Source: Leptolyngbyaceae cyanobacterium MP9P1.79 (GTDB taxonomy: Bacteria; Cyanobacteriota; Cyanobacteriia; JARCMD01). Taken from it: DNA of 48,207 bases. The notes beneath the pieces were generated by a model. That model ran no database searches and was not told the DNA's origin. It worked only from the letters and a program-made list of their open reading frames with translations. The stretch spans positions 1 to 48,207 of the forward strand of contig JARCMD010000079.1 in NCBI GenBank assembly GCA_030248885.1, given 5' to 3'. This document shows, one piece after another, positions 1 to 48,207 of the stretch (its first letter is position 1; the number at the start of each line of letters is the position of its first letter). The position numbers and the translations under genes are program-made.

Positions 1-513
1 ACTCTGTTTCTCAACCGTTATGCTGCGAAGGTCGATCGGGCCATTCTCACCTGTAGCGGCATCTTTGAATACGACGAAAAAGCCTTTACCGCCTTTCACA
101 AATTCGGGGGCTACGTGGTGCAATTTCGGCCGCCCTGGCTAGCCCGCATTCCCTACATGAGCCGCCTGTTCATGGCTCGGTTTCTGCATCGCCCCCTCCC
201 TGATGCAGTTAGCACGGCTTTTTTGGAAGATTTCCTCATGGCAGACTACGATGCCGCTTTAGGGACAATTTTTACGGCAGTGAGCAAAAAAGCGGCTGAA
301 GAAATGCCGGGAGAATTTTCCCGGTTAACGGTGCCCACGTTGCTCGTTTGTGGGCAATACGACCAAATTATTCCCTTTGCAATGGGACAAAAGGCTGCCG
401 CTCTCAGCGATAAGGTGCAATTCGTTGGAATGCCAAACACAGGACATTTTCCGATGCTGGAAGACTCTGAAAGCTACCTTCGCTATGTGCGAGAGTTTTT
501 GCAAGTTGGGTAA
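1..513 (+). CDS. Alpha/beta-fold hydrolase, 3' part only
   Basis: The reading frame is open from the first base of the window, so the start lies upstream. The visible 170 residues are the lid and C-terminal half of an alpha/beta hydrolase. The late acid is seen in CGQYDQIIP and the catalytic histidine in TGHFPMLED, the usual order Asp then His. The nucleophile elbow is not in the window (LTCSGIF near the start is just after it). Substrate cannot be told; this family covers esterases, haloperoxidase-like enzymes and C-C hydrolases. It runs towards nadB and the two genes converge with only 36 bases between them. Confidence 0.8.
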   Translation, partial: TLFLNRYAAKVDRAILTCSGIFEYDEKAFTAFHKFGGYVVQFRPPWLARIPYMSRLFMARFLHRPLPDAVSTAFLEDFLMADYDAALGTIFTAVSKKAAEEMPGEFSRLTVPTLLVCGQYDQIIPFAMGQKAAALSDKVQFVGMPNTGHFPMLEDSESYLRYVREFLQVG

Positions 514-549
514 GTTTATGGGTAGGGCTAATTAATTCTTGTTCCTGGC

Positions 550-2280
550 TTAGTCTACGCCTACGATCGGTGATGTTTTCCAACGGTGATTCTGCACCAC
601 GGTATGCACCTGCCACTGAGCATTGGCTCTGGCGTAATCCAGCCGATAGTGCCCCCCCCGGCTCTCGGTGCGAAAATGGGCGCTTCTCAGAATCAGATAG
701 CCAATTTCTAATAAATTCCGCACTTCACCCCAAACTCGGAGCAGTTGGCTTGCATTGGGTGTAGGTAAATCGATCGCCGCTCCAGGTTGCAAATCCCGAA
801 ACGCCTGACTTAAGGGAAGCGCATCAAATTCCTGTTGCCACAATTTAACCTGGTCAATCGCTTCCAACAGGCTCTGGGTATCCCGACAGATGCCCACACC
901 CTGCCACATCAAACGGGGCAACTCCCGACGCATTGATTCCAGCGGAGTCACCTGCTCTGACCAGTCCTGGAGCAAATCCTGGGTTTTGGGTGGTGGTAAG
1001 TGACTCGGTTCCGACTCCGGGATGGATAGGGATGCTAACTGGCCGCCAAATACAAGGCATTCCAACAGGGAATTACTGGCCAGACGATTCGCCCCATGCA
1101 CCCCCGTGCTAGCTGTTTCCCCCACGGCATAGAGCCTCGGAATCGAGGTCAGGCTAGTTAAATCTGTAACCACACCCCCCATCCAATAGTGAGCCGCCGG
1201 AGCCACCGGAATGGGGTCTTGGAAAACATCCACCCCCCACTTTTGACAGACTTGAATGATATTGGGAAATCGATGGTGAATCGTGGCAACGGGAATGGGG
1301 CGGAGGTCGAGCCAGACATGGGCGATCGTTGGGTCAGCTTCTGTCCGCTGTAAATGGCTAAAAATAGCCCGGCTGACCACATCTCGGGGAGCCAATTCTC
1401 CATCGGGATGGTAGTCAAAGGTGAATCTGTGCCCTGCCTTATCCACCAAATGCGCTCCCTCTCCCCGCACCGCTTCACTAATCAAAAACCGAGGCGCACC
1501 ATCCTTCGTAAGCGCTGTGGGATGAAATTGCATAAATTCTAAGTCCCGTAATTTGGCCCCCGATCGACTAGCGATCGCCACCCCATCTCCCGTACTCAAG
1601 GTCGGGTTAGTCGTCTGAGCAAACACCTGTCCGCCCCCACCCGTCGCCAAAATCACCGCATCAGCCTTGACCCAAATAAGCTGAGACTCATAGACCAAGC
1701 TCACGCCCTGACAGTCCCCAGTCTCCCCATTGAGCCATAGGTCAAAGACAAACGTCTGGGGCAGGATCTGGATGTTAGGGCGAGTCAACACCTGAGCCGT
1801 GAGGATGCTGACAATTGCGTGTCCCGTTGTATCAGCGGCATGGAGAACGCGACGGCGAGAGTGGGCAGCTTCCAAGGTCAACGCCAGATCCCCGGCTTCC
1901 CGATCGAAGGCAACGCCCATCTCAATCAGCGATCGCACACACTGGGGAGCCTGCTCCACCAAAAACTTCACAGCATCCCAGTCACAAAGTCCTGCCCCCG
2001 CCCGCAGCGTGTCTTCAATGTGGAGGGCATCAGAGTCATCCGGGGCAGTGACAGCGGCAATGCCCCCTTGGGCCCAGTCACTCGCTGAGAGGGAAACCGT
2101 GTCTTTTGTGACGACGACGACCCGTAGCGAAGCGGGTAGACAAAGCGCGGTATACAGTCCAGCCGCTCCCGCACCCACAATTATCACATCGATCGGTTGT
2201 GAGAAATCGAATGCAGGAGGATTGATACTGAGCGAGTCCGATCGTAAATTCAAATCAGTAATACTCCCTGCGAAAAACAT
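550..2280 (-). CDS. nadB: L-aspartate oxidase
   Basis: NadB oxidises L-aspartate to iminoaspartate, which NadA condenses with dihydroxyacetone phosphate to quinolinate in de novo NAD synthesis. The 576-residue protein has an N-terminal FAD dinucleotide motif (VIIVGAGAAGLYTA, about residues 32-45), a flavoprotein second half with HPTAL and SEAVRGEGAHLV, the ARDVVSRAI segment typical of the fumarate reductase/NadB superfamily, and a C-terminal helical domain with ESRGGHYR-like residues. It is slightly longer than E. coli NadB because of a ~28-residue N-terminal lead. The ATG at 2280 is taken as start; a later start near the FAD motif is possible. The gene stands alone, with a long repeat-filled gap upstream. 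Confidence 0.95.
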   Translation of the reverse strand: MFFAGSITDLNLRSDSLSINPPAFDFSQPIDVIIVGAGAAGLYTALCLPASLRVVVVTKDTVSLSASDWAQGGIAAVTAPDDSDALHIEDTLRAGAGLCDWDAVKFLVEQAPQCVRSLIEMGVAFDREAGDLALTLEAAHSRRRVLHAADTTGHAIVSILTAQVLTRPNIQILPQTFVFDLWLNGETGDCQGVSLVYESQLIWVKADAVILATGGGGQVFAQTTNPTLSTGDGVAIASRSGAKLRDLEFMQFHPTALTKDGAPRFLISEAVRGEGAHLVDKAGHRFTFDYHPDGELAPRDVVSRAIFSHLQRTEADPTIAHVWLDLRPIPVATIHHRFPNIIQVCQKWGVDVFQDPIPVAPAAHYWMGGVVTDLTSLTSIPRLYAVGETASTGVHGANRLASNSLLECLVFGGQLASLSIPESEPSHLPPPKTQDLLQDWSEQVTPLESMRRELPRLMWQGVGICRDTQSLLEAIDQVKLWQQEFDALPLSQAFRDLQPGAAIDLPTPNASQLLRVWGEVRNLLEIGYLILRSAHFRTESRGGHYRLDYARANAQWQVHTVVQNHRWKTSPIVGVD

Positions 2281-2448
2281 TGAAGCTGCGCTAATCTCTA
2301 CACCCTTGGGTCTCTGTCGTCAGTCCAGCCATCTCCCCTTGGCTCACCTTAGGAATTGGAATTACATAGCCTGCAATTTTCTGTAGGTTAGGTTGAGCCT
2401 TCCGTAACTTGCTTCCCGTAGGGTAACCCAATGCCTAGAGATATTGAG

Positions 2449-2618
2449 GGGTGCATCTCACTTTTGCAGATCTCCGATCCGCCCACCCTTCGGGAAGCAA
2501 GCTACATCCCCAACCCTTCTCCCTAGGAAGAAGGGAGCCGGAATTCAAAGTCCCTCTCCCTAGGGAGAGGGATTTAGGGTGAGGGTGGATCGGGCGGTTA
2601 CAAAACTGGGATACACCC
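2449..2618. mobile_element. MITE-like element A, 170 bp, with 9-bp target duplication
   Basis: The ends are imperfect inverted repeats: the left end starts GGGTGCATCTCACTTTTG and the right end, reversed, starts GGGTGTATCCCAGTTTTG. It is flanked on both sides by the direct repeat GATATTGAG (2440-2448 and 2619-2627), which marks insertion. The interior carries the CCCTTCTCCCTAGG / CCCTCTCCCTAGGGAG palindromic core also found at 36.4 kb and 45.6 kb. It has no coding capacity, so any mobility would depend on a transposase elsewhere. Confidence 0.8.
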
Positions 2619-2675
2619 GATATTGAGTTGCATTCTTCAACTAACCTACACAGGTTATTGAATCCATGCTCCTTA

Positions 2676-2832
2676 GGAGGTTTCTGAGAAAGATATTACC
2701 GCTGTAGGGGCGTTCGCGTAGCGTGTACTTTGCACTTAGCATCCGGCAGATAAGCCCTTGAATTGACCAGAAGGTCATTGCCCGGATGCTTCGCCCTTCC
2801 GGTGCCTGGCATAACCTTTTCTGGAAATCTCC
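2676..2832. mobile_element. Small palindromic element B, copy 1 (157 bp)
   Basis: This copy aligns over its whole length with 5256-5412, and both copies are exactly 157 bp, which fixes the boundaries. The ends are inverted (GGAGGTTTCTGAGAAA on the left, GGAGATTTCCAGAAAA on the right when reversed). The core reads AGGGGCGTTCGCGTAGCG then TTTGCACTTAGCATCCGG. An internal inverted pair GCATCCGG/CCGGATGC would fold as a hairpin. TTA flanks both ends (2673-2675, 2833-2835), a possible 3-bp target duplication. No protein is encoded. Confidence 0.75.
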
Positions 2833-2902
2833 TTAGTGTTTGGCTTACTCTAATCTGGTTTACTTTAGAAGCAAAGCGCCTTAAAAAAAGCGCCCTAAAA
2901 AA

Positions 2903-2934
2903 CAAAGATAAGCAACCTGGGCTGCTTATCTTTG
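2903..2934 (-). terminator. Rho-independent terminator of psbU
   Basis: A perfect 12-bp stem (CAAAGATAAGCA with TGCTTATCTTTG) with an 8-base loop lies 43 bases after the psbU stop codon. On the minus strand it is followed by TTTTTT. Confidence 0.85.
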
Positions 2935-2977
2935 TAAATTAGACCTTTAAGCACAACGATCGGCAGAGGGGGAGCAA

Positions 2978-3412
2978 CTAACGGTAAATGCCATTGTTAA
3001 ACCGATCGCCGCCTTCCACCAACGCATCTTCTGCATCAGAAACCGTAAACTTGTCAAAATTAGCCTTCAGCGTTTCCTTTTGTCGTTCACTTAGCCCAGC
3101 AATGTTCAATACATCCTCAACTTTTTCATAGGGCGCATTTTTCACAACCACCTTAGCCAACGTGGGATACATCCCAGAGTATTGCAAGAAAGCCCGCACA
3201 TTGGTGTTGTTCAAGTCAATTTTCTTACCAAATTCCGTGCCCAGCTTATCATCCATAACATTACGCGGGGCTGCTTCCACCTCGGCTGCCAGGATAGAAG
3301 AGAACACGCCAGGAGATAGGACTCCAGCCGTTGCCGATCGGGGCAACTCTACCCAGCCCATGCAACCCATGACCAAACTGACTAGCACTAACAAGCGAAC
3401 ACAGAACTTCAT
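2978..3412 (-). CDS. psbU: Photosystem II 12 kDa extrinsic protein PsbU
   Basis: PsbU is a lumenal subunit of the oxygen-evolving complex that stabilises the manganese cluster with PsbO and PsbV. The 144-residue precursor has a signal sequence ([19 protein letters not shown]) ending near the SATA/AEA region around residues 30-45. The mature part has the conserved core [20 protein letters not shown] and a helix-hairpin-helix-like [21 protein letters not shown] start at the ATG at 3412, preceded by AGAGAGGA at good spacing; an upstream start at 3448 would add 12 residues before the signal peptide and is unlikely. A terminator follows at 2903-2934. It appears monocistronic. Confidence 0.95.
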
Positions 3413-3804
3413 TGCCAATTCCTCTCTATGACCCAATTTATAATTCAACGATGAGATTTGTCACCTCACTGCTTAGGTTTACTCCAAGCGTTCACTCTCG
3501 TCACTGCTGGAGTTATGGTTTACCAAGGCTAAGTTTGAAAGCTGATTTTTAAGAGTAAAAAATAGAATCAAAATCAATGCTGCTAAAAGATGATCAAATC
3601 CAAACATCATCCAAACCTATCCCCACAGTGAGCATCACAAATGCCTGAAATCTAGGTTAGCGTACAGTGTACCCAGAGAGGCTAAGGATTTACGCTTTCA
3701 GTGACTTCCAGCTAGATAATAGGTTTGTTCTAGACGTTTTTCGCGCTAAACGTCATCTAAATTAACGGGGTCAAAATTAACAGGTCAAATTTGGCCAAGC
3801 TGCC
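3413..3804. other. Intergenic region upstream of psbU
   Basis: This 392-base AT-rich stretch lies between psbU and the end of the FHA-cyclase gene. It must hold the psbU promoter. I see no tRNA, hairpin terminator or repeat in it that I could name. Confidence 0.5.
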
Positions 3805-4797
3805 CTAACCCATGACCTTACCCACTTTACGCTGCAAAAAAGCGTCCAAAGCGGGGAACGAGGCGGCGTAGGTTAGGGTTGGCATCTCGTACCCTTTGAG
3901 ATGCACTGTATATTCCTTGAATAAATCAGCATCAATACCCAGCGTAGATAGGTACTCGTAGGTTGTTTCACCCACCGCAAGATCAGTTCCAATTTGTTTG
4001 GTTGAGGTTTCCAGGCGAAACGCAGCATTGACGGTATCACCCAAAGCCGTATAGTCAGGCCGATCGCCACTTCCGGTATTTCCCACCATCGCATAGCCCG
4101 TATTGATGCCTGCCCCGATTCGCAGCGGAAAGGGCAGCGGATATTGATTGTACAAATCACTTGTCATGTGCTGAAGCGCATTGAGAGCTTGGCAAATCTG
4201 GAGCATTTCATGATTGCTCACACCTTGGGGGCCATGAATCCAAACTGCCATGACCGCATCGCCAATGTACTTATCCACCCAGCTACCGTACTCTCGAATA
4301 ATTTTTCCAGCGTGGCGAAACCACGTTCCAATCAACTCGGAGAGCAGTTTTTCATCTAGTTGCTGCGTCAACACAGTGAAGTTGCGAATATCAACGACTA
4401 AAACAGAAATTAATCGTCGGACATGCAAAATAGCCGTCGCCGTAAATTCTTTTGACATATCCATAGAGATTTCTTCTTGTTGCTGCCTACTAGGACAGAA
4501 GAAGTCAAGCTCGGTCTGTCCAAAGGTCAGTGCATCCGCATTGCGTAGCGTCACAGGAATGCTCACCCGTCGCCCATTGACAAACGACCCATTCCGGCTA
4601 CCCAAATCAATCAGATAGTACTCACCCGTTTCCATGAATTGCAACATGGCGTGGTTGCGGGAAATCCAGCGATCGGAAAGCACAAAATTATTCTCGTCAC
4701 CTCGCCCGATCGTCCAACAGTTGGTGCCGCTTAGGGGAAGATAACGATTACCTTCTTCGGTTCTCAATACAAGATGTGGTGTGGATTGAAAATTCAC
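3805..4797 (-). CDS. FHA domain-containing class III adenylate cyclase
   Basis: The 330-residue protein has an N-terminal FHA phosphothreonine-binding domain (about residues 28-95, with GRGDENNF, SRNHA and LGSRNGSFVN) and a class III nucleotide cyclase domain (about 128-300). Catalytic residues appear complete: metal-binding D136 (VDIRNFT) and D180 (IGDAVMAV), adenine-specifying K176 (WVDKYIG), the DYT of residues 248-250, and transition-state residues N257 and R261 (NAAFRLE). It should therefore make cAMP, though specificity is inferred. No membrane segment is seen, so it is probably cytoplasmic. The FHA domain suggests recruitment by a Ser/Thr-phosphorylated partner; a Ser/Thr kinase lies at 22-24 kb, but no link is shown. 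Confidence 0.9.
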   Translation of the reverse strand: MNFQSTPHLVLRTEEGNRYLPLSGTNCWTIGRGDENNFVLSDRWISRNHAMLQFMETGEYYLIDLGSRNGSFVNGRRVSIPVTLRNADALTFGQTELDFFCPSRQQQEEISMDMSKEFTATAILHVRRLISVLVVDIRNFTVLTQQLDEKLLSELIGTWFRHAGKIIREYGSWVDKYIGDAVMAVWIHGPQGVSNHEMLQICQALNALQHMTSDLYNQYPLPFPLRIGAGINTGYAMVGNTGSGDRPDYTALGDTVNAAFRLETSTKQIGTDLAVGETTYEYLSTLGIDADLFKEYTVHLKGYEMPTLTYAASFPALDAFLQRKVGKVMG

Positions 4798-5255
4798 TAT
4801 GACCTAAAACAAGGATAGCTCTTCCCTTATGATGTATCCTGACGCTGCCTACTACATTTATAGGCGACACATCCCTTAATCTCCTAATTTATGTTGCCCG
4901 ACTCAGGAACTGTTCAAAACTACTTATTACGTCACCTAGAAGCTTACCCTCAAAGTAAGGAAACACGATAAAACCAGAGGAATAGCTCAAGGGGTGAACT
5001 ATTTATCACAGTTAGCCAACCGCATTTCGTTGAATTGGGTAGACAGTTCAGTCTGCGATCGTTTTGTGAGCAACCTTACCTAATTCACTTCTTACAACAG
5101 TGTAGAGCTTTGGCAGCAGACTTGGTTTGCACCCACAAAGTCTGGTAAGTTTGCAGACATTTTTCTCCCGTAGCTACGCCGATCGTGCCATTCACAAACT
5201 ATTACTATTCACAAACATTTCCTAAGTGTCCCGGATCTAACTGGCTCACATCCAG
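4798..5255. other. Intergenic region without recognised gene
   Basis: This stretch of about 460 bases lies between the cyclase start and element B copy 2. I see no convincing coding frame, tRNA or strong terminator. It should contain the promoter of the cyclase gene. Confidence 0.4.
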
Positions 5256-5412
5256 AGAGATTTCTGAGAAATAACATACTTCTGTAGGGGCGTTCGCGTA
5301 GCGCGTGCTTTGCACTTAGCATCCGGCAGATAGAGCCTTAAATCGACTAGAAGGTCATTGCCCGGATACTTCGCCCTTCCTGTGCCTGGTATAAACTTTC
5401 CCAGAAATCTCC
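5256..5412. mobile_element. Small palindromic element B, copy 2 (157 bp)
   Basis: This is a full-length partner of 2676-2832, with the same length, the same GGGGCGTTCGCGTAGCG and GCACTTAGCATCCGGCAG core, and inverted ends (AGAGATTTCTGAGAAA and GGAGATTTCTGGGAAA when reversed). It ends 16 bases before the DUF3120 stop codon, so it may also affect the 3' end of that transcript. No clear target duplication is seen. Confidence 0.75.
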
Positions 5413-5428
5413 TAAATGCAGTCTCGGA

Positions 5429-6184
5429 CTATGCAGCGGCCGCAGCAGCTAACCAAAACAGTCCATCAACGAGAATCGTGCTTAAAACTGCGCCGCCACA
5501 AGCCCACCAATGAAGACGGGGAGAGCGGAGAGATACAAAACCTGTAGCACCCAGAACAGTAGCGAGGACTGTAATCCATCCCAGTCCCCAAAACGTATGG
5601 ACTTGAGCAATCGCACTTTGAAAAATGGGCATGGTCAATTCTGGCTCCACCTGCATAATTTGCCGCCAGTGTGGAATTAAATCTACCAAGTAAAAATACA
5701 AATCTGTGACTGCTGTGCCGAAGAGAGACCCAAAGTAAAAAAAGCTTCCAACCTTACCCCAGCTTCGCGTCATCGTCCAAAGAGCAAAGGGTAATCCGAT
5801 CGCCTCGATCGGGAGGTGCAACAACGGTTCCCCACGAAACCAACCCCAGTAGATAGCGCCAGCCAGCCAACTCCACGCAAATCCTAATAGCAAATCCCCC
5901 CACAGCCGTGTAGCGGGACGAAAAAGCAGCGCAACTCCTAGCCAAACCCAAACTCCTGTCACCGCTACGCTCAATGCGGGGAGAAAGCGCACCAGCGGGG
6001 CTTCCACAAAAACAGGAACTGAAACCAGAAACACAGATGCTGCTAAAACTGACCACGCTCGACCCCGATCGATCCGTTGCCACAGCGGAGCGGGCATCTC
6101 TCCAGCTAAGGCAGTAGCAGTAGTAACAGGGTCAGCAGGCACTTGCGAAATCAATGGGTTATTAAACAAGGTATTGTTAAGCAA
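5429..6184 (-). CDS. DUF3120 family membrane protein
   Basis: The 251-residue protein is mostly hydrophobic, with about six or seven predicted membrane segments from residue 43 on (for example WSVLAASVFLVSVPVFVEAPL, FLPALSVAVTGVWVWLGVALL) after a polar N-terminus of about 40 residues. It resembles the cyanobacterial DUF3120 family, whose function is unknown. Conserved-looking polar features include EAIGLPFALWTM and the DLYFYLVDLIPHWRQIMQVEP loop. The C-terminus ends in an alanine run. The gene lies downstream of the Mn-catalase gene on the same strand, but a strong hairpin separates them. Confidence 0.8.
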   Translation of the reverse strand: MLNNTLFNNPLISQVPADPVTTATALAGEMPAPLWQRIDRGRAWSVLAASVFLVSVPVFVEAPLVRFLPALSVAVTGVWVWLGVALLFRPATRLWGDLLLGFAWSWLAGAIYWGWFRGEPLLHLPIEAIGLPFALWTMTRSWGKVGSFFYFGSLFGTAVTDLYFYLVDLIPHWRQIMQVEPELTMPIFQSAIAQVHTFWGLGWITVLATVLGATGFVSLRSPRLHWWACGGAVLSTILVDGLFWLAAAAAA

Positions 6185-6251
6185 TGTTTCTAAGATTCGT
6201 TACCTAAGTTTACCTTAAATGAGATTAACTTAGGTTGGCTTGAGGTACAAA

Positions 6252-6304
6252 TATGCCCCTAGGGGGTATGCCAATTATTCTAGCAGATCCCCCCTAGGGG
6301 CATA
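6252..6304. terminator. Strong hairpin between Mn-catalase and DUF3120 genes
   Basis: A perfect 15-bp inverted repeat (TATGCCCCTAGGGGG at 6252-6266, its complement at 6290-6304) encloses a 23-base loop. It lies 117 bases past the catalase stop. It lacks a long T-run, so it could be a terminator, an RNA-stabilising hairpin or an operator for the DUF3120 gene. Confidence 0.55.
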
Positions 6305-6420
6305 AATTTATAGAGTTTAGAGCGATCGAACGAGGAGCTAGACTTGGGGAATAAGGGTGTAAAAGTCTCTCAGGTCAGGCATTACAACAAATACGTTCCC
6401 AAATCCAGACAACTATCCTC

Positions 6421-7134
6421 TTAGCTCATTGAGACCTGCGGCTCTGTTGTACCTCCAGGCGAAGGTTGCCCGATGTATTCAAAATTCTCATCAGAATTCC
6501 ACGGGCCGCGCTGATCTTCCTTACCATTGGACGACAAATTGAAGTACAGGTTAACCGTTTCATCGGGCTTGACATTTCCAAAGAAAGGCTCGTCAAGCTT
6601 GCCCAAGGAGTCTAGGGCCTTCATGAACATCTTGGTATGGGAAATCTCGCGAGTTAGCAAGTGAATTAAAGTCTGCTTAGTTCCGGCATCAGTCGCCAAG
6701 TTGATTAAAGCTTCGTAGGTTTGCCGAGCGCCTGCTTCGGCAGCAAGGTTCGCTCTTAAGTCACGCACCACATCGCCTCCCTCGTTCAAGTAGCTAGCAG
6801 TCCAAGCGCTCCCTTGACTGTCTAGGAAATGGGGCCCCAGACCACGTACGGCAAACAAGGAACTCTTGTAAGCTTCTGTTTGGTCCACATTTTTGGTGTG
6901 AGCCTCGATCATTTTGCCCACCATCTCCAAGTGGCCAAATTCTTCGATCGCAATGTCTTGTAGCATGTCCTTAATCCCAGCGTTTTCGACATGGAAGGAC
7001 TGTACCCAATATTGCAGAGCAGCCGTCAGTTCCCCTGTTGCTCCTCCAAATTGTTCTAGCAGTAGCTGTCCGAAGCGGGGATCGGGGTTGCCAACATTGA
7101 CGGGTTGAATCGTTTCTTTTTTATGAAAAAACAT
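6421..7134 (-). CDS. Manganese catalase
   Basis: Non-haem dimanganese catalases dismutate hydrogen peroxide in the cytoplasm. The 237-residue ferritin-like protein carries the expected ligands: E35 (GATGELTAAL), E65 and H68 (IEEFGHLEMV), E133 (AAEAGARQTYE) and H166 (REISHTKMF). The E133 to H166 spacing of 33 matches the E149/H182 pair of the Lactobacillus enzyme. The C-terminal tail (NLYFNLSSNGKEDQRGPWN) is typical of this family. The start at 7134 gives MFFHKKE, and GGAG-like bases precede it. The neighbouring glutaredoxin-glutathione synthetase operon, transcribed divergently, fits a peroxide-defence setting, though co-regulation is not shown. Confidence 0.95.
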   Translation of the reverse strand: MFFHKKETIQPVNVGNPDPRFGQLLLEQFGGATGELTAALQYWVQSFHVENAGIKDMLQDIAIEEFGHLEMVGKMIEAHTKNVDQTEAYKSSLFAVRGLGPHFLDSQGSAWTASYLNEGGDVVRDLRANLAAEAGARQTYEALINLATDAGTKQTLIHLLTREISHTKMFMKALDSLGKLDEPFFGNVKPDETVNLYFNLSSNGKEDQRGPWNSDENFEYIGQPSPGGTTEPQVSMS

Positions 7135-7398
7135 AGTTCTCCTTTGTTTTCCTTCTGCAAAATTTCGTTTAAAAGCACTTCAGTGGGGCTGAAAGTACTT
7201 TATTAACTTCAGAATCTTAAATCCCAAACTTCAGTAAAGCGTGATCCTAGCGAAGGAGCTATAGAGTAGACGTGTTCTACCCAAAGCATCATCCTTCCTT
7301 AATGCTGATGCTAGTCCCACATAGAAATAGCTGAGAGCCGCAGAAGTACGCCTTAGCCCTTTAGAATTAGTAGGAACTGCTTGAGATTTAAGCGCACT

Positions 7399-7656
7399 AT
7401 GACGGCTAAAGTTGAAGTTTATACGTGGGCAAGTTGCCCCTTCTGCATTAGAGCTAAGGCGTTATTGGCTCAGAAGCACGCTGACTTCATTGAGTACAGT
7501 ATTGATGGCGATGAGGCGGCACGGGCTAAGATGGCACAACGGGCTAATGGGCGACGATCGGTGCCCCAAATCTTTATTAACGATGAGCATATTGGCGGCT
7601 GTGACGATATTTACAGCCTCAACGCTCAAGGCAAACTAGATGCCCTGTTGTCATGA
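7399..7656 (+). CDS. grxC: Glutaredoxin 3 (GrxC type)
   Basis: This 85-residue dithiol glutaredoxin reduces disulfides and glutathione mixed disulfides using glutathione. The active site CPFC is at C13/C16, followed by the cis-proline segment RSVPQIFIND and the glutathione-binding GGCDDIYSL. I choose the ATG at 7399; the frame is open to a TTG at 7381, which would add six residues and lacks support. The last four bases overlap the start of gshB (ATGA), indicating translational coupling. This gene pair is common in cyanobacteria. Confidence 0.93.
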   Translation: MTAKVEVYTWASCPFCIRAKALLAQKHADFIEYSIDGDEAARAKMAQRANGRRSVPQIFINDEHIGGCDDIYSLNAQGKLDALLS

Positions 7657-8636
7657 AACTTGCCTTCATCATTGATCCCATTGAATACCTCAACCCCGGA
7701 CACGACACGAGTGTGGCGCTCATGGAATCGGCTCAAGCGTTAGGACATGAGGTTTGGGTCACGCAATCCAACCAATTGAGTGTGGTGGAAGGAAAAGCAT
7801 GGGCAACCTTAGCCCCTGTGACACTGAAACCAGTGCAGCGTGTGGAAGGTCGCTGGGTTGCGGCTGAATCTTGGTATGAAGTGGGCGATCGGCTTTTGTG
7901 TCTTCTAGAACAGATGGATGCAGTGTTTATGCGTACCGATCCTCCTGTAACAGTACCGTACCTTTACGCCACCTATGTTCTGGACTACATCGATTCCACC
8001 AAAACATTGGTGATCAATGCTCCTAAAGGCTTGAGAACTGCCAATGAAAAAATGTATGCCCTCCAATTTACCCAGGCTATCCCAGAGACGATCGTCAGTC
8101 AGGATAAGCAGGTCATCCGGCAGTTTGTAGAAGCAAAGGGAGCAGCAGTTCTAAAACCCTTGGGAGGCAAGGCGGGCGAAGGCATTTTATTCATGGAATC
8201 GAGCGATCGAAACTTCAATTCCATCGTGGAAATCAGCACTCACCAGGGTAAAGTTCCCGTCATGGTGCAAAACTATTTGCCCGCTGCAAAAGAAGGCGAT
8301 AAGCGAATTATCTTACTCAATGGAGAGCCGATCGGTGCAGTGAATCGGATTCCCACAGGCAAAGAGTTTCGCGGCAACATGGCAGTGGGCGGCAGAGTTG
8401 CTTCAACGCAAATCACTCAGCGAGAATACGAAATCTGTGCCCAACTAGCCCCCACCTTACAACGTGACGGACTAATTTTTGTCGGCATTGATATCATTGG
8501 TGGCTATCTTACCGAAGTCAACGTCACCAGCCCTACAGGAATCAGGGAAATCGATCTGCTAGATGATGTGTGCTTAGGCAACCAAGTTATGGAGTGGGTA
8601 GCAAAAACAGTTGCAGGCAGCACTACTGTTGCTTAA
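7653..8636 (+). CDS. gshB: Glutathione synthetase
   Basis: GshB joins gamma-glutamylcysteine and glycine with ATP to make glutathione. The 327-residue length is normal for the bacterial type. Features include the N-terminal MKLAFIIDPIEYLNPGHDTS, the MRTDPPV motif, the ATP-grasp segment VLKPLGGKAGEGI, the LPAAKEGDKRIILLNGEPIG stretch and a C-terminal metal-binding region TEVNVTSPTGIREID. It overlaps grxC by 4 bp and is surely co-transcribed. A palindromic terminator follows at 8674-8691. Confidence 0.97.
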   Translation: MKLAFIIDPIEYLNPGHDTSVALMESAQALGHEVWVTQSNQLSVVEGKAWATLAPVTLKPVQRVEGRWVAAESWYEVGDRLLCLLEQMDAVFMRTDPPVTVPYLYATYVLDYIDSTKTLVINAPKGLRTANEKMYALQFTQAIPETIVSQDKQVIRQFVEAKGAAVLKPLGGKAGEGILFMESSDRNFNSIVEISTHQGKVPVMVQNYLPAAKEGDKRIILLNGEPIGAVNRIPTGKEFRGNMAVGGRVASTQITQREYEICAQLAPTLQRDGLIFVGIDIIGGYLTEVNVTSPTGIREIDLLDDVCLGNQVMEWVAKTVAGSTTVA

Positions 8637-8673
8637 TCCATTCAATCAGGAGCTTCAAAGTAATTGCCTCAAT

Positions 8674-8691
8674 AAGGGGCTTAAGCCCCTT
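8674..8691. terminator. Palindromic terminator after gshB
   Basis: The 18-bp perfect palindrome AAGGGGCTTAAGCCCCTT folds as a 7-bp GC-rich stem with a TTAA loop. It lies between gshB and the oppositely oriented phosphatase pseudogene and could serve both. Confidence 0.65.
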
Positions 8692-8724
8692 GTCTGCCTA
8701 AACTAGTTCTACATTCCTCATGGG

Positions 8725-9690
8725 CTAAGGCTGCAATTGAGAAACAGCGGCGGCAATTTTAGGTCGTAATGCTTCAACATAGTGAGTCCAACCGATGACG
8801 ATCGCCTGCTTGTGAGTCAAGGTTTCCAGTTCGATCGCCTCAGGAGTGAACTGAATGGGTTCGCCTGCCAAATCGCAACAGACTAGTCCTGCCGCCCTCG
8901 CAAGGGCTAACGGGCCAGTCGTGTCCCACAGCTTAACTCGCCCATTCAAATACACATACAGTCCTGCCTTACCCAAAACCACATCCATCACCTTTAAGCC
9001 AAAACTACCCAACGAGTAAAACTGGGCATCGGGAATAGCTTGAGCAATCACCGCTCCAAAATTAATTTGATCGCGATGTCCAATCAGAATCGGGCAAAAC
9101 TCCTTGGAAGGGGCGGCTGGCTCCACTGCAGGCATTCCGGTTCGCCTCCCTCCCTCACCTGGAACAGTCCCCAACTTGCTCCTCCGTAATACATCCGATC
9201 GGGTACAGGAGCATAAACCCACCCAGCGATCGGTTGTTCCCGCTGCAAAAGTCCCACCATCACTGCATATTCTGCTTTCCCATGGATAAATGCCTCTGTG
9301 CCGTCCAAGGGATCAATCATCCACAAACGACCATAATCGCCTTGAAAGCCAGTTCTTGAGGCTATATTTTCTTCACTAATCACTCCACCATCAGGAAACA
9401 GGGACGTGAGTGCGATCGTTACAGCAAATTGCCATCAGACGTGCCACAGAAGAGAATGTTATAAACCAGTGCCAGACTCGGTTATACGATCTATTCTTGT
9501 GGTGGGTTTGATCGAAAATCACTGTAATTGCTGATCCAAGTAGAGACCAATACTTGTCATATAGTCATTTGGGCCCTTCTCAAAAACCTGGAATTCCTCT
9601 GCTGCCATTCGTTCTGCCTGCTGCCCACAACCACGGATTAGGTGCCGAATGGCTTGATCTTGAGGTTTAACAAATAATTCATCAAGCGAT
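8725..9690 (-). pseudogene. Broken inositol monophosphatase / CysQ-family phosphatase
   Basis: Three pieces together match the sugar/nucleotide phosphatase superfamily. The N-part (9690 to 9526) reads DELFVKPQDQAIRHLIRGC, MAAEEFQVFEKGPND and MTSIGLYLDQQ. The middle (9432 to about 9110) has GGVISEEN and the metal site WMIDPLDGTEAF. The C-part (about 9110 to 8725) has KLWDTTGPLALARAAG. Lesions: a 99-bp in-frame insertion with stops (TGA at 9519-9521 and 9435-9437), a one-base frameshift near 9105-9115 in a C-rich run (PPLP in one frame, PSKEFC in the next), a Gly in place of the usual Asp after MTSI, and no in-frame start codon. It also abuts the ycf35 terminator. It seems non-functional; a sequencing error could explain only the frameshift. 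Confidence 0.85.
9427..9531. repeat. 99-bp insertion flanked by 6-bp direct repeats inside the pseudogene
   Basis: AATTGC occurs at 9427-9432 and 9526-9531. Removing one copy plus the 93 bases between (99 bases, 33 codons) restores a continuous minus-strand frame reading YLDQQFAVTIALTSLFPDGG, as expected for the family. The segment has stop codons and no clear terminal inverted repeats. Confidence 0.75.
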
Positions 9691-9713
9691 CTTCGCCAAA
9701 AACAACATAAAAA

Positions 9714-9741
9714 ACGGGCTAACCCATCAAGGCTAGCCCGT
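9714..9741 (-). terminator. Rho-independent terminator of ycf35
   Basis: The stem ACGGGCTA/TAGCCCGT with a 12-base loop is followed on the minus strand by TTTTTT. It lies 24 bases after the ycf35 stop codon. Confidence 0.85.
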
Positions 9742-9764
9742 AACGTCAGAAACAGACAAAGATA

Positions 9765-10118
9765 CTACTTCTGTAGTACCAACTTCACGTTGGCGTTCTG
9801 TAAGCCAGGGCGCTTAACTTCTGCCAAGGTCTTGTTCACTGCGTACTTCTGGTTGATTGAGTTGATCAACTCAGTCTGGTTGTGCTTTTTGGCAACGCCC
9901 CAAAGGTCAGCAATCAGGTCAAAGGAACCATCGGCATTGCGAGACCAACCGAGATCGTATTCGCCTTCGAGAATGGCAACAATGTCAGAACGAACGCGCT
10001 GACCGTTGTAACCACGAACATCAGCATCAACCTTAGTGGAGATGCCTAGGTCACGGAGAGATGCTTTCAGAATTTCAGCATCAGTGATCTTGGTACGCAG
10101 AGTGCTAAAGTGAGACAT
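9765..10118 (-). CDS. ycf35: Ycf35 / DUF1257 protein
   Basis: This 117-residue protein belongs to the DUF1257 family conserved in cyanobacteria and some red-lineage plastids (Ycf35), of unknown function. It begins MSHFSTLRTKITDAEILKAS and has the VRGYNGQ and DLGWSRNADGSFDLIADLWG segments expected of the family. The start at 10118 is set by a perfect AGGAGG eight bases upstream; a longer frame to 10184 exists but has no such site. It lies 169 bases downstream of ycf46 on the same strand, a recurrent pairing in cyanobacteria. Its own strong ribosome binding site suggests abundant expression. Confidence 0.92.
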   Translation of the reverse strand: MSHFSTLRTKITDAEILKASLRDLGISTKVDADVRGYNGQRVRSDIVAILEGEYDLGWSRNADGSFDLIADLWGVAKKHNQTELINSINQKYAVNKTLAEVKRPGLQNANVKLVLQK

Positions 10119-10287
10119 TCGGATATCCTCCTGTAGAGTTTTCAGAGAAACGACAACGTTCGATTGACTATACGTGGTCAGCACTTATCATCCAGTGTGG
10201 GACTAGGTGGTAAGGCTTTGTTATCAAACTGCTAGCAATAGCAATATGCTAGCCTTTCCTTCTGTTGGGAGCAGAAGTGAAAGTCTG

Positions 10288-11820
10288 TTAGAACTCCAGC
10301 CGCTGATATTCAGCAGTGGAGGCGGCGGCAGGTCTGGCTCGCTGTCTAGCCCAATCTCTCAGGGCTGTTACCTGCTCACTCATAGTTTTAGATAGGGGCA
10401 TTGTTGCCTTGATTGCGGCAATAATGTCTAGCTGCGTAAACTCTCGATCTTGGGCGAACGCCTCATACATTGCAGCGATGAGAGCTTGCTCAATTTCCGC
10501 TCCCGAGAACCCTTCACAAATACCAGTTAACTGATCGAGATCAAATCGCTCAATATCTGGACGACGCTTAGAAAGATGAATTTTGAAAATTTCCTTCCGC
10601 TCTTCAGGAATCGGCAGATCCACAAAAAACATTTCATCGAAACGACCCTTTCGCAAGAATTCACTGGGTAGCCGCTCAACTCGGTTGGCGGTCGCCATCA
10701 CAAACACAGGTGATGTTTTTTCCTGCATCCAGGTTAGAAAAGAACCGAAGATCCGGCTGGATGTTCCGCCATCAGAGTCAGATGACCCGCCACTGCCAGC
10801 AAACGCCTTATCAATTTCATCGATAAATAAAATGGTGGGAGAGATGGATTCAGCCGTTTTCAGTGCATTGCGGAGATTCGCCTCAGAGCGCCCAACCATA
10901 GAGCCATCGTAGACCCTGCCCATATCTAGGCGCAGCAGGGGCAATCCCCACAGACGGGAGGTGGTCTTTGCAATGAGGGACTTCCCACAGCCTGGAACAC
11001 CCAGAATCAACATCCCCTTAGGCTGGGGTAATCCGTATTCTCTAGCTCTTTCAGTGAAAGCATTGGAGCGTTGCTTTAACCAGCGCTTGAGTTCTTCCAA
11101 ACCACCGATTGAGTCAATGGTTTCATCCTCTTCAATGTATTCCAAGATGCCATTGCGACGAATTAGCTGCTTCTTCTCAGAGAGCACGATGTCAACTTCT
11201 GCTTCCGTCAGTCGTCCAGCCGTAACTTGGGCTTTACGATAGACTTTTTCGGCTTCATCCTTCGTCAATCCCAAAGCTGCTTTGAGCAATTTCTCCCGCA
11301 TTTCGGTTGTAATGCGACGATTGCGGGTTTGCTCTAATTGATTGGAGAGAACTTGATTGAGTTCAGCAATATCAGGTAAAGGATAGTCCAGCATCACGAC
11401 TTCCTTCTCTAGTTCGATGGGGACATCTTGAACTGGAGACATGAGGATAATCGTTTTTTGAGTGCCTTTGAAGCTGGCGATCGCGTCCCGCAGCCAACGC
11501 ACAACTGGAGCAGAATAAAACGGATGGAGGTCTTTGAAAACAAAAATACTGGGTTCTCGCTGACGAATCACCCACTCGATTGCAGCTTCTGGAGAAATTG
11601 TGTTGTGTTGAGTAGGAGGGTTGCCCTGCTGAGCCGGATTACGAGCTTGACCGTACTCGATAATTCCGTGGGTTACGGTCCAGACAAACACTCGCTGCTG
11701 CGGTTTCATCTGCGCTACCTGAGCGATTGCCTGCTCAGTTCGTTCCTCCTCAGAAGTCACAAGATAAATCAGAGGATACTGAGCCTGGATTAGGATGCTT
11801 AGCTCTTCTTGCATGATCAT
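10288..11820 (-). CDS. ycf46: Ycf46 AAA+ ATPase
   Basis: The 510-residue AAA+ protein has an N-terminal domain typical of Ycf46 (EELSILIQAQYPLIYLVTSEEERTEQ), Walker A GVPGCGKS, Walker B ILFIDEIDKAF, sensor-1 MATANRVERLP and the arginine-finger region FLRKGRFDE, followed by a C-terminal helical lid (GFSGAEIEQAL). Ycf46 is known in cyanobacteria and plastids; a role in regulating inorganic carbon use has been proposed for Synechocystis, but its client is not established. The start is ATG 11820 or the ATG two codons later. It is probably in one unit with the ribbon-helix-helix gene upstream and ycf35 downstream. Confidence 0.92.
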   Translation of the reverse strand: MIMQEELSILIQAQYPLIYLVTSEEERTEQAIAQVAQMKPQQRVFVWTVTHGIIEYGQARNPAQQGNPPTQHNTISPEAAIEWVIRQREPSIFVFKDLHPFYSAPVVRWLRDAIASFKGTQKTIILMSPVQDVPIELEKEVVMLDYPLPDIAELNQVLSNQLEQTRNRRITTEMREKLLKAALGLTKDEAEKVYRKAQVTAGRLTEAEVDIVLSEKKQLIRRNGILEYIEEDETIDSIGGLEELKRWLKQRSNAFTERAREYGLPQPKGMLILGVPGCGKSLIAKTTSRLWGLPLLRLDMGRVYDGSMVGRSEANLRNALKTAESISPTILFIDEIDKAFAGSGGSSDSDGGTSSRIFGSFLTWMQEKTSPVFVMATANRVERLPSEFLRKGRFDEMFFVDLPIPEERKEIFKIHLSKRRPDIERFDLDQLTGICEGFSGAEIEQALIAAMYEAFAQDREFTQLDIIAAIKATMPLSKTMSEQVTALRDWARQRARPAAASTAEYQRLEF

Positions 11821-11949
11821 CGATCCAATAGAGACGGCACGGATAACTCAGATGAAACCACTTGCGCGACGGGATAGAAAAATCCTGTCTTTATGCTTTT
11901 CAAAAGTTGTTCAACCTTTGCAAGCTGCTCAACTAATGAAACTTACTTA

Positions 11950-12306
11950 TTAGCAGGGTACTAACTCTGCTTCGCCCTGACCATCAGAATCAGAACTAAC
12001 CTCCCTTACCTGCTTAGTTAAGAGACTTTCTTCAACCCCAACTAGAACCCCTAGCTGACCACTTAACGGCACCATCTCACCATCACGTACTACAAGGGAA
12101 GTTGCACATTCTGGACAGGTATGAACCTGATGTGTGTGACCGTTAAGTAACTCAATTCCATCTACCAAATCTGGATTAGCTAAATAAAATACGAGCGCTC
12201 GCTCAACAAAAGACGACATAGGTTCCGCATCAATGGCAGCCTGAATCTTAAGCTGACGGTGAAGCCCCGTTGAAAGATACAGTGTAACCTTCTGCTTATC
12301 TTGCAT
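11950..12306 (-). CDS. Ribbon-helix-helix-like protein with C-terminal CxxC
   Basis: The 118-residue protein begins KQKVTLYLSTGLHRQLKIQ, which reads as the beta strand and first helix of a MetJ/Arc-type ribbon-helix-helix fold, followed by a second helix (SSFVERALVFYL). The middle carries HTHQVHTCPECATSLVVRDG, a single CxxC with nearby histidines that could bind a metal. The tail is acidic. It lies 129 bases upstream of ycf46 on the same strand, and a striking palindrome sits just before its start (12364-12403). The likeliest role is a DNA-binding autoregulator of this unit, but this is inference. Confidence 0.75.
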   Translation of the reverse strand: MQDKQKVTLYLSTGLHRQLKIQAAIDAEPMSSFVERALVFYLANPDLVDGIELLNGHTHQVHTCPECATSLVVRDGEMVPLSGQLGVLVGVEESLLTKQVREVSSDSDGQGEAELVPC

Positions 12307-12689
12307 ATAACTTCAAATTGTTTCACCCGGCATATGAACCTAAGATAGCGAGTCCTACCTCATGCTGTCAAGATGGTAAGCTGTCATGACAGCATTATTG
12401 TCACATTTGTTTACATTCGCAATTTGATGCACTGGACTTAGGGAGTTCGTCGCAACGTTTTAGGGCTTTAAGTTACAGCATTTGGAATTTAAGTTAATGA
12501 TTCAGCAGAAATTCGAGCAGACTGAGTAAAATAACGAATACACATTATTGTATGATTTGCCTCTTACAGCGTGATTTACGCTATTCCAAGACTGAAGAAT
12601 TAGAGAGATTAATTAGAGAGATTAACCTCCTAGCTTCTGAAAGTCTGATTACACAGATCGCTTAGCCGCTTGTTTAATTTAGAACCCTT
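12307..12689. other. Divergent intergenic region between RHH gene and infC
   Basis: Besides the palindrome above, this 383-base region carries a tandem duplication of TTAGAGAGATTAA (12600-12612 and 12613-12625) in the infC leader, 65 bases before the infC start. Promoters for both directions must lie here. No tRNA is seen. Confidence 0.55.
12364..12403. promoter_or_regulatory. Palindromic candidate operator upstream of the RHH gene
   Basis: A perfect 14-bp palindrome GCTGTCATGACAGC (12380-12393) is preceded by another half-site GCTGTCA (12364-12370), 16 bp upstream in register, and followed by TGTCA (12399-12403). It lies about 60-100 bases upstream of the ribbon-helix-helix start codon. Arrayed short half-sites are what such dimers often bind. 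Confidence 0.6.
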
Positions 12690-13217
12690 GTGATTGAAAA
12701 AAAACCGAACCGAGATTTACCTCAAATTAACGAACGCATTCGCTTCCCTCAAATTCGGGTCATTGATGCCGATGGCGCTCAGCTTGGCATTATGACTCCG
12801 AGAGATGCTAGACAGATGGCAGAGGAGAAAGAACTGGATTTAGTGCTGGTGAGTGATAAAGCTGACCCACCTGTTTGCCGGATTATGGACTATGGCAAGT
12901 TCAAGTTTGAGCAGGAAAAGAAAGCCAGGGAAGCCAAAAAGAAGCAGCACACTTCTGATGTGAAGGAAGTGAAAATGCGCTACAAAATTGAGGAACACGA
13001 CTATCAGGTGCGAATTCACCAGGCACAGCGCTTTCTGAAAGATGGCGATAAGGTGAAGGCAACGATTATGTTCCGAGGAAGGGAGATTCAACACGTTGAC
13101 TTAGCGGAGACGTTGCTCAACCGCATGGCAACCGACCTTCAAGAAATCGGTGAGGTGCAGCAGGCTCCGAAGAAGGAAGGGCGCAATATGATGATGCTGA
13201 TTGCGCCGAAGAAGTAG
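12690..13217 (+). CDS. infC: Translation initiation factor IF-3
   Basis: IF-3 binds the 30S subunit, prevents premature 50S joining and checks the start codon. The 175-residue protein has the N-domain ([21 protein letters not shown]), the basic linker ([14 protein letters not shown]) and the C-domain ([18 protein letters not shown] ... MLIAPKK). The likely start is the GTG at 12690, directly followed by ATT. No good Shine-Dalgarno sequence precedes it. A weak or non-ATG start is a known feature of infC autoregulation in enterobacteria, where AUU is used. The gene stands apart from rpmI/rplT here. Confidence 0.95.
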
Positions 13218-13290
13218 CTGAGAAATTTTTAACGGACTCTTTTTAGGGGCTGGCGTGAATTAGGCAACTATCCAAGACAATCTACCTCTT

Positions 13291-13340
13291 TACCAAAGTA
13301 AAATCCTCCGCTTAAACAAGCGGAGGATTTTACTTTGGTA
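13291..13340. terminator. Perfect 23-bp stem, bidirectional terminator
   Basis: The arm at 13291-13313 is exactly complementary to 13318-13340, with a four-base AAAC loop. The core is CCTCCGCTT/AAGCGGAGG, flanked by A/T-rich arms. It sits between the convergent genes infC and the secreted-protein gene and can serve both strands. Confidence 0.85.
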
Positions 13341-13368
13341 CTATTTGTGCTGAAATCCACTTGCTTTT

Positions 13369-14019
13369 TTATGAGGTGCAAACGAGGCGCTGATTGGCAT
13401 TCCGCATTACTTTACCTTGGTTGCCGTTGAGTACGATCGGCATGAGGGTGCCATCGGTTTGTACGCTCACGAGTCGAGGGGACTCTAACATACACTCTCT
13501 AATTCGCTCTGCCCAGGTCGTGATTTGGCTTGTATATTCTGGTCTGGAGAGAGTTCGATCGCCGAGGGCTAAGGAGGCGAAGTTGTCTGTAATGGGATTG
13601 TCGGTTTGAATGGTGCGATCGGTTGCTACCAAGGTGCCGATCGGAAGCTTAAACCCACTGGGGAGTTGCAGGGTAGGGGGTTGCTTAATGGTGTTAATTT
13701 GCACGGTGGCAACGGGGGGATTGGGGAGCGTTGACACGTCTACTTGAGCTACTTCTAAGCTTTCAGAAGATGTGGAGGATGCAGCAGCTAAATGAGTTGG
13801 GGTGAGCGCAATCGTTGTGTCGTGACTAGACTCTGGTGGGGAAACTGCGGCGATCGGGTCGGGGGCGGCGAAACTGGTGGGCGCTGCAACCTCTGTGGAT
13901 TCGGGTTGCGGCACAAGACCTGATGGCGGTACGGCGGCTTCAGCCTTGGGTGTGAGTCCCTGGAAGGCAACAGTACCCAAAGCACAAACCATAACAGCAG
14001 TTGAATGACGCATCAACAT
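13369..14019 (-). CDS. Secreted protein of unknown function
   Basis: The protein of about 216 residues has a signal peptide (MLMRHSTAVMVCALGTVAFQ, cleavage near AEA) and then a long Pro/Ala/Ser/Thr-rich linker to about residue 110. The C-terminal part is a folded-looking module (PEYTSQITTWAERIRECMLE, LMPIVLNGNQGKVM, ending in LVCTS) with two cysteines that could pair. I do not recognise the family. The ATG at 14019 is taken as start; ATG 14013 is an alternative and TTG 14028 unlikely. It is probably periplasmic or envelope-associated. The gene appears monocistronic. Confidence 0.7.
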   Translation of the reverse strand: MLMRHSTAVMVCALGTVAFQGLTPKAEAAVPPSGLVPQPESTEVAAPTSFAAPDPIAAVSPPESSHDTTIALTPTHLAAASSTSSESLEVAQVDVSTLPNPPVATVQINTIKQPPTLQLPSGFKLPIGTLVATDRTIQTDNPITDNFASLALGDRTLSRPEYTSQITTWAERIRECMLESPRLVSVQTDGTLMPIVLNGNQGKVMRNANQRLVCTS

Positions 14020-14209
14020 AACCCCCAATTAAGGTCAGAATTACCCATTGATACGGGGGGTTAGCATGGGATCAGGACAAAATTTTTTAGGTGATTGAAT
14101 TGGCAGTAGGAGCGAATTAAAGGAGCGCCCAGATGTATGAAATTGGGAGTGCAGTCCGATTTCATGCATGTCAAGACATGGATGAATTGCGGCAAGGGTT
14201 AACGGTTCT

Positions 14210-15016
14210 TCAAGCGTCGGTGATGGCTGCTTTCAGGCTGCGGGAGAATTGAGCGATCGTCTGTAATCCTTGGTTTGGATGTCCTTCGGCTAAACGCTTG
14301 ACGAAGGCACTGCCAACGATCACTGCATCTGCTCCCCATTCCATCACTTGTTTAGCCTGATCAGGATGAGCAATGCCAAAGCCAACCCCGATCGATTTAT
14401 CGGTTAGTTCTCGTAGCTCTAGCAATAAATCCCTAACTCGTGTTTGTATCTGGGAACGCATTCCAGTTACACCGGTGACGCTCACCAAGTAAATGAAGCC
14501 TTGGGATTGTTGAACGATTTGCTGAATACGCTCTGTGGGGCTGGTGGGAGCAACGAGCAATATCACCTCAATCCCGATCGCTGCCGCGGGTTGCAATAGA
14601 GACTCTGCTTCTTCCAAAGGTAAATCCGGAACCACTAAGCCTGCTACGCCTGCATCTTTTATCTGCTTTAAAAAGGTTGAAATACCCCGGTTCAAGATCG
14701 GGTTGTAGTAAGTGAAGAGAATCAGGGGCGATCGGAGCCTTGGGGTTACGTCTTGTACCATTTCCAAGACCTGATCTAATCGCGTTCCTCGTTGCAAAGC
14801 GCGAGTTGCTGCTGCCTGAATGACGGGACCATCGGCGAGGGGATCAGAGTAAGGAACCCCTAACTCAATTAAATCTGCGCCATTTTGGTCTAAAACTTCT
14901 AGGGCTGCTGCTGTCGTTTGTAAGTCTGGGTCACCCGCAGTGATGAAGGGAATAAGGGCACATTGGGCCCGATCGCGCAGAGCAGTTAAGCAATCCGAAA
15001 CAGCAATTATTCCCAT
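14210..15016 (-). CDS. trpA: Tryptophan synthase alpha subunit
   Basis: TrpA cleaves indole-3-glycerol phosphate to indole and glyceraldehyde-3-phosphate, passing indole to TrpB. The 268-residue TIM barrel has the catalytic Glu in [16 protein letters not shown] and the Asp a few residues later (YSDP), plus the phosphate-binding [12 protein letters not shown] and [12 protein letters not shown]. It lies 12 bases downstream of the DUF3007 gene, in an ndhL-DUF3007-trpA order that is common in cyanobacteria. Its partner trpB is not in this window. Confidence 0.97.
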
Positions 15017-15028
15017 GAAACCTCTAAA

Positions 15029-15379
15029 TTAATGGGACTCATCTGCCTGAGTTCCCACGTTACTTCCTTGATTGCGATCGTGCTTCTCACTGGCAATCTC
15101 AGCTTTAATCCTAGCTAACTCATCTGGAGTTAGGGCTTCTAGGCGTTTCTGAAGCACCGCATCCTGATAGTTTTGCAACTGTTGAGCGTAGGTCATTTTA
15201 TGGCTCAGAGCGCGAAGCAGGTAGGTAAGCAGCCACCCGATTAGTCCACTAACCAAAATAGCTTGAGTCCAGATCCCTGCTGTGGCGCTATCTAACCCAG
15301 TATTTTGCAATAGCCAATAGGCTATCCCTCCTGCGGCAAATATTCCCAACCCAACTCCAATGACATCAATCCGCCGCAT
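15029..15379 (-). CDS. DUF3007 family membrane protein
   Basis: The 116-residue protein has two predicted membrane segments (about residues 7-25 and 35-57, GLGIFAAGGIAYWLL and AILVSGLIGWLLTYLL) and a cytoplasmic helical tail (MTYAQQLQNYQDAVLQKRLE, TPDELARIKAEIASE). It belongs to the cyanobacterial/plastid DUF3007 family of unknown function, regularly found beside ndhL. The association suggests a link to NDH-1 or thylakoid membranes, but this is only contextual. A diverged repeat separates it from ndhL here. Confidence 0.88.
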   Translation of the reverse strand: MRRIDVIGVGLGIFAAGGIAYWLLQNTGLDSATAGIWTQAILVSGLIGWLLTYLLRALSHKMTYAQQLQNYQDAVLQKRLEALTPDELARIKAEIASEKHDRNQGSNVGTQADESH

Positions 15380-15478
15380 TAGACCCTCATCCCAATCTCC
15401 AACTGCTTCAACATTCTAACGATCGCGGCTTCAATACCCTGTAAAACCAGGGCTTTGATTTTCCAGTTCGAGATTGGT

Positions 15479-15597
15479 CAAGGGCGAAGCATACCCTTGG
15501 GGAAGCAAGCTACGGACAAAGACTCTAGAACTCAACTAGGGCCGGTTGACGAATGCTAAGTGCAAAGCACACGCTATGCGAACGCCCCTATACGTAG
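15479..15597. repeat. Diverged relative of element B, reversed, between ndhL and DUF3007
   Basis: ATGCTAAGTGCAAAGCACAC and GCGAACGCCCCTATA (15554-15594) match the reversed core of the elements at 2.7 and 5.3 kb, and AGGGCGAAGCAT (15481-15492) matches their other arm. The part between differs and contains GGGGAAGCAAGCTAC, also seen near 2493. No intact ends are found. Confidence 0.6.
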
Positions 15598-15615
15598 ACT
15601 GTTTCGTCCACGATT

Positions 15616-15831
15616 CTACGTGAGTTGACGTTTTTGGGGACGAAAGTTTAAGAACGGACTGAGGAGGAGCAGACCAGGGAAAAAGAAGAAGACAAAGAAG
15701 TACATGGAGGCCCGCTCAAACGAGGTGGCAACGTACCAACGGTTACGAAGATAAGTAAATAGCAGCAGGGGCACAACAACAAGATAGGCACCTGCCAACC
15801 CTAGATATAGACCAATCGTTAGTAAATCCAT
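15616..15831 (-). CDS. ndhL: NDH-1 subunit L
   Basis: NdhL is a small membrane subunit specific to the photosynthetic NDH-1 complex, needed for cyclic electron flow and CO2 uptake. The 71-residue protein has two hydrophobic segments ([20 protein letters not shown] and a phenylalanine-rich one, [16 protein letters not shown]) around the conserved [15 protein letters not shown] loop. It heads the ndhL-DUF3007-trpA group, but the usual short gap to DUF3007 is expanded to 236 bases by repeat sequence. Confidence 0.93.
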
Positions 15832-15983
15832 AAAACACCATGTTGAAATGTTGCAGGGACTAAATATCTACGGTGAAATCTCAGTCTTTCGTCAGTAGAT
15901 ATCGCTGTATTGTACTGGGTTTGAGGATTAACTCAGCAGTGATCATTCTAGGGGAAACATAGAAGCCAGTAGATACAAGGAGT

Positions 15984-17585
15984 TCAATGCGAGACGATCG
16001 CTGGGGCTTCGGGGTAATTTTGGGCAGGTTGCAAGGCGATCGGCTCATGGCTAGATTGCCGCAATGCCAGCGCTGGTACTGCGTCTCGCAGCCGGCTCGT
16101 CAGTTGTATTGTCTTGGCATCATAGACCTGGGTGAGCAATTTGGGGTAGAACCCAATGCCAATGATGGGAATGAGTAGGCAGGCAATGATAAACACTTCT
16201 CGGGGTTCGGCATCCACCAGCTTTTCGTGGGAGGTTAGTTCTTTGTTTTCTGGGCCGTAGAAGATTTCCCGTAGCATAGAGAGGAGATAGATCGGGGTGA
16301 GAATCACGCCGATCGCCGCCAGGATGACGACAATCACCTTAAAGGTCGGACTGTAGGCATCACTCGTTGAAAAGCCAACGAATACCATCAGTTCGGCGAC
16401 AAAGCCACTCATGCCAGGAAGCGCCAGGGAAGCCAGGGAGCAGGCCGTAAACATGGAGAAAATTTTAGGCATTTGCTTCCCAACCCCGCCCATTTCATCC
16501 AGCATGAGCGTGTGGGTGCGATCGTAAGTTGCTCCTACTAGGAAGAACAGACTCGCCCCAATCAGTCCATGGGACACCATTTGCAACACAGCACCACTCA
16601 GACCCAGATCGGTGAAGGATGCAATGCCGATCAGGACAAAGCCCATGTGGGAAATCGACGAGTAGGCAATTTTGCGCTTGAGGCTTCGTTGAGCAAAGGA
16701 TGTGAGAGCCGCATAGATGATATTAACGATGCCCAGAATGATTAAGACAGGTGCAAAGTAGGCATGGGCATCGGGAAGCATCTCTGCATTCATCCGAATC
16801 AGGGCATAGCCGCCCATTTTCAAGAGAATGCCCGCTAGGAGCATGTGAACCGGAGCCGTAGCCTCACCGTGGGCATCGGGAAGCCATGTGTGTAGAGGAA
16901 TAATGGGAAGCTTGACTCCGTAGGCAATGAGAAACCCGGCATAAATCCATAATTGAAACGTGAGAGGAAAGTCTTTGGTGAGCAACGATCGCATATCAAA
17001 CGTAATCGTGTCTCCATAAAACGCCATAGCCAACGCCGCAACCAGGATAAACAGTGAGCCGCCGGCTGTATACAGAATAAATTTAGTGGCTGCATAGAGG
17101 CGCTTCTTGCCGCCCCAAATAGACAGAAGTAAATAAACTGGGATCAGTTCCAGTTCCCACATCAGGAAGAACAGGAGCATGTCTTGGACAGCAAACACGC
17201 CGATTTGACCGCCGTACATTGCCAAAATCAAAAAGTAAAACAGCTTCGGCTTTAGAGTAACCGGCCACGCTGCCAAAATTGCCAAGGTTGTAATAAACCC
17301 CGTCAGAATAATGAGAGGCATCGACAAGCCATCTGCCCCTACTGACCATTTCAAATCAAGCTGAGGCACCCAGGCGTAGCTTTCAACCAATTGCATTCCT
17401 GGGTCAGCAAAATCGTATTGGGTGGTAAAGGCATAAACAATCAATGCGAAGTCTAATAAGCCAATGATCAAGGCATACCAACGAACGGTTTTCCCATCTT
17501 TGTCAGGAATGATGGGAATGAGCAGGGAGGCCACGATCGGGAACAGGATGATTGTAGTTAACCAAGGAAAATGATCAAGATTCAT
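15984..17585 (-). CDS. ndhD1: NDH-1 subunit 4 (NdhD1 type)
   Basis: NdhD is a proton-pumping antiporter-like subunit of NDH-1 in the thylakoid membrane. The 533-residue protein spans the membrane about 14 times and has the family motifs: [25 protein letters not shown] with the conserved Glu, [20 protein letters not shown] with Lys and the TM7 region, and [10 protein letters not shown]. It is the D1 type by its pairing with ndhF1 immediately upstream; such NdhD1/F1 complexes act in respiration and cyclic flow. It ends with a polar tail of about 40 residues. Confidence 0.93.
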
Positions 17586-17803
17586 CTGAGTTGCTAGCCT
17601 TTATCAATTATTTGGTTACGATTATTTGGTTGCGTAAATATTATTTGAACGTGCGAGTATGCCGGATTACGAGAACCGCTGATCACGAATACAAAACTTT
17701 GAGTTTGAGATAGGAATTTATGGATAATTGCAAGGGATTGTAGCCCTTTGTAGCCCATAACCTGAGATTCCTCATAACTTTTTAAGTTCTATAAAAGAAG
17801 GCA

Positions 17804-17837
17804 GGTAGAGAAGTTAGGATCATCTAACTCCTCTACC
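17804..17837 (-). terminator. Terminator after ndhF1
   Basis: A 14-bp stem with one mismatch (GGTAGAGAAGTTAG with CTAACTCCTCTACC) and a six-base loop lies 20 bases past the ndhF1 stop. On the minus strand a T-rich stretch (CTTCTTTTATAG) follows. It may reduce readthrough into ndhD1. Confidence 0.65.
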
Positions 17838-17857
17838 TTTGCACTATCAACACGTTT

Positions 17858-19957
17858 TTAGGTCACTCCAGAGATGAGAACCAACCCTAGAACTGCACCG
17901 AAGATAATGAGGGCATAAAACTGGGCCCGCCCATTTTCCAGGTATTTCAAGCCCTCCCCTGTTACGAGGGTGACTAAGCCTGCCAAGTTTACCAAACCGT
18001 CCACGATGCGGACATCGACCTCTAGCACCTGTCGAGCCAGCCGACGACTCCCCATCACAAAAACGGCATTGTAAATGTCATCGATATACCACTTGTTTTT
18101 GGAAAGCTGGTATAACGCAGGAATTTTGGCGGCGATCGCGCTTGGGTCAATCTTGCGGGTCAGGTACATCAAGGAAGCCAGCGTGATTCCAATCAGGGCA
18201 ATACCTACAGAACTCGCCGCCATCACTAGGAACTCCGACCAGTCAAATGCCCCCAATTCCACAACCTCATGCACAACTTCAGTAGAAGGGTGAATAAACT
18301 CCTCAAAGTAATTGTGGAAGGGTGTACCAACCAAACCAATGAGGGCGGAAGGAACCGCTAGCACCAGCAGAGGCAAGGTCATTGTCAAAGGGGACTCGTG
18401 GGGAGCATGGCTGTGACTCTGTTCTGGGTGGTCATGGTCATCGTGACCATGATCGTCATGGGTATGGTCTGAGGCAACCATCAACTCTTGGGGATTCATT
18501 GCTCCTGGGCCAAAAGCTAACCCTAGGGACTGGAGCTTTTCTGCCTTGATTTGGTTGCGAACAGCGCTGTCATTGCCTCTAAAGGAACCTTCAAAGGTCG
18601 AGAAGTACATCCGAAACATATAGAAGGCAGTGATCCCAGCGGTAACCCAGCCCACTGCCCAAAAGATAGGGTTGGCCGTGAAAGCTGCCCCCAGAATTTC
18701 ATCCTTAGACCAAAATCCAGCGAAGGGAGGAATACCAGAGATCGCTAGGGTGCCGACAAAGAAAGTGCCTGCCGTAATGGGCATGTACTTCCGCAGTCCA
18801 CCCATCAGCCGCATATCTTGGGCATAGGCGGGGTCGTGTCCCACCACATCTTCCATGCCGTGAATCACAGAGCCAGATCCCAGGAACATCATTGCTTTGA
18901 AGTAGGCGTGGGTCATCAGGTGAAACAGCCCAGCGGTGTAGGCTCCCACACCCATTGCCATCACCATGTAGCCAAGCTGAGACATGGTGGAGTAGGCGAG
19001 TCCCTTTTTGATGTCGTTTTGCGTGATGGCGATCGTCGCCCCCAAAAACGCAGTGAACGCTCCTGTCCAAGCAATGACATCCATCGCGATGGGAATGCCC
19101 TCGAATACAGGAAACATCCGAGCGATGAGAAACACGCCAGCGGCCACCATCGTTGCGGCATGGATCAGGGCTGAGATTGGTGTTGGTCCTTCCATGGCAT
19201 CGGGTAGCCAGACATGGAGGGGAAATTGAGCAGACTTGGCGACGGGGCCCAAAAACACCAGCACTGCGAATAGGGCTGCCAGTCCAGCACTGATCGAGCC
19301 AGATTGAACTAGATCTTGAAGGCGAGTCCCAATGACATCAAATTCAAAGCTATTGGTTGCCCAATAAAGGCCAAGAATGCCAAGTAACAAGCCGAAGTCA
19401 CCGACTCGATTGGTGACAAATGCCTTCTGACAGGCATCTGCTGCTGGTTTGCGATCGTACCAAAAGCCAATCAGGAGGTAGGAACACATTCCAACCAGTT
19501 CCCAGAAAACATAGACCTGCACCAAGTTTGGGCTGATCACCAAGCCCAGCATGGAAGAACTGAATAGACTGAGATAGGCATAAAAACGAATGTAGCCTGG
19601 ATCGTGGGCCATGTAACCGTCGGTGTAGACCATGACCAGAAACGCTACGGTTGTCACGATCACCAGCATCAATGCTGTCAGGTGATCGATCGTATAGCCC
19701 ATATTTAGATGAAAGGTGCCCGCCGCCGCCCATTCGATGATTTGGGTATAGGGGGCATGTCCCTGCAATTGACTCCACAACAGGGCGAAGGAGTAGGTCA
19801 TCGCTGCTCCAATTAAGGAGACGATAAATACAGAATTTCCTGACCGAAACCGATTTGTGAATTGATTAAATGAGAGCAGACCCAGCCCGACAAGCGTTGC
19901 ACCTACTAGGGGCAAGACTGGAATCAACCAAGCATATTGATAGAGCGGTTCCATCAC
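17858..19957 (-). CDS. ndhF1: NDH-1 subunit 5 (NdhF1 type)
   Basis: NdhF is the distal proton-pumping subunit of thylakoid NDH-1, with a long lateral helix. The 699-residue protein shows the family motifs DHLTALMLVIVTTVAFLVM, FWELVGMCSYLLIGFW, KSAQFPLHVWLPDAMEGPTP with HAATMVAAG, and KKGLAYSTMSQLGYM. Between residues about 494 and 518 it carries a histidine/aspartate-rich loop with nine histidines in 23 residues (HDDHGHDDHDH at its centre). Downstream, after a terminator-like hairpin, comes ndhD1. Confidence 0.95.
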   Translation of the reverse strand: MMEPLYQYAWLIPVLPLVGATLVGLGLLSFNQFTNRFRSGNSVFIVSLIGAAMTYSFALLWSQLQGHAPYTQIIEWAAAGTFHLNMGYTIDHLTALMLVIVTTVAFLVMVYTDGYMAHDPGYIRFYAYLSLFSSSMLGLVISPNLVQVYVFWELVGMCSYLLIGFWYDRKPAADACQKAFVTNRVGDFGLLLGILGLYWATNSFEFDVIGTRLQDLVQSGSISAGLAALFAVLVFLGPVAKSAQFPLHVWLPDAMEGPTPISALIHAATMVAAGVFLIARMFPVFEGIPIAMDVIAWTGAFTAFLGATIAITQNDIKKGLAYSTMSQLGYMVMAMGVGAYTAGLFHLMTHAYFKAMMFLGSGSVIHGMEDVVGHDPAYAQDMRLMGGLRKYMPITAGTFFVGTLAISGIPPFAGFWSKDEILGAAFTANPIFWAVGWVTAGITAFYMFRMYFSTFEGSFRGNDSAVRNQIKAEKLQSLGLAFGPGAMNPQELMVASDHTHDDHGHDDHDHPEQSHSHAPHESPLTMTLPLLVLAVPSALIGLVGTPFHNYFEEFIHPSTEVVHEVVELGAFDWSEFLVMAASSVGIALIGITLASLMYLTRKIDPSAIAAKIPALYQLSKNKWYIDDIYNAVFVMGSRRLARQVLEVDVRIVDGLVNLAGLVTLVTGEGLKYLENGRAQFYALIIFGAVLGLVLISGVT

Positions 19958-20285
19958 TTCTACCTTAGTAATATTTGCCTACTGAAGTCGCAAAACCGTT
20001 TACATTGTGACACACGATTTAGAGCCGTAACCATAGTCCAAAAACCATAGTTAATTAATACTTTTGAATAAAAAATACGCAAAAGTTAATCAGCTTAATT
20101 GATAAGCTACTTACAGCTTTTGCTAATCTCTTCGGCATTGAGAAGGAATTTTCTCAGATGTTTGCAACGAGTAAGTTTTTATGGGTAAGTAAGCTTGCTT
20201 GGGTGACAACGTTAAGTTGACGTTTCGATCGGTCGCCTATTCAATACAAACGTACTAATGTTTATTTATTTAATGAGGAGCAAAA
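19958..20285. other. Divergent intergenic region, ndhF1 / VOC gene
   Basis: This 328-base AT-rich region holds the promoters of ndhF1 (leftward) and the VOC gene (rightward). Short direct repeats AACCATAGT occur near 20030 and 20043. Nothing else was recognised. Confidence 0.4.
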
Positions 20286-20675
20286 TTGGTTAAATTCTCT
20301 TACACAATCCTCTACGTCCCAGACGTTACGCAGGCAGTTGCTTTTTACGAGCAGGCATTTGGCTTGAAACGACGGTTTATCCATGAGAGCAACCAGTATG
20401 CCGAGATGGAAACAGGGGGGACAGCACTCTCCTTTGCGGCTAATGAATTGGCACTGTCCAACCTTCCTGAAGGGTTTCAAGAGAACAGTCGATCGGTTCT
20501 TCCCGCTGGAATTGAGATTGGTTTTGTAGTGGAGAATGTGCCAGCCGCTTTTGCTAAGGCTGTGGAGGCTGGGGCAATGGCTGTGGTGGAACCAAAAGTC
20601 AAGCCTTGGGGACAAACAGTCGCGTATGTCCGAGATTTAGATGGCATTTTGGTTGAGATTTGCAGTGCTATGTAG
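20286..20675 (+). CDS. VOC (glyoxalase/bleomycin-resistance fold) family protein
   Basis: The 129-residue protein has the two beta-alpha-beta-beta-beta modules of the vicinal oxygen chelate fold: VKFSYTILYVPDVTQAVAFY with the AFGLKRRFIHE turn, and IEIGFVVENVPAAFAKAVEA with GQTVAYVRDLDGILVEI. A conserved Glu closes the second module, but the first-strand histidine typical of glyoxalase I is missing, so true lactoylglutathione lyase activity is doubtful. The start is a TTG at 20286 with a strong GAGGAG six bases upstream. An ATG at 20272 is out of frame. A terminator-like hairpin lies downstream. Confidence 0.85.
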   Translation: MVKFSYTILYVPDVTQAVAFYEQAFGLKRRFIHESNQYAEMETGGTALSFAANELALSNLPEGFQENSRSVLPAGIEIGFVVENVPAAFAKAVEAGAMAVVEPKVKPWGQTVAYVRDLDGILVEICSAM

Positions 20676-20727
20676 AGTGTATGGGGTGGATATAAGATTT
20701 TCAAGGAAAATTCACCCCCGCACAGAC

Positions 20728-20754
20728 AAGGCATTCCCTGGTATGGCCTTTTTT
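20728..20754 (+). terminator. Terminator after the VOC gene
   Basis: AAGGCAT and ATGGCCTT form a short bulged stem around a TCCCTGGT loop, followed directly by TTTTTT on the plus strand. Confidence 0.6.
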
Positions 20755-20780
20755 GGAAATAGCCTAAAACTTAAAACAGA

Positions 20781-20794
20781 CCTGGTATGCCAGG
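20781..20794 (-). terminator. Short terminator-like hairpin after the thioredoxin gene
   Basis: CCTGG/CCAGG with a four-base loop lies 9 bases beyond the thioredoxin stop. On the minus strand T-rich sequence (TGTTTTAAGTTTT) follows. Confidence 0.45.
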
Positions 20795-20802
20795 AGAATT
20801 GA

Positions 20803-21138
20803 TCAGGCAGAGTAGATGCTGCTAACCAGGACTTGTTCCAGAGCTTTTTGAAGATCGTCGCGTCCATGAAACCGATCGATGCGATGACAAACTTTTTCTT
20901 GCTCAAACAAAATCAGGGTCGGTAAGGTGGTGAGTTTATATTTGCTCGCGAGTTTGAGGTTTTCATCGGCATTGATGCTGACGACTTTAATCCGATCGCC
21001 CCACTCAGCTTGCAGTTTGATCAAAATTTGAGGGGTGAGACGACACAATCCACACCACGGGGCCCAGAAGTTGACCAAAACTAAATTTGACGACTCTAAA
21101 ACTTCCTGGGTGAATGTTTTTTCGCTAACTGCCAGCAT
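20803..21138 (-). CDS. Thioredoxin with atypical WCGLC site (TrxC-like)
   Basis: The 111-residue protein has a complete thioredoxin fold: VLVNFWAPWCGLCRLTPQIL, then VSINADENLKLASKYKLTTLPTLILF with the cis-proline. The active site is Trp-Cys-Gly-Leu-Cys in place of WCGPC. To my knowledge this variant marks the cyanobacterial TrxC group, reported to be atypical in redox activity. It lies just downstream of the Z-ISO gene on the same strand but 56 bases away, possibly co-transcribed. No signal peptide is visible, so it is cytoplasmic. Confidence 0.88.
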   Translation of the reverse strand: MLAVSEKTFTQEVLESSNLVLVNFWAPWCGLCRLTPQILIKLQAEWGDRIKVVSINADENLKLASKYKLTTLPTLILFEQEKVCHRIDRFHGRDDLQKALEQVLVSSIYSA

Positions 21139-21194
21139 GATCCCTCTAAGATGATCTTTCTAAAGTTATTGTTAAATCTTTTCTTGGGATCATG

Positions 21195-21908
21195 CTACCA
21201 GTCTAGGTTTCCCGTCGCACGAATCAAAATTGGATGTGCCCACCAAAAAATCCCAATAAAAATTGCTATGCCTATGTAGGCAGGACGGATAAACTCTTGC
21301 CAGTTAAGGACTTGGCGACCCTGAATCACTGCCAGGAAAGGAATTACTGACGTGTGAGATTTCAGGGTTTCAAAGGATTCTCCAAAGCGTTGCTGAAGTC
21401 GCCGATCGCCATGCCAAACTCCAAATAGATGATATAGAACCAATCCCATAGAGGTAACGAGGGTAAAACTGGTGCCCAGCCACAGAGTATGGGCAATGCA
21501 CCAAATTACCTGTCCGACCATTTGCGGATGGCGCGTGATGCGAATGATCCCCGTCTCAAATAAATGGACGGCTGGCTTTTGAATCGCTGCAATTTCTAAA
21601 AGATTAAAAGTTGCTGGATAGAGAAATACGAAGGAAATTGCAGACAGAACCCATACGGTGGGAATTACTCCGGGCACTCCCTGCACTTGCCAAAGTTGCA
21701 GTCCATCGTAGCGGTGGTTGAAGAAGTAAATGAGCATCACCCCCGCTAAGCTTAGGCTCACTAAAGCGAACAAAACACGGTAAAACCTGGCACCCAGGTA
21801 TTTTTCTGCCCAAGGGCGTAAAGCGGCAAGTCCGCTGTGGGCGAGGGCAAAGCACAGTAGCAGCCCCAGCATGATGAAGTGACTAGGTGTGAGCCAACTG
21901 TAAAGCAT
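21195..21908 (-). CDS. 15-cis-zeta-carotene isomerase (Z-ISO), NnrU family
   Basis: Z-ISO isomerises the 15-cis bond of zeta-carotene in carotenoid synthesis and is a haem b membrane enzyme in plants. The 237-residue protein has about six membrane segments and retains the blocks shared with plant Z-ISO: AHSGLAALRPWAEKYLGARF, FNHRYDGLQLWQVQG, YPATFNLLEIAAI, IRITRHPQMVGQ and FGVWHGDRRL. The histidines in HSGL and RHPQM are candidate haem ligands. The general annotation NnrU family protein also applies. It begins 29 bases after the kinase gene and probably shares its transcript. Confidence 0.88.
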   Translation of the reverse strand: MLYSWLTPSHFIMLGLLLCFALAHSGLAALRPWAEKYLGARFYRVLFALVSLSLAGVMLIYFFNHRYDGLQLWQVQGVPGVIPTVWVLSAISFVFLYPATFNLLEIAAIQKPAVHLFETGIIRITRHPQMVGQVIWCIAHTLWLGTSFTLVTSMGLVLYHLFGVWHGDRRLQQRFGESFETLKSHTSVIPFLAVIQGRQVLNWQEFIRPAYIGIAIFIGIFWWAHPILIRATGNLDW

Positions 21909-21937
21909 AGAGGGGAAAGAATATAGGGGGAAAATCG

Positions 21938-23818
21938 CTAGAACAGGAGATCGATCTCTAGCTGGCTTAAGTCCACAGTATACAAATTTCCGTTACCCTG
22001 AGCGTGATCCCAGGTTGAAAGAAAGAGGTTGTGGGGATGCTGAGCGACGATCGCTATTGCCAGGGTGGTTGACCCCGACTTGGTGAGTGGGCGATCGATC
22101 CACCCTACCTGTTGACCTAATTCATTAATTAAAATAATTTGCCCTTGGGCATCTGCTAAGACATAACCCCAGGATGCGGCAGTCACCAATTTCGGGGCGA
22201 TAGGGACACTTACCCGTGTGATGCGAAAGGGTTTCATGTCAATGAGCAGGATTGAGGTAGGGTGCTGTTGATCTACTGCCAGAAATCGGTAGGGAACAGT
22301 GCTAGGAGTTAGATGTTGCAGAGGGACTGGCAATTTCCACACTCCGATCGCGTTGCCCCGGCGGGTAAAAAATTCAAACAAGGTATGGGAGGAACCAGGC
22401 TCTAACTTGGAGATGAGAACCAGGTGACGGGAGTCTAGAAAGTACAATTTGGATGCGGTCGATACTGTGGGGAGCGATCGGGTGCTGCTAAGTTGCGCGA
22501 GTGATCGGGGTTGAGTCCAGTGCCAGCAGTTAAGCGTGCTGACAGGGCTGAATTGGGCTGGATTGGAGTAAATGGAACATGTGGCGAACCAATGTCCCGT
22601 AGGATCAAGGGCCACGATCGAGTCAGTATCAAGGTGGACGATCGTCCCTGGATCGGTCATGGGATCTAGCGGCAGGAGATAAATCGATCGGGGAGTGATG
22701 GCAAAACATCCTGGAGGACGAATCGCCAGTTCTTGCAACGGTTCTGTCAGTTGGGTCAACAGATAGGGGTCAGTGTTGCTCGTCCCATAGGATTGTCCTA
22801 GCTCAATCTGGCTTCCCTGCTGTGTCTTGGACGCTCGATAAATTCTAGGAAACAGGGCAGATTGATGATTTTCAGCAGTTGTAGATTGGAGCGATGAAGC
22901 TGCTAGATGATCAATGGGTACAGTGAGGGGCTGGGATTGGCAATTGGTAAGGCTACAACTTGATAAGGTTAGGGAGGGTTGCCCCAGGGGTAACGTCTGT
23001 TGGGTAGCTTCCAGGGTAACGATCGCCTGCTCAAGGGCTAGGAGCATTTCTGTGGCTGAATGAAAGCGGCGAGCGGGCAATTTTTGGAGGGCACGGAGAA
23101 TTACAGGCTGCAACGGAGCGGGGATCATGGCTGGCAATACCACAGGGCGGTTTAGATGTGCTGACATTAAATCAGCAGGAACCCCTGAGAAGGGACGATC
23201 GCCTACTAACAGTTCAAACAACAGCACCCCGATCGCATAGAGATCAGACGAGGGAAAATACTGTCCATAGAATCGCTCTGGGGCCATGTAGGCAGGTGAC
23301 CCGGTGCTGGTGCTGGATTCTTGCCCCAAACTTTGTCCCAGGCGGGCAATGCCAAAATCAGAGATGCGGGCAGTCCACCCTTGGGCGTTGATATTTAAGA
23401 GAATATTTTCTGGCTTGATGTCGCAGTGAATAATGTTGCGATCGTGGGCATGGGCCAATCCTGCCAATAACTCCATGACTAAGCGCAGACCCTGAGCGAG
23501 GGTTAACCCGCTCTCGCCTTCCATCAGATGGCGAAGGGTGCCGCCTTCACAATAATCCATGACCAAGCAGCGACCGTTGCGCGTGTGTTCTAAGGCTTGA
23601 CATGTCACGATATTGGGGTGCTGTAAGCTCAGCAAAAACCGGAGTTCCCGCAGGAATTTATGGGTGGGAAATCGCTGGTGGTCTAAGCTCTTCAGCGCTA
23701 CTAAGCGGCCCGTTTTGTGATGAACGGCACAATAAACTCGACCGAACTGCCCCTGTCCAATCAGCCCCAAGACTCGATACTTAGAGCGCTTAAGCTCGCT
23801 GATGGGACTCTTTAACAC
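21938..23818 (-). CDS. Serine/threonine protein kinase with C-terminal beta-propeller-like region
   Basis: The 626-residue protein starts with a PknB/Hanks-type kinase domain (about residues 12-270): glycine loop GQGQFGRVY, K43 (VALKSL), E58, the catalytic loop HCDIKPEN with D133, DFG at 154-156 and the SPAYMAPERF segment. C132 replaces the usual Arg of HRD, so it is a non-RD kinase, whose activation need not involve activation-loop phosphorylation. A Ser/Thr/Gln-rich linker (about 285-370) is followed by a region with repeated beta-strand patterns such as LDPTGHWFATCS, LYFLDSRHLVLIS and LVTAASWGYVLADAQGQIIL, which looks like a WD40-type propeller. No membrane segment is obvious. Confidence 0.9.
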   Translation of the reverse strand: MLKSPISELKRSKYRVLGLIGQGQFGRVYCAVHHKTGRLVALKSLDHQRFPTHKFLRELRFLLSLQHPNIVTCQALEHTRNGRCLVMDYCEGGTLRHLMEGESGLTLAQGLRLVMELLAGLAHAHDRNIIHCDIKPENILLNINAQGWTARISDFGIARLGQSLGQESSTSTGSPAYMAPERFYGQYFPSSDLYAIGVLLFELLVGDRPFSGVPADLMSAHLNRPVVLPAMIPAPLQPVILRALQKLPARRFHSATEMLLALEQAIVTLEATQQTLPLGQPSLTLSSCSLTNCQSQPLTVPIDHLAASSLQSTTAENHQSALFPRIYRASKTQQGSQIELGQSYGTSNTDPYLLTQLTEPLQELAIRPPGCFAITPRSIYLLPLDPMTDPGTIVHLDTDSIVALDPTGHWFATCSIYSNPAQFSPVSTLNCWHWTQPRSLAQLSSTRSLPTVSTASKLYFLDSRHLVLISKLEPGSSHTLFEFFTRRGNAIGVWKLPVPLQHLTPSTVPYRFLAVDQQHPTSILLIDMKPFRITRVSVPIAPKLVTAASWGYVLADAQGQIILINELGQQVGWIDRPLTKSGSTTLAIAIVAQHPHNLFLSTWDHAQGNGNLYTVDLSQLEIDLLF

Positions 23819-23967
23819 GACTAATTAGGGATTTAATGATGAAGAGAATCTGAGATGTCGGGAAAGGCAAGTTCGATAAGCTAAGCCTATGATTCCCATA
23901 AAAGTCTCCCAATATACAGCTTACTCTACTGCGATCGGTGTTGTGAGGGTATGACAGACCCACAAAT

Positions 23968-25305
23968 TTATGTGCCGACTAAAAGTGATGTCCTTGCGTG
24001 AAATCCCTCCTGGGTGAGAGCAGCGACCGTAGCTTGGGGATTTTGTACTTTAAATTGGCCACCCAGCCGGATAAACTGTCGGCGATTGAGGTCAGACACG
24101 ATCGCCACCACAGGGATCTTGGCTTTTTCGTCCTCTCCACGTTGTTCCTTGAGGATGTTTCGCAACTTATCGCACGCCATGTAGTCCCCTGCATCCTTGG
24201 GTTCCAGTTCCACCATCACCATCTGCACTTGGTCGATCGGCTCTGCATCTTCGATGATGAACTGGACTTGCTCATCCCGCCGATCGACCTTGCCCCACAC
24301 CATGAGACGAGCATCTGCCACGATATATTCCTTAATCCGTGCAAAGGACTTGGGAAACACTACAGCTTCTGTATGTCCGCTCAGATCCTCGATTTGTAGA
24401 ATTGCCATGGAGTCGCCTTTTTTGGTCACCACAGGCTTGACGCTGGTGAGCATGACGATCGCGCTCAGGATGCGATCGTCGGGTTGATCTTCCAAGTCGC
24501 TCAGATTGACAGGGGCGAGAATCCGAGCAGATTGCTGCACTGATTTCAAGGGATGGTCGGAAATGTAAAAGCCCAGCAACTCCTTCTCTAACCGCAACTT
24601 TTCTTGTTTAGGGAAGTCTTCGACAGTTGGGGCTTTGGGGGCCTCGAACCCGGCACTAGATTTTTGCTTCTGGGTGTCGCCCATGAGATCGAACAAGCTG
24701 CCCTGACCGCTCAGCCGATCTTTGGCTCGAGATTGGGCCCAATCCAGCACCAAATCCAGGTCATGCACCAGTTGATTCCGATTGAGGCTGATGCAATCAA
24801 AGGCACCACACTGAATCAATGCCTCTAGAGCGCGGCGGTTAACGGCACGGGGATCAATCCGATCGCATAAATCTGCTAAAGAGATAAACTTCCCGCCTAC
24901 GTCTCGGACTTTGAGGAGACTTTCGATCGCCCCCTCTCCCACACTTCTCACGGCCGATAGCCCGAACAAAATACTGTTTTCCAGAGGTGTAAAATCCACC
25001 CCGGAGCGATTAATGTCCGGCGGCTCCACCTGGATATTTAAGCTCAAACAGTTAGCAATGTATTTTTGCACTTTGTCCTGATCCCCACTATTTGAGGTCA
25101 GCAACGCCGCCATATACTCTGTAGGATAATTTGCCTTCAAGTAAGCGGTTTGATAGGTGACATAGCCATAGGCGGTGGAGTGGGATTTATTGAAGCAGTT
25201 TGAGGCAACTAATCCGCTTGACAACACAAAATTGTGATCCTGTTCTACGCCAATGTCGTAAACAGGCTGGATTCCCAAAGAGCGGCGATCGATGATTTTA
25301 GCCAT
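23968..25305 (-). CDS. dnaE-C: DNA polymerase III alpha subunit, C-terminal half with split-intein C part
   Basis: The product is a 445-residue precursor. Residues 1-36 are the intein C part (MAKIIDRRSLGIQPVYDIGV, then the DHNF block and the terminal ASN), followed by the +1 Cys of the extein (CFNKSHS). After trans-splicing, the 409-residue extein joins the DnaE-N extein. It contains the end of the Pol III palm/fingers region (STAYGYVTYQTAYLKANYP), helix-hairpin-helix (VRSVGEGAIESLL), OB fold (VMLTSVKPVVTKKGDSM) and a C-terminal tail. The ATG at 25305 gives the standard 36-residue intein half; the frame continues to a TTG at 25368 with no support. It lies in the same unit as dnaE-N, 78 bases after the Uma2 gene. 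Confidence 0.95.
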   Translation of the reverse strand: MAKIIDRRSLGIQPVYDIGVEQDHNFVLSSGLVASNCFNKSHSTAYGYVTYQTAYLKANYPTEYMAALLTSNSGDQDKVQKYIANCLSLNIQVEPPDINRSGVDFTPLENSILFGLSAVRSVGEGAIESLLKVRDVGGKFISLADLCDRIDPRAVNRRALEALIQCGAFDCISLNRNQLVHDLDLVLDWAQSRAKDRLSGQGSLFDLMGDTQKQKSSAGFEAPKAPTVEDFPKQEKLRLEKELLGFYISDHPLKSVQQSARILAPVNLSDLEDQPDDRILSAIVMLTSVKPVVTKKGDSMAILQIEDLSGHTEAVVFPKSFARIKEYIVADARLMVWGKVDRRDEQVQFIIEDAEPIDQVQMVMVELEPKDAGDYMACDKLRNILKEQRGEDEKAKIPVVAIVSDLNRRQFIRLGGQFKVQNPQATVAALTQEGFHARTSLLVGT

Positions 25306-25383
25306 AAACCTAAATTTAAATTCCTTAGTTTTAATATCTAACAACCTTTGCAAGGTAGATCCCTTCAAGGTTCTACAAAAATT

Positions 25384-26067
25384 TCAGCGTCCCAGTTCTG
25401 AATTTTGTAACTCTTGCTGCACCCAAGCGCGTAATGCTTTGCTAGCTCCCACTTCGTCAACCTGGCATTGCTCTAAAAACTCATACAACCGCGATTTTGG
25501 GACGTTGGGAAATGTTGGACTCGCTTCCACTTCTGCATATTGCTGCCCTTGGAGATGGTGAATGCGTAACACTTGACCATTGAAGCGCCAAAACTCAGGG
25601 ATTCCGATCGCCGCATAGAGTCGGGGTTTATTAATATCAGTGTGGGTGATGTCAACTTCTACAACTAAGTCAGGAGGAGGATCTTGGGCAAAGTCTATTT
25701 TTTTTCCTGTAACGCTGGGTTGATTTTGAATATAGTAAGCCCTATCAGGTTCGGGGCTTTTGTTTAGGTCTGGGTAGGTGAGGGTGGTCGATCCCATAGA
25801 CTTAATTTTTAAGCCCAACTCTTCTACCAAAACCCGAATGAAGAGTCCAATCCATTCGCCAAAGTTTTCGTGTTCTGCTGAGGGCATCGTAATCTCCAAA
25901 GTGCCATCGTCAAAGGTGAGCCGAGCCGATCGCCCCTCACCTAGTGCTTGGGAAATCTGTTGGTAGGCTTGCCAACTGAGGTTGTAAAACACAACCCGCC
26001 GCTCCCCCATGGGTTGGGGAATAGCTGACGGCACTGGAGTCGGGGTTTGGGGAGTGGTGCTAACCAT
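25384..26067 (-). CDS. Uma2 family (DUF820) PD-(D/E)XK-type protein, copy 2
   Basis: The 227-residue protein belongs to the Uma2 family, abundant in cyanobacteria and related by fold to restriction-type endonucleases; its biological role is unknown. The putative active site is in PDLVVEVDITHTDINK, followed by YAAIGIPEFWRF. The first ~60 residues are nearly identical to the neighbouring copy (RVVFYNLSWQAYQQIS, GEGRSARLTF), while the C-terminal half differs more, ending QELQNSELGR. AGGAA precedes the start at good spacing. It lies 22 bases after copy 1 and 78 bases before dnaE-C. Confidence 0.85.
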   Translation of the reverse strand: MVSTTPQTPTPVPSAIPQPMGERRVVFYNLSWQAYQQISQALGEGRSARLTFDDGTLEITMPSAEHENFGEWIGLFIRVLVEELGLKIKSMGSTTLTYPDLNKSPEPDRAYYIQNQPSVTGKKIDFAQDPPPDLVVEVDITHTDINKPRLYAAIGIPEFWRFNGQVLRIHHLQGQQYAEVEASPTFPNVPKSRLYEFLEQCQVDEVGASKALRAWVQQELQNSELGR

Positions 26068-26089
26068 AGGTATTTCCTACAAGGTAAAA

Positions 26090-26752
26090 CTAAAAGGTTT
26101 GTTGTATCCAAGCGCGCAGTCTTTTGCTTGCCTGTAGCTCACTTTGGCGACAATCTTCCAAAAACTGATAAAGGCGAGATTTTGGGACGTTGGGAAAGGT
26201 GGGGCTGCTTTCCACTTCTACGTAGTGCTGGGACTGAAGTTGATAGATTCGCAACTCTCGTCCGTTGTAGCGCCAAAACTCTGGAACTCCCATAGCTGCA
26301 TAGAGTTGGGGTTTATTAATATCCGTGTGGGTGATATCAACTTCCACGACTAAATCAGGTGCGGGATCTTGAGTCAGGTCAACTTTTTTGCCCGTAACTT
26401 TTGGCTGATTTTGGATGTAGTAAGCGTTATCGGGTTCTGCTCCTTGGTTCAAATTTGGGTAATCAAGAGTCGTTGATCCCATTGTTTTGACATCTATATT
26501 CAATTCTTCCAACAAAATATAGATGAAGCGTTCAATCAGCCTGAGTGCAGTTTCATGGTCTTCTAGGGGCATCGTAATCTCCAAAGTGCCGCGATCGAAG
26601 GTGAGCCGAGCCGATCGCCCCTCGCCTAGTGCTTTGGAAATCTGTTGGTAGGCTTGCCAACTGAGGTTGTAAAAGACAACCCGCCGCTCCCCCATGGGTT
26701 GGGGAATGGCTGACGGCACTGGAGTTGTGGTTTGGGGAGTGGTGCTAACCAT
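26090..26752 (-). CDS. Uma2 family (DUF820) PD-(D/E)XK-type protein, copy 1
   Basis: The 220-residue paralogue of the next gene has the same N-terminal block and the conserved PDLVVEVDITHTDINK then YAAMGVPEFWRY. The tandem pair arose by duplication; DNA similarity is strongest over the first ~190 bases and the intergenic ends. GGAG lies eight bases before the ATG. It starts 26 bases after the dnaE-N stop codon. Nothing shows that it acts on the intein; its position, where a homing endonuclease domain would sit in an unsplit intein, is what makes it notable. Confidence 0.85.
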   Translation of the reverse strand: MVSTTPQTTTPVPSAIPQPMGERRVVFYNLSWQAYQQISKALGEGRSARLTFDRGTLEITMPLEDHETALRLIERFIYILLEELNIDVKTMGSTTLDYPNLNQGAEPDNAYYIQNQPKVTGKKVDLTQDPAPDLVVEVDITHTDINKPQLYAAMGVPEFWRYNGRELRIYQLQSQHYVEVESSPTFPNVPKSRLYQFLEDCRQSELQASKRLRAWIQQTF

Positions 26753-26778
26753 GAGGGTTCTCCATCGGGGAAATTGAA

Positions 26779-29370
26779 TCAGGCTAAAGCTGCGATCGGC
26801 ACTCTTTGTGGCACTTGCTTTAACTCTAACCCCTTGGCAAAAATCTCATCGATCGCCAACATTTGTCCATCAGCAGTCATGAACCGATGGTCTTTGGTGG
26901 CGCGAAGGGTGGAGCCATTATCTAATTGATACTCAAAGATTTCTTGTCGTCCTCGATCGTGCCATTGAGCGATCGGTTGGGTATAAACATGCCCTTGTTG
27001 ATTAACACTATAGACTGTGCATTTAAGCTGGTTTTCAACAATTTTTCCGATCGGCAATGCCCCATATTCAACGGTTAAGATTTCCGCATCATAGGCTAGG
27101 CAATACTCAGCAAACAGCACCATTTGCTCAAATAATTCCTCAGCAATCTTGGATTTCACGCCATTTTTTGCGGCTCCATCAATAAAGAGTTCGCGGTGCT
27201 TTTGCATCTCTGCGGGCTTCTTTTTCCCCATAGCCCGGCGCAGCAAATCTGCCTGACCCAAGGAATAGCCCGCCATATCCTGAGCGATTTTCATAATCTG
27301 CTCCTGATAGACCATAATTCCATAGGTTTCGTTCAAAATCGGCTCCAGAATTGCATGGGGATAGTCAATCTTTTCCCGCCCATGTTTGCGATTGATAAAT
27401 TTGGGAATCAACTTAGCATCAAGGGGCCCTGGGCGATACAGCGCCAAAATCGATGAAATATCCTCCAAATTTGACGGCTTCAAATCCCGCACAATTTGGC
27501 GCATTCCTGATGATTCCAGTTGAAAGATCCCTTCCAAATCTCCCCTTCCTAACAGTTGATAAACTGCGCTATTGTCCAACCCAACTTCATCTAAATCAAT
27601 GTGAACATCGTGGGTTTGGGCAATTAAATCCACCGCTTTTTGGATCATCGTTAGATTTTTTAATCCCAAGAAATCCATTTTCAATAAACCCATGGCTTCA
27701 ATATCTTCCATGGGATATTGCGTCACAACGCTACCGTCTTTATTCAATTCCAAGGGAATGACTTCATCTAGGGGATCAGAAGAAATCACTACGCCAGCCG
27801 CATGAACCCCACTGGATTTGTTGGTGCCTTCAATTCGCATTGCCATATCGACCCAATGTTTTACCGTCGGATCTTTTTGATATTTCTCGCGGAACTCTGG
27901 AACTGGGGATTCATCGGAAATCATTTCCTTCAGCTTGGCTGGCTTGCCCCGCGATACGGGGATCAATTTTGCCATGTGATTTGCTGTCCCATAGGGAATA
28001 TCGAGGACACGCCCCACATCCTTCAACACGGCTTTAGAGGTCATGCGGTTGAAGGTGATAATTTGCGCCACCCTCTCCTTGCCATATTTCTGAGTGACAT
28101 ATTGAATCACCTCATCCCGCCGATCGATGCAAAAGTCTGTATCAATATCCGGCATCGATTTGCGTTCTGGGTTCAAGAAGCGCTCAAACAGCAGCCCATG
28201 ATGCACCGGGTCAATGTTTGTGATCCCCAAGGCAAAGGCAACCAGCGACCCAGCCGCTGAACCCCGACCGGGCCCGACGGGAATGTTGTGATCTCTGGCA
28301 TATTTGATGTAGTCCCACACCACGAGGAAGTAGGTGGCAAACCCCATCTGCTGCATCATTTTCAGTTCGTAATCCAGCCGCGATCGATAGGTATCAGACA
28401 CGTCTGAGCGAGAGGTGCAGGCTTGTCGCTTCAGCAGTCCCTCCCAGGTGACTTGTTCTAGATACGTGTCGGCGGTGTGACCAGGAGGCACAGGGTAATT
28501 GGGTAGGCGGGGTTCGCCCATAATCTCGTAGGGTTCCACCTTAGCTGCTACTTCTAACGTGGTGTCGATCGCCTCCCGAATCACGTCATCCGGTAAGTGA
28601 TCCCGAAAGATATAAGTCATTTCCTCCGCTGACTTCAAATACTCAGTGCCACTGTAGCGTAAGCGCTTATCTTCCGTAATCAGCTTGCCTGTTTGAATGC
28701 ACAGGAGGGCATCATGGGCTTCTACATCGTAGCAAGAGATAAAGTGGGAGTCGTTTGTGGCGATGATTCTAATATCCAGTTCTCGCGCAATTTTGACCAG
28801 TTCTACGTTCACAATGCGGTCTTCGATCGACCCGTGGTCTTGAATTTCTAGGTAATAATCGTCTGCGAATAAATTCTTGTACCACTGAGCCACTTCTCGC
28901 GCCACAGCTAACTTATTTTGCAAAATCATTTGGGCTACCTCGCCGCCCAAGCACGCGCTGCTGACAATCAATCCTTCGTGATACTGGGTTAGCAAGTCTT
29001 TGTTAATGCAGGGACGAGCAAAAATTCCTTTACCCTGCATTCCCTTGAGGTGAGAGAGCGTGGTTAGCTTCACCAGGTTTTTGTAACCCAGAGTATTTTT
29101 CGCCAATACAACTTGGTGATATTTGCGGTACTTGGCTCCCTTTTGCTCAATGTCGCCATTGACGACGTACATTTCATTGCCAATAATGGGCTTCACACCT
29201 TTGCCCCGGCACACTTTGATCAGTTCGATCGCTCCATACATCACCCCATGATCAGTCAGGGCGATCGCCGGCATCCCCAATTCCACTGCCCGATCCACCA
29301 AGTCTGGCAACTGACTGGCTCCATCAAGCAGGCTGTAATCGCTGTGAATATGTAGACCAACAAAAGACAT
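26779..29370 (-). CDS. dnaE-N: DNA polymerase III alpha subunit, N-terminal half with split-intein N part
   Basis: The 863-residue precursor has a 756-residue extein and a 107-residue intein N part. The extein includes the PHP domain ([24 protein letters not shown]), [10 protein letters not shown] and the polymerase acidic motif MPDIDTDF. It ends FAEY before intein Cys757 ([20 protein letters not shown]). The intein keeps block B ([10 protein letters not shown]) and is close to the Npu/Ssp DnaE type; its last stretch ([14 protein letters not shown]) is variable. The two exteins total 1165 residues, as expected for cyanobacterial DnaE. Unlike the known arrangement, dnaE-C is just 1.5 kb downstream on the same strand. 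Confidence 0.96.
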
Positions 29371-29893
29371 AGGTAAACCAAGGCTTTTAAAAGAGTTGCG
29401 TCAAGATTACTCGATCGCGGTCTCCATATCTAGTCTTTATTCGCGATCGTCAACTCCATATATGGTGGATTCTGATAATGCAAGCCAGAAAGGTGTTTAA
29501 GCTATCTACACTAAGCCAGGCAGTTTGCACCCAAAGTAGAGCCATATTGATCACATCAAGTCAGGATAGGGAATATTTATAAGTAAGTGAGTAGTGCAAG
29601 TCGATTAATCAAAGGAGCCGATTAATATCAGTCTCATTCGATCTCGATAGTTGCACTATAGATCACTTGAACTAAGTTTATCCAAACTAGAATGACTAGG
29701 GTTACCAGACATTTTCTCTGGTTATTTTGCTGATTTTCTCCGTTGCACCAAAAGCGTCAAGCTAAGCATTGTAACGAGATAGGCATTGTTGATTTTCATC
29801 GCCCCTAAAATGTTTGGTAAAAAGAATGCTTCGGTAGAAATCAAATTATTCAGTCAGAATTAGATCAGTACGATTCGTCACTTCCCCAACCCT
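29371..29893. other. Divergent intergenic region between dnaE-N and the V4R cluster
   Basis: The 523-base region contains promoters for dnaE-N (leftward) and the V4R cluster (rightward). A small palindrome CCATATATGG lies near 29456. I see no tRNA, terminator or convincing small gene. Confidence 0.45.
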
Positions 29894-30571
29894 ATGGCAA
29901 CTCAAATTCTCGATTCACATACGCTTAATCTCAAGCATCCCAAAAAGCACAATCACTATGGCTTCCGGGACTTTTTTCAATTTGATCCCGATCGGGGCAC
30001 CATCACCGATTGGAACAATAGTCAAAATCTCCTAACCAGTGAAGATTTCATCATTGGATTGGTGGAAGGATTAGAAGAAGAGGTGGGAGATGCTTCTGCT
30101 GCGATCATGTACACGATCGGCTGTGAATGGGGACAGAAAGATGCATTCTTTTTCGAGAAGTGGTTTGAGAAGGAATTCGATCGCAGTATGCGCCAAACTA
30201 ACCTGATGTTTCTGCTGGAAACCTGGTGGTGGCCCTTCACCTCCCAAGGATGGGGACGCTGGGAAGTAGACATGGGCGATCGGAAACAAGGTTTCATGTT
30301 CATCAATCTCTTCGACTCGGCCGTTGCCCGTAGCTTAGGAGACATCGGCAAACCCGTCTGTTTCCTCTACGCCGGGCTATTTGCAGGCTTCTTCACCGAA
30401 ATGGTGAGAAAGCAATTGAGTTGCATCGAAATTCAGTGCTATTCAATGGGCGAAACCTACTGCAAGTTTTTGCTGGGCGCACAGGATCGAATTGATGCGG
30501 CTGCCTTCTGGATGAACGAAGGAGCAACCGCCCGCGACATCGAGAAACGTTTGCGCTCAGGAGATCAGTAG
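29894..30571 (+). CDS. V4R-domain protein, slr0144-like
   Basis: The 225-residue soluble protein has a V4R domain in its C-terminal part (PVCFLYAGLFAGFFTEMVRK then IQCYSMGETYCKFLLG), a small-molecule-binding fold related to BchJ-type 4-vinyl reductases. The N-terminal half is rich in Trp and acidic residues (IGLVEGLEEEVGDASAAIMY). The gene order from here to 32266 resembles slr0144-slr0147 of the Synechocystis slr0144-slr0152 cluster, reported to be needed for optimal photosystem II assembly or function. A tetrapyrrole ligand is plausible but not shown. Its stop is two bases before the next start. Confidence 0.83.
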   Translation: MATQILDSHTLNLKHPKKHNHYGFRDFFQFDPDRGTITDWNNSQNLLTSEDFIIGLVEGLEEEVGDASAAIMYTIGCEWGQKDAFFFEKWFEKEFDRSMRQTNLMFLLETWWWPFTSQGWGRWEVDMGDRKQGFMFINLFDSAVARSLGDIGKPVCFLYAGLFAGFFTEMVRKQLSCIEIQCYSMGETYCKFLLGAQDRIDAAAFWMNEGATARDIEKRLRSGDQ

Positions 30572-30573
30572 GC

Positions 30574-30882
30574 ATGAACCTCACGACGCTGACTCGCAAT
30601 GGTTCCAGTCCCAACAGTTCTGCCAAGAATTGGCTGCAATCCTCTGTGCAGGAGTTTTTCTCTAGGGTCAACTGGGAAGACACGTCTCTGGAAGTGCAGG
30701 AGTTAAAATTCCACGCCCTTCAAGGATTTGATACGCCTCTCAGCTTAACCCTGACTGTCAACCAATTCTTTGCAGCGATTCCTTGGGACGGTGTGCCATC
30801 GGCTCCCCAAACTTTGAACCCGATCGAGTCAACGTCTACTGAAGATGGGTTTACTTTGGATGATTTCTCCAATTTCTTCTAA
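30574..30882 (+). CDS. Small conserved protein, slr0145-like
   Basis: The 102-residue protein starts 2 bases after the V4R gene and is translationally linked to it. It has a Ser/Asn-rich N-terminus, a central WEDTSLEVQELKFHAL stretch, the segment LTVNQFFAAIPWDGVP and an acidic Phe-rich end (FTLDDFSNFF). By position it corresponds to slr0145 of the Synechocystis cluster. No known domain is seen; the VNQFF...IPWDG motif also appears in other small cyanobacterial photosynthesis-linked proteins as far as I recall. Confidence 0.75.
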   Translation: MNLTTLTRNGSSPNSSAKNWLQSSVQEFFSRVNWEDTSLEVQELKFHALQGFDTPLSLTLTVNQFFAAIPWDGVPSAPQTLNPIESTSTEDGFTLDDFSNFF

Positions 30883-30896
30883 GTTCTAATTGCTCA

Positions 30897-30942
30897 ATCC
30901 TAATGATTGAATCCCTAAGTGTAGACATTCAATCATTAGGAT
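30897..30942. terminator. Perfect 16-bp hairpin within the V4R cluster
   Basis: The arm 30897-30912 is exactly complementary to 30927-30942 with a 14-base loop. It lies 15 bases after the slr0145-like stop, with no T-run. It could partly terminate transcription or protect the 3' end of the upstream message. Confidence 0.6.
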
Positions 30943-31066
30943 CACACCTAAGTTGGCATCAAGTAATTTCTGATTACCAGTGCCGATCGCTGTACGTCTA
31001 CAACACCCAACAACTAACTGCTAAACTTAGTCTAATACCTTAAACCTAACCACTGAACCTCTAAAT

Positions 31067-31528
31067 ATGTATACAGAAATTGCCGCAATTTTTGATGAAG
31101 CTGAAAGCCGCTATTTAAAAGCAGATGAACTCAGCGTTCTCGGACAGTATGTCGGCTCCCTACCCCAACGCCTTGAAACCTACCAACGCCTACGAGACCA
31201 AGAGTTGTCGATCATGCAGCAAGTGGCGGATCAGCTTCAAGCTGAAATGCCCCAAGAGCCAACTGCCAATTTAGAACGCAGTATTAAAAATGGGTTGCTG
31301 GTGTTGCGGTACTGTGCCATGTCAACCTTGCTGAATGACGATTCCTTTGTGAAAGACCGACTCTTAAATTGGCTGAGCCAGTCAACCCAAACTTACAATA
31401 TACAGAAGGTTGATACTGTTCTCTATAAATTATTAGATCAGCGTCTCAATCAGGTTTTCAACCCACAGCAATTTAGCCTTCTAGCACCCTCATTGCAGTT
31501 AGCAAAAGATGCATTGATTAATCATTAG
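31067..31528 (+). CDS. Phycobilisome-like globin without bilin cysteine, slr0146-like
   Basis: The 153-residue protein is predicted all-helical and resembles phycobiliprotein subunits: an N-terminal helix pair (IAAIFDEAESRYLKADEL), LETYQRLRDQELSIMQQVADQ, and NGLLVLRYCAMSTLLNDDSF, which matches the RY-V-T-Y-A-x-x-A-G-D region. Where true subunits have the chromophore-binding Cys in a CLRD motif, this protein reads ERSIKN, so covalent bilin attachment is not expected at that site. Only one Cys (in RYCAM) is present. It sits between the two V4R genes, as slr0146 does in the Synechocystis cluster. Confidence 0.8.
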   Translation: MYTEIAAIFDEAESRYLKADELSVLGQYVGSLPQRLETYQRLRDQELSIMQQVADQLQAEMPQEPTANLERSIKNGLLVLRYCAMSTLLNDDSFVKDRLLNWLSQSTQTYNIQKVDTVLYKLLDQRLNQVFNPQQFSLLAPSLQLAKDALINH

Positions 31529-31609
31529 AGCTAATTCTTGAAATCGATCGTTAAATCTGTAATTCTCAACGACTTAAGCTGAATTTCTATTCCTAGCCCC
31601 CTTGAATCT

Positions 31610-32266
31610 ATGATTTCTGTTGCTGATCTTTTAATTGATAATCGAATTCCTGGTAATTACTTTGCCAGTGATGTTTATGTGCGCGGTGACCTAGAGTTGG
31701 GGGTGTTGGAAAATCGGCGTGGCGATCGGCTCTTGGCCTTACCCGAAACCCTAATTCAGGGCATTTACGCAGGGTTAAATAAAGAGACCGGACAAGCAAC
31801 TCGCTTGGTCTTGTTTAACTGCGGTCGTTGGTGGGGCAAAAACTTTTACGATCGCTTCGCTGAAGAACTCAACAGCTACTACCACAAAGCTGTCGTCGAT
31901 ATGGACATGGCAGAGTTCCTACAATCCCTTCAGCAATGCTGGATCACCCACGGTTGGGGCAAAATCGAACTTGACCAAACCCACCAACACCGGGGGTTCC
32001 TAGTCATCAAGCTTTGGAATTCTCCCTTTGCTAGCCAAGCCCCCAAAAGCAATCTACCTGTATGTTTCTTGGAGGCTGGCATTCTTAGTTCTTTCTTCAG
32101 CCGCTTAGCTGACAAAGACTTGCACTGCATCCAAACCACCTGTGAATCTCTAGGCGCAGACTGTAACTACTTCATTCTCGGTTTGGCAAAACGTCTGGAA
32201 TCCGCCGAGGCACTTGTGGAAGCCCATGAAAGCCACGAAGCCATTATGCAGAAACTTTGCGCTTAA
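31610..32266 (+). CDS. V4R-domain protein, slr0147-like
   Basis: The 218-residue paralogue of the gene at 29894 shares TRLVLFNCGRWWGKNFYDRF, the THGWGKIELD and GFLVIKLWNSPFA segments and the C-terminal V4R block PVCFLEAGILSSFFSRLADK with TTCESLGADCNYFILG. Four cysteines cluster in the V4R block, which may bind metal or pigment. It is the last gene of the cluster and is followed by a strong terminator. The ferredoxin-like and kinase genes known further along in Synechocystis are absent here. Confidence 0.83.
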   Translation: MISVADLLIDNRIPGNYFASDVYVRGDLELGVLENRRGDRLLALPETLIQGIYAGLNKETGQATRLVLFNCGRWWGKNFYDRFAEELNSYYHKAVVDMDMAEFLQSLQQCWITHGWGKIELDQTHQHRGFLVIKLWNSPFASQAPKSNLPVCFLEAGILSSFFSRLADKDLHCIQTTCESLGADCNYFILGLAKRLESAEALVEAHESHEAIMQKLCA

Positions 32267-32295
32267 AATCCGATTAGCGAAATCCTACCTGGATT

Positions 32296-32343
32296 GCGAG
32301 AAGGAACCTTGTGGGAATCTCTTCCCACAAGGTTCCTTCTCGC
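32296..32343. terminator. Perfect 22-bp terminator after the V4R cluster
   Basis: The arms 32296-32317 and 32322-32343 are exactly complementary with a TCTC loop, and a short T-rich tail follows on the plus strand. It lies between convergent genes and can act in both directions. Confidence 0.85.
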
Positions 32344-32357
32344 TTTCTGTTCATTGA

Positions 32358-32780
32358 CTACAACCACTGCCCTCCCCGAAAGCGAGAGCGGGGAAACAGA
32401 ACTCGCATCAGCGTTTGCGACACCGTGAAGACAGCTACCCAGACCAGTGCGTAATGCAGTAGGTATAGAGTCAAAGGCGTTTGTTGAGGAATGCCCGGCA
32501 GTCCTGTGAGCTTAATGATTAAAGCAATAAAAAACCCTTCCCCGATCCCCGCTAGAAGTTGAAAGGCAGCCGGCCAATCCCGATCCCAGCGGAACTTTTG
32601 CAGATAGGTGTACAGCACATCCCAAAAGATGCCGAACAGGGCTACATATCCTAAAACCCAAAGCAGTGGCTGCGCCTCATTGCCCATTAACCCCACCGCA
32701 AATGGGAGAGTAACTAGCACACCAACCGTAGCTAAGAGGAGAAGCCGAGTTTGCCAACGACCCAAAAGAGTAGGAGTCAT
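32358..32780 (-). CDS. Conserved integral membrane protein
   Basis: The 140-residue protein has four predicted membrane segments (for example LLLLATVGVLVTLPFAVGLM, PLLWVLGYVALFGIFWDVLY, TLYLLHYALVWVAVFTVSQT) with a cytoplasmic basic loop QKFRWDRDWPAAF and a basic C-terminus (FPRSRFRGGQWL). I do not recognise a named family; similar proteins seem to be conserved in cyanobacteria. It has its own promoter region of about 200 bases, which includes a GC-rich repeat-like hairpin around 32860-32885. Confidence 0.7.
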   Translation of the reverse strand: MTPTLLGRWQTRLLLLATVGVLVTLPFAVGLMGNEAQPLLWVLGYVALFGIFWDVLYTYLQKFRWDRDWPAAFQLLAGIGEGFFIALIIKLTGLPGIPQQTPLTLYLLHYALVWVAVFTVSQTLMRVLFPRSRFRGGQWL

Positions 32781-32983
32781 GTCCAGTCGCTCAAGAACAT
32801 CTATAACTGCGCGAGTTCACAGACTAAAAAATGAGGGTGTGTGGCGGCTATGCCCCCCACTAGGGGTTCCACCCCTGCACCCCGTTCTGGAAAACCTCAG
32901 TTTATTATGCTCTATAGCAGTGTACACAAACCACTGAGAGCGATCGGATGAGAGCGATCGGAACAAGCGGCTACATCCCTCGT

Positions 32984-33256
32984 CTATTGAGAAGAACTAA
33001 CGGGTACGACAAACAGGGTAATGCCTTGAATGGCGACCACACTCACCGCTTCACCAGGCAAGATTGCAGCCTCGCTATCGATTTGATAAGGCTTGGCAGG
33101 CCAGTAAGCTCCGTGGTACTGTACACGACCAGGATGCTCCTGAGTAATAACCTTCTCTACGGTTGCTTTATTTGGATTGGTTGACATACCTTGCTCTGGA
33201 GATAAATCAGTTGGTTGGAGATTTGGCGAAAGACGATCGGGACGAATTGGTAACAT
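32984..33256 (-). CDS. NfeD-like OB-domain protein
   Basis: The protein of about 90 residues ends in a short OB-fold of the NfeD C-terminal type: GRVQYHGAYWPAKPYQID, ILPGEAVSVVAIQG and TLFVVPV. NfeD proteins often partner stomatin-like membrane proteins; none is encoded next to this one. The membrane domain of full-length NfeD is missing, as in other short cyanobacterial versions. The start is uncertain: ATG 33256 is used here, ATG 33274 is upstream, and ATG 33187 (MSTNPNKATVEKV) has an AAGG just before it and gives only the OB part. Confidence 0.7.
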   Translation of the reverse strand: MLPIRPDRLSPNLQPTDLSPEQGMSTNPNKATVEKVITQEHPGRVQYHGAYWPAKPYQIDSEAAILPGEAVSVVAIQGITLFVVPVSSSQ

Positions 33257-33585
33257 GAAACACACCCCATGCATAACTTGTAGTCCTTGCTACAGATTAA
33301 ACAATGCTCCTCAAGGGTTATTCATGACTCTAATGGAAAGCGATCGAGAGTCATTTCCCCCGATTCATTCTAAAAAGATGCCTGAAAAAACTCCTCAGCC
33401 AACGAATTGGTAGTCCTAAGATCGGCTCATACCCCTGATATCTAATATTAGCGCCACTAGTGTCAAATAATTCAACCGATTTATAGCTTGTCTAGTTACC
33501 CTGAATCTTGGGTGAAAGTGAGAGATCTTGTGAGCAGGGATTCCATACAAATTTCTGCTCACGATCCAGATAGGATCGCCACACT

Positions 33586-34944
33586 CTACTCATCTACTTT
33601 TTTCTGGGGAGAATTAGCGAGGTCAAGCAATTCTGGATACGTCTCTCCTAAGAAACGTTTTCCCAATTCTGCCGCCTGGGCATAGAAGGGGCGAGCCTCA
33701 GCATGACGATTCTGAGCGCTATAAAAATCAGCTAAATTATTCAAACTAGTCGCCACATCAGGGTGATATTCTCCTAAAAGACGCTTTCTGAGTTGCAGTG
33801 CATGGATATAGAGGGGTTCAGCTGACTCATACCGCCCCTGAGATTCATACAATCCTGCCAAATTATGCAAGCTAGTGGCCACGTCGGGGTGATCTTCTCC
33901 CAGCAATCGCACGCGCATTTCCAAGGCTTGGATGTAAAGCAGTTCAGCTTCTTCGTAGCGCCCTTGGACATGGTAAAGCTCGGCTAGGCTATTCAAACTG
34001 GTGGCAATATCAGGGTAATCCTCTCCTAGTAAGCGTTTCTTCAGATCTAGAACTTGGACTTGGAGGGGTTCAGCCTCTTCGTAGTGTCCTTGAGATTCAT
34101 AAAGGTTAGCTAGTTCGCTTAAGCTGCTAACCAATTCCATTTCCAGCCCTAGTTCTTGTTGCAGGGCGACTGCTTTGCGTAAATACTCTACGGCTGATGC
34201 TAAATCCGCCTTGGGATCATTCGATTGTCCCGTTCTAAAGTTATGGGCATAGACGCTCCCGGTGCTGGCGTAGAAAGTTGCCAAACCAGCATCTCGTTCA
34301 CCTCTTTTTTGTTTCTGGCCAATTAATTCACTCAGCGCATCCAAGGATAGGAGCGATCGATACCTCTCTTCTCGAATGGGTTCTAAGGGCGGGCGTAACC
34401 CCCCGATCGGCTGGCAGGTAGATTTGGCGCTGATAAACCGAAACACACCGCGCCGCCAACTCCAAAAATCGGGGGCCTTCTGGCTTAGGTTCACCAAAAT
34501 CTGATGGGTGACCCAAAGTACGATCGGGTAGGGAAACTCTCGCATTCCTTCCCGTGTCCATTGCAGGTACCCAAAGAACACGTCCTGCTCCGATCGCTCG
34601 GCTCCCAGGTTCATAAAGTGCAGTTGCTCTGCCCCGATCACCATCAAAGCCGCCCTGCCCCCCGCTTGTAGGTAACTGTCCGATTGCACCAGTTCAGCAA
34701 CAGCGGCTCTGAGGCTAGGTTCACCGCGTGCTAGGACTAAGCGATAGCAGGGGATAGTGGACTGAAGCTCTGCTTCGCAACGGGAGATGACGTAATCGCG
34801 CATTCTCATGTCATCGCAAACTGCAACGAGCAGGCTGAGGATTCGATCGCTAGCCTCAATGGTTACCAACAGATCGTCATAAACTTTCTCGTTCAGCGCC
34901 CCAGAGTTTGATTCATCTCTAGGTGTTGTGAATTGAGGTGCCAT
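33586..34944 (-). CDS. TPR protein with STAND-like N-terminal domain
   Basis: The 452-residue protein has an N-terminal region (about 20-180) that looks like a STAND/AAA-type domain without an evident Walker A: IEASDRILSLLVAVCDD, LQWTREGMREFPYPIVLWVT and APDFWSWRRGVFRFIS. From about residue 250 there are four or more 42-residue kinesin-light-chain-type TPR repeats (SLNSLAELYHVQGRYEEAEL and relatives), then a short tail. Its first 26 bases overlap the end of the P-loop ATPase gene, so the two are coupled. It is probably a partner or sensor for that ATPase. Confidence 0.82.
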   Translation of the reverse strand: MAPQFTTPRDESNSGALNEKVYDDLLVTIEASDRILSLLVAVCDDMRMRDYVISRCEAELQSTIPCYRLVLARGEPSLRAAVAELVQSDSYLQAGGRAALMVIGAEQLHFMNLGAERSEQDVFFGYLQWTREGMREFPYPIVLWVTHQILVNLSQKAPDFWSWRRGVFRFISAKSTCQPIGGLRPPLEPIREERYRSLLSLDALSELIGQKQKRGERDAGLATFYASTGSVYAHNFRTGQSNDPKADLASAVEYLRKAVALQQELGLEMELVSSLSELANLYESQGHYEEAEPLQVQVLDLKKRLLGEDYPDIATSLNSLAELYHVQGRYEEAELLYIQALEMRVRLLGEDHPDVATSLHNLAGLYESQGRYESAEPLYIHALQLRKRLLGEYHPDVATSLNNLADFYSAQNRHAEARPFYAQAAELGKRFLGETYPELLDLANSPQKKVDE

Positions 34945-36229
34945 TGATTAGACCTTTTTTGCGTAACAAATCAACAACGACTGGATGAATATCGTACCAA
35001 ATATCATTATTGCGATATTCCAAAACATACAATCCATGCAATAGATCTAGAAACTTTTGTTCTTTAGGATCTTCTGGGGCAAATTCTTGATAGGTGATTT
35101 GTAAAATTTCATACTCGGCTTTACCGAGGGGCGTGGCGAAGTCATTCCGCAAATTATTCAGTGCTTCTTCCAACACATCTTGATTGATCTTCACTGTTTC
35201 ATCATGGGGATTGCGGCGAATTAAGCGCAAACAAATTCGACAACATTCATTCGCAATCCGAATCAGTTCTCGTAATACACCACCGCTGTATAAAATAATT
35301 TGTTCTGTTGTATAGGTTTCGATCAAGTTATCAGGAACACGGCGACCTAAAATATCCGCAAAGGTAGCCGTGGGTTTGAACTGAGGAATGGGAATGGTTT
35401 CGCGGCTCTCTCCCTTGCCAAATAGTTTGGCGATCGGCATCAAAACAATTTGATCGTTAGTTTCGGTTTCAATCACTGCCCGCAGGGAAACCTCTCGTAG
35501 AGCCGCGATCGGGATCGTGAAAATAACGCGAAATTGGGGTTGAAACAGGGCTTTAATGTGGTCTTGATAAATTTCCCGTACCACGACGAGATCTAGCTTA
35601 TCTAAGTCATCAATAATGACCAAAATTTTGGTGCTAGTTGCCACTTGTACTACTGCCGCAATTTCATTGATGCGGGCAATCAAATCAGAAATCTTCCGCA
35701 CAAATTCTTGTTTGATTTCATTGCGAATGGTGGCATCGGCTTTGAGTTTTCCTGTAATAATCTTGAATAAATCAAAACCCACTGATGTATCGGTACTGAC
35801 TTCATCACTTTCGACTCGCGTCTGAGTTGCGAACCATTTATAAAAGGATTCTTTGGTAGATTTCTTAATTTGAACCTGGCGTTTTTCAGCCTCTTCCATG
35901 AGACGAACAGCGATCGCAAACAAAATATTAATGTGGTTGACATCTGACATTTCAATCAAGTCGGAAATAGAAAAGAAGACGACGAAATACCGCTTTTCCA
36001 ATCGGCGACTAAACTCTGCCAATAGTGTTGATTTACCGCAGCCCCGATGTCCGGCAAACACAATTTTGCTGTCGCCTGAAGGACTATCTTCCACCAGTTG
36101 CTCCAGTTCCTCAATTACGTCACCACCGTAATTCACCCCAAAACTGTCCAATTCTTTTTGGGTTAGTAGTGGCAATAGTTCTAGGTTTCGGTATGCCTGC
36201 CGAAAGGATTCGAGTAAATTGGTAGACAT
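34919..36229 (-). CDS. P-loop ATPase paired with the TPR gene
   Basis: The 436-residue protein has Walker A GHRGCGKST at residues 60-68 and Walker B ILVIIDDLDKLD at 202-213, with an intervening helical segment and a sensor-like RVIFTIPIA strand. The C-terminal part (LGKAEYEILQITYQEFAPED, then WYDIHPVVVDLLRKKG) looks like a winged helix. It resembles the ORC/KAP-like AAA ATPases seen in bacterial signalling and defence islands. Start ATG 36229 gives MSTNLLESFRQAYRN. No nuclease or protease effector domain is recognised in either protein, so the output of the pair is unknown. Confidence 0.82.
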   Translation of the reverse strand: MSTNLLESFRQAYRNLELLPLLTQKELDSFGVNYGGDVIEELEQLVEDSPSGDSKIVFAGHRGCGKSTLLAEFSRRLEKRYFVVFFSISDLIEMSDVNHINILFAIAVRLMEEAEKRQVQIKKSTKESFYKWFATQTRVESDEVSTDTSVGFDLFKIITGKLKADATIRNEIKQEFVRKISDLIARINEIAAVVQVATSTKILVIIDDLDKLDLVVVREIYQDHIKALFQPQFRVIFTIPIAALREVSLRAVIETETNDQIVLMPIAKLFGKGESRETIPIPQFKPTATFADILGRRVPDNLIETYTTEQIILYSGGVLRELIRIANECCRICLRLIRRNPHDETVKINQDVLEEALNNLRNDFATPLGKAEYEILQITYQEFAPEDPKEQKFLDLLHGLYVLEYRNNDIWYDIHPVVVDLLRKKGLINGTSIHNT

Positions 36230-36795
36230 TGCCTATTTTCCCTACTAAAGTTCTATCAATCTACAACTCTATTAATCTACGTTAGAAGGTGGACGATCGC
36301 CTTCCTCAGATTAAATAATTGTCTCTTAATTGTTGGCTCTTTAAGATCTTGCACCTTGCTCAACAGCCACCCAAAAGCCGGGTTTTTTCATAAAAAATAG
36401 GCGATGTGCAACTTAAAGTTTGCCCTCATCCCCCAGCCCCTTCTCCCTAGGGAGAAGGGGAGCCGATCTAAGTCTTAGCCCCTCTCCCCTGCTGGGAGAG
36501 GGGTTGGGGTGAGGGCGGTTCGGAAAAGTTGCACATCGCCTAAAAAATCCAGGGTTTTACGAATCAGCTTTTCTCAAGTCCCCGGTTTCTACTCTAGATG
36601 CTAGATCTAAACTCTCTGAGTCCTAGCCCTCTCAGTTCTGACAAGCTGACAGTGTGATGCGATCGATGCCTCAATCTAACCATGGTGCCAGGTGGAGATC
36701 AATTACACCGCAGTGTGAACTGTATTAGTGAAGGACTACCGTTGCCGGATTCTAGGCTAGCGATCTAGACAGGGCGCACAGACTACACTGGATTC
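36230..36795. other. Intergenic region between ATPase gene and mutL
   Basis: This 566-base gap between divergently transcribed genes contains the MITE-like element at 36399-36541. The promoters of the ATPase and mutL must lie at its ends. No gene or tRNA is seen in the remainder. Confidence 0.5.
36399..36541. mobile_element. MITE-like element C, 143 bp, perfect 16-bp inverted ends
   Basis: The ends AGGCGATGTGCAACTT and AAGTTGCACATCGCCT are exact inverted repeats. AAAAAAT flanks both sides (36392-36398 and 36542-36548), a likely 7-bp target duplication. The interior holds the CCTTCTCCCTAGGGAGAAGG and CTCTCCC...GGGAGAG palindromes shared with the elements at 2.5 and 45.7 kb. No coding capacity. 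Confidence 0.8.
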
Positions 36796-38496
36796 ATGAC
36801 CCTCAAGATTCAACCATTACCGATCGAGGTTGTCCATTTAATCGCGGCTGGAGAAGTAATCGACTCTTTGGCGGCGGTGGTGCGAGAACTGGCAGAAAAT
36901 GCGATCGATGCGGGGGCATCTCGACTCACTGGTTCTCTCTATCCAGAGCAATGGCAAATCCGGGTCGCCGACAATGGCTCTGGGATGGAGTTGGCAGACT
37001 TGAGACAAGCCGCAGCACCTCACAGCACCAGCAAAATTGCCTCTGGAGACGACCTCTGGAGAATTACTAGTTTAGGCTTTCGGGGTGAAGCCTTGCACAG
37101 CTTGGCCCAGTTAGCCACGTTGGAAATTTGCAGTCGGCGAGAATCTATAGACAGTGAGGCAAGTCAGGGATGGCGAGTTCTGTATAACTCCCAGGGTGAA
37201 GCCATTCAAGTGGAAACTGTAGCCATTGCCCCTGGCACGATCGTCACGGTATCCAACCTATTTGGTGACTGGCTAGCCCGTCGTCAAGGATTACCCTCCC
37301 TCCCCCAACAAATGCGGACGGTGCAGATGGTGATTCAGTCCATTGCCCTCTGTCACCCTGCTGTAACTTGGCAGGTTGAGCAGAACGATCGCCCCTGGTT
37401 TACCCTATACCCCGGCACCACAGCCAAGCAGCTATTGCCCCAAATTCTGCGAGACATCAACGGTAACGATTTGCAGGAGTTGAGTGTTGAGCTAAAGGGG
37501 GAATCGCAGGCGGATGGGGAAGAAATAGCGTGTCCTAAACTCTATGTTTTGCTGGGGCTGCCCGATCGCTGCCATCGGCATCGTCCAGATTGGGTGCGCG
37601 TTGCTGTCAACCATCGCTTTGTGAAACTGCCGGAACTAGAGCAGGTGATTCTGCGAGCATTTCGGCGCACTTTGCCCCGCGATCGTTACCCCGTTTGCTT
37701 AGTCCATCTCCACGCTCCCCCCGCCCAAGTGGACTGGAACCGCCATCCTGCCAAAGCCGAAATCTATCTGCACCTGCTTGACTACTGGCAAGAGCAAATC
37801 GCCCAGACGATCGCCCAAGCCCTTAGCCTCAGCGCTGCAACGGGAACCGCAGCCCAGCAATCGGAACGGGTTGGCCAATTGCTCAAAACCGCTGAGAGCC
37901 AGGGAGAATATCACACCAACCGCTCTGTGCAACCGGATGGGACGGGTTCTCTTCCGTTCATGTCCCTCAAGGCGCTGGCTCAAGTTCACCAAATGTACAT
38001 TTTGGCGGAACATCCAACAGGGATGTGGCTGATTGAGCAACACATTGCCCACGAGCGGGTTTTGTATGAGCAACTGTGCGATCGGTGGCAACTGGTGCCC
38101 CTCGACCCGCCCATTATTTTGGATCACCTCTCCCCAAACCAAGTGGAGCAACTGCAAGGCTTGCAAATTCAGGTGGAATCCTTCGGGGATCAACTTTGGG
38201 TCGTTCGCAATGCTCCCCAGTTATTGGCGCAACGGGAAGACTGCCCAGAAGCCTTGGTAGAAATTAGTTTGGGGGGATTGGAGGCGGCATTGGTAGCCAC
38301 AGCCTGCCGGAGTGCCATTCGCAACGGCACCGCCCTGACGCTTGAGGATATGCAAACTCTGCTGAATCAATGGCAACAAACCCGCAATCCCCGCACCTGT
38401 CCCCACGGTCGCCCAATTTACCTACCTTTAGAAGAATCTTCGCTCTCTCGCTTTTTTCGGCGACATTGGGTGATTGGCAAAAGTCACGGGATTTAG
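36796..38496 (+). CDS. mutL: DNA mismatch repair protein MutL
   Basis: MutL links mismatch recognition by MutS to strand removal. The 566-residue protein has the GHKL ATPase (LIAAGEVIDSLAAVVREL, ENAIDAGAS, RVADNGSGM, HSTSKI, LGFRGEALHSLAQ), a linker of about residues 340-390, and a C-terminal dimerisation domain with endonuclease-type motifs EQHIAHERVLYE and CPHGRPIYLP. Glu replaces the usual Asp of DQHA. This implies the nicking MutL of organisms without MutH. The final stop codon directly abuts the murF stop on the other strand. Confidence 0.95.
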   Translation: MTLKIQPLPIEVVHLIAAGEVIDSLAAVVRELAENAIDAGASRLTGSLYPEQWQIRVADNGSGMELADLRQAAAPHSTSKIASGDDLWRITSLGFRGEALHSLAQLATLEICSRRESIDSEASQGWRVLYNSQGEAIQVETVAIAPGTIVTVSNLFGDWLARRQGLPSLPQQMRTVQMVIQSIALCHPAVTWQVEQNDRPWFTLYPGTTAKQLLPQILRDINGNDLQELSVELKGESQADGEEIACPKLYVLLGLPDRCHRHRPDWVRVAVNHRFVKLPELEQVILRAFRRTLPRDRYPVCLVHLHAPPAQVDWNRHPAKAEIYLHLLDYWQEQIAQTIAQALSLSAATGTAAQQSERVGQLLKTAESQGEYHTNRSVQPDGTGSLPFMSLKALAQVHQMYILAEHPTGMWLIEQHIAHERVLYEQLCDRWQLVPLDPPIILDHLSPNQVEQLQGLQIQVESFGDQLWVVRNAPQLLAQREDCPEALVEISLGGLEAALVATACRSAIRNGTALTLEDMQTLLNQWQQTRNPRTCPHGRPIYLPLEESSLSRFFRRHWVIGKSHGI

Positions 38497-39900
38497 TCAC
38501 TCCCGATCGCACTCCGCTGGTTCCATCTCACCTAGCTCAATTCGCAATTGCTTCACAATCCGATCGAGGGCGATTGCATGGGACGCTTTGAACAATAGCC
38601 GATCGCCCGGTTGGATAACCTGTCGTAATCGTCCCAATAGCTCCACTTGGGTAGAACAACAGACTGCTGCCACCGGAGCCGCCCCAGCGACGATCGCCTC
38701 TGCATCCGGGTCATCCACCAGCACAAACAGTTCATCGATCGGTAACTGGCGCACCACTGCCCCCACTTGACGGTGCAATTCTAGCGAGTGCGCTCCCAAC
38801 TCCTTCATCGCTCCCAACACCGCAATCCGGCGCTGACCTGGAGTTTGCGCCAGCAAATGGAGCGCCGCTGTCATCGACTCCAGCCCCGCATTATAGGTTT
38901 CATCCAAAATCACAACATCGTGGGGTAACTTATATCGTTGCGATCGTCCCTCTGGCAAATCCACCCTCAGCCCGGCTTGCAAGGGAACCCAACTCAAGCC
39001 CAGCACCTTAGCCACTACCAACGCCGCCAAATAGTTCAATGCATTATGCTGTCCTGGCAACGGCAACGGTAGCTGCATTCCCTCCACATCTAATAGCTGT
39101 GAACCCAAGGCTTCCGAGTCAATGACTTGCCCCTGCAAATCGCCCCCTGTCAAACCGTAGGTTAAGACCCGTCCCTGCCAGAACCGAGCCGCCGTTTCTA
39201 GGAGCAGTGGATTATCGTAGTTGAGAATAGCGATCCCCGCTCGAGGCATTTCAGCCAGCAACTCACACTTTGCCTGGGCAATGGCTTCCCGTGATCCCAG
39301 CCGTTCGATATGAGCTGTGCCGACATTGGTAATCACAGCGATCGTCGGACGGGCAATCTGGGTCAACAGTGCAATCTCTCCGGCTCCCCGCATTCCCATC
39401 TCAATGACTGCAAAATCGTGGCGTGACTCTAGCCCCAACAGAGTTTTAGGCACCCCGATCTCATTGTTGTAATTGGACTGCGTTTTCCAGACCTGCCCCT
39501 GTGTAGACAGCACAGCAGACAGCAGCTCCTTTGTTGTGGTTTTGCCCACAGAACCCGTGACCGCGATGACCGGAATTTCAAACCGCTCCCGCCACCACTG
39601 AGCGATCGTCTGATAAGCCTGCAACGTGTCTTTCACCTGCATCAAGGGCAGCGAGACAGCAGCGTCAGGGATAAAGGCATCGTCTACAATCGCTGCAATG
39701 GCTCCTTTCTCCTGAGCGATCGGCACAAAGCAATGCCCATCAAAGGTTTCGCCTCGTAGAGCCACAAATATTTCGCCCTGCCTCAGATAACGGGTGTCAG
39801 TTGCAATACCGACAGATGGTTGAGTATCCGATATATTCAATAAGGTCAATAATTGGGAGCCAAGAACTTCAACTAGTTCATTCAGAGATAGATCAGGCAT
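38497..39900 (-). CDS. murF: UDP-MurNAc-tripeptide--D-alanyl-D-alanine ligase
   Basis: MurF adds D-Ala-D-Ala to UDP-MurNAc-tripeptide in the cytoplasmic part of peptidoglycan synthesis. The 467-residue protein has the N-terminal uridine-binding domain (GIATDTRYLRQGEIFVALRG), the ATP loop VTGSVGKTTTKELL, NYNNEIGVPKTLL and VIEMGMRGAGEIALLT, and the C-terminal domain (VVILDETYNAGLESM, AVLGAMKELGAHSLELH). It ends exactly where mutL ends on the opposite strand, with no base between the stop codons. Confidence 0.97.
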   Translation of the reverse strand: MPDLSLNELVEVLGSQLLTLLNISDTQPSVGIATDTRYLRQGEIFVALRGETFDGHCFVPIAQEKGAIAAIVDDAFIPDAAVSLPLMQVKDTLQAYQTIAQWWRERFEIPVIAVTGSVGKTTTKELLSAVLSTQGQVWKTQSNYNNEIGVPKTLLGLESRHDFAVIEMGMRGAGEIALLTQIARPTIAVITNVGTAHIERLGSREAIAQAKCELLAEMPRAGIAILNYDNPLLLETAARFWQGRVLTYGLTGGDLQGQVIDSEALGSQLLDVEGMQLPLPLPGQHNALNYLAALVVAKVLGLSWVPLQAGLRVDLPEGRSQRYKLPHDVVILDETYNAGLESMTAALHLLAQTPGQRRIAVLGAMKELGAHSLELHRQVGAVVRQLPIDELFVLVDDPDAEAIVAGAAPVAAVCCSTQVELLGRLRQVIQPGDRLLFKASHAIALDRIVKQLRIELGEMEPAECDRE

Positions 39901-40742
39901 ACGATCGCTGACGTTAATTTCATCAACTTAGACAGGTCAACGTGATCATACTCTCGTAGCAGATCACACAGCAGGTGTCTCTTTGACCCAGTTGGATGAC
40001 AATAGCACCAAAAGTTCAGCCATTTAGCGTAGGCTTTTTCAAGCCGTTGTCTCTATTATGACTAGTAACGAGGTTCAACCACACTGCCTATAGCACCTGA
40101 ACCAAGGTTTTTAGAACAGAGTGAAAAGCTGAAATCCCTGACAGGGAGCCTAGCCCTCCTCTTTTTACTATCATCAGGTTTGTAAGCTAGCAGAGTGTTA
40201 CTCAAGTCAAACATCAAACGTGGGTAGATAAACCTCAGTATTATCACTGAGACATTTAAGGGGTTTGTGAAGAAACTGTTAACCTATTGAAAAAGTGGTT
40301 ATTTAAGGAGATGGGCGAATAGTATATATAGTGATTCACTCCACATTTAGATCTCAAGTATTAAGCTTCACAGTTCAAGTGATTAGGGTCACATTTTTTG
40401 TCTTCCCATCCTACTAGGATCATTTAGTGTTGTCTCGGAGTTATATCAATTGAGCCTTACGAACTTCTGATTAATCCTCTATGAAATCCATTAATTTACG
40501 TTTATTATTGCCTTTATTTAGTGAAACATGTTGGATGTATCAGAGGATGTTGGTTCAGCAAGGTGCATCCACAATGCGTTTATTTAGTAAATTCATCAGT
40601 AAGTTTCAGCATCAGGAAGATTTGACTCAAGATGGAGAAACAGGGTTGAATATGTATAAATACTTATTCATTTTGTTTACTCATCCAACAGTAATGCAAA
40701 TAAGTGCAGGTGTAGATCTACTCGACCATACTCATTTCGGGC
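39901..40742. other. Long intergenic region, no firm gene
   Basis: This stretch of about 840 bases is AT-rich with no recognised gene. A 92-codon frame at 40481-40759 (MKSINLRLLLPLFSETCW) is open but looks unlike a protein and overlaps the next gene's start; I leave it out. The murF promoter and that of the next gene must lie here. Confidence 0.4.
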
Positions 40743-42074
40743 GTGGGAGCGTTAACTAACGTGGCTACTTGGACAAATATTCACAACCGACAAATCACCC
40801 CTGAAGAGCAGGAACTGTATGACCATCTGCTCTACTTGGCTAATTTTGAGTCGCCCAGCCAGCTCATTGAACGATTCCGCTGCCTATTTGTTGACGCAAC
40901 GGGCTACCCAGATGGCAGAATTTCGTCTGCTTTAGAGCGAATCGCCACATCAAAATTTGCTGATCAAGAATTCAGATTTATCTTGAACCGCTGTTGCCAC
41001 ATTCTGATCAACCGCTGGCAAACCCGATCGCAATATCATGTAGCCATTCCTGAGCTAATTGCTCTGTTTGACATCCTGCCCTCTAAGCCCATTACAGATT
41101 TATCCAGGCTTCGATCGGCCCGTCGCCGCTTGCAAGACTTAGTGATTGCCTTTGCCCAAAGCGAGCAATGCAACACGTTGCGTCGTCTGGCCCAAGTGAT
41201 GCAAGCCGCTGATATGCACAGCGGTGTTGACAATCGGCCCTTAGGCACCTTGATTCGTCGCTATCCTTACCTCTACGAACACTGCCTGATTACCCAAGAA
41301 AGTACCTTTGAGCATCAGCAGGCGATTAGACAGATTCAGGCGGAGGTGCAGCACCAATTTGAGGTCGATCTGTCCCGTTACATCACATATCAGGTACGTC
41401 GCTCCCAGTTAGCTCGCACGGCTGCATCCAATGGAGTTCCTGAGCGGCTGATTCAGCCTGTTAGGAATCCAACTCTGTTGAATAACCAAGAACTATTCAC
41501 TGCCCTGAAGCAGTTTAAGGGGAAGGCTGAGGGGAACTGCACTTATCGCGATTTAGCTCAGCGTTTTGTGAGTCATCAAGATGTAAACTCCTCATACAAA
41601 ACATTTAAGAGTGACCTCTATTTCTACATCACGGCTTCAGTTGATCCAGCCTACGGCAAGCAGCAGTTTAATAAGCAGCTTGATACCCGATTACGTAACT
41701 TTTTGCCCAATAGCGATGACCAGCCGTTGGATGATTCCTTGATGATCAGAACCTGTAGCCACTTACTCAATTTCTTGGTTGTGGAGAATGCTCAGAATCC
41801 CCACCACTTTATCTTTATTGATTTGGTCACCAATATCGGGCCGACCTTGACAACAGGCATTCTGCTTAAGATTGTCTTGATTTGCCGCAAGGTTAAGCCC
41901 TACTTGGAAAAGCGCTTCTCAATTCTGTTTAATCACTACGAATCATCTACCCGTGATGCAGTGCAGTGGCTCATTCATTCGTTGGAAAATCTCAATGTGG
42001 CGATGAGCGCCAATTTTGGGGCTGTGGATCTGTCTTATTTGCAGCAAATCCACCCAGTAGGGGCAAAGCGTTAG
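40743..42074 (+). CDS. Conserved cyanobacterial protein of unknown function
   Basis: The 443-residue (or 437) protein is soluble and helical, with no membrane segment or signal peptide. Features include YDHLLYLANFESPSQLIERF, the basic stretch LRSARRRLQDLVIAF, QVRRSQLARTAASNG, the YRDLAQRFVSHQD block and HFIFIDLVTNIGPTLTTGIL near the end. I recall relatives across cyanobacteria without known function. The start is GTG 40743 or GTG 40761 (VATWTNIHN); neither has a strong ribosome site. Base composition is like its neighbours. Confidence 0.8.
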   Translation: MGALTNVATWTNIHNRQITPEEQELYDHLLYLANFESPSQLIERFRCLFVDATGYPDGRISSALERIATSKFADQEFRFILNRCCHILINRWQTRSQYHVAIPELIALFDILPSKPITDLSRLRSARRRLQDLVIAFAQSEQCNTLRRLAQVMQAADMHSGVDNRPLGTLIRRYPYLYEHCLITQESTFEHQQAIRQIQAEVQHQFEVDLSRYITYQVRRSQLARTAASNGVPERLIQPVRNPTLLNNQELFTALKQFKGKAEGNCTYRDLAQRFVSHQDVNSSYKTFKSDLYFYITASVDPAYGKQQFNKQLDTRLRNFLPNSDDQPLDDSLMIRTCSHLLNFLVVENAQNPHHFIFIDLVTNIGPTLTTGILLKIVLICRKVKPYLEKRFSILFNHYESSTRDAVQWLIHSLENLNVAMSANFGAVDLSYLQQIHPVGAKR

Positions 42075-42124
42075 GGATTGGCAAATAAAATCTGTAATTC
42101 AGGCGTTAATTTAGGCGCTGCTCG

Positions 42125-42979
42125 TTAGCCTTTCACGCCGCTTCCTGACTCGGTGGCAACAATGTAGCGTTGCATGATCAGGAAAAAGAGCAGAATGGGC
42201 GCGATCGAGATCACAGATCCGGCTGCAACCAATCGCCAGTCGAGGGAAAATGTGCCTGCCAGATCTTGAACTCCTACGGGCAAGGTGAAATATTCGCGGC
42301 GATCGACCACAATCAAGGGCCAGAGGAAATCGCTCCAGGAGCCAATGAACACAAAAATGGCGAGGGTTGCTAGGGCAGGGCGAATGGAGGGCAGCATAAT
42401 GTGCCACCACAACCCCAACTCAGAGCAGCCATCCATGCGAGCCGCTTCTTCTAGCTCCTTGGGTACGCCTTTGAAGGCTTGCCTCAGCAGAAAGATGCCA
42501 AACGCAGAGGCGATGCCTGGAAAAATGATCCCCAGATACGTATTTCTCAACCCTAGTTGGACGGTCAAGATATAGAGCGGAATCATGACAATCTGAAACG
42601 GGATCAAGATAGTAGACACGATCAGATTGAACAGGATGGCTCTGCCCCGAAACTCCAGACGTGCTAGAGGATAGGCTGCTAAGGCGCAGGTTACTAGATT
42701 TAGTCCCACGGTTAACCCAGCAACTAGGATGCTGTTGAATAGATAGCGCCCAAATGGGTTATTTTGCCAGACTACAACAAAGTTTTGCAGGGTGGGCTGA
42801 CGGGGGAATAATTGTGGAGGGAATTGGAAAATATTTTCTGTGGGCGATTTGAGCGAGGTGCTAACTAACCAAATCAGGGGAAGTAGCATGAGGAGTCCGA
42901 TCGCGCTCAACAGAATATAGATTCCTGCCGATCGCCACTGCCGCGAAAATTGCCTTAAACCCATAGGGGCTAACTTCAT
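42125..42979 (-). CDS. Sugar ABC transporter permease (MalG/GgtD-like)
   Basis: The 284-residue inner-membrane protein has six predicted helices and the EAA loop that contacts the ATPase (EEAARMDGCSELGLWWHIML, then PSIRPALATL). The N-terminal STSLKSPTENIFQFPP is typical of MalG-type carbohydrate permeases. In cyanobacteria such permeases serve glucosylglycerol, sucrose/trehalose or maltose import; which one cannot be told. Its partner permease, binding protein and ATPase genes are not in the window, so it is an orphan locus here. Confidence 0.9.
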   Translation of the reverse strand: MKLAPMGLRQFSRQWRSAGIYILLSAIGLLMLLPLIWLVSTSLKSPTENIFQFPPQLFPRQPTLQNFVVVWQNNPFGRYLFNSILVAGLTVGLNLVTCALAAYPLARLEFRGRAILFNLIVSTILIPFQIVMIPLYILTVQLGLRNTYLGIIFPGIASAFGIFLLRQAFKGVPKELEEAARMDGCSELGLWWHIMLPSIRPALATLAIFVFIGSWSDFLWPLIVVDRREYFTLPVGVQDLAGTFSLDWRLVAAGSVISIAPILLFFLIMQRYIVATESGSGVKG

Positions 42980-43548
42980 AGGTTAAGCCGTTAATCAAAT
43001 CTGCAAAACACTGTGTTGAGAGTGTAGCTGATTCGCCTCAACGATGGCGATCAAGAATTAAGTTAGGAAGAAACTACTTCAGGTCAGAGTGGGTGTTCTA
43101 CCACAACCTTGCGGCTCTATGACTCATACTTGTAGTCCGAATTTCAGTGCAAAGTTACACATAGCTGCTTCTACTTTGTGACTAGATTATTTAATTTATG
43201 CTTGTTTAGGAACATCAAATCAAGGCCTATGGGGAGGGATGAGGCTATTTCATAGCTCTTCAAGTTTTTCATGATCAATAAGGTCGTTCATCATACGCCT
43301 TACCCCCTCACGACTGGCTCTCCTGGGTTTTTGTTGATAAGTGTCGCTTATCAGCAAGCATCCTCAATACTGTGGGATTTTTACGGGAGTGAAAAGAGTA
43401 TCGAGAGATACTCTTTTCACCGACAAGTCGGGAGAGCCTCACGACTTGTCACTGTAAAATGAGTCACAATCAGGATTACGAGTTGTTAACGATACTCTGG
43501 ATCGGTCAAGCACGATCGATTGTTAGAAATCCCTAGCCATTTTTAGAA
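42980..43548. other. Intergenic region with element E and the nblS leader
   Basis: This 569-base gap between divergent genes holds the promoter of the permease gene, the 123-bp element at 43316-43438 and, after it, the nblS promoter/leader. A 63-codon frame through the element (43271-43462) is an artefact of the inverted repeats. Confidence 0.55.
43316..43438. mobile_element. MITE-like element E, 123 bp, with 8-bp target duplication
   Basis: Ends GGCTCTCC and GGAGAGCC are exact inverted repeats, extended imperfectly to about 21 bases. TCACGACT flanks both sides (43308-43315 and 43439-43446). Inside are two hairpins: TGATAAG/CTTATCA near 43335-43353 and a perfect 14-bp stem 43389-43402 with 43407-43420 around a GAGA loop. 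No protein is encoded. Confidence 0.8.
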
Positions 43549-45591
43549 ATGCTGTCTTTTTTACAAACCCTTCGAGAGACCTTGGCCCGCTGGTGGTCAG
43601 AGTTTACGCTTCAGACTAAATTGATGGCTGTGGCGACTTTGGGAGTCTCGCTCATTATGAGTGGGGTTACGTTTTGGGCAGTCAACAGTATTCAGCAAGA
43701 TGCTCGACTGAGTGATACTCGGTTTGGGCGAGATTTAGGGTTGTTGCTCTCAGCGAACGTCTCTCCCTTAGTGAGTGAGAATAACCGCACAGAACTGGCG
43801 CGTTTTTCCCATCGCTTCTACAGCAGCACTTCTAGCGTTCGCTACATGATTTATGCTGATGAAGATGGGGAAATTTTCTTTGGGATTCCTTTTTCTGAGT
43901 CGGAAGTGCAAAACTCACTGACGATCCGCCGCCATATTCAACTCCCCGATGATTTTGCTCGGCACACGGAATTACCAATGGTGCGGCAACATTTAACGCC
44001 CGATGGGGAAGTGACGGATGTGTTTGTGCCGTTGCTCCATGACGGCAAGTATTTAGGGGTGCTGGCGATCGGGACTAACCCCAACCCTACGGTGGTTACC
44101 TCTTCTCACCTGACTCGTGATGTGACGATCGCAGTCTTCGTCTCTATTTGGGTCATGGTCATTCTAGGGGCAGTGATTAATGCGCTCACCATTACGAAGC
44201 CGATTAAGGAATTGCTCGTCGGTGTCAAAAATATTGCCTCTGGTAACTTTAAGCAGCGAGTAGACCTGCCCTTGGGAGGGGAACTGGGCGAATTAATTCT
44301 CAGTTTTAATGAGATGGCAGAACGCCTGGAAAGCTATGAAGAGCAGAATATCGAAGAGTTGACGGCAGAAAAAGCCAAGCTAGAAACCTTGGTCTCAACG
44401 ATCGCCGATGGGGCAATTTTGCTCGACACCAACCTGCAAGTAGTGCTGGTAAATCCCACTGCCCGTCGGATCTTTGGTTGGGAAGGGCTGAATCTTTCCG
44501 GCGTGAATATTCTGCATCATTTACCTACTCCAGTCCAATCCCAACTGGGGCATCCATTATATCAATTGGCAGCGGGAAGCATTCCCAAGACCTTGCCTGC
44601 AACAGACGACTCTCTACCTCCAGACGGCAAACATGATTTACCAGAGAGCGATACGTTGCGCGATGGAGCCGAATTTCGGTTGACGCTCTCTGAACCCACA
44701 AACCGCACCATTCGGATTTTGCTGACTACGGTGTTCGATCAGTACCGGGAAAACCTGAAGGGCATTGCGATGACCGTGCAAGATATTACCCGTGAAGTGG
44801 AATTAAATGAAGCCAAAAGCCAATTTATCAGCAATATTTCCCACGAGTTAAGAACGCCCTTGTTCAATATCAAGTCGTTTATTGAAACCCTCTATGAGTA
44901 TGGCGAAGAGTTGAGTGTGGACGATCGCCGAGATTTTTTAGACACTGCTAATAAAGAAACCGATCGCCTGACTCGCCTGGTCAACGATGTTTTAGATCTA
45001 TCTCGGTTAGAGTCCTGTAAGCGCTATATTCTGGAGTCGATCTATCTCGCCCAGCCTGTGGAGCAAACTCTCCGCACCTATCAACTCCATGCCAAAGATA
45101 AAGGCATTGAGCTAAGCCAGGATATTGCCGTAGACTTGCCTCCAGTCTTGGGTAACTACGACCTCCTGCTGCAAGTGTTCTCCAACTTAGTGGGGAATGC
45201 TCTGAAATTCACGCCAACTGGGGGCAAGGTCGTGATTCGGGCCTATTTACTCGATCGCCCGTCACCTACCGAAGCCACACCATCCCAAGCTCCCAAAGTT
45301 CGCATCGAGATTTCTGATACTGGAATTGGCATCGACCCAGAAGACCAGGACGCAATTTTCGATCGCTTCTTCCGCGTGGAAAACCGAGTTCATACCCTTG
45401 AAGGCACGGGATTAGGATTATCGATCGTCCGCAATATCGTCGAACGACATCATAGCAAGGTGCATTTAGTCAGTGAAGTTGGCGTAGGAACAACCTTCTG
45501 GTTCGATGTGGCGGTTTCCCAAACGGAGTCAGGCACTACCGAGACTAAGGAGTTGGCTCCGGCTGTTACAGAGGCGATCGGAGTGTTTTGA
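43549..45591 (+). CDS. nblS: Sensor histidine kinase NblS (Hik33/DspA family)
   Basis: NblS/Hik33 is the conserved cyanobacterial thylakoid/plasma-membrane kinase that acts with RpaB in high-light, nutrient and cold responses. The 680-residue protein has TM1 (about 25-47), an extracytoplasmic sensor domain (about 48-195), TM2 (about 196-218), HAMP (TKPIKELLVGVKNIASGNFK), PAS (LETLVSTIADGAILLDTN), a HisKA domain with H432 (SNISHELRTPL) and a HATPase domain with N, G1 and G2 boxes (VGNALKFTP, DTGIGIDPED, GTGLGLSIV). The N-terminus WWSEFTLQTKLMAVATLGVS is characteristic. Element E and its hairpins lie about 110 bases upstream. Confidence 0.95.
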   Translation: MLSFLQTLRETLARWWSEFTLQTKLMAVATLGVSLIMSGVTFWAVNSIQQDARLSDTRFGRDLGLLLSANVSPLVSENNRTELARFSHRFYSSTSSVRYMIYADEDGEIFFGIPFSESEVQNSLTIRRHIQLPDDFARHTELPMVRQHLTPDGEVTDVFVPLLHDGKYLGVLAIGTNPNPTVVTSSHLTRDVTIAVFVSIWVMVILGAVINALTITKPIKELLVGVKNIASGNFKQRVDLPLGGELGELILSFNEMAERLESYEEQNIEELTAEKAKLETLVSTIADGAILLDTNLQVVLVNPTARRIFGWEGLNLSGVNILHHLPTPVQSQLGHPLYQLAAGSIPKTLPATDDSLPPDGKHDLPESDTLRDGAEFRLTLSEPTNRTIRILLTTVFDQYRENLKGIAMTVQDITREVELNEAKSQFISNISHELRTPLFNIKSFIETLYEYGEELSVDDRRDFLDTANKETDRLTRLVNDVLDLSRLESCKRYILESIYLAQPVEQTLRTYQLHAKDKGIELSQDIAVDLPPVLGNYDLLLQVFSNLVGNALKFTPTGGKVVIRAYLLDRPSPTEATPSQAPKVRIEISDTGIGIDPEDQDAIFDRFFRVENRVHTLEGTGLGLSIVRNIVERHHSKVHLVSEVGVGTTFWFDVAVSQTESGTTETKELAPAVTEAIGVF

Positions 45592-45637
45592 GGATGATGG
45601 ATTAAATCAATAGTTCGGACATTTTTGCGATAGTTAG

Positions 45638-45912
45638 CCCTCATCCCCCAACCCCTTCTGCCAGAACGGGAGAAGGGGAGCCGGATTGAAGTCCCTCTCC
45701 CCTCTTGGGCTTGTCATTACCAACATTTTTGAGAAATCGAAGATTTCTCAAAAATGTAAATTCTAAAACCCAATGCCTTCGTTACTAACTGTCAATAAGT
45801 GGTTACTATTGAGAATAGCAACATAGTCTAGAAACCTGACTGTGCAGGCTTTTTAAGAGATATTGGTAATGGCAAGCCTCTTGGGAGAGGGATTTAGGCT
45901 TCGACGTGAGCG
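45638..45912. repeat. Repeat of the CCCTCATCCCC family, interrupted by a MITE
   Basis: The arms 45638-45709 (CCCTCATCCCCCAACCCCTT ... CCCTCTCCCCTCTTGGG) and 45886 onward (AGAGGGATTTAGG) form one copy of the palindromic family also seen in elements A and C. It is split by the 167-bp element D. Confidence 0.7.
45710..45876. mobile_element. MITE-like element D, 167 bp, with 9-bp target duplication
   Basis: The ends are 14-bp inverted repeats with one mismatch (CTTGTCATTACCAA and, reversed, CTTGCCATTACCAA). CCTCTTGGG is duplicated at 45701-45709 and 45877-45885. A perfect 16-bp hairpin (45723-45738 with 45742-45757, loop GAA) lies next to the left end. The element encodes no protein and is inserted in another repeat. 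Confidence 0.85.
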
Positions 45913-46081
45913 CTCAGCCGAACGGTGAGGGTCTATCCTGGCTGTACAACAGGGTTTCCAGAACCTCCACAAAAACTGTCCGAAGTATTGTTAAATAACA
46001 CCCCTGCTAAATCTCGAACTCGTCAGGAATTCGCAGCTAACCAACGCTGCACCTTTGCAACTGCATCTCTACAGGATCTCG

Positions 46082-46387
46082 TTACGGAAATTTTTTCCTG
46101 AGCCAGCTTTGTAACGTGCGTAGGGGGTCGCTGCTGGTCATTGGATTGGTCGTTGGAGTTGGTTTAGTGCGATCGTGGTACATCGTGCATTCCCTGGCAT
46201 AGGGACGTTGGGGATAGGTGCAAGTGTCATCGGCATGGTAGGTGCAAGTCAGACACAGGGAAGCAGCGCCTGTTGCGCGGTGCAGAGGAATTCCAGGATG
46301 TCCATAGGCTTTCAAAACAGTGAAGCAGCGGGGACAGGTAACGGTTTGAGAGTCGATCGCTTGGTGACACTTGGGACAGTCGGGCAT
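46082..46387 (-). CDS. Small zinc-ribbon protein
   Basis: The 101-residue protein has an N-terminal zinc ribbon (MPDCPKCHQ, then TCPRCF) and a second Cys/His cluster CLTCTYHADDTCTYPQRPYA with RECTMYH, followed by a Thr/Pro-rich linker and a basic end (LQSWLRKKFP). It resembles conserved cyanobacterial zinc-ribbon proteins of unknown function. The start may be the ATG at 46387 or one four codons upstream at 46399. It could bind nucleic acid or protein; nothing shows which. Confidence 0.75.
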   Translation of the reverse strand: MPDCPKCHQAIDSQTVTCPRCFTVLKAYGHPGIPLHRATGAASLCLTCTYHADDTCTYPQRPYARECTMYHDRTKPTPTTNPMTSSDPLRTLQSWLRKKFP

Positions 46388-46457
46388 CAGTCCATTCATC
46401 CAGCACTACATTTTTGCATCATAACCCATGCCTACACTGTCTTGCAGTAGCTAAAGC

Positions 46458-46760
46458 CTAGGAAAACTTCCGAATTTGATACTCGCTGGCTTCGACCAAT
46501 TCGTAAGCGGCTGACATTTGCCGAGAAAATTCCTGTTCCGTTTGGTCTAACACAGCCTTCGGCACACTCTGCCACTGTTCCTGGCTTTCCCACCGAATGA
46601 CGATCGCTACTTCTGTTTGCTCTTGGGGATTAATCCATACTTCTTTATTCACAAATCCGGCAGAACGAGCTAAAACAGGAGTCCAGATTTCAGCATCTTT
46701 TTGGATAAACTGCTCTCTTAGTTCAGCGGCAACTCGAAATTTTAGGTATTCAATGACCAT
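46458..46760 (-). CDS. TIGR03792 family protein
   Basis: The protein of about 100 residues is a small alpha-beta protein with the pattern of a dimeric ferredoxin-like barrel: VIEYLKFRVAAELREQFIQ, WTPVLARSAGFVNKEVWINP and TEVAIVIRWESQEQWQSVP. It matches my recollection of TIGR03792, a cyanobacterial family of unknown function, perhaps monooxygenase-like. The ATG at 46760 is preferred over a TTG at 46769. It is not tightly linked to neighbours. Confidence 0.8.
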   Translation of the reverse strand: MVIEYLKFRVAAELREQFIQKDAEIWTPVLARSAGFVNKEVWINPQEQTEVAIVIRWESQEQWQSVPKAVLDQTEQEFSRQMSAAYELVEASEYQIRKFS

Positions 46761-46914
46761 ATAAACCAAACACTAGATAGTAAAGGCAATGCAATTATAG
46801 GAAATATATTTTAATCCACCTAGGTTAGATATAACCTCAATCATATATCTACAAGTCAATAATCCCTGGCAACCTACGGATCACGGCGCTTAGTTTAAGT
46901 TTCTATCTTTAAAA

Positions 46915-46956
46915 AAGACCTTAGGAGTCAGTGTAACCACCTTCTCTTAAGGTCTT
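46915..46956 (-). terminator. Terminator after the FAS1 gene
   Basis: The stem AAGACCTTA/TAAGGTCTT with a 24-base loop is followed on the minus strand by TTTTTT. It lies about 70 bases after the FAS1 stop codon. Confidence 0.7.
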
Positions 46957-47028
46957 GTCAAGGGCTGCAACTAACGCAGCAAAGCATTGGATTATCACAA
47001 CACTAGATAACCGATTCAGCGCATTCCT

Positions 47029-47634
47029 TTAGTTAGTGGGGGGCATCAGCACGGTATCAATGACATGAATCACGCCGTTGCTGGCTTTGACATCTGCCAT
47101 GACAACCTTGGCATTGTTGACTGTTACCTTACCGCCGGATACACGCACATTCACCGATGCACCTTCAACAGTCTTGACTGGGCCAGTTTTCAGCGTTTTC
47201 GATTCCACTGCACCTGCCACAACGTGGTAAGTCAGAATCTTCCGCAACATGGCTTTGTTTTCTGGCTTCAGGAGCTTTTCCACAGTTCCTTTAGGCAGTT
47301 TTGCAAAGGCAGCCTCGGTCGGGGCAAACACGGTGAATGGCCCTTTCCCAGATAGGGTGTCTACCAATCCTGCTTCTTTGACCGCTGCGACTAGCGTCTT
47401 GAAGTTAGGGTTAGCAGAGGCTACAGCAACGATCGTGCCAACTTTTTGACCCTGGGGCATGGCTCCTGGAGTGGGTTTCACAGGTGGCTTCATGGGCGAA
47501 GACATGGGGCTTGGCGGCGGAGACATGGGGGGGGATTGCATCTGCGCCTGGGATGGAATGCTCACAGCAACTCCGGCGGCGATCGTCAAACCAACAGTCG
47601 CGTAAATGAAACGCCGAGATAAGAAGTCGTTCAT
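47029..47634 (-). CDS. Secreted fasciclin (FAS1) domain protein
   Basis: The 201-residue precursor has a signal peptide ([20 protein letters not shown], cleavage near SQAQ), a Pro/Met/Ser-rich linker (about residues 31-60) and one FAS1 domain (about 65-201) with the H1 motif [15 protein letters not shown], the YH motif LTYHVVAG and the H2 motif [16 protein letters not shown]1 domains act in adhesion or extracellular matrix. I start at ATG 47634; an ATG at 47682 would add 16 hydrophobic residues. It is probably exported to the periplasm or surface. Confidence 0.9.
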
Positions 47635-47724
47635 AGGATATGCTTTAAGCTCTAGGAAAGTAAAGAGAATGAACGGTATCACTGAGTTTCAACCGTCCAA
47701 ACTACTGTAGCTTAATTTGAATGC

Positions 47725-48207
47725 CTAGAAATCCCCGTCTTTTCGCGTTAGCATCAGGCCGAACTTTTCTCCACTGGAGTCACAGGTTTTCCCGTCTGCG
47801 GACCCCTCTACAACCCAATAGGCTCGCACTTTTGAGACTCCAGAGTCATCTTTTTTAAGGGCGTAATACTCCAGGGTGCCGACACAGACCTGTCCATCGC
47901 TACCCCGATCGATAAAAGTACCCTTGTAATTGTCGTTGCAAGCCGTATCACGGTTCCGAGAAAAATCCACAGTACCTTCAAAGTCAACGTCTTTATTCTG
48001 AGTTCTGTAGAACAGAAGTGCGTTGGCTTTGGTTTCACAGACTTTGCCAATATCTTCCATAACGGTCATGCCTGTATCTGAGACATAGATGTAAGGTGTC
48101 GATTGGGAAGCAGGACTTTCAGAAGCTGGACTCTCAGATTCTGGACTTTCAGAAGCTGGACTTTCAGGAGGGTCGCTAGGGGTGGGGGCGATCGGCTCTG
48201 GTGTCGG
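47725..48207 (-). CDS. Secreted protein with Pro/Ser/Glu linker, 5' end cut off
   Basis: The frame is open to the window end, so the N-terminus is missing. The visible part begins with a low-complexity linker built of repeated (A/E)SESP-like units (48105-48207) and continues with a folded domain of about 110 residues holding four cysteines (KVCET, TACND, QVCVG, KTCDSS). The pattern suggests an extracytoplasmic or lipoprotein-type protein with disulfides. I do not recognise the domain. The frame does not need the internal ATG at 48069. Confidence 0.75.
   Translation of the reverse strand, partial: PTPEPIAPTPSDPPESPASESPESESPASESPASQSTPYIYVSDTGMTVMEDIGKVCETKANALLFYRTQNKDVDFEGTVDFSRNRDTACNDNYKGTFIDRGSDGQVCVGTLEYYALKKDDSGVSKVRAYWVVEGSADGKTCDSSGEKFGLMLTRKDGDF

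Follow-up and report, generated by a model that had tools for sequence, protein, structure and literature searches.

Insertion sequences (ISs) of the IS50 subgroup of the IS4 family are described as having the end consensus CW------Y---CA-A--W-, a size of 1350-1550 bp and direct repeats of 8-9 bp, and for the IS4 family a YREK signature, Y(2)R(3)E(6)K, is given (De Palmenaer et al. 2008, PMC2266710). Targets of Tn5 carry G-C pairs at the ends of the 9-mer and have a palindromic character, and for ISRm22, an IS4-family element of Sinorhizobium meliloti, nine of nine copies were found inside REPs (Tobes and Pareja 2006, PMC1525189). In cyanobacteria, the MITEs Nezha, MITEb and MITEe of Anabaena and those derived from ISSoc2 have been reviewed in a text that makes no mention of IS4 (PMC10969869). 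The same review cites the case of IS1111 in QMITE2 of Coxiella, in which a mobile element targets the palindrome of a MITE.

Here, we describe a 167-bp element without a gene, D, in a contig of Leptolyngbyaceae cyanobacterium MP9P1.79; the whole stretch of DNA analysed, referred to as the window, is the entire contig C219 of 48,207 bp. We consider it very probable (about 0.9) that D is a MITE that arose by internal deletion from a cyanobacterial IS50-like IS of the IS4 family, that it is moved by the transposase of such an IS in trans and that it is directed to a hairpin. By description only, and not by sequence, D resembles the cyanobacterial MITEs mentioned above in being short, non-autonomous, bounded by inverted ends, multi-copy and mostly intergenic. 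Like ISRm22 and other REP-targeting ISs, the D family provides an example of IS4-family copies in a repeated palindrome, with a palindromic 9-bp target that has G-C pairs at its ends (PMC1525189). It differs from ISRm22 in that its members are MITEs with far more copies, and in that the palindrome is part of another transposon-like repeat of which one of two adjacent hairpins is picked. IS1111 in QMITE2 belongs to another IS family with another mechanism, and two cases are known there compared to dozens for the D family.

Element D and the repeat that it interrupts

D occupies positions 45710-45876 (+ strand) of the window, drawn with its hairpin end, corresponding to the 3' end of the IS, leftmost, and is flanked by two identical copies of the 9-bp target-site duplication CCTCTTGGG at 45701-45709 and 45877-45885. 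The left inverted end, CTTGTCATTACCAA (45710-45723, + strand), is followed by CATTTTT, as in the IS 3' end on contig C341, and the right inverted end (45863-45876), read on the - strand as CTTGCCATTACCAA, is followed by TATCTCTTAA, compared to CATCTCCTAA in the IS 5' end on contig C552. Between the two ends (CTTGTCATTACCAA and TTGGTAATGGCAAG), 13 of 14 bases pair, the sole mismatch being T versus C at base 6. A perfect 16-bp subterminal hairpin, ACATTTTTGAGAAATC-GAA-GATTTCTCAAAAATGT, with a loop of three bases lies at 45723-45757 (+ strand) and is kept across the D family. The coordinates and letters given in an earlier note on this DNA are correct. A scan of the 48-kb window for pairs of identical 9-mers, spaced by 60-420 bp and directly enclosing 14-bp inverted ends, gave the D locus as its sole match, and 40 dinucleotide shuffles, scanned with a less strict setting, yielded no such arrangement. 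No open reading frame of at least 90 aa overlaps D, whose 167 bp could encode 55 aa at most. Thus, D is short, lacks a transposase gene and has inverted ends and a target duplication, and it also occurs in many copies at different sites and shares its ends with an IS; these features bear out its earlier description as a MITE, i.e. a non-autonomous IS derivative.

The sequence around D is itself a transposon-like element in its own right. This host element, of type A, spans 45608-45990 (+ strand; about 200 bp without D), has the inverted ends CAATASTTCGGACA around a CCCTCATCCCC core and is flanked by the 6-bp duplication TTAAAT at 45602-45607 and 45991-45996. The hairpin hit by D has its left arm GTCCCTCTCCC at 45691-45701 (+ strand) and its right arm GGGAGAGGGAT from 45883. 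Removal of D plus one copy of its duplication gives CCCTCTCCCCTCTTGGGAGAGGGATTTAGG, in which the second hairpin of the CCCTCATCCCC repeat is unbroken, just as it is in empty copies elsewhere in the genome, so that the proposal that excision would rebuild a standard member of this repeat family holds. In the empty copies of the same genome (L273-L292), the CCCTCATCCCC core consists of two hairpins in tandem and is bounded by inverted ends of no fewer than three kinds, namely type A (CAATASTTCGGACA), type B (TAGGCGATGTGCAACTT) and type C (GGAGCATCTCAGTTTTG), as if the core were the common property of three mobile element families. The 6-bp duplications of type A include TTAAAT, ATCCAT and TTAGCT.

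The window thus records two steps. A type A element first landed 3' of a gene for a sensor histidine kinase (43549-45591), creating the duplication TTAAAT and beginning about 10 bases after the stop codon, and D entered the second hairpin of this element thereafter, creating the duplication CCTCTTGGG. Since D lies within the host element and inside the TTAAAT duplication of the latter, D is the later arrival, as had been proposed. At loci matching the kinase in 22 of 29 other genomes, neither D nor type A ends were found, these genomes being class-level kin and too distant to serve as empty sites. The reverse nesting, a type A element within a D-type MITE, is present as well (L299, from position 1627).

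A probable partner insertion sequence of the IS50 subgroup

The earlier note had expected a transposase, or a matching IS, elsewhere in the genome. Searching for DDE-family transposases led to one half of an IS on contig C341, and a full-length relative used as query led to the other half on contig C552. The C552 half starts with CTTGTCATTACCAACATCTCC, and CTTGTCATTACCAACATTTTT on C341 is the 3' end of the IS. If both halves belong together, the IS measures 1450 bp without an inserted repeat, which lies within the 1350-1550 bp of the IS50 subgroup. The left end of D (CTTGTCATTACCAACATTTTT) is identical to the IS 3' end across 21 bases, and the right end (CTTGCCATTACCAATATCTC) differs from the IS 5' end at two of 20 bases. 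Within the shared end, the transposase reading frame stops (GAA AAA TGT TGG TAA TGACAAG). The interior of D has no evident similarity to the IS, so that the deletion is not traceable.

The 191-aa tail of the transposase on C341 matched the Pfam domain Dimer_Tnp_Tn5 (PF02281; 1.9e-6) as well as DDE_Tnp_1, and the Tn5 transposase in PDB (4e-19). The YREK signature, Y-x2-R-x3-E-x6-K, is present as YACRWLIEEYHRCLK, and the DDE residues are found as D in DTTEL, D in GDRESD and E in IEEYH. The IS end CTTGTCATTACCAACATTTT agrees with six of the seven consensus positions of the IS50 subgroup, having A instead of C at position 13, and the end of a relative from another genome (CTATCCATTACCCACATCTT, L246) agrees with all seven. 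In other genomes, full-length relatives are bounded by similar ends and by 9-bp duplications (L246: CTATCCATTACCCACAT with CTTAAAAAG; L248 and L259: CTGACTATTACCCA with GGCTTTGCC), and the MITEs likewise have 9-bp duplications, within the 8-9 bp of the subgroup. Judged by the subgroup definitions in PMC2266710, the partner IS falls into the IS50 subgroup. Together, D and the IS are like the subgroup and Tn5 in the 9-bp duplication, ends starting with CT, the YREK signature, the DDE residues, the Tn5 dimerisation domain and the IS length, and are unlike the subgroup in that D is geneless and in that base 13, one of the seven conserved end positions, is A in both D and the IS. In addition, the target preference of the D family is not that of the classical Tn5 consensus. 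Numerous PF01609 matches lying at the ends of contigs in genome G094 were rejected as belonging to a different transposase without D-type ends.

The partner transposase gene (L272 58-1047 and L222 4135-4780) is broken by a frameshift in its N-terminal half at about residue 143 of the homolog and by a CCCTCATCCCC-type repeat near residue 292, which both halves carry with the duplication CCTCAGCAG. In this respect, the copy seen departs from the subgroup, for which a transposase gene without frameshift is stipulated. We read these interruptions as decay or assembly error, since full relatives such as L246, L234 and L259 are uninterrupted. No matching pair of duplications was seen around the two halves, the outer flanks being CCAATTCTG and GTCTTGAAA, and these unlike flanks may reflect two related copies or a single rearranged one. 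The expectation of an IS with a transposase elsewhere in the genome was borne out by the IS on C552 and C341. The only one seen is split over two contigs by the inserted repeat and is broken, and no intact transposase gene was seen in the assembly of this genome. An intact, collapsed copy may nevertheless exist in the genome, as the assembly seems to lack contigs shorter than about 3 kb.

The D family and its target

The genome assembly, which is 89% complete and has 552 contigs totalling 4.89 Mb, was searched for the 17-base end CTTGTCATTACCAAYAT with at most one mismatch, yielding 70 + 65 = 135 matches, compared to none for the reversed pattern. The search proposed in the earlier note thus revealed an abundant family, of which about 125 ends and 24 complete copies were inspected. 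Numerous contigs stop 30-100 bases within an element, as is expected where repeats broke the assembly. The complete copies fall into size classes of 167 bp (D and L002-L005), 209-249 bp and 332-333 bp. An exact 9-bp duplication flanks 15 of the 24; in two others the duplication has a single mismatch, and in one it is shifted and 10 bp long. The 333-bp class corresponds to the 167-bp type plus an extra inserted repeat (GAGGCTGTCTGA..TCAGACACCCTC). This third repeat was observed inside the copies L009, L010, L017, L020 and L027 and seems to have spread together with the 333-bp class. The forms of 226-249 bp lack part of the left interior and look like later deletion derivatives. A still shorter form of 86 bp (L128, 714-799) has the ends CTGACCATTACCAACATT and CTTGTGATTACCAGTATCT and a perfect 9-bp duplication, CAGGACAAG.

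Across 389 other genomes of the class that were searched, the D-family end is scarce; in the scan of named genomes, one lone end was found in Hydrococcus rivularis and no complete element. Together with the gene content, this lone end would fit a cyanobacterial source of the DNA. Other genomes of the class hold MITE-like elements with the ends CTTGTCRTTACCCACATTTTTG (L185, L183 and L187), one of which has internal tandem repeats and no gene. A 1175-bp element with similar ends (L185, 2227-3401, in G190) is not taken as a full IS, because it has internal tandem repeats and lacks a transposase.

The exact duplication around D had been taken as a sign of recent movement, which is not supported: the nearest copy, L002, is 96% identical to D over the element, the other 167-bp copies are 79-82% identical, and the sole matching IS seen is broken in this assembly. 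An exact 9-bp duplication can persist by chance for a long time and is thus no proof of recency, although it fits a fairly young insertion of D.

Nesting, as seen for D, is the rule for its family and not an accident. Of the two hairpins in the CCCTCATCCCC repeat, the second (CCCTCTCCC..GGGAGAGGG) carries 84 of the 116 ends sampled, at its tip, and the first (CCTTCTCCC..GGGAGAAGG) four, with 28 located elsewhere. This sample is not wholly unbiased, as some ends were retrieved by queries with flank bases, but even with every one of the approximately 35 remaining ends placed elsewhere, the share of the hairpin would still exceed one half. Both hairpins are plentiful in the genome, with 195 exact intact copies of the second (CTCTCCCN3-7GGGAGAG; none for the reversed-pattern control) and 253 intact copies of the first, so that the ratio of 84 to 4 is not due to availability. 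The distance of the insertions from the CTCTCCC arm peaks at 6 (39 ends) and 8 (24 ends), i.e. one base on each side of the dyad. The first base of the 9-mer is C in 87 and the last base G in 96 of the 116 ends, and these palindromic 9-mers bounded by C and G agree with the descriptions of Tn5 and ISRm22 targets.

Three other accounts of these data have to be weighed. In the first, the concentration in one hairpin would reflect nothing but survival, the host repeat being a safe place in which insertions persist while gene-damaging ones are lost; selection against insertions into genes is general, and the sampled repeats appear to be mostly intergenic. Survival would however scatter insertions over the whole repeat, and what is seen is 84 at one point against four in a neighbouring hairpin that is at least equally common, with offsets grouped within a few bases of the dyad. 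As the only cause we consider it very unlikely; survival between genes may contribute to the pattern, yet it predicts no single point. We give even less weight to the possibility that D and the host repeat travelled as one composite, so that the nesting would be a single old event that was copied thereafter. The same arrangement does occur in many copies with similar flanks, into which the matches run. However, D-family insertions are found in both orientations and in hosts with unlike ends, empty hosts are frequent, and copies outside the repeat have duplications of their own (CCTTACAAC in L032 and CAGGACAAG in L128). Since the 9-bp duplications differ (CCTTTTGGG, CCTTCTGGG, CCCCTGCTG, CTTGAGAGA and others), the composite is refuted as a general account.

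The least probable of the three, in our view, is that D is a REP- or REPIN-like or regulatory repeat spread by something other than an IS4-family transposase, such as a TnpA-REP single-strand nuclease. The conserved hairpin, with paired changes in some copies, would suit such a repeat, but D has inverted ends and 9-bp duplications, and both of its ends match the IS50-like IS. REP-type elements are not known to have target duplications of this kind.

These results suggest the following mechanism for the preferred reading of D as an IS50-derived MITE. An IS50-like transposase would act in trans on the shared ends of 14-20 bp, excise D and join it to the target through a 9-bp staggered cut, i.e. 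by cut and paste as in Tn5. Dyad-symmetric 9-mers bounded by C and G, CC[CT]NNN[AG]GG, would be preferred, and the second hairpin of the CCCTCATCCCC repeat would offer hundreds of them and act as a landing pad distant from genes. The family may now be idle in this genome, as the IS copies seen are broken. The loops of the first and the second hairpin differ, so that loop sequence is a third candidate basis for the choice beside bases and hairpin shape. Rather doubtfully, one may go further and suppose that the transposase reads not just the bases of its target but the shape of an extruded hairpin or cruciform together with its loop, and that its insertions are for this reason confined almost entirely to one hairpin tip in a co-resident transposon. 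The transposase gene would be hit by the host repeat in return, in a kind of mutual parasitism between two families of mobile elements.

The D family is a new MITE family of a familiar kind, and ISRm22 in REPs is an earlier example of an IS4-family element that targets palindromes. The noteworthy part is the degree and precision of the hairpin preference, which is unusually strong; the remainder of the case is ordinary mobile-element biology. A high-copy cyanobacterial MITE family is hereby linked to an IS family via both ends, and its more than 100 insertion ends form a natural data set in which a Tn5-like system favours one of two near-identical hairpins over the other by a factor of about 20, so that it becomes possible to test what governs the choice of targets by IS50-type transposases.

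Subterminal hairpin of the MITE

The 16-bp stem is perfect in 36 of 45 copies of the MITE, and some copies have paired changes in the stem, e.g. ACATCTTTGGGAAATC/GATTTCCCAAAGATGT in L027. Of the loops, 27 read GAA and 17 its reverse complement TTC, and both are found in both stem subtypes. The loop thus seems to have been inverted repeatedly, as would result from template switching within the hairpin, and this may tell more of DNA repair than of function.
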